Part shown: positions 1 through 64,000 of the stretch, piece by piece | How the letters are laid out: the number at the start of each line of letters is the position of its first letter | Numbering within the stretch: position 1 is the first letter of the stretch | Assembly (NCBI GenBank): GCA_015179125.1 | Contig: WHVA01000170.1 | Span: 62,001 to 126,000 of the forward strand | Reading direction: 5' to 3' | Length of the DNA stretch: 64,000 nt | Source of the DNA: Gautieria morchelliformis | Lineage: Eukaryota; Basidiomycota; Agaricomycetes; Gomphales; Gomphaceae | Translations under genes and position numbers: made by a program | The notes under the pieces: generated by a model | Seen by the model: the letters and a program-made list of their open reading frames with translations, nothing else | What the model was told of the DNA's origin: nothing | The model's database searches: none

Positions 1-1031
1 TTCAGTGGCATATGTGCATGCTTTTTTTTTCAAATCATCTTTGACTTGATCTCGCAAGTCCTTCCAGCCACGAATATTCACCAATGGCCTCACCATGTCC
101 GTAACCTCATCTTCCCATGGCTCTTCTTCTCCAGCTGTGTCCCTTTCACCTCCTTCTTCACCTCCTTCTCTAGCTGTGTCCCCTTTGCCTCCTTCTTTGC
201 CTCCTTCTCCAGCTGTGTCCCCTTTGCCTCCTTCTTTGCCTCCTTCTCCAGCTGTGTCCCCTTCACCTCCTTCTCCACCAGCGTCCCCTCCTTCTTCAGC
301 CTCACCATCGCTGCCACTTCCATCCTCTGTGCTTCTCTCCTTTCGCTTTCGAGACGTTGCAATAGGAGTAAGGTCTTCAAAGGAAAGTGGTGGAGGAGTA
401 AGGGACTCTTGGTGAATCTGGATAGGAGCCGTGGCAGGTGCTTCAGAGTGGTCCACAACAGGCAGGCACGTCACATAAGTATCAAGAGTTTGCTGACCCT
501 CTAACATGGAACGATAATGACGCCGAGTGCGTTCTGATTTACTGCCGACATCTGGGCCTTTGACATATTGTTTGGGATGAGCTGCGCAACAAAGGTTGGC
601 CTATTTTTGAGTGTGGCAGAAACTTATAACTCACCTTTTTTATCCATCAATCGCTTCATCCTCTTTCTCTTCGACGCTTCTGGCATCCAATCCTCATCAC
701 TCGGATCATCACCATTTTCCATGGCAAATTTCAGGAGTCTCGCATGCAAAACATGCTCCTCCTCCTCCAAACCCAGCCGTCCAGTGTCAGAATCCACTGA
801 CCCGTCGTCTTCGTCGTTCGACTCCTCCAATTCCTCCCAGTTTTGCCGCAAACTGTCGTTCTGGTGAGGTTCCCAGGCTGGGTCATCTTCCTCTGTGCTG
901 CTGGGATCAGTAGAAAGAGCAGCTGCTGAATGAAGCAGGGACACCTGGGAGGGTGCATCCACAGGTGAGACAACATGCTGGGCTTGGTTTCGAAGCCCAG
1001 CAATATTACACTTTTGTTTCTTGCCTCGCAT
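1..1031 (-). pseudogene. N-terminal part of a transposase-like protein, two exons, 3' end outside window
   Basis: Exon 1 is 635-1031 (ATG at 1031) and exon 2 runs from 581 to beyond base 1. They are joined by a 53-bp intron (582-634) with GTGAGT donor and GCGCAG acceptor, which keeps the frame. The predicted protein starts basic, has an acidic Ser/Glu/Asp-rich stretch, then a Gly/Glu/Lys repeat, then a segment with WEDEVTDMVRPLVNIRGW. The layout resembles N-termini of transposase-like proteins expanded in agaricomycete genomes; that is memory of the family, since no catalytic domain lies in the window. Near base 22-30 a run of nine A shifts the frame, and removing one A would give a more plausible continuation. 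It may therefore be a pseudogene or carry an assembly error. Confidence 0.5.
131..286. repeat. 39-bp tandem repeat, 4 units, inside the coding sequence
   Basis: The motif AGCTGTGTCCC recurs at exact 39-bp spacing (about 133, 172, 211, 250). Because 39 is a multiple of three, the array encodes a 13-residue repeat of the type GDTAGEGGKEGGK on the minus strand without breaking the frame. Units 2 and 3 are nearly identical, which indicates recent slippage or unequal exchange. Confidence 0.9.
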
Positions 1032-2457
1032 GCGTCAAGCTGGCCAAATCACGTGAGTATGTTATGTAATATTAAAATAATTATTTCGCCTGAATCCGTC
1101 GTGGATTTTTTTTTATTTCTTCAGAATCAGATTCAGCTTGAAGAAAGCTATCGATTCCGCCATTTTCTATATTTTTAGCTATTTTTTTGGTGTCCGGCCA
1201 AATTTTGAAGGGCCAAATTTTCAAATAGCACATTCTGAGAAATCGGCTCGTGGAAACCTGCCCTTAAGGACCTAAATAGACTCTATCTAGGCTTAAAAAT
1301 GATATTCTAACGTGGGTGGGGTGCCCATAACCGGTTCATTTTTTTAGTGGACTTTGGTTGTCCGCGACTGTATGCCAATACGGAAATCTACGCACCCTGA
1401 AGGTTACTTAGGTTAGTTTCGGTGAATAAGCGACAGTGGCCATCCATCTAGTTTTGCTTGCGCTGAGGCCCTCGCTATCTGCCTAATGCAATTCCTGGAA
1501 GCACCATCTTTCACTTTCGCTACACCAGCATCTCCACATCTGAAGTTGGCCATTAGTCCCAGGAGGCGGTTGTGGTGGGCCAACATGGAAGTTATGGTCA
1601 ATAAAGCAAGACAAGGCAAAACAACGGTACCTGGCCACTTCTGTGACACATCGTAATCAGCCTTCTGGATTCTGTCTTTAACCGCAACACCTTAAAAGTC
1701 TAAAACTCCCTTTCTCGGAATCGTTGCGCCACCCAGCTTGTGGATTGGCAGTGTTCAGCACCTCTTACAGGCTGAAACAGATCTGCATACCTCAACCCCA
1801 GAAGACAGAAGGCACTGCTGGATCCGTGAAATCTTCGCCCCACAGACTACGCGCGCGCTATTGATCCTGGTATTGTTTTTTACGATTACATCATTTTCGA
1901 CGCCACAATGATGAAGGAGATGGCTCAAACGAGGGGTAATTTGATGTATTTTGCCACATGGTCGGCGATACGAGCAGGATTGTGCTTTGCCTGCTCAAGA
2001 AGTCTTAGTAATTTTTTTGGTTGCCAACTCGTGGGACTATCATTTAGTACTGTGCTCAGCAATATATCCGACGAGGCCCACCCCTGCTTAGGAAACACCA
2101 TCTATTCCTTTTCAACGCGCCGTCCTCCTAACAAACCTCGGTGGCACAAAGTCAATTTCCCCTTATCCATGCTTGTCATCTCCATTCTTCTCAAGGTACG
2201 TAGCAACTCAATCCCCCTGATTATAGATATATATTCCGCTCTGCGGAATCACACCGGGATCATAGGTGCGGCCAGCCAGAAAAAAAATTTTGTATAAGAT
2301 GTTGTTATACAGACAGTATGTACCCTCATGTCGCCTCCACCGAGTTTATGGCGCAAATATATGCCAGATTCATTAGAAACACAATCATTCTCGGATTGGC
2401 CGCTGCGAGGTTGCCCACGTTGACAGAATCAAGTCATACGATGTGATCCACAGATCC
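1032..2457. other. No gene recognised
   Basis: The longest open frame (1908-2297, plus) has no recognisable domain, no convincing splice context and ordinary composition, so I do not call it. Nothing else here stands out. Confidence 0.5.
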
Positions 2458-3604
2458 TTATGTCTTGTTGGTTCCCATGAAGCAACGCTTCATGTGGTGA
2501 TCCCTATAATCTTCACGGGCATACCAGCTGTGACTAGCGGGTAGATGCCATGTCTGAACACGCCTGAAAAATTGGAAGAATGCGCCTACCAGACACTGCA
2601 CTGATAAATTTTACCTCGGTTCTTCGTGTCGACATGACGACTGGCGTCTTGCTTATGCGCAAAGTATGTACCGCTGTAATGATTCAACATGACGGAGTCC
2701 TTCGGGATAACGGCCCTATGACATACCACGTGCAACGGAAGGGCTTCTCTTTGAGGTGGACGCTGCGGACGTGGGAGATTGCCTGCCGTCTGCTATCGAA
2801 GTGACTTGGGTGTGAACAAGATGGATAGTGGCACCAGAAGTAAGTCTGGCCGTTGTTTCTAGCTTTGATGATGTACGCTTTGAGGTCGGATGCATACGCG
2901 ATGGGGCCTACTTGCATGAATCTATGTTCGGGTTGCCTGGGGGAGTCTCCGGGCCCGGGAGTAGCGGGAAGGGGAGCATGAAGGGGGAGTTGGCCAGACG
3001 CTTGTGGCCAAGAATCACCATGAGATATGGAAGGAGCACTGGTAATGCCTTCCACTCTCATAGACATATCTGACATACATTTGATATCAATTTAAGTAGA
3101 GGGTGGGGATCTAAGATGCAAGATGCGCGACTCACCAGCGTTATCCATATTGACAGCTGCAGTGAGAAGAAGTTGCCATTGAGGCTCATGTTCTGCAACC
3201 CTGGAATGTACATACCGACAGTCCCATCGCGATCCTGGGGATAGGGGCGAGAGACGGTGACATTGGTGAGTTGAAAGGCTGTCCATGAAGGAACGTGCTG
3301 TGCGTATTTCAAGATAAACAAATATACATGGATGCAGTAGCATGCTCACAAGTGTCGGTGACGTGATCGTAGAAACAATATTACCAGTACCGAAGGGACC
3401 AACATGTGAGGAATTTTACGCATACAGGGAGACGCAGGACAAACCATTAGTTAGACTCGGATTGGCCCTTACGGATCTCCGGTTCATAGGTGTCTGGAAA
3501 GACTGCATATATGGTGTAGAATGAGTAGTGCTATAGACAAGCTGGGGTGTAGGAAGGTGGACCTGAAGCAAAGGCTGTAAGTCGCAACTAGGTTTATAAA
3601 ACAC
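2458..3604 (-). CDS. C2H2/C2HC zinc-finger protein, copy A
   Basis: Multi-exon minus-strand gene. Supported 3' exons are 3136-3156 (21-bp microexon), 2727-3069, 2590-2673 and 2458-2527, with introns of 66, 53 and 62 bp that have GT..AG ends and keep the frame to a TAA at 2458-2460. Upstream coding sequence is visible around 3217-3290 and 3350-3604, but the start is unresolved. The C-terminus holds three finger-like units: C-x4-C ending in two His (CHYPSC...), then CTCGTYFAHKQDASRH, then C-x2-C-x12-H-x3-C ending in a Cys. Spacing suggests a nucleic-acid-binding protein. Copy C has the same exon plan and the same YSTT..TPYMQSF motif upstream, so these are paralogs. No target is known. Confidence 0.6.
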
Positions 3605-5049
3605 ATCGTTTCCCAGACCGGAAAGGTACTCGCGCGCGGAGCTATGACCGGAAACAATCGCTACCTACTATGGGGTGACTTTTCACACAAACCTGACAGC
3701 CAAGTGTTTCACCGTGCATGAGGTTCAGGCCCAAGTGCGATCCACATGTTAGTGGGTGACTTCCGGAGAGTGACCCGGTATTTCTTCGAACGAGATTAAC
3801 AGCCGATCTTGGCGTCTGCATCAGACGGAATAGAACGTCAGCAGAGTAGAGGTTTCTGTAGGGCTTGATTCGGTGCCATGTTACGGCAGATTACATTGAT
3901 CGGCATCACCGATATGATGATATATCCCAAGTACCCAATAAGCCGTATGCAACAAAGGAACGAGGCGATGCTCGAAAAGTTAAGCTCGCTCGAATGTTGT
4001 CATTGCCATTTGCAATTTACATAGCCCGGGACGTTGTCCTACAAGTGGACCACCCATTGAATAGTGACGAAACCACGGCTGGATAGCCGAGAGTATATGT
4101 AGATTCCTAGCACGTTTCGGTCCGGATGTCAGGATGGATGATGCCTTTATTCTAAGTACACCTGTAAGAAATGCTCTGATTTTTCACGGACAAAAATAAA
4201 CCTACGCAGTGTCCAGGCCCTGTCAAGATATGTCGAATAATTGCTGCATCGACCGAATTGTCCAGGGACACGGATATCCGGTCCGATACCCCATTAGGCA
4301 GGATCTACAGGAGTGAATCCGCACGTCTCTTCGGAGAGTTTATTTGGTAAGGCTGTTTACCTGAGGACGAGAAATGCCTCCCCGGTTAGCACAAAACGGA
4401 TTTATTCTGATGGTTAGACGTTAGTAGGAAACTCCTGGATTTCGTGCGGTTAAGTCGTGGTTTCTGGCCGATAGCCGGACCCACGGATCGGCCACGGAGC
4501 ACCGGTGCGAGAGATCCGCACAGGGGTCTGAGTTCTGAGTGTGAAATGAACTCCCGCTTGTTCCGACCATTCGGGGGAAACTGGAGGCTACTGTAGGCAA
4601 CCGGTCCGTGCCCCGAATCCGCGCCCCGCACAAGTAGAGTTAATTGTGCTAATGTCCAAGGTCGGCTAGATCCCGATTGATTCCACACTACCCACTACAG
4701 TGTTCAAGATAGGTCACGAGTAACGACGTGATAAGGACACTGTTCATAGTCTGGCCCCACTAGAAGCTATCAGAGGATAATTATAACCAACCTCGCTTTA
4801 GTTAATATAAGTATCAGTATCACCGGCGGAACTGGTCGTTTTGCTGGCTGGTGATATACTAGTTGTAGGTACTTACTGTAGTTCCATGCATCGCTATAGC
4901 CAATCATCCGCGAGGCTTAGTTCACACGATGACACCACACCCGAGCGCGGTATTTACATTAGGTTTCAAGCCGTGTTCATGTCGAAAGAACTTCTAGATG
5001 TCTGCTCAAATTAATTCTCTGACATTGCCATGATGATAATGCACTTACT
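3605..5049. other. No gene recognised
   Basis: Only short frames with no domain, including overlapping minus frames at 4386-4688. I see no repeat copy of this stretch elsewhere in the window. Confidence 0.5.
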
Positions 5050-8000
5050 AGGCTGGGGGCACTATTGTGGTGACATGGACTTCGCGACAGAAAGGTTGCA
5101 GCACAGATCAGTGTGGACATTGTGCACATGTGTCTTGATCGATGGCTTTCCACTACGAAAGGATCCTCAATTCAATTAGTGTAAACTGCGAGAATTTTCT
5201 CTAGCACATGGGTTTTCCAGCAGGTTCTGTCCTACCAAACATTTTGACGGGATAGCTGTCCGTAATTGGCAAGGGTGTCAGGAACGGTCTCCTAATTACT
5301 GTATCTAGGGGAAATACTCATTATAATCGAGTTAATTTCTGTACATTCCGCACAGGATTAACATAAAGGTAGAACGTACGAAAAATATTTTGTAACTCCC
5401 GCCAAATGTTCGTGTCATGGCCATGGGTACAATATACACCTGGCACATCCAGTCTACTAGAGCGATGTAATCGATGTAATGAAAGCGCAAAAGATTAGAT
5501 GTTTTGATTTGCTTCGGCGCCATTCTCCTGGGATGATGAACCCACCCATCAACAGAACGGCATTTACTGTCATTCGAAATTAATCATGGGTTTTCTGTGG
5601 AGCCAGCAAATTAACAGCCGCCCACCAGCACGTGCAGACGGCAAGCTCCTCTACCGGATCTACTACCCGGTTCAAGCCTGCCACCAAAAAGAATGTGACA
5701 CACAGATATGTAGTCAATGTACTTATCTATGATCACACTGAAAATCAGATACGCGCGCATCTGACCCTTTGTCTCTGAGAATTCCCTGCATGTACGGTGC
5801 CATCATTCTGTGGAGCGGGGCATGCCAGGGTCTTGAGTAGAATACACTACAGGGGAGGCTAAAGCACCGATGACACGGTTATATGAGTGCGTGCGTGGGG
5901 AATTGACATGAGCGGAAACCGTCACGTACCGTTTGTGGTTTGTGACCGAAGAATCAGGGGAAAGGAGGAAGAGATGACGTAGGGTTCAGAATAGATGTTT
6001 CAAAGTGAGAGATAGGCAATGAGCGGTGATGGACAGTGTAGAACACAATCAGTGGGCAAGGAGGATCTGGCACATACTCCTCCCCTCGGCTTACTTATTC
6101 GTATTCAATTCACCCTCTCGCGGACGCTTCTCCTCAATAGAATAGCCAAGGTTCGAAACTATATCTCCGCACAGTGGAGAGCAGCCCGAGGTTAAGCGGT
6201 GTCACTCGCCTTGACACGGCAACCGTCTTGGTCCTAAGAGAACGCACGATGGATGGGAATAGTGGATTTAGCCACGAGGTAGGCCGTGAAAAAATTGGAC
6301 TAACTCGAGAAGCTTCCTGGTGAACGAGGACTTCTGCAATCTGTATTTGCTCGTGGACTAAACTGCTTGATCCGGAGGCTGATGGGGATACCATACATTC
6401 GAAAGTGAAAGAATCAACATGAAGGGGGTAGCAATAAAATCATCATAGATGCACCGACACAAAGGGGAAAGCCGGGGTAGCATTGAGTTGAGCTTTGAAT
6501 TGTAGGCGGCTAGGCCCAGGTCGCGCCTGGCGTTTGGAGTTTCCCGTTTCTGAACTTATAAAATATGGGTTGACTGGTCCACACGAGTCTAACAATCTAT
6601 GATTCCGCCTGACCATGACTCGGACATGTTGACTTAGTGTAGGGGTTGGTCTGTAGACTGTGATATGTGTCACGATGTGACTCTACGTGCAATCTCTTAT
6701 GTTTCTCCTGCGGCGGGCCCACCCCCAACCAGACCATATCTACGCTCATCTTTCATGAGAGACGTCCCACCTTCATCGATATTGCCCGTCTCTCTCGCCG
6801 TCGTAGAAATGTACACGCAGGATCGTTTTACAACTCACATGGTTGCCATGGGCGCCTTGGCACCACGCACACATGCAATTCGGAGTAAGGTTCGTCGTTC
6901 AGTATCTGCACTGCCCCGCAGATATCCGTCAAATCCACAATCATCTCTTTCTCTGGCGAACAACGAACCTCGAAACGCGTCGCTTTTGCAATTGGAAGGA
7001 ACACAGTGGGTTATCGATATGGAGGGAGGTGGAGGTTCGACATAAAAATCGTTTCACTCATGGGTACAAGTTTCCTACACGAGCGCGAGCTAATTTTGTT
7101 CAGGGACAGAACGAACGCTTCAACTATGCTGTCATGGTGAGAATCCCACATGCCGCTGACCTTGGTACCCCTCTTCGGGTATCGCGATAGGTCTTATCCG
7201 ACTCACGCTCATCGCATCAATTGCACGTTCTGGAAACCTTAGATCTCGGCCCATACGCAAGCCTCGATAAGAAACCATGATACGCACAATATTCCCTCTG
7301 AGTCACATTGATCATGCCGAGCTTGTAGAAATTCAACAATTTTACTAGAAACATAACAGTTCTCGTATTATTCACTGCACGGCTGCCATCATGCTATCCG
7401 ATCTTGATATCTCCTTGGTTTCTTCGACACAGCATCTTGTGCCTATAATATTTGCGAGGGAACCCCTGGTGCCTAGCAGACAGACACCTCGTCTGAACTT
7501 CCCAACGTGTCAATGGGACGGGAAGAACATGCCTACCAGACAGTGCACTCGTGAATTTGCCTCAGCTCACCGTATCGATATGACAACGGGCCTCTTGCTT
7601 GTTTGTGAGATACTTTCTGCCGTAAGCTTCATTAAGACTGAGAGTTCACGATACTCACAGCTGGCAATAGGCGTACCAGGTGGTGTGTTGCGCCTCAAGA
7701 CGGATGCATGAGAATTTGCCTGTCGGTTGCTGTCGAAGTGACCCTCGTGTGAATAAAGGTTGACTTTAATCTTGCTAATGCACACTTTGAGGTTCAGTGG
7801 ACTCGTAATAACGTCTAAGAGTAGCGAGGAGGTTATAACATGGAGGAGAAGTTGGTCAGACGCATGCGGGAAAGAGTTGCCCCGAGAAAGGGAAGGAGAG
7901 CGGGTGATTCCTCTATTCTCGTGAGCTTTTCTGCTCCGTTATCTAGCTTGGAGGCTTCGGCGAGCGAAACCGAACGGCGTCGGTGAATTTTGCCTCTGCG

Positions 8001-10074
8001 GTGAGAGAACAGTCTCTTTACTGACTCGAGATATCCTGGCTCTGCTTCGCGTACGTTCTGGTCAAATTATAGAAGAGATCGGGTCTTGACGGTGTCGTGG
8101 ATGCACGAGTACATGTAATGCTGATGCAGTGTCGATGATGGTGCATTGCAAATTGTCGAGAAAGCATCACCTTCACGGCGGGACACGATGTCGAGTCCCC
8201 AGCACGGCTCATCGAGCTTGGGTGCGAGCGTCCATTCTAGTCCCGTGGCCGTGTCCAATTCTCCCAGTGGCTCTGGCGAAACCGCCGTCCGTAAGCTCGA
8301 CGCTGACGTCAATACTGAGGGCAATTCTCCTCCCAAATTTGAAGTAGAGCACCCTCCCCATCGTCTATTGAACGTCGGCCGAGGCGCATTCCCATACTCC
8401 CCTTACTCGCCATATCCATGGCGGTGGCCGGGAATCCTGCGACAACAGAAGCGCCACACACCAAGTAAAGGCTGAGCAAGGACCGGTAGTTTCAGAAAGT
8501 TTGTGGAGGGTTTTCGTATATCTGCAGCGACTCCGGTGTTCTCATCGCGGATACGTAGGTCAGGTGCACAACCGTATTGGATGCGTGTCAACACATGAGC
8601 TTGTATACCGGCGAGCGCTTTTTCTTTCCTTTCCTCCGTTTTGGCTGCAGGGTCGAATTGGGAATTATAGTTCGCTGCCAAGGGGTGGGCGCACCATCCC
8701 TGAGCAATGACTCGGACGTTGCGCCACTGGTCCATCTCGTAATGCTCTGGGTCATGGGTATCATTCCGTCAGTCGGGTTTGTGGCTGTAGGTGCCTTGTA
8801 GCCACCGCACATTTCTTGGGCGGTGGCCACAGTTTGGGTACGTTGGTCGATTTTAGTCTGTGGAGTTTACATAGATCAGTTTACCGATGATTCAACCAGA
8901 ATACGCTCGCTCATTAGGAGAGACCCCCTCCTCTAGACGTTAGGGCTTTCCCTCTGCAATTAAACCTATTTGGCGGATCAGAATTTGGTCGGAACCTTGC
9001 ATATTCGAGAGGCACGGCCTGGACCTTCCACCCCAATTTAGGTGGGGAAACTTTTTCCATAACAGGCAGCGTTTGATAATAGCATTTGTACAGAATATTT
9101 CCACCATTCGCTGCGGCAATTTTTTTGTCACAAACTCACTGTAATGGGAGGGCATCCAACCGGCCATCTATTTGAACTTGCGTTCGAGTTCAGCCCACGG
9201 CTCAGTTAGCTATGATTTCTACCATTTGCTGCGACAATTACTGTAATAAGAAGGCATCGCCAGCTATTCGAAATTGCGTTCGGCCATCCCACGGCTCAGT
9301 TACATGTGATTTATCCTGACTCGATCGAGCTGGAAGGCGCCAAACGCAGAGAAACCCGTTTCTGCTATAAATAAAATTTGTACCACTCTACTCGTATGGT
9401 AAGTATGGCGGGTGTTGGGCTGTGGGTCTGATCTGGGCTGTCCTCTGTCCGCAGTTGTGGCCAGATACATATCAATGTTTTCGGAGGAGTGTTTTGATCT
9501 CCGGTATAGCTATATATATATAGTCTCCGTCATAATTTATTGTGATTCATCAAAATCCGAAATCCTATGGTTTGCCTATGACGCTAACTACAACGTCCCA
9601 GCCCCACGGGCCTAACACTATATGCGCGTTCGGTGAATGTTTACGCTGGACTATGAGGAGCTGAGTCGCAACGGAATGATCAGGCCTCAAGCTTAAGTCA
9701 AGCTCCGAGTCAGGCGTACGTTTATCAGAGTAGCTTGACCGGATAAACATGGTCGGCAAATAAACCGTGTCGATCGGGGACAGCTCGCAATGTCCGTTTA
9801 CTTATGTGTCTAAGTTGGCAGTGGTGTGGCGTTGCACTTCCGACCCAAACCATAACGGGGCATGCTGCGCCGGTCTTTCCAAAACTTTGTGCCTTGTATT
9901 ACAATAATACACCGCGCAAATGCATCTATGTGCATACTTCGGGTGCTTGTGGAACGTCTCCTGTTTGATCCTATTTGCTTGAGCGATGGTGCCGTGTGCG
10001 GCCGGCGGTCATGTACTTGGATTCAGATCGGGGGACAATATTCAAAGAGATTCAAGTTGTTCAGTCCTTTTGAC
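5050..10074 (+). repeat. Left copy of a ~5-kb direct segmental duplication
   Basis: From about 5060 (GCACTATTGTGG) to about 10074 (GTTGTTCAGTCC) this block matches 56203-62694 collinearly and in the same orientation. In the first 220 bp I count roughly 17 differences by eye, plus small indels throughout. The right copy is longer because a 1.43-kb LTR element sits inside it. The block carries zinc-finger pseudogene B but no other frame I can identify. About 9065-9330 contains an internal partial duplication of a ~130-bp unit (CTGTAATRRGAAGGCATC, CACGGCTCAGTTA). It could be a host segmental duplication or two copies of an unclassified transposon; no terminal inverted repeats or target duplication were found. 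Confidence 0.85.
7494..7990 (-). pseudogene. Zinc-finger pseudogene B
   Basis: The minus strand holds decayed counterparts of the finger exons of copy A: SHEGHFDSNRQANSHASVLRR matches the first finger, and a segment with AYGRKYLTNKQEARCH matches the second. An in-frame TGA and frame changes break it, and the first cysteines are lost. The homologous segment at 60119-60600 is decayed in the same places, so the loss preceded the 5-kb duplication. Confidence 0.6.
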
Positions 10075-10128
10075 CGTGTCCTGTACTGAAATTTTCTCCA
10101 CTGGCGGCAGACGTTAGGTTTCTCGACT

Positions 10129-10163
10129 AGCCATAAACAATACAGACAGAACGTCAGCAGAGT
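10129..10163 (+). repeat. Fragment matching the copia LTR at 62.7 kb
   Basis: A 35-bp stretch (AGCCATAAACAATACAGACA and onward to CAGCAGAGT) is the exact reverse complement of part of the copia LTR at about 62703-62740. It lies just past the left end of the duplicated block. Confidence 0.55.
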
Positions 10164-10211
10164 ATGCAGAGCAGACTACTGTTAGTCACCGGCGTTCACC
10201 GGTGATCATGG

Positions 10212-11483
10212 ATGGCATCCTTGAACAGCTTGTTGCATGTGCCAGAGAACCACTGGCTGTCAGAGAAATCACGCAATACTATAGATTTCGGCCAACCAGT
10301 GCCACCGCCATTAATTTATTTCAGGCTCGACACGGCTTTCTGGATAGTGCTTCTTATAACTATAAGTAGTCCAAGTTCATGCTCCATCTTCTTATTCCCA
10401 GCTGTCTATTACAGCACTACCCAGCTGACACCATATATGCAATCATTCTACAGATTGACGGACAACAGCTCGGTTGCGCGAACGCCGAGGTGTTGTCTAG
10501 TAACCATTGGTTCGTCGTTTGATGCTGAAAATGTGGATCCTGTCCCTGTATTCACACATTCCTATTCCCTTCCTTCCCCCCGCGGCCCTTTTTGGTGTAC
10601 ACCGACTGTTTCTTACCCTGACACTGTGAGCTTGCTGTTACATTCATGTGTCGTCGTTATAAAATCTACGCAGGCCTGACAGCCTCTCTCACCGATGTCG
10701 CCATTCCCGATCCCTATGCCAGCAACGAGGCTATCGGTATGCAATTTTCACTACTCCAGAACGTGAGGCGCACTGTCAGTGACCAGTGACACCTTTCGAT
10801 TTCCCTTACCACAGCTCCTACCTTCGATGCCGACAACGCGTGTGAGTGGTGCTTCAAGGTCGTTCCTTTATTGCTGCCATCACTGATATTGACATCATAT
10901 ATGTCAGATATGGTCCTAAGAATGGGCGTCTTGAGGGCTCCTTTTCGTGATGATCCTCCTCCACAAGTGTCTGGCCGTCTCCTCCCTGATGCTCCCCTCG
11001 CCGTTACTGTCTGCGGACCTGCTCAACACAGCGTCATACAGGTCTACAACAGCACGAGGACATTCGACCTCGAAGGATACATTGTCAAGACCAAGGATTA
11101 TGACAACACATACTTCTTGTGTGGTTACCCACATTGTTCACATGGCCGCTTCCATGCCAGGCAACAGGTAATATCGCACATTCGCTGCTGCCACTTTAAA
11201 GAGAAGTCCTTTAAATGCACGACTTGGTACGCCGTGTGCCTTCTAGACGTTGCTTCTTATTGAAACCTTACAGCGAGACGTACTTTGCGCGCAAGCCAGA
11301 CGCCAGTCGTCACGTCCGGACGATGAATGAAGGTAGGAAATACGAGTGCACTGTCTGGTAAGCACACCATCCCATCCCCTCATGCGCGTTCAGACGTGAG
11401 ATCTACCCACCAGCCATAAGAAGTACGCTCGTGGGGACTACCGCGATAAGCATGAGAGGCGTTGCAAATACAGGGCGGTATAA
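10212..11483 (+). CDS. C2H2/C2HC zinc-finger protein, copy C
   Basis: Plus-strand paralog of copy A. Supported exons are 10674-10736, 10815-10841 (27-bp microexon), 10908-11226, 11274-11357 and 11414-11483, ending at TAA 11481-11483. The introns between them are 78, 66, 47 and 56 bp with GT..AG ends. Upstream coding (10212-10625) contains YSTTQLTPYMQSF, but I could not join it in frame to the next exon, so the 5' structure is uncertain or broken. The finger region reads CGYPHC...H-x4-H, then CTTCETYFARKPDASRH, then CTVC-x12-H-x3-C. In finger 2 the second zinc His is not at the usual place (HVRTMNE). The pattern points to a DNA- or RNA-binding role; the target is unknown. Confidence 0.6.
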
Positions 11484-11756
11484 AGGCTGGATTGCAGCGA
11501 TGCACTGAAGAATGGGAGAATGGTTGTATTGAAGGTGAATTTGATGTATTTGTACCACACACGCGGGAGCCATGAGCTGTGCCAGTACACCGTCCCTTGA
11601 AGGGATTTCGTATCGATCAGCGGATGACATCTAGGGGTTCTGGACGGATAAATTGCCATTGTTCGCGGTATCGCAATAAAAGGAACATAAGCATGGCCCG
11701 AGGGCCCATCACTGCCCTACTTACCCCGCCACCATAGGTACAGCAGCGATAAGCTT

Positions 11757-11849
11757 CACGGGCATGGCATACTAGCTGTGACTAGCTGGTAGATGCCATG
11801 TCTGAACACGCCTGAAAAATAGGAAGAATGCGCCTACCAGGCACTGTAC
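11757..11849 (-). pseudogene. Fragment of a further zinc-finger copy (last intron and exon edges)
   Basis: About 90 bp containing TGTCTGAACACGCCTGAAAA match the last intron and adjoining exon ends of copy A (about 2512-2600). The fragment stops where gypsy pol sequence begins. Confidence 0.6.
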
Positions 11850-11852
11850 TCT

Positions 11853-12545
11853 TTGACCTGACCAAGAAGGATGTCCCCTAGGTTTGGGCCACAGCCGAGC
11901 AAGCCACCTTCGACAAGCTCAAGCAGTTGATCACCTCGGCTCCAATCCTTGTGTTCCTGGGTGACCTCCACCCTTTCTGAGTGGAAGCTGGCTTGTCCAA
12001 CGCGGCTACTGGGGCCTTCCTGTCCCAGCAGTCCCGACAGGATGAGAAGTGGCAGCCAATTGCCTACTTATCCAAAAGCCTGAGCCCCATTGAATGGAAT
12101 TACAAGATCTACAACAAAGAGATGCTAGTGATCATCCGAGCCTTAGAAGAGTGGTGGAATTTCCTAGAAGGATCCCACAGCTAAGTCGAGATCTGGACGG
12201 ATCACAAAAACCTGGAGTACTTCCACACATCCAAGAAGCTTAACTGGAGACAGGCCCGATGGTCCCTCTACCTGTCTCTGTTCAACCTTGAGTTGCACCA
12301 CCGGCTGGGAAGGTCCATGGGCAAACCTGACACCTTGTCTCAACGTGTGGACCATGACTCTGGGAGTGGAGACAATGCTGACCTGACCCTGCTCTGCCCA
12401 GAGCTCTTTGCAGTCTGGGTGCTTGAAGGAGTGACAGCTGTTGGTGAAGAAGCCAATATCCTCCAAGACATCCGGTGAGGGTTCTGGGATGGGGAGAGCG
12501 AAGAGTTGGTGGTGAAGGCAGCAGAGGAACTCCCAAAGGGGCACT
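11853..12545 (+). pseudogene. Ty3/gypsy pol fragment: RT end, RNase H
   Basis: Translated plus frames give the typical end of gypsy RT and the RNase H start (TAEQATFDKLKQLITSAPIL; GAFLSQQS; PIAYLSKSLSPIEWNYKIYN; IWTDHKNLEYF). In-frame stops break it at about 11878, 11978 and 12182, so it cannot be translated through. It is interrupted by a solo LTR at 12546; the integrase part resumes after 13215. Confidence 0.85.
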
Positions 12546-13210
12546 TGTTATGACCGTTCATTTCCGACTTCCGACCCTCAGTTCCGCAACACCTTCCGCC
12601 CCTCCGATACTTCCGACATTCTGCCCCTTGTACATTTCCCTTGTTCTTTCGACTCTATTACTCGGACCCACCGGACCCACCTCACCGTTCATCAAGACCA
12701 TATATCCGGTCACCCTTGTAGTTCGTTGTCAGACATGTTTTCCCGACCCCTTGTTCTTTGCCATTGTTCTACCTTACCCTGGACCCCCCTTGTAGTCCCA
12801 TTGTTCCCAATTAGTTAGTTCCCACGCATTGTCTACTCGACTTCCGCTTCCCCCGGAATTTGCTTAGTACCATATCATTACCTGTTGTCTCAGCTCTTTG
12901 TATAAAAAGCCTGTCATGTATGTCTCTTATTCTGCAATCAGATAATCACCTTCGATACTTGATTTCCTCTGCTCCATCTCCTGTTCTTAGTACAGCGAGT
13001 CTAGCAAGATCTCAGTCTCTCTCCACCTTCCGTCTTCCGCCTTCCGCCTCAGTTCCGACTCAAGTTCCAACCAACCTTTGGTTCAGTAACTTTCCGACTT
13101 CCGACTCAATTCCGAAATACTTAGGACGATAGTTCATTGGGGGCGCAACCTACAAGTTGAAGCCGCTGTCCTTTCCAGTTCCGACTTAGTGGAAATCTCG
13201 ATACGTAACA
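12546..13210 (+). mobile_element. Solo LTR, family A (665 bp), target duplication GCACT
   Basis: It starts TGTTATGACC and ends ATACGTAACA. GCACT is directly repeated on both sides (12541-12545 and 13211-13215). Other copies are at 16358-17024 (minus), a 36-bp start at 13835, and a split piece at 26440/37737. It contains a TATA-like TTGTATAAAAAG at about 12898 followed by a polypyrimidine-rich stretch. A solo LTR is the usual product of recombination between the two LTRs of an inserted element. Confidence 0.92.
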
Positions 13211-13215
13211 GCACT

Positions 13216-13834
13216 CCAGCTCAGTATGAAGTGCCGAGTGGTCAGAAAGGGCTGGGCTGTTGCAGTTCTGGGGAAAAATCTATGTCCCGAATGTGCATGA
13301 CCTTCAGTGCCAAATCGTGTCCCAGTATCATGACACTCAGGTAGCCAGGCATGCCGGGAGGTGGAAGACGTTGGAACTGGTGGTGTGGAACTATTGGTGG
13401 CCACATATGTTGAGATACATCAGCCAGTATATGAAATCCTGTGACCTCTGCCTATGCACCAAGGTCCAATGCCGACCCCCAATGGGTGAGCTAGTCCCAC
13501 TCCCAATTCCTGAGTCCCAGTGGGATACGGTTAGAGTCGACTTCATTGTCGAACTATCAGAATCCCATGGGTATGATGTGGTCATGTGTGTAGTAGACCT
13601 ACTGAGCAAAAGGTCCCACTTCATCCTGACAATGACCACAGTAACAGCCCTTGGGGCAGCTTGACTGTTCCTTGGGAATGTCTGGAAACTGCATGGGCTC
13701 CCACACCAGGTAGTTTCCAACCAAGGCCCCCAGTTCATGGCTGAGCTCACACAAGAACTGTACCATATGCTAGGGATTGGGCTGGCCACGACTGCCGCAT
13801 ATCACCTGCAGGGGGACAGCCAGATGGAATGTGT
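13216..13834 (+). pseudogene. Ty3/gypsy integrase fragment
   Basis: Continues the pol interrupted at 12546. It shows WGKIYVPNVHDL, an H2C2 zinc region (about 13300-13460, CDLCLC), the first catalytic Asp in VRVDFIVELSES, then a TGA at about 13662. The second catalytic site reads VSNQGPQF where active enzymes have SD(R/Q)GPQF, so the Asp has become Asn. The reading stops where another LTR A start appears at 13835. Confidence 0.82.
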
Positions 13835-13870
13835 TGTTATGACCATGCATTTCCGACTTCCGACACTCAG
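13835..13870 (+). repeat. First 36 bp of an LTR A copy, cut by a LINE tail
   Basis: TGTTATGACCATGCATTTCC and the next 16 bases match the start of LTR A at 12546, then pass directly into a T-rich run that is the reversed poly(A) tail of a LINE. Weak LTR A-like sequence reappears around 16045-16130, which may be the far side of the split copy. Confidence 0.7.
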
Positions 13871-14535
13871 TTTTATTTTTTATTTTTTATTTATTTATTT
13901 TTAATCCAATTTATTGTCTTTTGGGGCAGGGCCCTATGTAAGACACTGCTACAGGGGACCTGTCCGATGGTTGTACTATCCAATCTTTACTTCTCTATCT
14001 CTGCTTGTGCTCCTTGTGCAAGGCCCTGGGCATGTCTGTACCTGCAGTGGCGGGGTGGATGTTGCACTTTGCGCGCGGTGCATTCCCCTTTGATTTTGCT
14101 TCCCTCCCACCTCTGCTCTCCCTTCTGCTGCCTCTTACTTCTTGGCCCCAGCTAGCCCTCTCTGCCCCCTTCACTGTTTCCCCACTTTTCCCTCGCTATT
14201 TCTCCTCCTCCCTTGCTCCTAAGCTCTCGTAGATCCCTTTGAAGTGTTTCGTATCCTGTATGTACTTGAATAGAGGTTTCATTGCTCTTGGCTTTGCGAG
14301 CAGCATGTTAACCACCTTCGGCTCCCTCTTCAGCTCTCTCTCAAGCTCCTTGTGTGCGTTGCTGTACGCTGGGCACCTGAATAGATAGTGGTGCACTGCC
14401 TCGTCAGCACCCCTGCATTCTGCGCACATTGGTGAGTCTGCTTTGCCAATTCTGTGCAGGTGCTTGTTCATGACCTGTTCTCATCTGCATGAGCAGGGTA
14501 GCCTGTCTGCGTGCCAGACCCTGTGTAGGAACCAT
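13871..14535 (-). mobile_element. 3' end of a LINE (non-LTR retrotransposon), 5'-truncated
   Basis: On the minus strand the segment ends in an A-rich tail (plus-strand T run at 13871-13903). Upstream is a frame (14196-14471) with HLHRIGKADSPMCAECRGAD and HHYLFRCPAY, the C-terminal Cys/His motif of Tad1-like LINE ORF2 proteins. Just before it, RRQATLLMQMRTGH lies in another frame, so a small deletion near 14472 has broken the ORF. The same tail, with TCTTACATAGGGC and CCAAAAGACA, is the insert found in the NACHT gene at 54.5 kb, so this LINE family has been active here. Confidence 0.8.
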
Positions 14536-16357
14536 CTTTCTAGTCAGATAATCTCGAAAAAAGCATTAAAAAGCCTGTAAAAACCCTTTTTCCCATCTTA
14601 ACATCAGCCCATACACACAGCTTTGATGGGGAACTGTCTTTAGAACATTCCTTGAATTTTCTTACATTTTTTCGCCAATTGTTCTGACTTCCTTGGCTCA
14701 AAACTGCTTTATTTTGCTTGACAAAGGCTATGAACCCATGAGAGTCCATAACTTTGTCATTGGCGCTCAATTTCAAACTCCGACCGGAGCGATCGTCAAA
14801 CGCGCTAATGAGCCGCACGTCCTCAAACACCCACAACTCCGACAATCTCAGCTGGTGAGATTGGAAATATCCGGTGCAGCTTACACAAGCCTGTACACTT
14901 AAATATAGTTCAAACCCAGCAGACACATGACTTGCTTCATAGCAACCATGGCTGTGTAAGGCTGTGTGTAAGACTGCCCAATGATACGCAGAGCCAAAAC
15001 TAGGGTGTATATTCAATCAATCTTATTGGACAATGAGCCTCCAAGCTTAGTGCTACAACCCCTGAAATAGGACCCTTGATGTCATAGGGCTGTGCAGGGC
15101 TATGCAAGGCTATGCAGGGCTGTGTAAGGCTATGCTGAGCAGTGCAAATCAGGGAAGGTGATTGTCTATCTATTCTTAATTTCCTTGCACAAACACACCG
15201 CAATAGTTACAAGGGTGTGTTTTAGCTGTGCAAATATTTACTTATGACATCACTTGCCTAATAGATAGAAGCTCCCCATTTTACATAATCCTGTGTAATT
15301 TACAATATAAAAGGAGGCCATTCTGACCCCCTAGGATAATCATCCAATCTAGCAATCTATTGCTTCTATCCTACATGTGACTCATGTGACTTGCATCTTA
15401 CTAAGCTGCTAATCCCAGCTAGGGTTATTCACTTACTTTAGTGTCTAATTCCTTGTTAAGTAGTTACTTTACTGCTTAGCTAGACTAATCCTCCGGGTGA
15501 AATTCTACAGAGTGAGTCTGTCAATTGATAGTCTTGCCATTCGCACTCCAATACCCAAGAGAGTTGATCAGTTGATTTTCCTGGTTAATATCTTTCACAA
15601 GTCAATTCCTGTTACTTGTAAAAGCTGCTTTAGATTCTATTCTTTGCCTCTTGTTTTATTGCTGTGCACTGGTAGATTATCAGGGCAGTCCATTTATAAA
15701 CTCGCTGCTAAGTACATTCCTTTATATTTTGGAATACACTTGGAACCTGATAGTGTCCTTGAACCCACAGTCTTTAAGTTTATTGTTCAGTGCTGCTAAG
15801 GAGCGCATTGCCTTCCCTCCATATTAACTTGGACTTGATTTCCGGAGTTGTGCTGCAGCATTGTTTAATATTCTTTGAGTCTCATAAATGACATGTTCTG
15901 ATAGATTGAAGTGTTAGCAATAACACCAAAGTCTTGAAGGGTTCCAAAACAGACCCTCTGTCAGTCTTGCGAAGGCCGTGGATGGCATGGTCCTGTTGAT
16001 CTTGTGCATGAGGGCCGACCTTGGGGATCTGGTGATCCAACATTCAGTTCTGCTCACATTCCGACCCTCTGATAATTCCAACAACCCCACCCCTTGTTAT
16101 ATCATTTGTTCTTTTGACCCTATTAGGAGGGTGTTTGAAATTACTATAATATCAGATGTTTACTAATAAAAGTGATGTTCCCATAAAACTCCATCTTTAA
16201 ATAGTGATATCTTTTCTGAAACTATTCCATCATTAAAAAGCAATTCTGGGAAATAGTTCTCCGTGTTACATGCTAAACAATTAAAGGTCATTTAATATAA
16301 TCCCGTGTATATGATTTCCTTCTGTTTATAGATATCTGTTAATACTTTTGTTGGTAC
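14536..16357. other. No gene recognised; possible LTR or promoter sequence near 15.3 kb
   Basis: AT-richer than its surroundings. A TATA-like ATATAAAAGGAGG lies at about 15306. The stretch from about 14969 (TGTAAGACTG) to 15511 (TTCTACA) has TG..CA ends and could be an LTR, but I found no second copy or target duplication. Frames at 14540-15016 (minus) and 15497-15799 (plus) have no recognisable domain. Confidence 0.35.
15087..15146. repeat. 10-bp tandem repeat, about 5-6 units
   Basis: Units of the type GGGCTATGCA or AGGCTATGCA follow each other at exact 10-bp spacing (15087, 15097, 15107, 15117, 15127). A related TAAGGCTGTG stretch lies at about 14955. Confidence 0.8.
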
Positions 16358-17024
16358 TGTTACGTATCAAGATTTCCGCTAAGTCAGAACTGGAAAGAAC
16401 AGCGGCTTCAACTTATAGGTTGCCCCCCCAATGAACTATCGTCCTAAGTATTTCGGAAATGGGTCGGAAGTCGGAATATAACTGAACTGAAGGTTGGTCG
16501 GAACTTGGGTCGGAACTGAGGTGGAAGGCGGAGAGAGACTGAGATCTTGCTAGACTCGCTGTACTAAGAACAGGAGATGGAGCGAAGGAAATCAAGTATC
16601 GAAGGCGATTATCTGATTGCAGAATAACAGACATACATGACAGGCTTTTATACAAAGAGCTGAGACAACAGGTAATGGGGTAGTACTAAGGAAATTCCGG
16701 GGGAAGCGGAAGTCGAGTAGACAATGCGTGGGAACTAACAATGGGACTACAAGGGGGGTTCAGGGTAAGGTAGAACAATGGCAAAGAACAAGGGGTCGGG
16801 AAAACATTTCTGACAACGAAACACAAGGAGGGCCGGACATATGGTCTTGATGAACGGTGAGGTGGGTCCAGTGGGTCCAAGTAATAGAGTTGAAAGAACA
16901 AGGGAAATGTACAAGGGGCGAAATGTCGGAAATATCGGAGGGCGGAAGATGTTGCGGAAATATCGGAGGGGCGGAAGGTGTTGCGGAACTGAGGTTCGGA
17001 AGTCGGAAATGAACAGTTGTAACA
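16358..17024 (-). mobile_element. LTR A copy (667 bp), no matching target duplication
   Basis: Reads TGTTACAACTG..GATACGTAACA on the minus strand and aligns end to end with the 12546 copy. The flanking five bases differ (GGTAC on the left, GTCGT on the right). It is therefore either one end of a rearranged element or a copy whose flank has been deleted. It abuts the truncated gypsy element D exactly where integrase would begin. Confidence 0.85.
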
Positions 17025-17029
17025 GTCGT

Positions 17030-18491
17030 CCATCCTACATGAAGAACTGCCGGGCGTAGTTGAGAAATCGCCGCAAACGCTTTTCCTCCATCGCGGCTGG
17101 CTTCCGCGCCGTCTCCAAAAACTCTCATACCCACCCCAACACCTCGTCCATCCCCTCGTCCTTTACCGATTGCGGAATCTGCACCTCGGCCATGGTTGCT
17201 TTTGGCAGCGAGAAGACTGGAAACCGCACTGCACCTGGCACTGAGCACCCCGCCCTGCCCTCTCCCTGCTCCTTTCCTCTCATTCTCCCATCCTCCCTGT
17301 CCTCAGTACGTCTCCCTTCACTCCCTCTCTCCTTGCTTGTCTTTCCCCACCTTTTTACGTTGTGTCCTCCCTCCTCCCTCGCTCCTCTGTCCTCTTCCTG
17401 CACTGTCCCATTGATGCTTTCTTGTCCTGTTCCTCTCCTGTCACTCCCTGCAGCTCCCTGTGCTTCCCTATCGCGTCCCTCGCTCTCCTGTCCCTTGCCT
17501 CTCACATCCTTTCCCTCCTCTTCCTGCGCTCTCCCCTCGTCGCTCTCCTTTTCCGTCCCTTTTGCATCCTTTCTCCCTCTTCCTGCTCTCTCCCCTCGTC
17601 GCTCTCCTTTTTCTTCCCTTTCGCATCCTTTCTCTCCCCTTCCTGTGCTCTCCCCTCGTCACTCTCCTTTCCCTTCCCTTTCGCAACCTGTCTCCCCTCT
17701 TCCTGTGCTCTCCCCTCGTTGCTCTCCTTTCCCGTCCCTTTTGCATCCTTTCTCTCCTCTTCCTGATCTCTCCCCTTGTCACTCTCCTTTTCCATCCCTT
17801 TTGCATCCTTTTTCTCCTCTTCCTGCTCTCTCCCCTCGTCACTCTCCTTTTCCTTCCCTTTCGCATCCTTTACTTCCTCTCCTGCCGTCCCCCTCGCTCT
17901 CCCATCCTCGCTTGCTTTGCCCTGCCCGATCTCCTCATGTCCCACCTCTCCTCTATTACATCCCTGTCCTCCTTTCGCTTTCCCATCGTTACCCTTCTCT
18001 CCATTTCTGCTGCCTACATCCCTTTCCTCCTCCCTTGCCCTCCCTTCTCCATGATTCCTCCCATTGCTTCTCCATCCATTCCCTTCCTTTCCTTGTGACG
18101 TCCCATCGCTAGCTTTCTTCCCTTTCTTCCTTCCTTCCCTGTTCCTTTCTACGCCCCGCTCCCCTTCCCACCATGAATTAACCCAAACACCCATCTCCAG
18201 CATCTCGTCAACCCATTCTTCCGCTTCGCCCTCTGTTTCCTCCGCATCTCCCTCAGCCCTTCTTCGTCTGGACAGCCCATCCGGGCCCTTGTGATTCTTT
18301 GCCGCTACGTGAACTAGGTTAAAGTCAAAGAGCAAGATCCCCAGAATCCAGCGGTTCATCGCCGCGTTCGGCTGGATGTCCGGACTGTTTAGCATGCCCC
18401 GAATATATTTGGCGTCAACTTCAACATCGAAGGCCGGTAAACCAACAAGGTGGAGACGGTTTGCCCATAACATGCGGAACAGCCCGTACAA
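17030..18491 (-). pseudogene. Element D: RNase H end and disordered Lys/Glu-rich linker
   Basis: The start (about 18491-18260) has gypsy RNase H features: VEVDAKYIRGML with the last catalytic Asp, then FDFNLVHVAAKNHKGPDGLSRR. It then becomes an extremely charged stretch built from repeats like KDAKGKEKESDEGR (17500-17890), frameshifted near 17500. The final part (17505-17040) returns to a pre-integrase-like segment. Such linkers between RNase H and integrase occur in agaricomycete gypsy elements; this one is enlarged by the 60-bp repeat. Confidence 0.75.
17522..17881. repeat. 60-bp tandem repeat, 6 units, in the pol linker
   Basis: The block CTCTCCCCTCGTCACTCTCC recurs at exact 60-bp spacing from 17522 to 17881. 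On the minus strand it encodes about 20 residues per unit (KDAKG..KESDEGR.QEEER). Length 60 keeps the frame. Confidence 0.92.
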
Positions 18492-18521
18492 CTCCAGCTT
18501 CGCTTGTGAGTACCTTGATTC

Positions 18522-19796
18522 TCACGCGTTCCAAGCTATTGACCCGTATCTCGAAGGGCGGCGCTGTCCCTCCTTATCCAACTGGAACAGGATCCAACCG
18601 ACCGCGAGGACGGATGAGTCTACCGCGAGGATGACTCGTCGTTTGGTAAGCTCCTGCCTTGCTGCTGTGTAATCGATTGCCGTTAAGGCATCCGCCGACA
18701 CAACTCCCTCTTTTAGTTTCCCCATCGCCTCCGCCTCCTCGTCTCCCCACACAAACTCTGCCCCCCTCAGTGTCAGCCTTATCAGAGGTAAAGCAAGCTC
18801 CGCAAAGCGTGGGATGAATATTCTGACAACACCACAGGTCCCAAGGAACCCGCGGACCTCCGACACATTCTGACAAGCCGGCCAGTGGATAATTTTATCA
18901 ATCTTCTCTGTGTCCGGGATTCGGCCTTGGAAGGTACATCGATGGCCAACCACGGTAAGTTCTGGAACTCCTAGAAACAACTTTTTCCCTGATATCGTGG
19001 CGCCAGCATGTTTAAAACGGTGCAACACCCGATTCACATCCTGAAAATGCTCCCACACAAACCTCCAAATCCCAGGATTGTCTGGCATGGTCTCGTAAGT
19101 GCCATCTGCTTTCTCATAGCGAGTTCGGGGCCCTAATATAGGAACATCGTTGATGAACGGCGGCGCGCAATCGGTTTCATCCTGCAGTATAAAACAGATG
19201 TCCCCATGGAAAATCGGCACCGAATTCGTCCAGCCCATTGGAAGTGCCGTGAGGCGGTGAGGTCCGAGAGGCATCTGGAATGTGGTGAGATCACGGGAGT
19301 GCGTGGCCAAAGGTCTGTGATCGTATCCCACAAATATGTCACCTAATGAATAGATTCCACGGCCTCCACACCTCTCAGCATACTGCTCCACTGCCGGCGG
19401 CAGACTTGCGTCTTTAATCATAACTGCATTTAAGGGCTGAAGGTCGTGAACGATGCGGAGCACCCCGTTCTTCTTTGCCACACAGAACCACTTCAAACGG
19501 TAACATGAAGATGATGGCTCGAAAACTCCTGACGCTATTTTGTCCTTCACGATAGACACCACTTGCTCGAATAATCCTTGCGGGATAGGGTAATTCCTCT
19601 CAGCCCACAGCTGATGTTTGATTGTCGGGATTACCACCGGCTCGAAGTAATCATCGCGAAACTGCCCCTTCTCTGCCTCTGTCCACGCTAGACCCTCCTC
19701 ATTGTTCTTCAGTGCCGCAAAAGCTAACCTCACCTCCTCTTCCCACAAGAACCCATCCTCTCCCACTTTCAATGCCTCCCACCTTTCCCTCATCAA
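18522..19796 (-). pseudogene. Element D reverse transcriptase
   Basis: A 424-codon frame carrying the RT fingers and palm: WFCVAKKNGVLRIVHDLQPLN, then LPMGWTNSVPIFHGD, then the active site in PPFINDVPILGPRTRYE. In active relatives this site is F[VI]DDVP; the first catalytic Asp is Asn here. RT connection sequence (HRCTFQGRIPDTEKIDKI; GFLGTCGVVRIFI) follows, then the RNase H start RRVILAVDSS. It ends at a stop before RNase H is complete, and the next frame continues after a short gap. Confidence 0.85.
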
Positions 19797-20113
19797 CCTC
19801 TTTCCAAATTCAAAAGCAGCCGCCGGCTTCCTTGGTAACAGTGTAAGTGACTTCAGTGGATCGTCTGGGAAGCGTCGTTTGACATGACACTCTTCTGGCA
19901 GGGTTGTTGCAACAGGTCGGACTCGTCTCTCGACTGGTTTGTACCTTCGTGCGGCAAAAAAACATCCGCCGAGGTAGGCATGCCGTATACCTCTAGTAGC
20001 CAGTAGTTAGTTCCTGCTGACACGTTTGCTCGCAACGCAGGAACAGGTTGTAATATCCTGCTGTACGTAGGAGGCTTCGGCAAAGTGGCAAGGCCTAGGT
20101 AATGGCTGCTATG

Positions 20114-21489
20114 TCAACATGATGTCACATGGGGCCGAGTAGGTACGTGGATCCTATGATGGGTGTGCCGAGGGTCATGGATAATGAGTGTCTCCCCAGC
20201 GTTCATCGTGTCAATCTTCCCGATAACCTGGAACGGCCGCCCCAGCAGCACATCGTAAGGCGCATTGTCATCAACCACATGTGCATGAACGGGGATTGTG
20301 ATCGAGCTGATTGTGATTTGTAGGTTCTCCACCACTCCTGTCGTCAAATCACCCTCACCATTCGCCATGGTCATATTGACCCATACATCTGGATTGACGG
20401 CAAGTCCCAGTTTCTTTACTAGCCCATGCCGTATGTTGACTAGCGACGAGGCCGTATCAAACATTCCTATGACCTGGTGTAGTCCCTGAAGCAGAATGTC
20501 CAGTTCCCGTGGTGGGCAATGATACGGTATGGCAATGTCGTCTCCCACTTGCAGAATGTCTGCGTGCTCCGTAAACAAGGCAGGGGTGGAAACTTTACTT
20601 GTCTTAAAATTGTCAACCATCCGCCGTCTCACGTCCGGACAACTCGCGGCGATGTGGCGAAGGGGAAGCATGACAGGCGTATCAAGTACCGCGCTGAAGA
20701 TGTCCTCTGGTGAGCACGACTCTTCAATCTTGGAACGGAACTTATATTGCGTTGTAGAGTCCAATGCCCTGTAACCTCCCGATCCCTGGGCACTGGCTGG
20801 CACCAACAGCACCGGACGTTCTTCTCTCACCTCCTCTTCCCTTTTCCCAGTCCCCCCTTCCTCCACTTCCACTACAAAACCCTCTGTCCTGTTCTTCTCC
20901 AACGATGTGGCATCCGTACCGACGAACATGGCTGGCTGGGTTGGGACTTCATGAATGGATGCCACTGGCACTCGACGGCGCTCCAATTCTGTATCCACCA
21001 CAAATTTGATGCCCTTCTCATGTGTCAGAATTCGTGAGTTGTCCGGCCAACGGTACCAGTCGCCTCGTTGAATAATCTTTCCTTCCTTGATATATTGTGC
21101 AGCCACCTCACATTGTCGGGTAGCGCAGCCGAGTCGTTTACAACAGGCACACAGCCACGGACCATTGGTTTGCAAGTTGTACGATGGCCTTGCCGGCCCG
21201 GAGGTGTGTATGGTGCTGTTTTGACTGTTTGGAACGTCGTAGGTGCTGCGAGACGGTCTGCCACGGTAGGGTAGTAGAGTACCAGTTTCGCATAATTGAC
21301 CACATAGTGGGAATCGTGAACTTGCAGTGAGGTAAGCTTCTTGATTAGGTCGTCCAGTAATTCCGCTGATTCCTTTCCCTTCTCCCTCGCGTCCGTTCCC
21401 CCTTTCCCAAACCGTACTTTCTTGACCCTCCGCTCCTCCTCCTCCTCTGTCTCCACACCTTTGTCCTCCTCCCTCTCTTCATCCTCCAT
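20114..21489 (-). pseudogene. Element D gag C-terminus, degenerate zinc knuckle and protease
   Basis: Two overlapping minus frames (21025-21489 and 20114-21175). The first is Glu/Lys-rich, then PDNVRWLHNISRKERLF. The second starts with a knuckle-like CACCKRLGCATRQC, where the His of a CCHC box is Cys. The aspartic protease follows: IGMFDTASSLVNIRHGL, normally D-[ST]-G-[SA], here D-T-A-S, and the flap or C-terminal part APYDVLLGRPFQVIGKID. The Gly-to-Ala change at the protease site and the frame change argue for a pseudogene. Confidence 0.75.
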
Positions 21490-22277
21490 CTCATCCGCCC
21501 AAGACCAGCGCCCTCGTCCAACTTGCGGCTGTGGATCCAGGTCGAAAGCCTGAAGATGTATTTGGCAGCCTTGAGGACATCCTTGTAGTCATAAGGTATG
21601 GAAATGTCATGATTCGGCTTCGAGATCCACAACTGATGTTTTAAAGTAGTCCTCGTTCGGGGGTGGAAACCGAACCAGAACTGTCGGTCCCGGTCCTCCG
21701 TTGAAATTTTGTTTTGAGCGACGAGCCACTGTGCAATAGGTAAGAATGCATGGTAATAATCATTCAACTCATCTTCATCTGCTATCTCACTGCGTGCAGC
21801 TTTAGCCGTAAACATTTTGAGGGACTGGCGAGTATAGCGGCGTGCCTTAAAGGCATTAGGGTACAGGTCGGCTAAGGATTTCTTGAACTCGTCCCAGTTG
21901 GCTGGGTCGTACCCCTCGAGGACTTCGAAAAGGTTGCGCTGCTTCCTAGTGGCATACCTTCCTATCTGAGCGATACGGTCCGAGTCGGTGAGTTTTGCCG
22001 CCTCTGCTAAGGTTTCGAAGTGATCTAAGAAATCCTCTAATTCAGAATCCTTTCCATCAAAGGTTTTTGGGGCTTTTGATGTCCCTGGTGCTGGCATAGC
22101 AGCCCGTCCGGTGTTGGTAGCTGCCATCATTGTCAGTTGCCTACTCTGAGCTCGGGTAGTTACCTGTACTGATCGAGTGGCACGTGCAGGCGTCATTGAA
22201 GGAATAGGAATTTGCGATCTGCGTGGAATGGTGTGAGAGGTAGATGGTGTTGTCCAAGGATTAGGTGAGTGGCTCAT
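21345..22277 (-). pseudogene. Element D gag (capsid region)
   Basis: ATG at 22277 (MSHSPNPW). The middle has the capsid-like FDGKDSELEDFLDHFETLAE, then RKQRNLFEVLEGYDPANWDEF and WLVAQNKISTEDRDRQFWFGF, a pattern common in basidiomycete gypsy gag proteins. It runs into an Arg-rich tail from a frame change near 21520; the natural continuation is the overlapping frame ending at 21025. Confidence 0.8.
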
Positions 22278-22372
22278 TGCGTTAGAGAGCCTTGAGAGGT
22301 GTCGATAAGCTGATATAGTCGCAAGGTCCTCGTTGTCGAAGGCGCAGTTCCTCGCGGTGGAGCACACCAGTA

Positions 22373-22672
22373 TGTAAGGCTTCGTTCAGGCCTGGTGGTG
22401 CACGAAGGGTACGACTTAGAAGAGAATGTGCGAGTGAGAAGGGGTCCCCAAAGATGGATCTATTCGGTGGAGATTTGTACTACTTATAGTCTGTGAGAAC
22501 AAAGAGAGCTAAGAATAGTGTGGTTCTTAAGGAACGGTGGACATGATGTGCGTAAGCTATGTGGACAGTGGACAAGAGTGGGCAGTGGACAAGTGATGCT
22601 TGTCCACGATCCGCGGCTATGTGGGTGCTTGTGTACGCATCATCCGCAACTAGACAGCGCAGCTGTCTTACA
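22373..22672 (-). repeat. 5' LTR of element D (300 bp)
   Basis: Minus-strand ends TGTAAGACAG..GCCTTACA. It contains a TATA-like ACTATAAGTAGTAC about 120 bp before its 3' end. It is followed by TACTGGTGTGCTCC, where a primer-binding site should be. No second copy is in the window, in line with the loss of the element's other end. Confidence 0.75.
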
Positions 22673-23218
22673 ACCCCTATCCAGCCCTAACTCACGACGG
22701 CCTCTTTCCTATTCGCTAATACCTTGCGAGCATTCGATATAAGTAGTTTACATTCGCATGTATATTCTCCAGTTCAATTATCATACGTCGTCCATCTTGT
22801 GCAAACTTGACCTCGCTGTGATCATCGTCTTGAGCCTTCTCTTGGAGATTTCTATCTTCGACCAGCAGAGGACTTAGGCATCACTGGTGAGTTCACATAC
22901 TTCATCTTCATTACCTTAGCCTTCGAACCATTTTCTGTGCTGTTGGCGAAGGGCTCCGAAGGAGCACCTTCGCCAGCGAAGGGATTGTCGCTACTTAGAC
23001 AACCCTTCCATGACACCTTGCACGTTACATCGTCAAGTGCCACGGGCTATTTCGCTAGGACTGTAGATAGGGCGAGCCCCGTTCGGGCAACCCTCTTACC
23101 TTGTGAACATTCATCGGTTCATCTATTCGCCGAACGGCATACTTATTCGCACAAGTTATTCGGGCATTCGCTGTGTTCACTAATACACGATATTAACGCC
23201 TAAAAACCAATCTTGACA
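22673..23218 (+). repeat. Right part of an LTR B copy
   Basis: Matches 36958-37466 closely, ends CCAATCTTGACA, and is followed by CTCCC. The left part was displaced by element D. It contains GATATAAGTAGTTTACATTC, a TATA-like promoter region conserved in the other two copies. Confidence 0.88.
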
Positions 23219-23225
23219 CTCCCCA

Positions 23226-23660
23226 TTTGTGGTATTGATAGAACTGCACCTGAGGTTCAAGGAGACAAATATAATGAACTGTCCAATCTGTTCGCAACTG
23301 ATATCTACTATCTTGGTAATATGATCAAGATGAAATTTGTGGATGTACGTATGTCTACTCTTTGCTCTTAATCCTTTCTTACAGAAACATTATCGGTTAG
23401 GTTAGGTTTGGATTTGATTTCATGGTTCCCTTGATTACAGACATGACACAAGAAGAGCCATCGAAGCGACCAAGTATTGATGAGGTTGTGACTCGTTTCG
23501 AGACCATCTATTGGTCCCTCAGTTTCAAGCTGCTATGCACACGTATAGTGGCACGAAAGGAAGATGAGGGCACCTCCGTGGTCTATGATTTCATTTCTTC
23601 CAACAGATGCGATATGCTTTCATACGAATTCCTCCTGTTCCACATGCAGGTATGACATGT
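23226..23660 (+). pseudogene. Protein kinase-like C-lobe remnant
   Basis: Frames show DRTAPEVQGDKYNELSNLF, TDIYYLGNMIKMKFVD, an intron-like GTACGT..TTACAG (about 23345-23382), then PLITDMTQEEPSKRPSIDEVV and FETIYWSLSFKLLCTRIVAR. This matches the end of the kinase fold of a family common in agaricomycetes (YxLG helix, the [DE]P-x-KRP motif of subdomain XI). Short duplications (TTAGGTTAGGT; GGATTTGATTT) near 23395-23420 break the frame. The N-lobe, ATP site and catalytic loop are absent: the LTR B insertion at 23218 marks the cut. Confidence 0.72.
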
Positions 23661-23849
23661 TATCACACAGAAGCTCATGGAAAGCTCCTAACCTAACACC
23701 TTTCAAGTTTGGGAGGCGCTGTCATCATCTCCTGCCGGAAATGCTACACCTATATGAGCTTCGAGACATGGGAAGGAAGTCTTGGAATAAATTTTGACAT
23801 TCCGGACAAGAATATATATCACCCACTTCACACCCTGCTAGACCTTGCA

Positions 23850-24790
23850 CTACCAGCGACACCCTGTATTCGCTTCTGCTAACCTGCGCATGGACCTTAA
23901 TCTGGCAAAAGCTCACCAAAATCCACGTGAACTTGGCACTAGCCACTGCAGGATCACCATTGATGGTGTGCATCTTCCTGTACGCCATCAGATGTGTGGC
24001 AAGGAAACCACCGTCTTGGTCCCATAGTTGGACGCGTGCTCCTGGCAATGGGCTTCTGGATAGGGCTATTCATTTTGGTTACCCTGCCTCCACGTCTCTC
24101 CGATTTCCAGCAGGAGGATCGCGAGCAGAATAATAATGGGATACAATACTTCTTCGCTCTACCTCTCTTGATATTCGTTGACCAGCCTACATGGGTACAA
24201 TTATTGGGCGCAGTGCCCTTCCTTTTAACGGCAATAGCATGGGTTGTTGCCATAGTTCCATGAAAGTGAGAGATTGGGTGAAGTGTATAAGCCTCATCCG
24301 ATAACCGTGTGGTAGGTTGCCGCACTCATATTTGCATGGCCCACAACTAAGGCATGTTTGCATCTGGGCAAACCATTAAAAAAACACTACCCCTTCATCC
24401 AGTTTGTTACGGTGATTGCCATTCCGACTGCATGCTGGATCACTGCCATTGAGCTCAGCATTCGTATAGTGACACCCAAGGACAACCACGTTGAGGCCAC
24501 GTTTGGCCAGGTGAGTCCTGCATCATTCGACTTGTACAGACTAAGTTTTGCCCTTCATCCTCAATACACAGCTATGCACAGAGCTTCGTGTTACAAAAAA
24601 TGCCTATTCCATTATTCCACTACCTAATCCCAACACATCCCAACAGCTATACCATCTCATGCCTTACACACTTGCTCGAGCCACCACAACCGATCGTTCT
24701 AACGTCCACACTTATCTCTACATGCATCTACACAAGCCCACACTTTCCTATGCCAATCATCACATGTACAACCCGTGGAACCAGCCCTGA
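23850..24790 (+). pseudogene. Multi-pass membrane protein remnant
   Basis: Plus frames contain hydrophobic helices: CAWTLIWQKL..VNLALATAGSPLMVCIFLYAI (23880-24000), VLLAMGFWIGLFILVTLPP (24030-24090), FFALPLLIFV and LLGAVPFLLTAIAWVVAIVP (24150-24263), then FIQFVTVIAIPTACWITAIEL (24390-24450). An exon end FGQ followed by GTGAGT at 24510 and an acceptor near 24570 suggests a spliced gene. The frame changes around 24025 without a clear intron, so it is probably broken. I recognise no specific transporter family; the function is unknown. Confidence 0.45.
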
Positions 24791-25643
24791 CCCAAAGCAG
24801 AAACCCGAGCCCGAGGGATTCTGATCCATGGAGTGGCACACCGATTGGTTCATCATGTATGGACTTTTCTTTCCCCCGCTCCCTTCCACACGTCCACATT
24901 CCATGATCACTTCTGTTTCTGATTCCCAATACATACAAACCACCTGCTATTCGATAGATCATCCCTACTGCAGTAACCAGCACCATAACCCCCGTATCCC
25001 ACTTACACATCCCTTTGCACCGGTAGCCGCTTCCTCTGTCATAGCTCGTCCCACACACAGTTAAATAGCTATCTTGTATGAAGTGAAATCCCCAGTAAAT
25101 TAGAACTCATTTATCTTGGAAGTTATCGGACGTCTTACTGCGCATATATTGTGCAACCGCTGTTCGAGATACACATCTACAGTGTATACTTGACCTCTCT
25201 ATTTTCTACTCAATTCGACTTCTACTCGAAGTCTGAATTATACTGCTACCTAAACTCACTGTCAACAAACTCTTAATCTTTCACACTTCGATCGTCGAAG
25301 CTCCAACCGTAACCATCCGTGCTTTAACTCTTAATCGTCAGTGCCTTTTGCACAGGTTCATGCGATCCTGGTTTGGTATACATGCACTTGACCATGTTTG
25401 CGGGGGTTTCACGTTTCTGAATGCTCACCTTGAAGTCAGAAATGGGGCTTTACTACTTTGTGATAAAGACTATTTATAAAAGAGGTCGGCTTGTTAACGC
25501 ATGGAAGAGCATGGAAGAATATTAGTACACTGGTATGCACTGACCAGGGAGTGATTATATAAGGCTCGCTAGAATATCATCACACCTCAGTGAATCTCCC
25601 ATTCACTGAGTAACCTGTCTACTAGCTGCAGTAAGTTTTTTTA
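24791..25643. other. No gene; contains a dispersed repeat at 25295-25500
   Basis: The segment 25295-25500 is an inverted, roughly 80-85% similar copy of 45478-45705 (shared GATCCTGGTTTGGTATACAT, CTTGACCATGTTTG). The part just before 25643 may be the 5' LTR of the copia remnant that follows; its limits cannot be set. Confidence 0.5.
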
Positions 25644-26140
25644 GGTTAAGGGCCCCGCTGATAGTATGTACCCCAGTGGAATGAAGTCTTTTTCAGTTAC
25701 CAAGCTTGCCTGGGATGGGTTGAACTGAGTAACATGGAAAATACAGACCAAGGTCACCCTCACAGCCAACAAGGGTATGCTATGACACCTCAATGTCATG
25801 GCTTGATTGCCAGCCCCAATCTCTATGTACCCTAGGGATCATGTCCTGGATGAGGATGAAGAGATGCTTGAAAAAGTGGAGAAGCATTGGGATGACTATC
25901 ACCAGCGGGAAGCTCTGATCACTGTACAGAGTTTTACAACAATACCAGAGTCACTCTTGATAGAGGTCTATAAATTGGAGTCAGCAAAGAAAATCTGGGA
26001 TGCAATATGTGCCAGGCACAAGAGTAGAGCACTTACAGTCAAGGTTGACATACACCATAGAATGTATGAAATGAAGTGCATGGACAAGTCATCTTGTCAC
26101 GGTGATCCTAGGTTCACTACCCAAACGATACTGACCACTA
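25644..26140 (+). pseudogene. Ty1/copia primer-binding site and gag remnant
   Basis: GGTTAAGGGCCCCGC at 25644-25658 closely matches the base stretch after the 5' LTR of the gag-only element at 56689, so it is taken as the primer-binding site. From about 25815 a frame reads EKHWDDYHQREALITVQSFT..LESAKKIWDAICARHKSRALT, the gag pattern of copia elements (UBN2-like). The frame near 25740 (MENTDQGHP) is displaced by a shift. After about 26100 the sequence becomes tandem repeat and no pol follows. Confidence 0.65.
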
Positions 26141-26167
26141 ATCAATGCCATCTCACTATCAGTGACT

Positions 26168-26286
26168 CAGACACAAGTCACACTCACACCAGACACAAGT
26201 CACACTCACATCAGACACAAGTCACACTCACATCAGACACAAGTCACACTCACATCAGACACAAGTCACACTCACATCAGACACAG
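26168..26286. repeat. 22-bp tandem repeat, about 5.4 units
   Basis: AGACACAAGTCACACTCACA plus TC is repeated with almost no variation. A second duplication follows (TACCTTATTGATGC..CACTGATCATGTCT at about 26300 and 26369). Confidence 0.95.
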
Positions 26287-27189
26287 TGTTTCACTCCTAC
26301 ATACCTTATTGATGCGCCCCACTGATCATGTCTTTGTCTGCATACATCCACTTTGTTCCACCCACATGTACCTTATTGATGCAGCCCACTGATCATGTCT
26401 GCATATGTCCACCACTCTCCACTTGTGCCACTGCACACTTCATTGCTTAGTCTCGTCCCATTACCTGTTGATCCAGCTCTTTGTATAAAACCTGCTCATG
26501 TATGCTCTCTATTTCTGCAATCAGATAATCAACCTTGATATGTGACTCCCTGTCATGACGCGTTTATTTCCTATACTCAGATGCTCTGTCCTCCCATTCT
26601 CCACTCCACCTCCGTGTTCGCTCCGATTGCCCTTGCCGTGTTCGGCGACCGATCTTTGCTGTCCGCGCCATTCACCATAGCCACACCATCAGAGCACAAT
26701 CGACGTCTTTGGACCGACTTGATAGTTCATCACTGGTCCTATCACCCCCTCTGCTCAACCCTCTTTCAATGTTGCTCCTATGATCGGATTGTCACAATCC
26801 ATGTATTTCCTGCATCTAGTTATCCCCGTTTCCCCTTTCCCCACTCCTGCTCCATGTTTGCTCGGCTTCGCCCCCCACTTCAACCACTCCTCCCCTATGT
26901 CATCTCCGTTCGCCCTTCCTCGCATTTCGCCGAACGACTATTCACTGCTTGTATCATTGGCCAGCAGGCACGCCATCAAACACAATCGACACCCCCTACC
27001 TGGTATGATGGTTCGTCACTGCTCCCATCAGCTTCTCAATCCAACCCCTTTGGGTGTTCATATGGCCAGGATGTGTTCGCGGGACGTCCCGTCCGCAGGT
27101 CGTGTGGGATCAACCCAGTAGACAAAGAGTCCGTGCAGGGTGGCATGTATACAGGTCCCAAGACATGGTTTCATACATAAGTGCCTTCA

Positions 27190-27402
27190 TGTAAAGATAT
27201 CTATCTTAAGCCTCAGGTCACAAGAGCACGACAGAACTTGACCAATGTGTGGTATTCTGATGCTATGTAGTGACAGTGTAAGGGTAAGATGCGATGGGAA
27301 CCGCTGGTCGGTTCCCATGCATAAACTATACAGTGGGTCCCTAAGGGGCCCACTGGGATTATGTAATAACTAATGTACATGTAGATACACGGGTTATTTA
27401 CA
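27190..27402 (-). repeat. 3' LTR of element C
   Basis: 213 bp, preceded on the minus strand by the polypurine tract AGAGGGGGAGGGTG. It differs from the 5' LTR at four sites, each CpG in one copy and TpG or CpA in the other. Confidence 0.95.
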
Positions 27403-27470
27403 CCCTCCCCCTCTATAGATAACTATAGGGGTTAACTACTACTCATAGAGGTCGTCCATGAGGGAGTCCT

Positions 27471-29420
27471 CTAGAGTGGCCGATACGTTGTCGTCGTCGT
27501 CGTACGGGGCCGGAGGAGCACGTGACTCCTCCGGGGGACCTCCGCGTCATCGGTGGTGATTGGGTGAGGCTGGTCGGCCTCACCACTAGCGGCGGTCTCC
27601 ACTTGGGTGCTGGGGCCCGTGTCCTCGCGGAGCATGGCCTCAACGGCCGGGTCCTCCGTTTGAGGAGGGGGCCGGAAGTGCGCCAGCTCTTGGTCGAGCT
27701 GAGCGTGAGTGAGGGGTCGCGGCACCGCGGCCCTCACATGGCTGGTCTCGATGACCTTTTGTTGGCCCTCACGGGCGGCGGCGCTGAATGCCACGCCGGT
27801 GATGCTGCGCTGAACGTAATGTTCAATGCGCGCCGCTCGCTCGCGAGTGACTCCCGCGTAGCGGGCCAACCATCTCGCGATCTCCGCGAGTGGGATGTCG
27901 GGGCCGGCTCGGCCCTCCACAGGGAATGGGCCCGTGATTGAGAGCCACAGGGTGGTGCTCTGAGGCGTCAGCACTTCCCTGGCGTCGACGAGGCTCGACC
28001 ATTGGTCCGTCGAGCCGAAGAGGTCGAGTAGCCTCGCCCTGAGCGGTGATGCGACCCCTTTGACCCGGGGTGCAAGGGCCTTCAACCACATCCAGACGTC
28101 CATGTCGTCTAGGTTGAAGGTGCCATCCGCGTTGTCACGGATGGTGGAGGGGATTCCTTCAGGGTTGTGTATCCAACCCTTTAGAATGGCCGCGATGTCG
28201 TGCGGGGTACCGCCCGCTATCACGAGACAATCCCTTTTGGGATTGCGAGCGCGTTGTTCGCACTCGATGTGTTTGAATATGCCGATCATCTCGCGCATAC
28301 GCGCAAGCTGCGGCGTTTCTTTTGCCCGCGCTATGAGTTCGACGAAGTGTGGGTCGTCAAGCGGGCAGATGTCATACCATTAAGTACGACGCTGTTGGGC
28401 CTTTCCTACTGGTCGTGGTAGGAGGCCCGTCTCGGAGATCGGTGGATCTCCGAGTGGGATGATCAGTCCCTCCCCCAGGTAGGGAGGGTGAACTGTCCCC
28501 ACCGGCGGAGGTAGGGCCAGGCCAGGCCCGATGTACTGGGCCTCGACCTGTGCTACCCGCCGCTGAAGGGCGGGGTCGTTGATGGTGTGTGACGATGACG
28601 CCGCTAGGTAAGCGCTGATTGCGCTTTCCTTCGCAATGGCTAGCCCATTGACGGTGTGGAGGGAGCCGTGCAATTTCTTGTGCTTTTTCTTTGGCTGCTC
28701 TGTCAGCCGCTGTGCCCGTTCGGGGTCGTACATCTTCCAGACGGACGAGTCGGACTCCCATCCATCTGGGACGCCGTACGCAGAGTCGGAAGGTGTGCTC
28801 TGCCCTTCCGTCATTGTCGTGGTCGGAGTCAGCGCCGACAATCGGGACGCTAGCCCCGATGTTGCGTGCGCCGGCAACGGCGCCGTCGCGCGAGGTGAAG
28901 ATGGCCCGGCCACTGGGTCCGTGGCCGGGTCATGTCGCGGCCTTTTTGAGGCAGCGTGGACCAGGGTAACCTGGAGCTGGGCTGCACTCAGCTGCTGCTC
29001 CAGTTCCTTGATCCTGGCGCGCTCGGTTACGAGCGCGTCGTCGCGGTCCTCGACCGCGCATTCTAGCTCCTTGACCTCTTTTTTGAGGTCTTGGACGTCC
29101 CGGAGGGGCTCTTCTCATGCGTCACACGCGATGCCCCTTGGGAGCCATCCCCAAGCTGCATCGACGGCGTCGCCGATGTCTTCATCCCGCAACTTGACCT
29201 TGCGGGTGCCGGTCACGGCCCTAAGGTGCGCGGCGTAGTCCGCGCACGTTGCGCAATCGTCCGAGTGGACGATGGCGAGGGCGTCCTCCCATCCCACAAT
29301 CATCCAGTGCTCCTGGTCTATCGGAGCACGGAGAATGTCAGCGGCCCCTTGTCTCGGGGCCGTTGTTCGTGTTGTGGACGTTGACGGGTCAACGTCCATC
29401 CCATCTTTGGGGGGCATCAT
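27471..29420 (-). pseudogene. Extra post-pol ORF of chromovirus C (650 codons, two stops), function unknown
   Basis: One reading frame spans 29420 to 27471 with only two stops: TGA at 29115-29117, where a CGA is one CpG transition away, and TAA at 28380-28382. ATG at 29420 lies 95 bp after the pol stop. Predicted parts: a small N-terminal domain (HWMIVGWEDALAIVHSDDC, two Cys, to about residue 100), a coiled-coil-like stretch (DLKKEVKELECAVEDRDD; RIKELEQQL), a Pro/Ser/Thr-rich linker, then a C-terminal domain (IAAILKGWIHNPEGIPS; LDDMDVWMWLKALAPRVKG; PLAEIARWLARYAGVTRERA) and an Arg/Thr-rich tail. There is no signal peptide or membrane segment, so it is not an envelope-like protein. It is an accessory ORF of the element; I do not recognise its family with certainty. 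Confidence 0.75.
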
Positions 29421-29515
29421 CTTCGTGGGTAGATGATGGTGGTGGTTGCTTCCAAGAAGCGATGCGCCCTCGGAAAGATCTGAGGTGAAAATTTAACCGC
29501 GCCGTGGCCGGCGCG

Positions 29516-29884
29516 TCACGTGGTCTGCACGTGACAGACGCGTCTAGCGGCGTCTGGGGAGGTCGCGTGGCTTGCCCACCCCCCAAGCTCTAGGTAGCTA
29601 TCTAGGGCTTCGAGGTCCTTGCAGGACAACATGGGTTCCCATGTCACGTCACCTAGGGTCCAACGGACCTGGAACTCCAGGTCCGTCGAGTTTATCCATC
29701 GATGTGCGATAATCTCGTCGACGAGCCACTCCTCGTCATTATTTGCTCTGAAGTCATAAAATGACTTGGCCTCGTGACGAGGGAACAATTCGTCGTTGTT
29801 AGCCTCATATCGCCGCACGAGGCTGGAATGGAAGACCGGTGAAATGCGACGGCTTTTCAGTTCGTCGGGAAGATCGAGGGTCAC
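29516..29884 (-). pseudogene. Element C pol C-terminus with chromodomain
   Basis: Contains the integrase C-terminal motif (LPDELKSRRISPVFHSSLVRRY) and then a chromodomain: EEWLVDEIIAHRWINSTDL, FQVRWTLGDVTWEP, LEALDSYLEL. Chromodomains of this group bind modified histone H3 and direct integration to heterochromatin (family knowledge). It is linked to the integrase frame by a shift between 29885 and 30054. Confidence 0.88.
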
Positions 29885-30053
29885 CGTCGAGGCGTCGTTG
29901 TGAGCCTGACACGCGGTACGGTCCGATACCGCGGGACGAGCTTTCTGGCTCTTCCTTTCGGGAGAGTTAGGTTTTGTGTCGAAAGGTAGACGCGGTCGTT
30001 GGCCGCGTACCTGTCGCTCGCCATATGTTTCTTATTTGCATGAAACGTTTGCG

Positions 30054-31007
30054 TCACTCATGCTCTATGATTGCATCGTGTGCCACCATCAGGTTCCATT
30101 TTGCCTGATGTGCGAATCGGGCCACCCCCTTGAATGGGGTGTCCGCGGATATGGGGAGGTCTATCCGCGGCATATAGCCGTGGTTCAGCTCGAAAGGTGC
30201 GAATCCTGTGGTCACGCTGATGTTGCTGTTGAGGGCGACCTCAACCATTGGGCATTTCACTGCCCAATCCTTCTGATCGTCTCTGATGACCGCGCGCAAT
30301 ATCTGGCCGATCGAGCGGTTTGCCCGCTCGGTGGCTCCATCCATTTGTGGATGGAAGGCAGTTGACATGAGGAGCTTAGTCCCCATGAGTCGCTGGAGTT
30401 CACGCCAGAAGATCGACGTGAACTTTGAGTCTCTGTCCGAGACGATGGAGTCGGGAACTCCGTGCAGTCGGATGACCTCTTTCAGAAACAGCCAGGCTAC
30501 TCCCTTGGCTGACACGCTCGTCGTGGTTGGCACGAGGTGTACGAGCGACGTTAGTCGGTCGATGACTACCATCAGGTAGTCACAGTCGTTGGATTTGGGC
30601 AGGGGCCCCATGAAGTCGATGCCAATCGACTGCCACGGCCTATCCGGAATGGGTAGGCTGTGTAGTAGGCCTTTGGGCCGTTGTGGCCCGGTTTTCGTCA
30701 TCTGACACCTCGCGCACGATGTGCAGAACGCTTCTATGTCTGGGTTCATGCCCGGCCACCAATATGCTCTTCGAACGTAGTTCGAAGTCTTCAGATGGCC
30801 GTAGTGGCCGACTATCTGATGTGCCCGATCGATGATAATTTCGATCAGCCTCCTTCCCCCTTGAAGAACAGAGCGGGGGACGGCAATGACGTCTCTCTTG
30901 AGCTGATTCTTAGTCCAGATCAGCCCGTCCCGGATCCCGAATCTCGGGTGCGCGTCTGGGTGCGCCATGATCTTTGTGAACATGGTGTCCCTATGGTACC
31001 ATCTCAT
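30054..31007 (-). pseudogene. Element C integrase
   Basis: The H2C2 zinc module is intact (HQIVGHYGHLKTSNYVRRAY..CTSCARC). The DDE core has Asp in SIGIDFMGPLPKS, Asp in VSDRDSKFTS and Glu in DGATERANRSIGQ. The GPY-like C-terminal region is reached only after a frameshift near 30054. This is the best-preserved domain of the element. Confidence 0.9.
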
Positions 31008-31023
31008 AGGACCTTAGACAGGT

Positions 31024-31704
31024 CTACGCCTTGCTCGACGATCCGGCGCAGGGGTGCGCCGTCATTCCCTGCGGCGATGGCTCTGACGTCATCGTCGTCG
31101 TCGCTGGACGCGGCGACGTTCGCGGCTCTGGTGAGCCCTCGTTTAATGCGGCGGCTTCCGTTACTCTCGCCTCTGTCTTCTCAGCGAGGCGTTTAGAGCG
31201 TCTTGTCGCCGCTGTTCGCAGCTCGACATACCGGTCGGTGGGCAATAACTCACCGTCCGGGTCTAAACGCGCATCCGCGTTCACGAAGACGTGGTCCGGG
31301 TGATTGTCATCACTCGTGTCGCTCTCGTAGTAGCGCGACAGGCAGTCCGCTACCTTGTTCTCTACACCGTCTACATGAACGGTGTTGAAATTGAACCGGG
31401 ATAGAAACTCCCACCATCTGACCTGTCGGTCAGATAGGCTCTTTTGGGTCTCGAAGTACTCGAGTCCCTTGTGGTCTGTGATGAGGGTGAACCTTCGCCC
31501 CAGCAGTTTGTCCTCCCATTTCATGAGAGCCTCGAGCACCGCGATCGTCTCGTGCTCGTGAGTCCGGTAGTGTTGCTGAGCAACGCTGAACTTCTTTGAC
31601 AAGAAGCCGGCTGGTCGACAAGTTTTCCAGTCAGGACCTTGGCCGTAGACCGCACCGACGCCGGCTTTTGATCCGTCGGTGATCACCCAGATCGCTCTGG
31701 GCAC
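31024..31704 (-). pseudogene. Element C RNase H
   Basis: WVITDGSKAGVGAVYGQG carries the first acidic residue; the Glu (HEHETIAVLEAL) and later Asp residues (LITDHKGLEYF; KVADCLSRYY) are present. A charged linker with RRSKRLAEKTE then leads to the integrase frame. Confidence 0.88.
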
Positions 31705-31734
31705 CTTGCGTCTACTGGACGCAGGATCGGGGCC

Positions 31735-32813
31735 TTACAGGCCAACCCTTAATGCTTTGCCAGCATTTGTCGAGCAGTGGTGTCCATTCGAATGGACGGT
31801 TATTACGCGCACAGCCCGATAGCGGGGTGGTATATGCGCTAACATCCGGCATGTAGTGTGCCAGATACTGTACAGCCCGAGGAAACGCTGGACGTCATTG
31901 AACGTCCGTGGCCTGCGCCACTCGCGGATGCGTTGCATCTTATCCTCGTCGGCATGTACCCCTCGGCCATCGATCATATGGCCGAGGCACTCCATTCGGA
32001 TGGAGTAGAGGTCCACCTTTTTCTTGCTCAGAAAGAGGTGGTTCTTCCTCAGTCTGTCAAAGACGATGTAGAGGTGTTCTTCATGCTCTTGTATTGAGAG
32101 CGAGAATATGAAGATGTCGTCCATGTATACATGGACGAAGCGACCTATGCAGTCGGGAAAATGGCTGTCATCAGCCGTTGGAATGTTGATGGGGCGTTAC
32201 AGTCCCCCATCTGTATCACCTGGCTCCTGAAGGTGCCAAGGATCGTGGCAAAGGCTGTCTTTGCTACGTGATCCGGATGGATCCGGATCTGCTCGTATGC
32301 TTCTGACATATCGAGTTTAGTTCGATATTGGCAGCGAGCCATGTCGCTGCGTATGATATCCTGATCCGGGAAGGGTGTGACGTCCTTCACCGTGTTTTCG
32401 TTCTGCTGGCGCAGATCGAAGACGGTTCTCAACGTACCGTTCTTCTTCGGCACACACAGCATGGGCACTGCCTGCTGCGCTACTGCCGGAATCCACCACT
32501 TTGCAGTGGTGTATCGTTCTATCTTTGCCGACAGTTCCTCTCGGAAGTGTTCGGGGCATTTCGGTAGTCGATACCGCATGTGCTTGTTGGGATCGATGAG
32601 GTTGATCTCATGGTTGATCTCCCGCAGTGGCGGGAGTTCTAATGGAATTCCACTGACTAGGTCAGTGATTCTTTCCATCCATTCCTCGCGGAGGCGAGGA
32701 AGGTCATCATCCATGAGGATGATGGTAGTGGTTGGCTTAGATGCCATTAGGCGCTGTTGGCGTCTATTAGGTCCCGCGGCCGGGCCCGCTTTCCTCTTTC
32801 CCATCGCTTTCAC
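31735..32813 (-). pseudogene. Element C reverse transcriptase
   Basis: Two frames. 32145-32813 has MLCVPKKNGTLRTVFDLRQQN, KLDMSEAYEQIRIHPDHVAKTAF and QMGDCNAPSTFQRLM. After a one-base loss near 32160 the frame moves to 31735-32124, which begins with the intact catalytic YMDD box (MDDIFIFSLS) and continues HLFLSKKKVDLYSIRMECLGH. A second shift near 31870 displaces the thumb and connection. In addition, WWIP stands where relatives usually have a conserved RT motif start, but that may be natural variation. Confidence 0.88.
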
Positions 32814-33260
32814 CGTTAGGTGAGAGCGTCTCTCCCTACGACTGTAGGGTGAGTTCGAGGACGAGTCGTCCCGCGACTCGTCCTCCTGGCTTCAATGAGC
32901 CAGGTTCGGCGTCGGCGCTTGGGTGATCCTGCTCACCCGTGGCCCTTTGTCCTCGTTCTTCGATTCGTCATTGTCGAATGAGACCTTGCCCGTGGGGATC
33001 ACCTCGTTTCCCTTGCGGATCGTCCCTGGGCTCGAGAAGTCCAGGGTTATGCCGAATCTCCTTAGGAACGGTGTCCCTAAGATCGCGTCGTAATATTCGA
33101 CTTTGCTACGTCGAAGTATTCGTCGTATGTCCCACGACCAAACTTGATGGTCGTGTTCGTTCCATAGTTGATCGTGGAACGGCTGCCTATGCAGGCTAGC
33201 TGCAGCGCGATTGGTTGCTCCAGGGAGAATGTCTTCATCCTGTAGCTCGCGTGAATTCGG
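32814..33260 (-). pseudogene. Element C protease second half and linker
   Basis: Minus frames read IGSRSTINYGTNTTIKFGRG, then after a shift YYDAILGTPFLRRFGITLDF, the conserved ILG region at the end of retropepsins. At least two one-base shifts (near 33100 and 33235) separate it from gag and protease start. Confidence 0.7.
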
Positions 33261-35404
33261 GGGACAGCAGTACCCCTTCGCTGCCGCTATCTAGCAGGCA
33301 GTGGGCTTTTACGCCGTTTATTTCCCAGTACCCCGATAGGGTACGGTTCTCACTACGCGGACCGTTGGCCGCGTTCTGTGTTTGCTTCGGTGGTGATACA
33401 CCGGCTCGGCCGCCTTGTCTGGGTGACCGATGTGCGTGCCGCCATGACTTTCGTGGCGGTTTCATCTTCCAGCGCGAATCTGATCGCGCTGGACCTGTAG
33501 GTGGTGTCCTCCACCTCTTCGTCCCATTCATAGTATTGGGACGGCTCAGGGTCCCACTCTTCAGCGGGCGTGTCTCCGTTATCCGGAGTGTCGTTGGGTT
33601 GGGGATCTCCCTCCCCCTCTTCATCAATTTGTTGAAGAGAGTTTTGATCGGGATCCGTCTCCGATCCTCGGCCTCACCGTCGTGCCTCACGGCCGCTGTC
33701 CTTATACCGGACCTAAGCCGGGGGCATTCTGCCTTCTTGTGGCCAGGTTGGCCACATTCAAAGCATGTGGTGTTGCTTTGGCTGCCGCTGGGCCTGTCGT
33801 TGGGCCGGCCCGACGTTTTCGTCGGTGGGGCAGGTCGCGGGGACGATCCTGACGCTTGAGGCTGTTTAGCTTCAGGCGGGCGTCCAGCTTGTGCTGGGCG
33901 TGAGGGCGGTAGCCGTTGACCTGTTCCGCTTCTTGCGAACAGGCTGGGCCTGGTCAGGCCCGTTTGTGTCAACGGCTTGCTCCCTGTGAGCCGGGCAGCG
34001 CTTGCCGTTGCTGCTGCGCTTTCTGGGTGGCGCATCCCCATGTTGTATCGGGATGCCTCCTCGATCATCCGGGCCGTCTCGAAGAGTTGCTCTATTGAGC
34101 TGCTCTCGGCATTATAGCCCTTTTTGAGGACCTCGTTGCGCAGCGTTTCGCGTAGCGCCGATACGAACCGTCTCCGGAATGTGTACTCGTCTGGTGGCTG
34201 TATCATACGTGCCACGTATTTCGTGAGCTCGTTCAGCATCTCCTGAACGGTTTTCATGCCTTGCATGACCGCGTCGAACTTATTCGATGCGTGATGGTAT
34301 GTCAGTGTGTGCAGGAACCTCTTTTGAAGGCCTTGCATCACAGATTCCAGCGTCCAGCTGCGGACCTGGCGATCGAAGCGTTCAACGTTTCGAAGGAACC
34401 ATTCCTGGGCTTCGCCGGTGAGGTGAGTGCCCACATAGCCGACCTGCGTGTCAATGCTGGTTGGCCCTAGGAGGCAATTCATTTTTAGCCATTGTAGGAT
34501 GGCTGCCACGAAGATTTCAAACTCTTCGAGGTCCGATCCCCCTGCATATGGCTCGGGGTGGGCCAATTTTACGCCGGCCTTCGCTAGCACAGACTTCTCC
34601 AGGTCTGTGTCCGCGGCGTCTGCCAACGCCACGCGGATCATCCGTGTGATCCCGTCGTACGGCTCCATTGGTACGACGTCGGCCTGGTCGGGGATTCCCT
34701 GGCCTTCCGTTGGGGCCATGGATCGCTCGCGTGGTTGTGACGCCGCACGGGGCAGGCTGTTATATGCCCTGACGGGCCCCGGGCTCGGGATCGGGAGCAT
34801 TTTGTGCTCTCGGTTCTGGGGGCGTTTTGTGCCTGGTGTCCCCAGTCAGTCCCGCGTTGCGGATCCGTAGCCTGCTGTTGTAGGCAGTGCACACTTGCCG
34901 TGCGTCCTGTACAGCTTGCGGGAGGTGCTCGTCGGGCAGCTGAGCGGTGTGGCTATGGGCCACCGTCTCTTCGGCGTTCTTTGCTAGTAGCTCGAGTGCC
35001 CGTGTGTGGCGGCGCGCGGCTGCGGCTTCTTTATGCTGCCAGTGTGCGACTTCAAGCTCTAAGCTCTCGGTCGTCGTTTCAGAGTCAGGCTCTGAGGCGA
35101 CCTGATCCCTAACGATCTGTTGGATTGTTTTACGGCTGTCCGTTGGGGCAGCCGGTTGCTCCTGAGGTTCGTTCCCGAACCTTACGTCCTGTTCGACCAG
35201 GACGGCTGGCGGCGGCATTCGCTGTTTGTCTCGCTCCTTTCGGCGCGCATCGCAACTGCATTCGTTAGCTGCGGACTGTCGCGAGCTCGGATGAGTTGCG
35301 TCGCATTCCCCGCATGGGCGGAGTGCTTTCTGGACGTCCTCCACCGTGGCTGCATCTTGCAGCCTGACCTCCTCCGCCTGGTGGAGTTCCTTGCCGATTG
35401 CCAT
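33235..35404 (-). pseudogene. Element C gag with zinc knuckle and protease active site
   Basis: Frame 34760-35404 is Gln/Glu-rich with ALRPCGECDATHP. Frame 33235-34800 has capsid features (EIFVAAILQWLKMN, TGEAQEWFLRNV, FRRRFVSALRETLRNEVL), a Pro/Ser-rich linker, a classical CCHC knuckle CFECGQPGHKKAEC, and at its end the protease site AHCLLDSGSEGVLLS with D-S-G intact. The overlap of 41 bp between the two frames indicates a frameshift near 34780. Confidence 0.85.
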
Positions 35405-35456
35405 TAGGGCGGTGGCGGCATTGTCAAGCTGCGATGCCAGCTGATTGTTGGGTGCA

Positions 35457-35977
35457 TTTATGCTCCTGCACCAAAATCAAGCATAATATATTCAATTTAC
35501 TGTATGGTGTTTCAATTTCTTCTCATATTGTTCTTGTACCATGCATTCATTTCTCTGTTTATTTTCGAAATTTTCCAGTCACTCCCTACCTCTCCATTTC
35601 ATGTTGTTATTTCTACTTTCATAGGCGGCTGCACCCAGCGGAGTCTGAAATGACTTCGACGCACGAGCTCTTGGGCGCTAAAGGGCCGGGTAGTAGTACA
35701 TGCACAGTGAGACAGATTTCCCCCTCTCTCAGTGACAACTAAATTCACTGAGAGAGGCAAGTAAATTAGTCTAGTGTTCCTTCGATTTATTGACCTAGAA
35801 ATACTCTGTAGTGAATTAATTTCTAGGTAGTGTATAATATATTTATAGTGACAACTAAATTCACTGAGAGAGTGAATTAATTTCTAGTCTATTCTTTTGA
35901 GCAACAAGTCCATACCTACTGCCTATAATTCCTGTCTACTACACTGATCGTGCTTGTGGCGCGTCAGCGTACTTCAG
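35457..35977. mobile_element. ~521-bp insert in element C gag, TGCA on both sides
   Basis: Gag-like coding (HTIDHETAEALNKQVQAAL) stops at about 35981 and resumes at about 35455 (NNQLASQLDNAATAL). The non-coding DNA between is flanked by TGCA at 35453-35456 and 35978-35981. It contains a 12-bp perfect inverted repeat (CTCTCTCAGTGA at 35724-35735 with TCACTGAGAGAG at 35745-35756), a second copy of that motif near 35849, and TGAATTAATTTCTAG twice. It is not intron-like in length. Superfamily unknown. Confidence 0.55.
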
Positions 35978-36147
35978 TGCAGCGCAGCCTGCACCTGTTT
36001 GTTCAGGGCCTCTGCCGTCTCGTGGTCGATGGTGTGAGCCCTCGAGCTCTTGCAACTAGAGCTTGAGTATTCCGAGTCCTGACCATCGTCTGGGGCTCGT
36101 CTCTTTTGCCGTCGTCCTCCTTCAGGGACGATCGTCGTCGCTCTACT

Positions 36148-36507
36148 TCATGAGCATCGGTTTGAGTCGTGGCTTTGTGCCCGTCTCAACGTTGTTGCTC
36201 TACCGTCTGACAACAGCGAGACTTCTCTGCCCTTTCCTTTGTCCTCGGGCAGAGGGAGATGGGGGGGCGGTGCCGGCTCGTCGCTCGGCATCATCTCTTC
36301 TTCAGCCACGCTCGACGAGACGTGGTCGGGGTTTTCCTTGTTCTCTACTGCGGGGACGAGGGCGGTGAGATCTACGATCTCTCCGTCTTCTATCGTCCTG
36401 GTCTCTTGGTCCAGGATAGCGTCAGCCGTCGTGTCACTGGGCTGCGCCTGGGGTGTGGACCTCGAGCTCGTCGCTCGTGTCCGTCTTCGACTGCGTGGAA
36501 TCATCAT
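36148..36507 (-). pseudogene. Element C gag N-terminus
   Basis: ATG at 36507 (MMIPRSRRRTRATSSRS), then DQETRTIEDGEIVDLTALVP. The downstream frame shifts repeatedly before the 521-bp insert. It lies just inside the 5' LTR and is the likely start of gag. Confidence 0.65.
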
Positions 36508-36645
36508 GCTCGCAGCCGACAGTAGAGGGTCTACTGGAGGGTCTCAACGATGTTTAGTCGTCGACGCAGCGATCTTTTTCAAGATTGCTTCGAATCCACT
36601 ATCGGTTGGTCGTGTGGCGATCAACCGCAGGATAGTTCAAAAAGG

Positions 36646-36858
36646 TGTAAAGATATCTATCTTAAGCCTCAGGTCACAAGAGCACGACAGAACTTGACCA
36701 ATGTGTGGTATTCTGATGCTACGTAGTGACAGTGTAAGGGTAAGATGCAATGGGAACCGCTGGTCAGTTCCCACGCATAAACTATACAGTGGGTCCCTAA
36801 GGGGCCCACTGGGATTATGTAATAACTAATGTACATGTAGATACACGGGTTATTTACA
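36646..36858 (-). repeat. 5' LTR of element C
   Basis: 213 bp. Inside it the element reads CCTTTTTGAACTATCC where the primer-binding site is expected; I could not assign a tRNA, and self-priming as in Tf1 relatives is possible. Confidence 0.95.
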
Positions 36859-37740
36859 CTTCACCACCTTTACTCTCTGTCATTTCATGTTCGCCCTCCT
36901 CCCTCACTCTATTGTATGTTTATTTCATCTATTTTGTATCATTGCTGCGCACCCCTATCCAACCCTGACTCACAACGGCCTCTTTCCTATTCACTGATAC
37001 CTTACGAGCATTCGATATAAGTAGTTTACATTCGCATGTATATTCCTCAGTTCAATTATCATATGTCGTCCATCTTGTGCAAACTTGACCTCGCTGTGAT
37101 CATCGTCTTGAGCCTTCTCCTGGATATTTATATCTTCGACCAGAAGAGGACTTAGGCATCACTGGTGAGTTCTCATACTTCATCTTCATTACCTTAGCCT
37201 TCAAAATATTTTCTATGCTGTCGGCGAAGGGATTGTCACTACTTAGACAACCCTTCCGTAACACCTTGCACGTTACATTGTCAATTGCCACAGGCTATTT
37301 CGCAACGACTGTAGATAGTGCGAGCTCCGTTCGGGCAGCCCTCTTATCCTGTGAACATTTGTTGGTTTACCTATTCGCCGAACGGCATACTTATTCGCAC
37401 AAGTTATTCAGGCATTCGCTGTGTTCACTAATACATGATATTAACGCCTAAAAACCAATCTTGACACTCCCTTCACATTATCTCCTGTTCTTAACACAGC
37501 GAGTTTTGCAAGACCTCTGTCTCTCTGCCTTATGACATTCTGCCTTCCGCCTCTCCAACCTCTGACATCCAACCTTTCAACTTATCTTGACTCTCAAATC
37601 CTCCTCTACCTCCACCTCTTCTGATCCCAGATACTCAGTTCCAAAATACTTAGGATGATAGTTTATTGGGGGTACAACATATAAGTTGAAGCCACTGCAC
37701 TTTCTAGTTCTGACTTCTGGGATTCTCAAATGTAACACTG

Positions 37741-38158
37741 ACCCCTGGTCACTCAGTGAGGATGGGAAAATATTGCTGTACAATCGGTGAACATATGTTC
37801 CCAATCATAGTGACATCTCCCTAGACATTCTGCACTCCCTACATGACCGCCAGCTACCACCAGTACCATTGGCCCAACATGGCCAGCTTCATCACCAACT
37901 ACATCAGATTATGCCCCAAGTGCCATCATGCCAAGTCAATCCATCATAAGCCATTTGGCCCCCTTCGGTTCCTTCCTGTTGGCAAACAACCATGGGACTC
38001 CATTTCGATGGACTTTATCGAAGGTCTACCACTGTCTGATGGCCACGACATGATACTTGTCATCATAGACCAACTCACGAAGATGGCTCTGTCTATCCCA
38101 ATGTTCTCAGACATCGATTCAGGAGAAGTTGCCATGCTCTTTCTTCAATATGTCTTGT
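37741..38158 (+). pseudogene. Ty3/gypsy integrase fragment (element F)
   Basis: Begins DPWSLSEDGKILLYNR directly after the LTR A end, then an H2C2-like CPKCHHAKSIHHKPFGPL, then SMDFIEGLPLSDGHDMILVIIDQLTKM with the first catalytic Asp. It stops at a TAG at 38158 before the second Asp. A stop and a shift lie in the first 100 bp. Confidence 0.8.
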
Positions 38159-40358
38159 AGATTTATTTGACCATGTTCTCTTTTGGGATTATAACCCCAT
38201 TAACATGTGCATGTTGATGTTGATGTGCACTGCAAGAAGACAATGCTCTTATTATGAGGTAGGTCATTGGCCACCCTTATTTCTTCCCTTTGTCCAACAG
38301 CCATAAACTGACTGTATTCCATATCATATACATAGGCTGCACATGTGTTTACCCATACACAAATATCTCATCATAGCATATGGAGATGCATCTGAGCTAC
38401 TAGTGTATAAATCGCCTCCCCTTCTCATCCATCCAGCGTGACTCTGTGATCTGGCCATGTTTGCCATTCCTCCATATCAAGTGCACACCTTGCCGTCTTC
38501 ACTTATCTACCAACTGATTAGTCGATGTCTTGACTATACTTGACAGTGCTATCACTCTTCCTGTTGCCAACAAGGCAGCCGCGCAGGGTGGCATATTCAC
38601 GCCTGCTGCTCATTTGGAAATTCATGGTGATGAGGTAGATTCTGGTTCTGAACCCTCGAGCCGCAGCTTGCTTTTTATTGATGCGGCCTCATGCAACTCA
38701 TATCTGTTGTGTTCCTTCCCTGTTCACAAGCTATCCTCAAACACTGGCCCTCTAGACACCTTTTGTTTCACATTGATGGATCACAGAGATGCACAAGAGC
38801 AGGCATGCTCATGTTCAAGAGATTTTTCCGGAACATGCAGCAAAAGTGCCAAGGTGAACATGTTGTGGGTTGAAGCAATGGGTGGCATCATTTCCGCGAT
38901 GAACAGAGACTCAAACAGCAGCTCACCCAGATCTGAAGTGCAGAATATTGTCTTGATGCAAAAGCCCCCAGAAATCCAGTGAGTCAGGGGCATTACTGTG
39001 CTTAATGAATTTGATGTTAGTTTTGTCTTATTGTCATATTCTCACATCATCTTGACTTTTATTAGGGTCAAGGGACAACCAATCTTGGTCACATCAAGCT
39101 GCCACTTACCATAACAGCATTGATGTGACCAAGATGTACTGATATCCAATATTCAACATGACAGCATATTGATGTCCATATACTATTCAGGCTCTGTCCT
39201 GCCAGTGTGTCTCCTCCATATAACTATGTAATGATGTTAACAATTTATTGGTTTCTCATTCCTCCATCCTTCTGACTCTATGGAGGTTTCTGATTCTAGA
39301 TTTTGCACTGCTGCAATGATTCCTCCATTAGTGATTCCTCCACCAGTGTCTCCTTCACCAGTGATGCCCCCTCTTTCCTCACTGGGCACTATGACCAGGA
39401 CACCATCTAGTGTCTTGAGTATCTCCATGCATTCTTCTATGATCAGTCCTGACACTGAGTTGCCGTACTATGTGGAATTGCTGTCTAGTGTGGATCCTTC
39501 AACATCTGTCTCATCACTGTCTTCAGAATCCTCAGTCACACCAGATTCTACAATTTCCATCTGATCTTGTACACCAATGGCACCACCTGTTTGCATAAGT
39601 TCAGATTTGTTCAGCTTGCAATTTCACTCAGTTGACTGGGCTGTACAGAGTACTCCTCTTAGCACACCCTTACCTTTCTTAGCACCTACCACCCCTGCGC
39701 CGCCATCATATACAGCAATTCCCGAGGCAACATTTAGTGTCAGTATTAGTACACCCTATTCTAATGGGCCTTCTATTGCCTCTCTTGATAGTATCTGCAT
39801 GAAATTGATGCTACTCAGAGTGAGCAGAATGTAGACATGGCAAGCCACTTGGATCACATCAAAGATCTATTTCGTGATCTAGCGGTGTTGCTTAAGGCAA
39901 AATATGACCAGCCACTGCCAGTACCTACTAAAGACATCTCCATAGTTGCAGTTCTCTTATGCACACACCCACTCCAATCCCTCAATGCTCAGCATCAGCA
40001 TCTGGACCCTCAGTAGGGTCTCTTTCTCCCCCACCAGAGCGGCTTCCTTCACCATCATCCTTCCTCACAAGTATATCCTGGCTAGAGTGCCTATCATGTA
40101 AATACCGAAGGTTCAGAACATCAATAAGATACCATAAAATGACCACAAGACTGGCCTTGAACCGCTGCTAAAATAATGTATTAATAATTCAGTATCTCCC
40201 TTAGCTGCCGGCTAAAAGCCAGTTTTTAGCAAGCCAAGCTGCAGTTCCTCAGCTTGGCTTATAGCGATAATTATAATAGCAGGCTTTTGTAAGCATGGCC
40301 GGGTGCTAAGCCAAAGCCATGCCACAGCAACACTACATAAGCAGACCAACAGAAGATC
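38159..40358. other. No gene recognised; Ser/Thr/Pro-rich frames and a stem-loop
   Basis: Plus frames 38530-38982, 39280-39564 and 39577-39834 are rich in Ser, Pro and Thr and have no domain I know. The stretch is poor in CpG. A perfect 11-bp stem (AAGCCAAGCTG 40231-40241, CAGCTTGGCTT 40250-40260, 8-base loop) lies in a segment rich in the GCCAAGC motif. Confidence 0.4.
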
Positions 40359-40619
40359 TAGACCAACAGAAGATCTAGACATTGTGGGTATGGTGGATGT
40401 CTCTGGATATCATGGCGCACCACTTCAATGTAGATTCAAATCCACCCTCATCAATTCTTCTCCTTGAAGCTTCGCAGAAACTTGTCAATGCCGCCTCATC
40501 ATCTAAATGGCACTAGTGTCTTCTGGGCTCGGGCCAGGCTCAAAAGCCCGGGCTTGGGATCATCGAATTCCAAGCCCAAGCCTGACCAGGGCTCGGGCCT
40601 GCGGGTGTGGGAAGTCACT

Positions 40620-41002
40620 GTTGCCATCAGGCATGAACATGATGCTGTATGCGCTGTACTTGTGCCCCACGAGGCAGTGGAATAAGCTGCCTTGACTGCA
40701 CATCCCACAGGCACACAATGGTGTCAAGTGAGCCTGCCGCAACAAGCTGCCCGTCCCAGGAGATCATGATGGAGGTCACACCCGCCTCATCCTGCGCCTG
40801 CAGGGTATGCATGAGATGCAGGTAAAACACAGAAAACAAAAGGCAAAGGAGGTCAGCCATGAAATCAAAGTCAGTGCCCAGTGACATGCCGCATCGCATC
40901 ACACCACTCACCCGTATCTGTTTTATCTTTTGCTGCTGTGACAAGGAGCTTCCCGTTGGGGCTGAAGCACAGGCTGCAGATGTACAGGTCCCCGGTGCCA
41001 TG
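40620..41002 (-). pseudogene. Captured exons of a Tup1-type WD40 corepressor gene
   Basis: Exon 41002-40912 reads GTGDLYICSLCFSPNGKLLV..AKDKT and is bounded by TTTTCAG and GGTGAGT. The next exon from 40797 (acceptor CCTGCAG) reads AQDEAGVTSIMISWDGQLVAAGSLDTIVCLWDVQS, then in another frame GHKYSAYSIMFMPDG. The IRSVCFSPDGK and AAGSLD..VWDVQTG patterns are hallmarks of the Tup1/Rco1 propeller. Intron edges are kept, so it came from genomic DNA and not cDNA. A frameshift and the loss of all other blades make it non-functional. Confidence 0.65.
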
Positions 41003-41902
41003 CTGAAAAGGCAGGACTCATGCACTCATGGCTGTGGTGTGATGATGGCACAACTGAATGCCCAAGCCTCATGCAAGCCGCCATAATTATATTAAACTTC
41101 CAACCCACATGGCCTCCTCCGCATCCAGCACATCCCTGGGGCCTGAAAGGTTAAAACCCCAGGCCTGCAGGACATTCAAGCATTGCAGCAGCATGCCTGG
41201 ATGTCCACCAGAAATGTGGAATCAGTGAACCGGCATTCAAGCTTCAAGTTTCAAGCTTCAAGCTTACAGTAAGCCTCAATATTTGAATCTCCGTGATGCT
41301 ACTTACAGCACCCAGAGTCATCGATCATGGTATGGAGGCAAGCTCCTCAATTTCATATTTGGAGCTGTTGAGGACCACATGAGGCATTGAATTTAGAGTG
41401 TGAGGATAGGTGGAGGGATGAAAAAAACAGTTGAGAAAATTTTCAACTAATTCAAACCTTTTTTTGTAACAACAGTTTACTCTTTTGGACTTCACAAACG
41501 ACAAGCCACAATGGCGCCCAAAAGCTGGAGTGGACAAAGCTAGCGTTGTCCAAGGTCTATGGCACAAGGCACATGACTATGTCCACCCTGCACCTTTGGA
41601 CCACAATTCTCTCTATTGTCCCCCCCTTTCCCTATTGTCCCATTTTTCCCTATTGTCCCATTCTCCCCATTGTTCCCATTAGTATATAAGACCATGTTCT
41701 CCTACAGGGCTTTCCTCGTGTCCTTCTCACATATCTCGTGTGCAATAGCCATAAAGGCTTCAAGCTCCCTCTTTTTCACAGGAACAGATATCATCCGAAG
41801 TGGCCCTTCAAAGTGGCACACTGTTCCGTCAAGCAGTTCCTTCCTACCAACTCGACGCCTCCTGCTGGGACCGACACTTCAGCCTCTCACTCTAGGGACA
41901 AG

Positions 41903-42912
41903 TGTCATGATGCGTTTATTTCCTATACCCAGTCGCTATGTCCTCCCATTCCTCACTCCACCTCTATGTTCGCTCCGATCACCCTTTGCCGAGTTCAGCG
42001 ACCAGTCTTTGCTGTTCGTGTCATTCACCATAGCCACACCATCAAAGCATGATCAACGTCCTTTGACTGGCTTGGTGGTTCATCACTGGCCCTATCACCT
42101 CCTCGGCTCAACCCCCTTTCGATGTTCCTATGGTCGGATTGTCACAACTCGTGTATTTCTTGCACCCAGCTATCCCTGTTTCCCCTTTCACTCCTCCCCC
42201 ATGTTCGCTCGGCTTTTCCCCTCCCTTCGACCACACCTCCTCTATGTTCTCTCCATTCGCCCTTCACCACATTCACCAAACGACCATTCGCTGCTCACAT
42301 CATTCACCAGCAGGCACGCCATCAAACGCGATCGACATCCTCTACCCGGTGTGATGGTCCATCACTGGCCCCATCATCTTCCCAATGCAACCCCTTTAGG
42401 TGTTTATATGGCCAGGATGAACCGTAGATCGTGTGGGATCAACCCAGCAAACGAAGAGTCCGTGCAGGGTAACATATATGCAGGTCGCGAGGCGTGTTTT
42501 CATACATAGGTGCCTTCGTCCTCTTTTCTCCCCGTCCCTTTTCCTTCTTCCTATTGTATGTGTTTCATCTATTCTGTATCCTGACTGCGCACCCTTATCC
42601 AAACCTGACTCCTAACAGCCTCTTTCCCATTCGCCAATATCATATGAGCATTTGATATAAGTAGTCTACATTCGCATGTATATTCCCCAGTTCAATTATC
42701 ATACATCTATCTTGTGCAAACTTGACCTCAATGTGATCATCATCTTGAGGCTTCTCCTGTAGATTCCTATCTTCGACCAAAGGAGGAGTTGAGCACCACT
42801 GGTGAGTTTTCATACTTCACCTTCGTTACCTTAGCCTTCGAACTACTCTCTGTGCTGTCGGCGAAGGGCTCCGAAGGAGTGCCTTTGCCGGCGAAAGGAT
42901 TGTTGCTACTTA
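41903..42912 (+). repeat. LTR B copy, 3' part missing
   Basis: Starts TGTCATGATGCG and is collinear with 26551-27189 joined to 36859 onward. Homology stops at CTACTTA (42912), about 200 bp short of the LTR end, where DIRS-like sequence begins. Just upstream (41615-41680) is a small array of TATTGTCCCAT-type units. Confidence 0.85.
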
Positions 42913-44335
42913 AACGGGCATATTTGGGAGGGAGTGGTTCTCTAGCCAAATCCCTAGGCATTTCCATGAACGTGATATCCAATTCAAGGAAATCTACGCA
43001 GTTCTACAGGCTATCCTATGCTGGGGTCACCTATGGAGGCATAAACACATTGTCTTCCACATAGACAACCAAGTAGATGTTCATGCCCTCGAAAATGACA
43101 CGAACCAATCTATACATGTAATGACAAACCTTGGCATGATTGCTATGCTAGCAGCACAGCTTGAATTCTCTTACTCATCTTCCTGGCTTTCTTCTTCTGC
43201 TAATGCACTCACTGACTATGCCTCTCGTTACATGTACACCCGCCTACTTGAATCAGCCCCATACCTGAACCGACAGCCCACCTCACCCCACCATCTGACC
43301 AGTGGTATCAGACACACTCTCATATGTCAAGACTCACAGCATTCTGGCTATGGAATGGGCTCACTTCCAGCACCCGCACCTCATACACGACAGGCCAGCA
43401 ATCTTTCTTCGACTTCGTCCTTGCCAACCCTCACCTATGGAACCCTGCTGGCACCGTCCTGCCTGCAACCACCACAGCCATCCTTGAATGGGTCGCATTC
43501 CTGGGTTCCCGCACCCTGCAGCCTAAGACAATCAAATCACATATCACCCACCTCCGCTCCACTCACATCCACAATGACCTTCCCTTCGATGCCTGCGAAT
43601 CACCGTTGCTCCAGAGGATGGTGCGAGGCATCAAACAGTACATGGGCGAAAAAGACCAGAAACCCAAGCTGCCCATTACATTCAATGTCCTTCGGCAGAT
43701 CATTTCACTTCACCCAGGACCATCCGGCATTGGTGAAATCAATTACATCACGGCCATCTGCCTCGCAGTCCCTGCATTCTTGCACTGTGGAGAATTCACA
43801 GTTCACCATACCAGATCTTCGACCCTGCCACACACCTCACCTAGAGCTACATGCACTTCGAGCCTTCCTTCGCCTCACCCCACTACATCAGCATCTCTAT
43901 CCCCTCCTCAAAGACCAACCCCTTCCAACGGGGCGTGTCTCTCTATATCTCTGCAGCCCCAGGTGCTCCCACATGCCCCGTCACCACCCTCAAGAGGCTC
44001 TACCCCAAAGATCCACGCTCTCCTGAATCAGCACTGTTCATCGGGCATGATGGCTCACCCCTCCTTTGCACCGACCTCCTCCGGTGGCTGCACGAAGACC
44101 TCACTCAACTGGGCTTCAATGCCAATCAGTTCGCAGGGCACAGTTTCCAGAGGGGGGGCGCATTGTCCGCAGCTTGAGTTGCAACAGCTAGGCCATTGGC
44201 GCAGCAATTCTTATAAGCTTTATCAAGCCAAACAAGTATCGCTACTATCCCTCTCAGCACGCCTCCATTGGGCCATTCCCAACGCTCAGCCTCCCAAGCC
44301 TCTGTCTCTTCACCTCGCTTCAACTTTGGCTTGAG
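42913..44335 (+). pseudogene. DIRS-like element fragment: RNase H and tyrosine recombinase
   Basis: 42963-43290 reads IQFKEIYAVLQAILCWGHLW, IVFHIDNQVDVHAL and ANALTDYASRY, the RNase H end of DIRS-type pol. After a frame change the recombinase starts (WNGLTSSTRTSYTTGQQSFF, 43340 on), with LQPKTIKSHITHLRSTHI. The first catalytic Arg region reads FLHCGEF (43777-43797), where relatives have LR-x-GEF, so the Arg is His. Another shift leads to GHSFQRGGALSAA (HxxR box, about 44136) and then QLGHWRSNSYKLY with the catalytic Tyr (about 44212). Three frame changes make it a pseudogene. Confidence 0.8.
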
Positions 44336-44752
44336 CACGGCCTACACCCTGGTCGCGCAAAAGAGCGCTGGCATCGCTATAGAATTCTTGCTCACCCAAT
44401 TGTCACTATCAAGTAAGGATAGACCAGGCTTAAGGGTCGGGCTCAGGGCTTCTGAAAATGAAGCCCAGCCCTCCTCCTTGGGCTTCTGGTGGCCTGGGCC
44501 AGGCTGGGCTCAGGCCCCAAGCCCAGAGAACACTAAATGGTGCTTTATCAGGCTATCGCCAGGCTCTGTGAATTCAGGATTAATATCAACTGGAAGTCCT
44601 GCTAAATGCTGGATGTCAACACCCACTGGAACCTATGCAGGTGCATGCTTTGAGTAGGGAAGGGAACCACCACTCATGGACAGGAACACAGAGCATATAG
44701 AATCAGAGCTGTGTGACTGGGATGCTCCACTCAATGATGATATGGAGGCCAA

Positions 44753-44865
44753 TATATGGTATTCAGATGCTACATAGTGATGGTACAGGTTAAGGTTAAG
44801 CTGGGGAACTCCCCACCCACTAACTATACAGTGGGGTCTTGTGGATGTCCCCCCTCAGTCCCCCC
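44753..44865 (+). repeat. Diverged fragment of an LTR C-type LTR
   Basis: CAATATATGGTATTCAGATG and TAACTATACAGTGGG align with the middle of the element C LTR. Similarity is clearly lower than between the two intact LTRs, so this is an older relative. Confidence 0.6.
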
Positions 44866-47800
44866 TCAGAATCACCTTCTTTACATTGATGGTCTCACAG
44901 TGACATGCCTTTTATGGTACCATACAGATATTTCATGCTTATTCTGCAGGGTCTTCCACTTGTGAGAAACATCATTGTAAATTAAGCAGCTTTAGCTATC
45001 CCTTGATATGTCTACAAAGAGGTTGTTATACCGTCATGAGCATCAAACGCAACCACAGGTCTTACATTCTCCCACATCCCACCAATTAATTAAGCTGACA
45101 ATCGCAGAGCTGTTACCTTACAGTCATGACACCCGTACGTATTATATACATATATGTCTTTGGTTGACGTTGCTTCACATGCTGATTTTCACCATATGTA
45201 CTGCTTATGATGAGAGCTGTTGAATGCTCCTGGTGTTTCTTTAGTAAGTTTTTGATTGCCGAAACATCGACTCCTGTCCTATATTCGGATTCGCACCAAG
45301 GTACATACCTTCTATTTAACATATATTAAGCCGCAATGAACTGTACTCAGGGTGGTATTCACCTTCTCATAAACTGTTTGCTTTACTTGTCAGAACATCC
45401 TAGAGCAATGTTACTCCAGGCTCGGCACCCTCAGCTCCCGCCATGCATATCAACACGGTCGTGTGGCGTTTGCTCTTCCTTGCGCCTTAACAAGTCGACT
45501 TCTTTTTAATAAGTTTTTATCACATAGAAGTGAAGGCCCCGCTTCTGAGTTCAAGGTGAGCATTCTGAAACGTGACCAAACCCCCCCAAACATGGTCAAG
45601 TGTATGTATACCGAACCAGGATCGCGCGAACCTGTGCAAGAGGCACTGACCGTCGATTAAAGAGTTAAAGAGTAGGCGGTTACGGTCGGAGCTTCGATCT
45701 TCTGCATGGCTGTGTATGGAGAATGATCGATGAAGGGCAAAACTTAGTCGGACAACAGGACATCCCCACACCAATGGATTGGTATTTTCACACAAACCAC
45801 TACATTCGGCGTCTAACCATCACTCTATTAGTTTACTATGGCGTCAACGTTATAAGGTGGCTCAGCTTACCATGGAACTGCGAGATGCAAAGAATGAATC
45901 ACCTCACCTGGCCGTGTCAGAATACATGGCATCTCCCCTGTTGAGAGGGGTAACCCAGAGCTCTGTACCCTGCTGCTGATATATACCCATTGCCTCCCTT
46001 GGGTTACCGTGGAGCAGGAGGACGAGTCGGGAACCCTAAAAAATCACTATATAAACCAGATGGCTCGGAGCCACACAAGCCATGCATACCGCGACTGAGT
46101 AACATGCAATAATCCAGCTAAGAGCCAGTGCGGAGTATCTAAGTGCAGGGCGGAGGCTAAACTCAAATTCAGAAAACTCACGGAGTTCCGGCGAACGAAA
46201 GCGGTCCAGCAGTCCAAGATAGGGTACCAGTTACCAAAATTGCGGCTAAATGGGAGGATGTTCTCATTCATCAGAAAAAGTCGATGTTTTCGGCATGCCA
46301 CCTTCGTACCGAAAATCCTGAAATAGGATTAAAACCCTATTGTGGAAGAAAATGTAGGTGCTCACATCGCATAGAAAACCACACCATCTCGAAGGATGAG
46401 AGAAAGTGTAGAAGTGATGTTTCCACTGTCTCTGATCGCACGGTGACCGATCATGCTTGACCGCTCTCGCACGTGCTTGATGAATCTGTATAGTGCAAGA
46501 CTGAAATAGATGCCTTCATAAGGAAACGAAGTTGAGTTCGCAGGTCGATTTTACAACTTTCGTGACATGACGTACAGGTCAAACCTCATTCAGGCAGCCT
46601 AGAGTCCAGTCTTATGAGTTGCTATTAGGTCGTGACATCCCGTGGCCGCAACTCACGTAAATACAACGATGAATGGACTGGTTGAAGGTGTCGTGTATAA
46701 ACATCCCAACCAAGGCAGTTCAGAATTAGGCTGGACCACACTAGAAAGGGCTGAGAAGAGACACAGAAGTACCATTTCCGCCTGGATAGCACATTATAAG
46801 CTATTGGTAGTGCGGTCAAAAGCAGCATTGCTAGCCACATACCAGTAGTCCGCCTTAGATAATACGACAATAAGATTCAGGTTAGGGAGTAGTAGACGAA
46901 ACTCAACATGTGCAGAGAATGATTAGAAGCAAGCGAACTGTGGTATCAGCGTGTAAGTGGAGCTCAGGAGTAACCATAATATATTTAAGCGCACAATATC
47001 TGGTGTTGCGGAAGAGATTGTCGAGGCGTAAAGCCAGCAGGACGTTGCAAGATGCCAAAGAGCATATAAATATTACTCTAAAATCTGCGTCAGTTTGGAC
47101 GGTAGAGTACGAGACCAGAAGACCCACAAGTAGTAATACCACCTCCAGGCTGCACAGCTGTCATGACAGCTAAGGGTCATTGAAACGCTTGAAAAGAGTA
47201 AATACGGACAACTAATCCATATCGATCAGTGACTAATATGGTCCCCACCCATTCCGGACTTACAGTGTCGGTTGCATCGGTTGCGTAAACTGTCTTGAGT
47301 TAGCACAATCTGCGACCTGTCTCTGAACGGAGTAACCCACCTGAGAACATCAATCTGGTCGACATCCGTTAGTCCACGTTTACTGTACTATGGAAGCGAA
47401 AGGCTTCTTGCTTACACGAGGTTCAAAAGTCCTATGTATCGGCCCGTAAGATAGCACCCTTTTGTGAGTGACAACGGTGATCTGGCAGCTCTTCGATCAG
47501 TGGATTCTCTTGCACCCCATATGAACAACCAAACCTCCAGATACAAACTCTCTGGAGATAGCATGACTCAGGCCAACGTTGACCAATGAAATTAGAGTGG
47601 GATAGCATACCTCAGCGTCCATTGTAAGCAGTATGTCGAAAATAACGAGGGACAGAGCACCTGCTATTGACCCGGATCAAAATCTGGATATCCTATCCTA
47701 TGTATGCGAAAGATAAGTGTGACTTTACCAGCAGACCGCGCCGCCATTTGGTTGTCAGATACTATTTGCAACAGAAAAGAAGCATCCATGGCTGACGTTA

Positions 47801-48186
47801 ACGCAAGCTAGTAGTTAGTAAAGATATGGATCGATGGGGACAAGTGATCCATCACACGACAGTCTTGAGTGTTTATATATATAGCCTTGCATCAAGATCC
47901 TTGCCAACCTACGCCTCGAAGGCCTCTGGCACAGATCACAGGGCTCGTGTAAGACAGCATGTGGCAGGGGGTGCCTCTACTCGTTCCAGGATGGCATGTC
48001 TGGCCTCATACACGGCGGCATCTCAGTTAATTGTCGACTTCGTGACCACAATCGCGACAGCCCGAGTTACGGTCGTTTTCGTGTTATGTGATGTAAGCCA
48101 CAATACGTTGTGTCAATCAATCATCATGCATCAGCGGTTTGAGCCGGTTTGAATTTCAAAATGTGACTAAAGTTCGACTTACGTCA
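44866..48186. other. No gene recognised; one dispersed repeat at 45478-45705
   Basis: 45478-45705 is the inverted partner of 25295-25500. The rest, in particular 46.0-48.15 kb, has only short frames without domains and no copy elsewhere in the window. Confidence 0.5.
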
Positions 48187-48813
48187 ACGGACCAACAGAA
48201 GATCTAGACGTTGTGGGGTGGATGTCTCTGGATATCACGGCACATCACTTCAATGTAGATTCGAGTCCGCCCTCATCGATTCTTCTCCTTGAAGCTGCGC
48301 GGAAACTCGTCGATGCTGCCTCACCATCTAAATGGCGCTTTATCAGGCCTCCTATCGCCAGGCTATGTGAGTTCAGGATTAATATCGACCGGAAGTCCTG
48401 CTAAATGCCGGACGTCAGCACCCACGGGAACTTATGCAGGTGCATGCTTTGAGTGGGGAAGGGAACCACCGCTCATAGACAGGAACACAGAGCATACAGA
48501 ATCAGAGCTGCGTGACTGGGATGCTCCTTTCGATGACGATATGGAGGTTATATATATCAACTCATTACCTGAATTTGAGGAGATGGACTTTGGAGATGTG
48601 TTCGTGCAACCCGGATCTCGGTCCATGAAATGCATACCAGGCTCAGCTCCATCAACTCACGGCCGGCGCGGCGAGGTGGATGTCAACTCTAACACACAAC
48701 CTAGAAAATGTCTACGCTCCCAGTCTAAAACTCCTTCAACACCTCCTGAAACCATATCCATTTCCAAGCTCATCCCCTTCGTACGTCAGGTTCATAATAA
48801 ATTAGAGTCTTAA
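48187..48813 (+). CDS. Gene Z copy 2, two-exon protein of unknown function
   Basis: Exon 1 reads to 48366 (DITAHHFNVDSSPPSSILLL..KLVDAASPSKWRFIRPPIARLC). Intron 48367-48439 has GTGAGT and TATGCAG ends. Exon 2 reads ACFEWGREPPLIDRNTEHTE, then an acidic stretch (DAPFDDDMEVIYINSLPEFE), then a Ser/Thr/Pro-rich tail to TAA at 48811-48813. The frame is open from at least 48187; a first ATG is at 48213, but the true start may lie in an upstream exon that I cannot see. No known domain. A second, disrupted copy lies at 40.36 and 44.54 kb. Confidence 0.5.
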
Positions 48814-49069
48814 ATAATTGACTTCCTTCAGCCCCATTATTACGAATCGCCTGACCCTGCACGTCCACCTCCCCGTGGAATAGATAGTATTCCAGCCTTT
48901 CACGTAGCGCGATCATTGTCTCCGTCTGTCTCTCTGACAGCGCCGTTTGCGCGTACTGCTTGGCTCGTGCCTTTGCGCGGCGTTCCCCATTTGATGGTGC
49001 ATCATCTGCGAAATTAAACATGCACACCGATGTAGGAGAGCCACCGGATCCAGTGTCATCACGAACCAT
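48770..49069 (-). CDS. Unidentified minus-strand coding segment
   Basis: The frame reads TAAGVHCMVRDDTGSGGS upstream, then FADDAPSNGERRAKARAKQY and TETMIALRERLEYYLFHGE, a charged, helix-prone composition unlike random frames. A TTTCGCAG acceptor-like site at about 49015 suggests splicing. It overlaps the last 44 bp of gene Z copy 2 on the other strand. No family recognised. Confidence 0.3.
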   Translation of the reverse strand: MVRDDTGSGGSPTSVCMFNFADDAPSNGERRAKARAKQYAQTALSERQTETMIALRERLEYYLFHGEVDVQGQAIRNNGAEGSQLFKTLIYYEPDVRRG

Positions 49070-49099
49070 ACAGTGGACACCAGCCGCAGTAACCCAGTT

Positions 49100-50885
49100 T
49101 TTACTGCGTCAACGGAGCATGAACAACTTTGGGCCCATATCCTTGGGCTACATGTTCTCTTCACCTTCCGTCCAAAAGAATTCTTGTATGTCTAGTTCAT
49201 AGGTCTAAGATGCCATCTATCTCACCTGCTTAAATCAGCATGGGCTGGTAGACATGCAACTGTCCAGGTTGCACAAATCCCTCCTTACTTCTCCGGTGTA
49301 ATTCTATGCAATATAAAGTTTACTCCTCAATCATATGCATCTTTCATAGATTTACAAGACAGATTGCATCAGAATTTACCTCGTCAGCGCACACTTGTCG
49401 CCATCAGGATGGACGACCTTAGACTCATTACAACCACCTTTCCACTACAAAGCCAAGCCACCTAGAGACATCAAGTTCATCCATTTGAACAAGACAAGTC
49501 CTATACTGTGGAGAACCCATGATTACAAGGTGCATGGAGTATTTGCTATAAGCGGAGCAACTGTAACTCAGACTGAGTCAGATGAACATCTTTCACAGTA
49601 TCTACATATCATCAAGGAGTCCCCCATGCCCTATAACTTATGACTCTCATGAGCAAATATTATCTATGCCACTGGTGCCACCAAGGAATCATTATTCTTA
49701 CAGATGCAACATTCTTCCCAGGCCATGCTGCTAATATTCATTACTGCATGCCCACTCCAAGAGCATTATGCATCTTGCACTACAGCACAGGCCATGGTAC
49801 CATGGCGGTGATGACTTCCATCTTCTATGTTGGGATGGTGTGCACAACACACTCATCTATACATCATCCTGCAGTGGCAGTGGGGTTGCCAAACTCATCT
49901 GCATCCACAATAGGGCCATGGGCAGTGCCAATGGTCAGATTGGCCTCATGCTGGAAGCCAAGGATGAGCTCTGCAACCCTGGTGTGCCAAGTCTTGAGGC
50001 TCTCACACTCCCTAAGGATGAGGATAAAGCTCTCGATACGGGCATCCTCTATGTCGATGGGGAGGCTGAGCTTGCCCTTGACACTAGTACTCCAAACTAT
50101 GTGACCACCATCTGATGATCAAACAGCTATCAGCAAAGTGGTGGGGTGGGAGTCGGACTGGGCCAGCCTTGGGGCATCATTGGCCAAAGCAGAGACTTAG
50201 TCAGACCGAGCTTTGTTCATGACCCTGATCTACTTGAAGAAAGGCATGTGTAGAACCAGACAATATATTTTTAAGTTGATGTTTTAAACAGCATGCCAGT
50301 TTGAGGAAAAGTCAGCATTAGCTTGTGGTTTTGTCATGTGTATGTGTGTGGTATAGTCACGACTTAAATATGTGGAGTTTCTACTAACTGCTGGTAGGAA
50401 ATTGACGAGTTCTTTGCTATGGAAATCCCACAGACTGTCCTTGTGCCTTTCTCAGCTATAACCCATGGCCCATGACAATCTTTTGTCCACATCTTTTGTG
50501 GATACATTCATGGACCAGGTATCGGTGGGAATTCCACATATATTTTACTTGGGATTTCCACATATTATTATGTGGAGATTTTTCCCACAGTGAGTGTGAC
50601 CACTGCTGTGAGGACCTGAAAGTGAGGAATCAATGCTGTGGCAGGCGCTGAAGGCCTTGTCTGTATCTGGGCTGGGTGCAGGGATTTGGAATTGGCTATA
50701 GACTTTGCCCAAGACAGATTTTCATTGGGTTATTCTACTACATGTATATTAGTTAGAATGGTGCATCAGAGTGAGCTACTGGTAATTGAACATAGGAATG
50801 TCATCAAAACCGTCCAGCATTGAAGTTGCTATAGTGGCACAAAATGCAATGTACCCCCATGCCAATGAATGTTTTCCCAGGGAAC
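49100..50885. other. No gene recognised
   Basis: Plus frames 49395-49643 and 49768-50115 look mildly coding (VTQTESDEHLSQYLHIIKES; EALTLPKDEDKALDTGILYV) but match no family I know. Around 50530-50600 there are inverted copies of a GTGGAAATCCCACA-like motif that might be the ends of a small transposon. Confidence 0.35.
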
Positions 50886-51199
50886 TCATATGGCCTCTCT
50901 GCATTGTGTCCAGAATATGCCAAGCACAAAGTGGCTGAGATCAAGCCTTGTGGACCCCTGCGCGATGACAGCAGTGTTCGCGGGCCACCAGAAACCTAAC
51001 CGAGACCAGGGTGGTATCCATAATAAATGTTCTGTGGGAGAATTGAGCAACCAGCCATGTTCCAGCCATGAGTCATTCCAAAACCCAGTCCACATAGCTG
51101 TTCAATTGATATCAGCAGATTTCAACATGGTAGACAAATGAAGGTGACATCAACTGACCATCTTGTTGACCTAGGAAAGGGCACCAACCCACGATGGGT

Positions 51200-53330
51200 G
51201 TTTCCGAATCCCACACAAGGATCGTCTTGTCACTAGACCCTGAGACAATGTGCTTGCCGTCGGGAGAGAACGCCACCGACGTGACATAGTCGGTGTGGCC
51301 TATGAATGGTCCTGAGATGACCTCACCGCTATCTACATTCCACACACGGATCGTCATATCTTCAGAGCCGGAGACGATGCGCTTGCCGTCGGGCCAGAAT
51401 GCCACTGACAAGACCCAGTTGGTGTGGCCTTCGAATGGTCCTGAAAGGACCTCACCGCTGTCTGCATTCCACACACGAATCGTCATGTCTTCAGAGCCGG
51501 AGACGATGCGCTTGCCGTCGGGAGAGAATGCCACCGACGCGACATGGTCGGTATGGCCTTCGAATGGTCCTGAAATGACCTCACCGCTATCTGCATTCCA
51601 CACACGGATCGTCATGTCTTCAGAGCCGGACACGATGCACTTGCCATCGGGAGAAAATGCCACCGACATTGTCGTGAGGAAAAGTTTAGAAGCTATGAAC
51701 ACAATTTCACTCGGACTATCACTCGAGCTCACAGCGCATGCCATAACAACTAGTAACGTCCTTTCATGATGACTATACGATGACCATAACGACTTCTCAT
51801 TCACTATCCGTATTCATGTCCATCCCGAGCACCCGAGCTAACACGTTCTTCCCCGAGCACGAGTCGAGACCGCGAACACCATAACGCGCACACATCACAC
51901 AACCAAGTACCCAAGCCAACGAGCCCTTCCCCACGAGTCGAGACCACGCCCGAGCCCACAATCACACACGACGAGTCGAGCCGAGGTGCGCAAATCACAT
52001 GCGCACAAGCAGACAGGTACCCCGAGTACACCGAGTCGAGCCACATACCGATCACATCTCGCGACACATTCACTCCACCACCGAGCCACATACATCATTC
52101 CTATTCGGTCCCACCTACCAATCCACCTTATCCTTCGAGCCACCACACAAGGATATTCCCTTCCGCCTCATGTCCAGGCCAGACCGAACAAGCGATCCGC
52201 AGCACGGATGTATGGTAGCGGCGGTACGTACGCACCTACCATACGCACAACTCCACTATCCCCGTCGTTCATCCCCATGTACCGAGACCCCTATCCGAGC
52301 AGCTATAAGTAGTACGCAATGTATGACTGAAGAAACGACGAACACAAACTTTTTGAGCCCTTTCGACTTCGAGTTAATAAGTCTACCTTCGAGTTATTTC
52401 CTTCTCTTGCACCATCCATCGAACTCGGCCTCGAGTCAAAGGCCAGATATATACTCTATTCAAAACTCACGTACTCTATCAGACATGACCCCGTTGGTGT
52501 GGCCTTCAAATGGTCCTGAAATGACCTCACCGCCGTCTGCATTCCACACACGGATTGTCATGTCTTCAGGCCCGGAGACGATGCGCTTGCCGTCGGGCGC
52601 GAATGCCACCGACATGACAGAGTTGGTGTGGCCTTCGAATGGTCCTGAAACGATCTCACCGCTGTCTGCATTCCACACCGGGATCGTCATGTCTTCAGAG
52701 CCGGAAACGATGCGCTTGCCGTCGGGCGAGAATGCCACAGACGTGACACAGTCGGTATGATATTCGAATAGTCCTGAAATGACCTCACCGCTGGCTGCAT
52801 TCCACACGTGGATCGTCATGTCTTCGGAGCCGGAGACGACGCGCTTGCCGTCAGGCGAGAATGCCACGGATGTGACACAGTCGGTGTGGCCTTCAAATGA
52901 TTCTGAAATGACCTCACCACTGTCTGCATTCCACACATGGATCGTGATGTCTTCAGACCCGGAGACGATGCGCTTGCCGTCGGGCGAGAATGCCACCGAC
53001 GTGACAGAGTTGGTGTGGCCTTCGAATGGTCCTGAAACGACCTCTCCGCTGTCTGCATTCCACACACGGATTGTCATGTCCTCAGAGCCGGAGACGATGC
53101 GCTTGCCGTCGGGCGAGAATGCCACCGACATGACAGAGTTGGTGTGGCCGTCGAGTGGTCCTGAAATAACCTCACCGCTGTCTGCATTCCACACAAGGAT
53201 CGTTCTGTCGCGAGATCTTGACACGGTGCGTTTGCCGTCGGGCGAGGATGCGATCGATAGGACGGCTGCGGTGCGACCTACCAAGACGTTTTGAATAGCC
53301 AACCATGTCGTCAGTTTCCCTGTCTCTATG
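51200..53330 (-). repeat. Ten near-identical 129-bp WD40 repeats
   Basis: Each unit encodes 43 residues of the form SVAFSPDGKRIVSGSEDMTI-x-VWNADSGEVISGPFEGHT. Units 1-6 lie at 52530-53330 and 8-10 at 51200-51560; unit 7 is interrupted by the solo LTR. Most units differ at only a few positions; the first and last are the most divergent. This high internal identity marks a concertedly evolving array. Confidence 0.93.
51670..52481 (+). mobile_element. Solo LTR G (812 bp), target duplication GACAT, inside WD40 repeat 7
   Basis: Begins TGTCGTGAGG and ends GTACTCTATCA. GACAT repeats at 51665-51669 and 52482-52486. A TATA-like CTATAAGTAGTAC at about 52307 gives plus orientation. The host codons on both sides belong to the same WD40 repeat (GHTNGVMS and VAFSPDGK). 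Rich in ACCGAG/CCGAGC-type motifs. Confidence 0.93.
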
Positions 53331-54523
53331 CGGAGTAGCCTTGGAAATTCTGGGAGATACATCTGTGACAGTTTGGAACTTTCAGGTGCAAACGGGAGTG
53401 CCGACAAATAGAGATGAGGAGCGCTCTCGGAGATTACACTCCAAAAAGTAGCTATAAACTTGCGGGTATCCCTGTAGTGCCATTATCCTGAAGTTCATTA
53501 GACACATGTCCCGGCTCGTCTATCAAGACATAACAACTTGGGCACTCACCTGACTCCAGTCCATTATTGATGAGAGCGCTGCTGATGCATTGGCTATCTC
53601 CTCGATCAAACTCAAAACCTCTAACCAGTAGAGTAGCTTGGTGTCAAAGAATTCCTTAACTTTTGCATCTAAACCCGGCGTAAAAGTGGTGGCGCGAACA
53701 TGGTCCGCCCAAAACCGGCAAGCGTAGGAAAGCGGTGAGGATATATACTTCTTGGTCCGTGTCGCCAAGTCGACAACATCGTCGTTGCGCAGATGTGAAG
53801 TTTCAAGCTGACAAATGTTGAAACTAAGTTCATCCTTCATCACGCGCAAGGATGAGAACGCAAGGCCGTCATGGTGTAAAGATGTATCGATGTAGTATGG
53901 TCCACTCCGGTTGCGATCTGTCAAGAAGTCGCGAAAAGACGTGTGCAGCAGGCTGATTGGGTCAGATTCTTGAGTAGGAACGCTCAACAAAGCGCCCATG
54001 GATCCAACTATATCATGAACCTCGGTACCCGACTCGTCTTCGTTGCATAATTTCTGCATCGCAGACATCGAGAGCGGTTCTATGGCAGCCAGCATGCAGC
54101 CCATCACCAAGCGAAAGCGACGCTTGGCAGCGTCCGTCAAGTCATTGTCATCCCCGAATATCTGCTTGAGAATAACGAGATACAGCTTATCCATCCCACG
54201 GAGGTTCTTGACTAGAAGCTCCTCCATTTGCTTAACAGACTCCTGACCATACTTCCCATCTCCTTTGATAAATCGACAAGCAGTCGACGCCCATTGAAAG
54301 TGACCTTCAGATTTCTCGACTAATAATCGACACCAGCCATTGTTGGGCCATTTGCGCTCGAGGGCCGCAATGTCACCTAGCTGGTATTTCACAAAGCGGG
54401 TGACGGCATCGGCAGGGTTCGGGTCAATATCCATTAAGGACCTGGAAAGGACGTGCTTCTTCCCAAGAAGGGCGTCCTGGATGTCTCGTTCGGCGCGGGA
54501 AGTGATAAGAAGATGGAAATTAG

Positions 54524-54625
54524 CATAGATAGAAACAGCATGTTGACGGAACACCTGTACGCATCGTCTTACATAGGGCACGGCCCCAAAAGACAAAAAA
54601 TTGGATTAAAAAAAAAAAAAAAAAA
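54524..54625 (+). mobile_element. 5'-truncated LINE insertion with 14-bp target duplication
   Basis: About 102 bp ending in a run of 20 A. AAGATGGAAATTAG is repeated on both sides (54510-54523 and 54626-54639). The last ~40 bp before the A-run match the LINE 3' end at 13.9 kb. The duplication encodes SNFHL of the NACHT domain, so insertion frameshifts the protein and adds a Phe-rich false end. Confidence 0.92.
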
Positions 54626-55442
54626 AAGATGGAAATTAGACGGCAGTTGTGCTGCTTCGTTGCCCAGGACAGACAAGAGAGCCTGGCGAGATTCCAGGTC
54701 TCCGTTTTCATCCAATGCATCAATAACAATCACGGTCGGCTCAACGGCCGTTAGGTCCTGGGCCGGGTCTAGAATGAACTTTTGGAACTGCTCACGAGGT
54801 ACGCGTGTGGTCCGAAGTGCTTTCTGCTCCCCGACGACTTTCAGCAACGATGCTTTTCTTTCTGGATCCAGATCGGCCAGATCACGAGCAATCGTGCTAA
54901 AAAGATTATCGGGGGTTCGCTGTGCCTGAAGAGCGCGGTCAAAAAAATACGACGACCCGAGCCGTTTGATGCTACTAAGTCGTTTAGCGACCTCGTGGGA
55001 GATGGCAGACTTGCCGGCACCCGAAACATCGTTCAAGAAAAATATCCGTGGCGTGTCCTCGCTATCCTGGTTGATCCAATCCCAGATCTCCGCAATAACT
55101 GTCTCCCGGGTGTCCCGAAGACATCCTTTTTCAGGATTGAACTTAGCACCGTCTGCGTAGGGCATGTCACTCAGCATAACTGCTCCAGCTGGTTGCAAGG
55201 TGTATCAGGCTCGGGAAAGGCCTCAAACAATAAAACTCACAGATGTCACCGACGACATCCAGAACACGTAGTACAGTGATTTCAGTATAAATCATGGCAT
55301 GTTGTTGTAACTCCAACTTGAGCTTGTCGAAAGATTCCTTGTATTGTTGGACCTTGCTGTCGACATCCGACACTAGATTTTTCGCGGATCTTTTCCCTGA
55401 ACAAAGATCATCAGCTATGTCCACTTGAAAGTGGTCCAACAT

Positions 55443-56179
55443 ACAAAAATCCTTGTTTTTTGAGTAGGCGCGTATAAAGACCCATTCAAGTGGAAGCTGT
55501 GTATGGATTTAAGATCACATTGAGACCAAACACTGGAATTAAACGCACAAATAGAATGACTCATTCCACGAGGCAGCATTGCCTCTCGCAGCTAACGCAG
55601 TCTTCTGGATGTCCTTATCGACGAAGAGTTTCACGAAGCAGTGACCAGGACGTTTGCCAAACAGCGTGGTATTGGGAAGATAGTTGCATTTCAGGTCTGT
55701 GGTCGATCGCTAAGAATCAGCATAGAATGGAAAGCGCAAACGAAAGAGTCTTTCCTGCAACTTTGATTGCTGCAGGAATACTTCGAGGTAGAGTGAACAG
55801 CTGGCTCGCTAGAGAAGTGATCGTGGACTTACGCTACTGCGCCTTTAACGTTGCCCTTAACGTTGTTCATTGTTCGCAGTGTTCGAAGTGGGTGGTAGGA
55901 CGCGAGAGACGCGAGAGGCGCCTCATGGCACTGTACTTCGGACCTGTCATCGAAGACATGGCGCACGTGTTCCCGGCGTCCAGTTGAGCTCTGTAAACTC
56001 CTTTAGGCGCCTCTGGGAAAGGAGTCAAAGGACGCGCATCAAGGTTTTCTGAATACGCTGTAAGATAATCATAAGTAGCAAAGGACGCGAACCTGCATTT
56101 CACGGGGTGACACTTGTAGCGCGTCACGTGGCTCGGCTCCCGTTTTGGGTTGATCCACGCCCGGTAGCCTTCCTTGGTA
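55443..56179. other. No certain gene; upstream of the NACHT-WD40 gene
   Basis: A minus frame at 55867-56274 (LTKEGYRAWINPKREPSHVT..) looks mildly coding but has no domain I can name. First exons of the NACHT gene may lie here. Confidence 0.35.
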
Positions 56180-56580
56180 AGGCTGGGGCCTGGGGGCGCA
56201 CGGGCACTATTGTGGTGACATGAACTTCGCGAGAGAAAGGTTGCAGCACAGATCAGTGTGGAAATTGTGCACATGTGTCTTAATCAATGGCTTTCCAATA
56301 GGAAAGGATCCTCAATCGAATTAGTGTAAACTGCGCAAATTTTCTCTAACACATGGGTTTTCCAGCGAGTTCTGTCCTACCAAATATTTTGGCGGGATAG
56401 CTGTCCGTAATTGGAAAGGGTGTCTGGAACGGTCTCCTAATTAGCAAGGAGCAATATTCATTATAATCTAGTTATGTAATTTCTGTACATTCCACACAGA
56501 ATTACAAATGTACAAAAAATTATTTTGCTATTTTGTAACGGACGCCAAATGTTCGTGTTATGGCCATGAGTACAATATAC

Positions 56581-56688
56581 TGTTGATGTGCTGTGGAGGC
56601 GACGCGTCATCATATGAGTTCTGTATTATGTAATATATATACAGTTCGATTGGCCTTGCCTATCACCATCTGTGTCTGCGTTCTAACA
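56581..56688 (+). repeat. 5' LTR of the gag-only element
   Basis: 108 bp, TGTTGATGTG..TTCTAACA. It has GACGCG where the 3' LTR has GACGCA, a CpG transition. Confidence 0.93.
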
Positions 56689-56820
56689 GGTTATGGGCCC
56701 CGCCCTTGCCTAATCTGCGCCTATCTGTGTTAATCTGCGTTAATCTGTGTTAATCTGTGCACACGTCCGTGCCAGTATCTGTGTTTTCCCAATATCTCTA
56801 AATTCCCTTTTCCAACAACC

Positions 56821-57888
56821 ATGAATTCCATCCATAACTTAATCTCAGGCATTGCCAAACTCACATGTTCACCGCCAAATTGGTCAACATGGCGAAAGGA
56901 CGCCGAAGTCATCCTCAAGACGGAGGACCTTTTTGGGATGGTTGATGGCAGTACTACTTAACCCGTGGACCCCGCCCAACTACTATTATGGCAGAAACGA
57001 AACAAACGCGCTTATGCTATCATCTATCTTCTCGTCAATCCTGATGAACGACACATCATCACACAGGTTTCTTTCGGTTCAGAAGCCTGGTCCCTGTTGA
57101 AGGAAGAATTTGAAAAGGATGTCGCGTCGAACCGTCTCAATCTGCGCAGTAATTTCTACAATGTCACTCATGACCCGTCAAAACCAGTTACTGAGTTTAT
57201 CAACACTATTTAATCCATCTCCCATCAACTTGCCGCTATAAAACACCCCCTTCACGAGACAGAAATCACCGACATGGTTCTCCTCCGCCTCCACGAATCC
57301 TTCGCCCCCGTACGATCGGCACTTATCACGCGTAAAGAAGAGCCGAAGCTAAATGAAATCATACCTTCTCTTAAGGAACACGAAGCCCACATGGTAATGA
57401 CAAGTTACTTACCTAACGGAACCAGTGGGAGCGATGAAACCAACGGCGAACGACTATATTTCACAGGGAAACAGCGGAAGCAAGGGGGGATAAGGAAGTC
57501 AGCATCAAAGGGCACAGAAATTGACTGGGGGAACTCACAAGGTCGAGACGGTGTATGCTTCTGTTGCAGGCGCGCCGGCCACATTGCAGCAAAATGCATC
57601 GCGGACATGCCGCAAGATGTCAAGGATAACATCGTATCAGGCGCTATGTTTGCGAAGGAAAACGAAGGAAACCCTACCAATCATGCAACCGAAGTAGCTG
57701 CGTTCGCCAGGGACAATCCACGTATGTTCGCACTTATGGCAAACGCACTCGGACCTGCTCAGAATGTTACGGAATATGCTCATCTCACAAATACCGTATC
57801 ATACTCATCTACTAATCCGGACATTCAGTGGGAGCAAAACCCAACGGATATTGAAGATCCTGCTTCCAGCGGCCCAATCCTCCTCTGA
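56821..57888 (+). pseudogene. Copia-type gag of the gag-only element, two stops
   Basis: A single frame of 356 codons from ATG 56821 to TGA 57886-57888, with TAA at 56959-56961 and 57211-57213. Features: NWSTWRKDAEVILKTEDLFG (retro-gag start), YLLVNPDERHIITQVSFGSE, AWSLLKEEFEKD, VTEFINTI, LRLHESFAPVRSALITRKEE, and a CCHC knuckle CFCCRRAGHIAAKC. Everything else is in frame, so the element was probably mobile recently, using proteins from a full copia relative. Confidence 0.9.
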
Positions 57889-57906
57889 GCCTCCACAGAG
57901 TGGGAG

Positions 57907-58014
57907 TGTTGATGTGCTGTGGAGGCGACGCATCATCATATGAGTTCTGTATTATGTAATATATATACAGTTCGATTGGCCTTGCCTATCACCATCTGTG
58001 TCTGCGTTCTAACC
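57907..58014 (+). repeat. 3' LTR of the gag-only element
   Basis: 108 bp; identical to the 5' LTR except at the CpG site and the last base. Confidence 0.93.
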
Positions 58015-60118
58015 TATACACCTGGGATGTGCCAGTATAAGCGATGTAATCGATATAATGGTAATGAAAGCGCAAAAGATTAGATGTTTTATTACGACAC
58101 GCCCACACTTGCTTCGGCGCCGTTCTCCTGGGATGATGAACCCACCCGTTGCTTGCATCAACAGAACGGCATTTAACTGTCATTCGAAATTAATCATGAG
58201 TTTTCTGTGGAGCCAGCAAATTAACAGCCGCCCACCAGCACGTGCCGGATCAACTACCCGGTTCAAGCCTGCCACCAAGAAGAATGTGACACACAGATAT
58301 GTAGTCAATGTACTTCTCTATGATCACACATGAAAATCAGATACGCGCGCATCTGACGCTTTGTCTCTGAGAATTCGCTGCATGTACGGTGCCATCATTC
58401 TGTGGAGCGGGGCATGCCAGGGTCTTGAGTAGAATACACTGCAGGGGAGGCTAAAGCACCGATGACACAGTTCCATGAGTGTGTGCGCGGGGGATTGATA
58501 TGAGCGGAAACAGTCACGTACCGTTTGTGGTTTGTGACTGAAGAATCAGGGGAAGGGAGGAAGAGATGACGTAGGGTTCACAATAGATGTTTCAAAGTGA
58601 GAGATAGGCAATGAGCGGTGATGGACAGTGTAGAGCACAATCAGTGGGCAAGGAGGATCTGGCACATGCTCCTCCCCTCGGCTTACTATTCGTATTCAAT
58701 TCACCCTCTCGCGCACACTTCTCCTCAAATTATGCCTCCGCACAGTGGAGAACAGCCCAAGGTTGAGGTGTCACTCGCCTTGACCCGGCAACGCATCTTG
58801 GTTCTAGAAGACCGCACGGTATTCTTTGAAGCTTCTGTTTGAAAATGTAAATGGGAATAGTGGCTTTAGCGACGAGGTAGGCCGTGACAAAATTAGACTA
58901 ACTCGAGAAGCTTCCTGGCGAACGAGTACTTCTGCAATATGGACTTGCTCGTGGACTAAACTGCTTGATCCTGAGGCTGACGAGGATACCATGCATTCGA
59001 AAGTGAAAGAATCAACATGAAGGGGGCAGCAATGAAATCATCATAGATGCACCGACACACAGGGGAAAGCCGGGGTAGCGTTGAGTTGCGCTTTGCAGGC
59101 GGCTAGGCCCGGGTCGCGCCTGGCGTTTGGAGTTTCCCGTTTCTGAACTTATAAAATTCGGCTGGACTTGTCCACACGAATCGCTAACAATCTATGACTC
59201 CGCCTGACCATGACTCGGGCATGCTGACTTAGTGTAGGAGTTGGTCTGTAGACTGTGACATGTGTCACGATGTGACTCCACGTGGAATCTCTTGCGGCGG
59301 GCCCCCCCCGACCAGACCATGTCTACGCTCATATGTCATGAGAGATGTCCCACCTTCATCGATATTGCCCGTCTCTCTCGCCGTCGCACAAACGTACACG
59401 CGGGATCGTTTTACAACTCACATGTCATGCGCGCCTTGGCACCGCGCACGCACATGTAATTCGAGGTAAGGTTCGTTGTTCAGGATATGCACTCCCCCGC
59501 AGATATCCGTCAAATACACAATCGTCTGGAGGTGGAGGTTCGACATAAAAATCGTCTCACTCGTCGTACAAATTTCCTACACGAGAGCGAGCTGATTTTG
59601 TTGAGGGCCAGAACGCACGCCTCAACTGTGCTGTCATGGTGAGAATCCCACATGCAGTATCATTCAATTACGATGGTCATGTTTGACAATTCAAATCCGG
59701 AGGTTTTCAAAACTCGGACTTGCGTAGGACCCAATGGTGTCCATGTCCATGTCCGTGCAATACGACAGATCCTTAGAGAAGCTAATCAGACAGCGAATAA
59801 ACTCCCTCAAGTCGCCAGGCAGCCCCTCTTCGGGTATCGCGATAGGTCTTATCCGACTTACGCTCGTCGCATCAATTGCACATACTGGAAACCCTGATCT
59901 CGGCCCATAGGCAAGCCTGGATAAGAAACCATGATTCAGACAGTATCTCTGAGTCACATTGATCATGCCGAGCTTGTATAAATTCAACAATTTTACTAGA
60001 AACTTAACAGTTCTCGTATTATTCACTGCATGGCTGCACGTTGATATCTCCTTGGTTTCTTCGAGGCAGCATCTTGTGCCTATAATATTGGCGAGGTAAC
60101 CGTCTGAACTTCCCAACG

Positions 60119-60600
60119 CGTCAATGGGACGAGAAGAACATGCCTACCACCAGACAGTGCCACTCGTGAATTTGCCTCAGCTCACCGTATCGACATGACA
60201 ACAGGGCCTCTTGCTTGTTTGCGAAATACTTCCTGCCGTAAGCTTCATTAAGACTGAGGAGTTCACGATACTCACAGCTGGCAATAGGCGTACCAGGTGG
60301 TGTGCTGGAAAGGCGCCTCAAGATGGACGCATGACAATTTGCCTGTCGGTTGCTGTCGAAGTGACCCTCGTGGGAATAAGGGTTGACTTTAATCTTGCTA
60401 ATGCACACTTTGAGGTTCAGTGGACTCGTAATAACGTCTAGGCGTAATGAGGAGGCGAACGTGGAGGAGAAGTTGGTCAGACGCATGTGGGAAAGAGTTG
60501 CCCCTAGAAGTGATTCCTCTATTCTCGTGAGCATTTCCGCTCCGTTATCTAGCTTAGAGGCTTCAGTGAGCGAAACCGAACGGCATCAGTGAATTTTGCC
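60119..60600 (-). pseudogene. Zinc-finger pseudogene D
   Basis: Counterpart of pseudogene B in the right duplication copy: EGHFDSNRQANCHASILRRL and AYGRKYFANKQEALLS. The frames are broken differently in places, with the same loss of finger cysteines. Confidence 0.6.
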
Positions 60601-62696
60601 TCTGCGATGAGAGAACAGTCTCTTTACTGACTTGAAGATATCCTGGCTCTGCTTCGTGTACGTTCTGGTCGGATTGTAAGGGGGGTCGGGTCTTAGTCTT
60701 AGGTGTCGTGGGTGCGCGTGTACGTGTGATGCTGATGCAGTGACGATGATGATGCACGGGAAATTGTCGAGAAAGCATCACCTTCACAGGGGGACACGCT
60801 GTCGAGTTCCCAGCACGGCTCATCGAGCTTGGGTGCGAACGTCCATTCTAGCCCGTGGCCGCGTCCAATTCCCCCACGGGCTGAGGCGAGCCCGCCGTCC
60901 GTAAACTCGACGCTGACGTCAATACTGAACGCAAATCTCCTCCCAAATTTGAGGTAGAGCACCCTCCCCAACGTCTATCGAACGTCGGCCGAGGCGCATT
61001 CCCGTACTCCCCTTCCCAGGCATCCTGCGACAGCAGAAGTGGCACACACACCAAGTGAAGGCTGAGCAAGGATCGGCATGTGCAGAAAGTTTGTGGAGGA
61101 TTTTCGTATATCTGCAGCTGCTCCGGTATTCTCATCACAGACACGTTGGTCAGGTGCACAGCCGTATTGGATATGCGTCAACACATGGGCACGTATACCG
61201 GCGAGCACTTCTTCTCTCCCTTCCTCCGTTTCGGCCGCAGGTCGAATTGGAAATTATAGTTAGCTGCCAAGGGATGGGCGCGCCATCCCTGAGCAATGAC
61301 TCGGAGACTGTTTCATCTACTGATGCTTTGGCTCATGGGCGCCCTTCCATCAATGGTTTATAACTGGGGGGGTACCTTGTAGCCGCCGCACATTTCCTGT
61401 GCGGTTGTTTAAGCACGTTGGACGATTTTAGTGCGGGAGTTTACATAGATCAGTTTACCGGTGATTCAACCAGAATTCACTAGCTCATTAGGAGAGACAC
61501 CCTCCTCTAGACGTAGGACTTTCCCTCTGCAATTAAAACTATACCGTTTGGCGGATCAGAGTTCGGCCGGAACCCTGCATATTCCAAATGCACCTGGACC
61601 TTCCAACAATTTAGGTGTGTAATTCTTTCCATAACCAGCCGCGCTTGTAACATTTGTACAGAATAAATATTTCCACCATTCGCTGCGGAAGATTTTTGTC
61701 ACAAACTGACTGTAATAGGAGAGAATCCAAGCGGCCAGCTATCTGAACTCGCGTTCGATGTTCAGGCCACGGCTCAGTTAGCTATGATTTCGACCATCTG
61801 CGGCAATTGCCGTGACTGCAATAGGAAGGCGCTCGATGTTTATCCCACGGCTGAGTTACATGTGATTTACCCCTGAGATCGCTGGACCAAACCCCGAAAA
61901 ATCCGTTTCGGCTCCGAAGAAGCAGATGCGCCGAGGAGACCGAGTTGGCACCGAATCCGATCGACGATCCGACCACCATAATGAACCCTTCTGTAAGTAA
62001 AAGTCGTATGAATCTGCTCGTATGGTATGGAGGGTGTTGGGCTGTGGGTCTAATCTGGGCTGTCCTCTGTCATTTGTGCCTGATACTTGTCAATGTTTTC
62101 GGACAAGTGTTTCTATCTCCGATATAGTCTTCCGTCAAATTTACCGTGATCCATCACAAGTCCGCGGGCCTAACCACTATATGCGCGTTCCGTCAATGTT
62201 TACCTTGGACTATGAGGAGCTGAGTCGCAAAGGGATGATCAGGCGTCAAGCTCCGAGTCAGGCGTACGCTTATCAGGGCAGATCGACCGAATAAACCTTC
62301 AAGTTGTCGCTCGGATAATCTTTTAACTTTTTGCTGTCCATGAAAGTGATCTATTCTCTACGGGAGTTTTCATCGGCAAACTATAGGGGCCATAATCTGT
62401 ATGCCAGCCAGGGCGTAACAGTTCTGGACCCAGCCCCAGTGGAGGTGGCATTGCACTTCCGATCCGCGCGGCAACTTGTCTTTCCACACCTATGTGCCTT
62501 GTACTACAATAGTACACCGCGCAATTGCCAGTCTGTGTTCGTGTGGTTGTGGAACGTCATCTCCTGTTTGATCCTATTTGCTTCGTGATGCGGCCGGCGG
62601 GTATGCCATACCCGAGTGTGCTTCACTGCTTGGATCTTGTTACGAGTTCCAGATCGGGGGACAATATCCAGGTGGGTTCAAGTTGTTCGGTCCCAT

Positions 62697-62913
62697 TGAA
62701 AGCTCGTACTCTGCTGACGTTCTGTCTGTATTGTTTATGGCTATTCTGTCACGCGCAGGACTGAGTTCGAAGGGAAAGTTGATAAGATTACTATCTACCC
62801 GGTGAGTACCTAGCACTACGCACCTGAGTTCGAAGGGAAAGTTGATAGGGTTTCCCTTCGAACTCAGACTACTACATTGGGCGACTGCGTCACGTGATCT
62901 CGCACGAGCAACA
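62697..62913 (-). repeat. 3' LTR of a Ty1/copia element
   Basis: Minus-strand ends TGTTGCTCG..CGAGCTTTCA. It is preceded by a G-rich polypurine tract (GTCAGGGGGGTG) after the pol stop. Inside is a perfect 17-bp inverted repeat (62824-62840 with 62851-62867, 10-base loop) and a second direct copy of one arm at 62761-62784. The left limit is inferred from where homology to the duplicated block stops. Confidence 0.75.
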
Positions 62914-62935
62914 CACCCCCCTGACGCGGTCAACC

Positions 62936-63703
62936 TCAGAAGAGTCCCATGGCTCGTCTGTGCCGTTCTACTGACTCGCGAGGCAGCGCTTTGGTCAGCA
63001 GATCCGCCGGCATGCTATTCGTGGGTACGTAGCCGATCTGAATGACTTTATGAGCGACTTTCTCTCGCAGCCAGAAGTACCGAATATCCAGGTGTTTCAT
63101 ACGTCCATGATGTTCAGGGTTTTTGGCGACAGAGAGAGCAGACTGATTGTCAATGAAGAGGTGAGACGGTCCTTCGACTTTTGCGTTAAGTTTGTCTAAT
63201 AGGCTCCGTAACCAGACGATCTCGGTTCCCGCTAGGACCGATGCGACGAATTCAGCCTCGGTTGTGGACAAGGTAACTATATTCTGCAATTTGCTGGCCC
63301 AGCTAATGGCTCCGGTTCCAATCTTTGTGAGGAATCCGGAGGTCGACCGACCGTTGTCCGGGTTTCCTCCATGGTCGGCATCAGTCCACGTTTGGAATGA
63401 CCTGGCTGATAGATCGGGCGCGTATGTGAGTGCTAGGTAGATTGTCCCTTTTAGGTAGCGCAAGAGATGTTTTACTGCCGTCCAGTGCGTTGGGCCTGGA
63501 TTTGAGTTAAATTGTGCGACGCGTCCGACGGCGTAAGCGATATCAGGACGGGTTGCGATGGCCAAGTAATTCAGTGCTCCAACCGCGTTTAGGTAGGGCA
63601 CACCCTTCATTTCCTCCATCTCTTCCGGTGTTGATGGTCCCATGGCAGAGCTCAAATTCGGACCTGGGGCCATAGGCGTGAATACGGGTCGGCAATCCAA
63701 CAT
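62936..63703 (-). pseudogene. Ty1/copia pol C-terminus with RNase H
   Basis: 255 codons: RT thumb (GALNYLAIATRPDIAYAVGR; HLLRYLKGTIYLALTY) and RNase H (FQTWTDADHGGNPDNGRSTSG; STTEAEFVASVLAGTEIVWL; LFIDNQSALSVAKNPEHHGRM; LDIRYFWLREKV), ending LLTKALPRESVERHRRAMGLF. All four RNase H acidic positions look intact. A one-base loss in an A-run near 63745 separates it from the RT palm. Confidence 0.92.
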
Positions 63704-63750
63704 CTGGAACCGATCAAGAAGTTCTTGAATATACTGCTTTTGTGAGAGCC

Positions 63751-64000
63751 TTAGTTTTTTCTTACGCGATCATACTCCACTTCTACGCCTAGTAGCGATG
63801 TTGTCGGGCCCAGATCCTTCAATTTGAAGATTTCGCTTAGTTTGCTTTTGACCTGGTCCAGTTCCGGCTTCGAGTCCGATACTAGGGTTAAATCATCGAC
63901 GAAAACAGGTATGATGACCTTGGTGGTGTCGCTCATCCAGATATAGACACTTGGCGCAGATTGGAGCCGCCTGAATCCCATGCTCTCCAACGCAGTCCCG
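63751..64000 (-). pseudogene. Ty1/copia reverse transcriptase palm, continues beyond window
   Basis: Open from the window edge: ALESMGFRRLQSAPSVYIW, then the active-site box FVDDLTLVSDS (YVDD type, about 63880-63910), then LKDLGPTTSLLGVEVEYDRV. The frameshift after this is the only defect visible in the part present. Confidence 0.9.

Follow-up and report, generated by a model that had tools for sequence, protein, structure and literature searches.

Structure of the element and its third open reading frame

The window (the entire stretch of DNA analyzed, 64,000 nucleotides, from the false truffle Gautieria morchelliformis, Gomphales) carries a 9.7-kb Ty3/Gypsy element on its minus strand, with an LTR of 214 bp on each side and a TGAAG target duplication flanking the whole. 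Its features are listed below in window positions.

36646..36859, minus strand: 5' LTR, 214 bp, identical to the 3' LTR at 210/214 positions; TGAAG on both outer flanks
33235..34800, minus strand: gag part with Ty3-type capsid and CCHC knuckle (PF19259, PF03732, PF00098)
29516..33234, minus strand: pol, broken in this copy, with reverse transcriptase (RT), integrase, and a chromo-like C terminus (Pfam matches)
29421..29515, minus strand: spacer between the pol stop and the ORF3 start, 95 nt
27439..29420, minus strand: ORF3, with two stops and a frameshift after ~27534 in this copy
29118..29420, minus strand: ORF3 N-terminal domain with H-x3-C-x2-C-x4-H, kept in 39/44 copies and with identical spacing in the metagenome protein P0011
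28383..29114, minus strand: ORF3 coiled coil, Pro/Ser linker, and basic stretch resembling a nuclear signal
27528..28379, minus strand: ORF3 C-terminal Trp-rich helical domain (pN/pS without CpG changes, 0.203)
27190..27403, minus strand: 3' LTR, 214 bp, with two inverted repeats, one of them imperfect

Between the LTRs, a Gag with a CCHC knuckle is followed by RT and then integrase, as in Ty3/Gypsy elements, and a purine tract (GAGGGGGAGGG) immediately precedes the 3' LTR. The Pfam matches in gag were PF19259 (E = 2.8e-6; at 27.3 bits, below the cutoff of 29.1), PF03732 (E = 8.2e-6), and PF00098 (E = 1.6e-4). Those in pol were PF00078 (E = 2.9e-8), PF17921 (E = 2.4e-16), and, both below cutoff, PF00665 (E = 6.2e-7) and PF00385 (E = 0.0017). 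The original prediction had called the element a chromovirus. The PF00385 chromodomain match does lie at the right place, the C terminus of pol; its score, however, is 18.6 bits in the window and, in three further copies, 17.3 to 21.9, all under the cutoff of 25.1, and the element is a possible chromovirus. The pol C terminus of one copy matched a Tf2-1-like SH3 domain (PF24626; E = 9.6e-13). The window copy is decayed, with gag and pol in pieces, and all four differences between its LTRs are CpG-type transitions in an alignment read by eye.

Upstream of gag, at 34760 to 36507 on the minus strand, open pieces (119 and 214 codons) in different frames suggest a long N-terminal Gag extension that was split by frameshifts in the window copy. 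The sequences at 26551 to 27188 and 36923 to 37231, on either side of the element, resemble 41903 to 42868 (83 to 87% alike); because this older repeat surrounds the element and has a second copy, the insertion is nested. Tandem repeats of a 22-base unit (CAGACACAAGTCACACTCACAT) lie beside the element at 26167 to 26307, and open pieces at 20114 to 22367 (minus strand) read like the gag and protease of another retroelement.

In open copies, ORF3 comprises about 663 codons between pol and the purine tract. Its ATG in the window is at 29420 on the minus strand, and 95 nt separate it from the pol stop (29516 to 29518), which confirms the start originally given for an extra ORF in pol orientation. 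Both in-frame stops that had been reported are present (TGA at 29115 to 29117 and TAA at 28380 to 28382), with the frame otherwise open to 27471. The predicted location between pol and the 3' LTR stands as well; the predicted end at 27471 does not, a frameshift near the 3' end having been overlooked. The window ORF3 matches an open copy only through residue 632 of 663 (~27534), and the conserved protein end, ...SATLEDSLMDDLYE-stop, sits in another frame with its stop at 27439 to 27441. Beyond ~27534 the window copy is thus out of the family frame, and the true gene end is 27439.

Distribution of ORF3 among copies of the element

Searching the genome (122 Mb, 1113 contigs) located ORF3 at about 325 places or more, some of which may be the two halves of one copy divided by an insertion. 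These places derive from four sets of best matches (130, 150, 125, and 150, from 783 to 1892 candidates each). Among the best 125 of 5805 candidate integrase copies, ORF3 was listed downstream of 63/125 and on the wrong (upstream) side of 1/125. Six of the 62 integrase copies with no listed ORF3 were sampled. In four of these, ORF3 does follow pol immediately (almost complete in one, reduced to its N-terminal part in three), and in the other two a different sequence interrupts before the point where ORF3 would start; no clean ORF3-less element was seen in this sample (6/62). ORF3 is therefore an additional ORF in sense orientation, located between pol and the 3' LTR, on the same strand, and present in many copies, and it seems to be needed by every copy that moves.

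Selection and decay

The original prediction proposed looking for intact copies of the ORF and for purifying selection among them, and both were found. For this analysis, the codons of 62 copies were aligned to the positions of a single open copy. Nine loci were left out as repeats of others by residues 400 to 600 (L031, L039, L046, L048, L052, L061, L062, L070, and the window extract), of which L048 may be a separate place with an identical stretch. In 8/62 copies the frame is uninterrupted to the end, starting at residue 4 or before. Pooled pN/pS (1891 pairs) was 0.360 in frame versus 1.17 and 1.36 in the +1 and +2 frames; when CpG-type transitions were omitted, the values were 0.371 in frame and 1.44 and 1.52 in the shifted frames. 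Because in-frame pN/pS is low relative to the shifted frames and ORF3 lies downstream of integrase, not upstream, ORF3 is a real third gene and not a chance reading frame. A transversion-only pN/pS was also calculated as a control and was set aside because the frame +2 value (0.244) matches the in-frame value (0.243) and gives no discrimination.

Constraint varies along the protein. Without CpG changes, pN/pS was 0.29 for the N terminus, 0.39 for the coiled coil, 0.40 for the linker, 0.65 for residues 236 to 340, 0.20 for the C-terminal domain, 0.51 for residues 581 to 640, and 0.82 for the tail. For the end of pol, measured in 27 of these copies, the value was 0.302, or 0.262 without CpG changes; the C-terminal domain is thus as constrained as the end of pol (0.20 versus 0.26). 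Residues 236 to 340, which contain the basic stretch, residues 581 to 640, and the tail are the weakly constrained parts. Median pairwise dN/dS per dS bin ranged from 0.21 to 0.51 and was highest (0.51) in the closest pairs (dS up to 0.1), with 0.31 and 0.27 in the next two bins, as expected if lineages are selected while moving and decay after insertion.

The original prediction had attributed a stop in the window copy to a CpG transition. At the family level CpG decay as a source of stops is supported, as TGA stops recur at identical arginine CpG codons across different copies, which is a mark of CpG decay. The N terminus of copy L051, with an apparent identity of 45%, reads as frameshift noise and was disregarded.

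Relatives of ORF3

A single-sequence search retrieved nine proteins, namely, five Gautieria gene models and four metagenome proteins at 36 to 49% identity. Profile searching, which had been proposed along with structure prediction, succeeded in finding diverged relatives: 369 related proteins at E up to 0.001 (8000 candidates scored; 120 best listed), many of them from short ENA contigs and possibly copies within a few species. P0011, a metagenome protein of 693 amino acids, is 39% identical to the open copy (249/638; E = 2e-127). Both begin with MDVDP and share an H..DC..C block, a MAPLP.RA.SGLA.R linker block, the basic stretch, and the C-terminal domain. Among 26 sequences, at least 20 columns of the C-terminal domain are invariant or nearly so, around NPEG[VI]P, WMW, and LFGE..QW. 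Pattern matches on prokaryotic genome contigs (n = 32) and on viral contigs (n = 8) included no related sequence. The metagenome relatives are presumably linked to a retrotransposon in their own genomes. The best explanation of these data is that ORF3 is the third gene of a Ty3/Gypsy lineage in Agaricomycetes and encodes a protein of about 660 to 690 residues.

Three Gautieria "hypothetical proteins" (P0006, P0009, and P0010) contain ORF3 pieces fused to unrelated sequence and are probably gene-model artifacts. Segments of P0009 map collinearly to contig C288 of the genome, the first 92 residues with 100% identity, the last 82 with 98%, and other segments with 75 to 92%. The existence of Gautieria gene models containing ORF3 pieces is what would be expected had the element captured a host gene fragment and carried it as a passenger with no role of its own. 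We consider this origin very unlikely given the in-frame selection, the hundreds of places, and the diverged metagenome relatives; moreover, P0006 and P0009 look like ORF3 fragments fused to unrelated stretches, and a nonexhaustive search turned up no independent host gene. Retention by selection on the element itself is the best explanation for the persistence of ORF3.

Domain plan and predicted properties of the protein

The original outline of the product (a small N-terminal domain, a coiled coil, a linker, and a conserved Trp-rich C-terminal domain) was borne out. Relatives of ORF3 have in common an H-x3-C-x2-C-x4-H motif, a long coiled coil, a Pro/Ser linker, a KKRKK-like nuclear signal, and a helical domain, and many also have an acidic tail. 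The HCCH motif, which may bind zinc, is missing from 5/44 copies, many of them dead. K-[KR]-x-[KR] is present in 50/51 copies, and because this basic stretch is conserved, the protein is probably nuclear. The tail reads LED[SA][LI]MD[DN]LYE in 51/58 copies, and DS..DD.Y ends 26/123 of the database proteins compared, including P0014 and P0020 (32 to 34% identical); P0011 lacks it. Support for the tail consists of these residue counts, its pN/pS being 0.82 without CpG changes.

An additional gene downstream of pol in a Gypsy element is commonly interpreted as an envelope relic. Apart from its location after pol, ORF3 has little in common with an envelope gene. By hydropathy, no membrane helix was found, in agreement with the original prediction: the top 19-residue mean was 1.06 in the open copy and 0.92 in P0011, and the N terminus is not hydrophobic. 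The protein also has a nuclear-type signal, and no viral fold was matched at E up to 0.001. An envelope-like function is thus extremely improbable, as no membrane segment was seen, and the product is predicted to be soluble. Rather than an envelope or a relic, ORF3 is a gene that has been retained in hundreds of copies and in diverged lineages, with a product outside all Pfam families.

Pfam was searched to E = 1 with three window pieces, locus L007, P0011, P0020, and P0014, and likewise with P0028. No family was found for the N terminus, and the C-terminal domain had no convincing match. DUF7518 matched the coiled coil below cutoff (E = 1.4e-4 for a window piece and 0.0059 for the open copy) and was set aside, as were other coiled-coil families. 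Weak matches to carboxymuconolactone decarboxylase (E = 0.14), to TED_complement on P0028 (E = 0.011), and to Glutaredoxin2_C on P0020 (E = 0.068) were dismissed. A search of PDB sequences with the C-terminal domain profile returned nothing up to E = 1. In the structure model of P0011, a helix spans residues 75 to 159 at block pLDDT values of 79 to 98, and it best matches extended helices from coiled coils of known structure; the model, only fair overall (mean pLDDT, 63), also shows a second long helix and a helical C-terminal domain. The protein is probably oligomeric through its long coiled coil, as modeled. Fold searching with this fair model gave no match that reveals the role of the C-terminal domain, so that structure prediction, which the original prediction had also proposed, left this domain without a convincing Pfam, PDB, or fold counterpart.

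A protein of this architecture could be a structural or chaperone partner of Gag, that is, a coiled-coil nucleic acid-binding protein of the ribonucleoprotein or virus-like particle. It would be comparable in use, not in origin, to ORF1p of LINE elements. The long coiled coil, second long helix, and helical C-terminal domain are compatible with such a role, as are retention in hundreds of copies and a constraint near that of pol. However, capsid and CCHC knuckle are already supplied by the element's Gag, a particle protein would have no need of a conserved nuclear-type basic signal, and the model, itself only fair, matched no capsid-like fold. On balance, we regard a Gag partner as unlikely.

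The nuclear-type signal and the coiled coil would equally serve an integration, chromatin, or antisilencing factor, a nuclear oligomer that tethers the preintegration complex or shields the DNA of the element from silencing. In favor of such a factor, the heavy CpG decay of the copies suggests silencing by host methylation. The chromo-like C terminus of pol is already a targeting module, though, and Pfam recognized no chromatin-reader domain in ORF3, which leaves this proposal doubtful.

Sequence motifs in the spacer and LTR

The spacer between pol and ORF3 contains an inverted repeat, CCTCGGA-TCTT-TCCGAGG, that is perfect in 27/42 copies where the stretch was found. It could be an internal promoter mark or an RNA hairpin. 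Its CGG-N6-CCG layout is that of some sites of fungal Zn2Cys6 factors. Covariation in the repeat, examined by eye, was dropped, as CpG decay alone accounts for the changes. A candidate splice acceptor ahead of ORF3 was also rejected: the window reads TTTTCACCTCAG, but CGG replaces CAG in 34/42 copies, which points to a decayed site and not a conserved acceptor. Because the MDVDP start is conserved, the sequences suggest that ORF3 uses a start of its own.

Within the LTR, the inverted repeat CAGTGGGCCCC-TTA-GGGACCCACTG is exact in 53/62 copies. The second LTR inverted repeat, ATGGGAACCG-ACCAG-CGGTTCCCAT in the window copy, is imperfect and less symmetric in most copies.

Comparison with known additional ORFs

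Nonenvelope ORFs after pol have been described in other retroelements. As far as the available text of the report goes, CERV of Cer1, a Ty3/Gypsy element of Caenorhabditis elegans, is a nuclear protein required for genomic RNA export and, by analogy, is the nearest worked-out case for ORF3 (PMC10309623). Both are nonenvelope ORFs between pol and the 3' LTR with a zipper or coiled coil, a KRKK-type nuclear signal, a Cys-containing motif, structured parts joined by linkers, and no homology outside the lineage (PMC10309623). Unlike ORF3, CERV has 517 amino acids and, according to the same portions of the report, is made from a spliced mRNA whose first exons are in the gag frame; a candidate export signal is named for CERV, whereas ORF3 has no conserved export pattern (PMC10309623). 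A leucine-rich export signal was sought in L007, which has one match versus 0.37 expected in shuffles, and in P0001, P0011, P0014, and P0020, which have none; an export signal of an unconventional type may still exist. The traits that ORF3 shares with CERV and Rev are thus a nuclear signal and an oligomerizing helix, as judged by sequence and prediction, and reading ORF3 as an RNA exporter lacks support from a conserved export signal or splice site.

In the available parts of the plant literature, additional ORFs of LTR retrotransposons include GENE23 of Grande and TRP28 of Retand, both antisense, whereas ORF3 is sense; the product of Grande is nuclear, as we propose for ORF3 (PMC7264820, PMC11963269). 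Transposase_28, the family of TRP28, was not among the Pfam matches of ORF3 up to E = 1. The third ORFs of rotifer LTR retrotransposons, as presented in the accessible text, resemble ORF3 in being family specific, mostly nonenvelope, located after pol, and in some cases coiled coil; their enzymatic types, GDSL esterase and DEDDy exonuclease, were not among the Pfam matches of ORF3 (PMC5408684). Additional ORFs after pol are therefore already known in plants and rotifers (PMC7264820, PMC11963269, PMC5408684). For fungi, a figure of Gypsy elements marks an "add. ORF" of unknown function and, in the portion available, gives no sequence or analysis; it is like ORF3 in being an additional ORF of a fungal element (PMC2864245). 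The accessible sections of two surveys of fungal LTR elements mention neither env nor a third ORF (PMC3248453, PMC3411680). No description of the ORF3 family was found in searches of open-license papers.

Proposed function

We give about even weight to ORF3 being a nuclear accessory protein that acts on the element's own nucleic acids, in transcription or on RNA. The protein would enter the nucleus through the conserved basic stretch, oligomerize through the long coiled coil, and as an oligomer raise LTR transcription or handle the genomic RNA of the element. A regulatory role is suggested by the nuclear signal, the coiled coil, and the acidic tail, and also by analogy, since other retroelements encode nuclear accessory proteins. 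The presence of an acidic tail, a coiled coil, and what may be a zinc module would also suit a transcriptional regulator, as would the near-invariant inverted repeat of the LTR.

A more specific version of this nuclear accessory role, to which we assign a low probability, is that of an oligomeric regulator in a feedback loop. The HCCH module and coiled coil would recognize the LTR inverted repeats, and perhaps CGG-N6-CCG too, and the acidic LEDSLMDDLYE tail would recruit the host transcription machinery. Such a loop resembles that of retroviral Tax or Tas. In the open-license literature, we found no self-encoded regulator of this type described for a fungal retroelement. If the regulator reading is true, ORF3 would be a fungal retrotransposon's own control gene and would frame the very high copy number of the element in a 122-Mb genome. 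The gene may be a sign that certain fungal retrotransposons encode helpers or regulators of their own. With ORF3 as a reference, annotators can identify fragments of a transposon gene among the "hypothetical proteins" scattered over Agaricomycete genomes.
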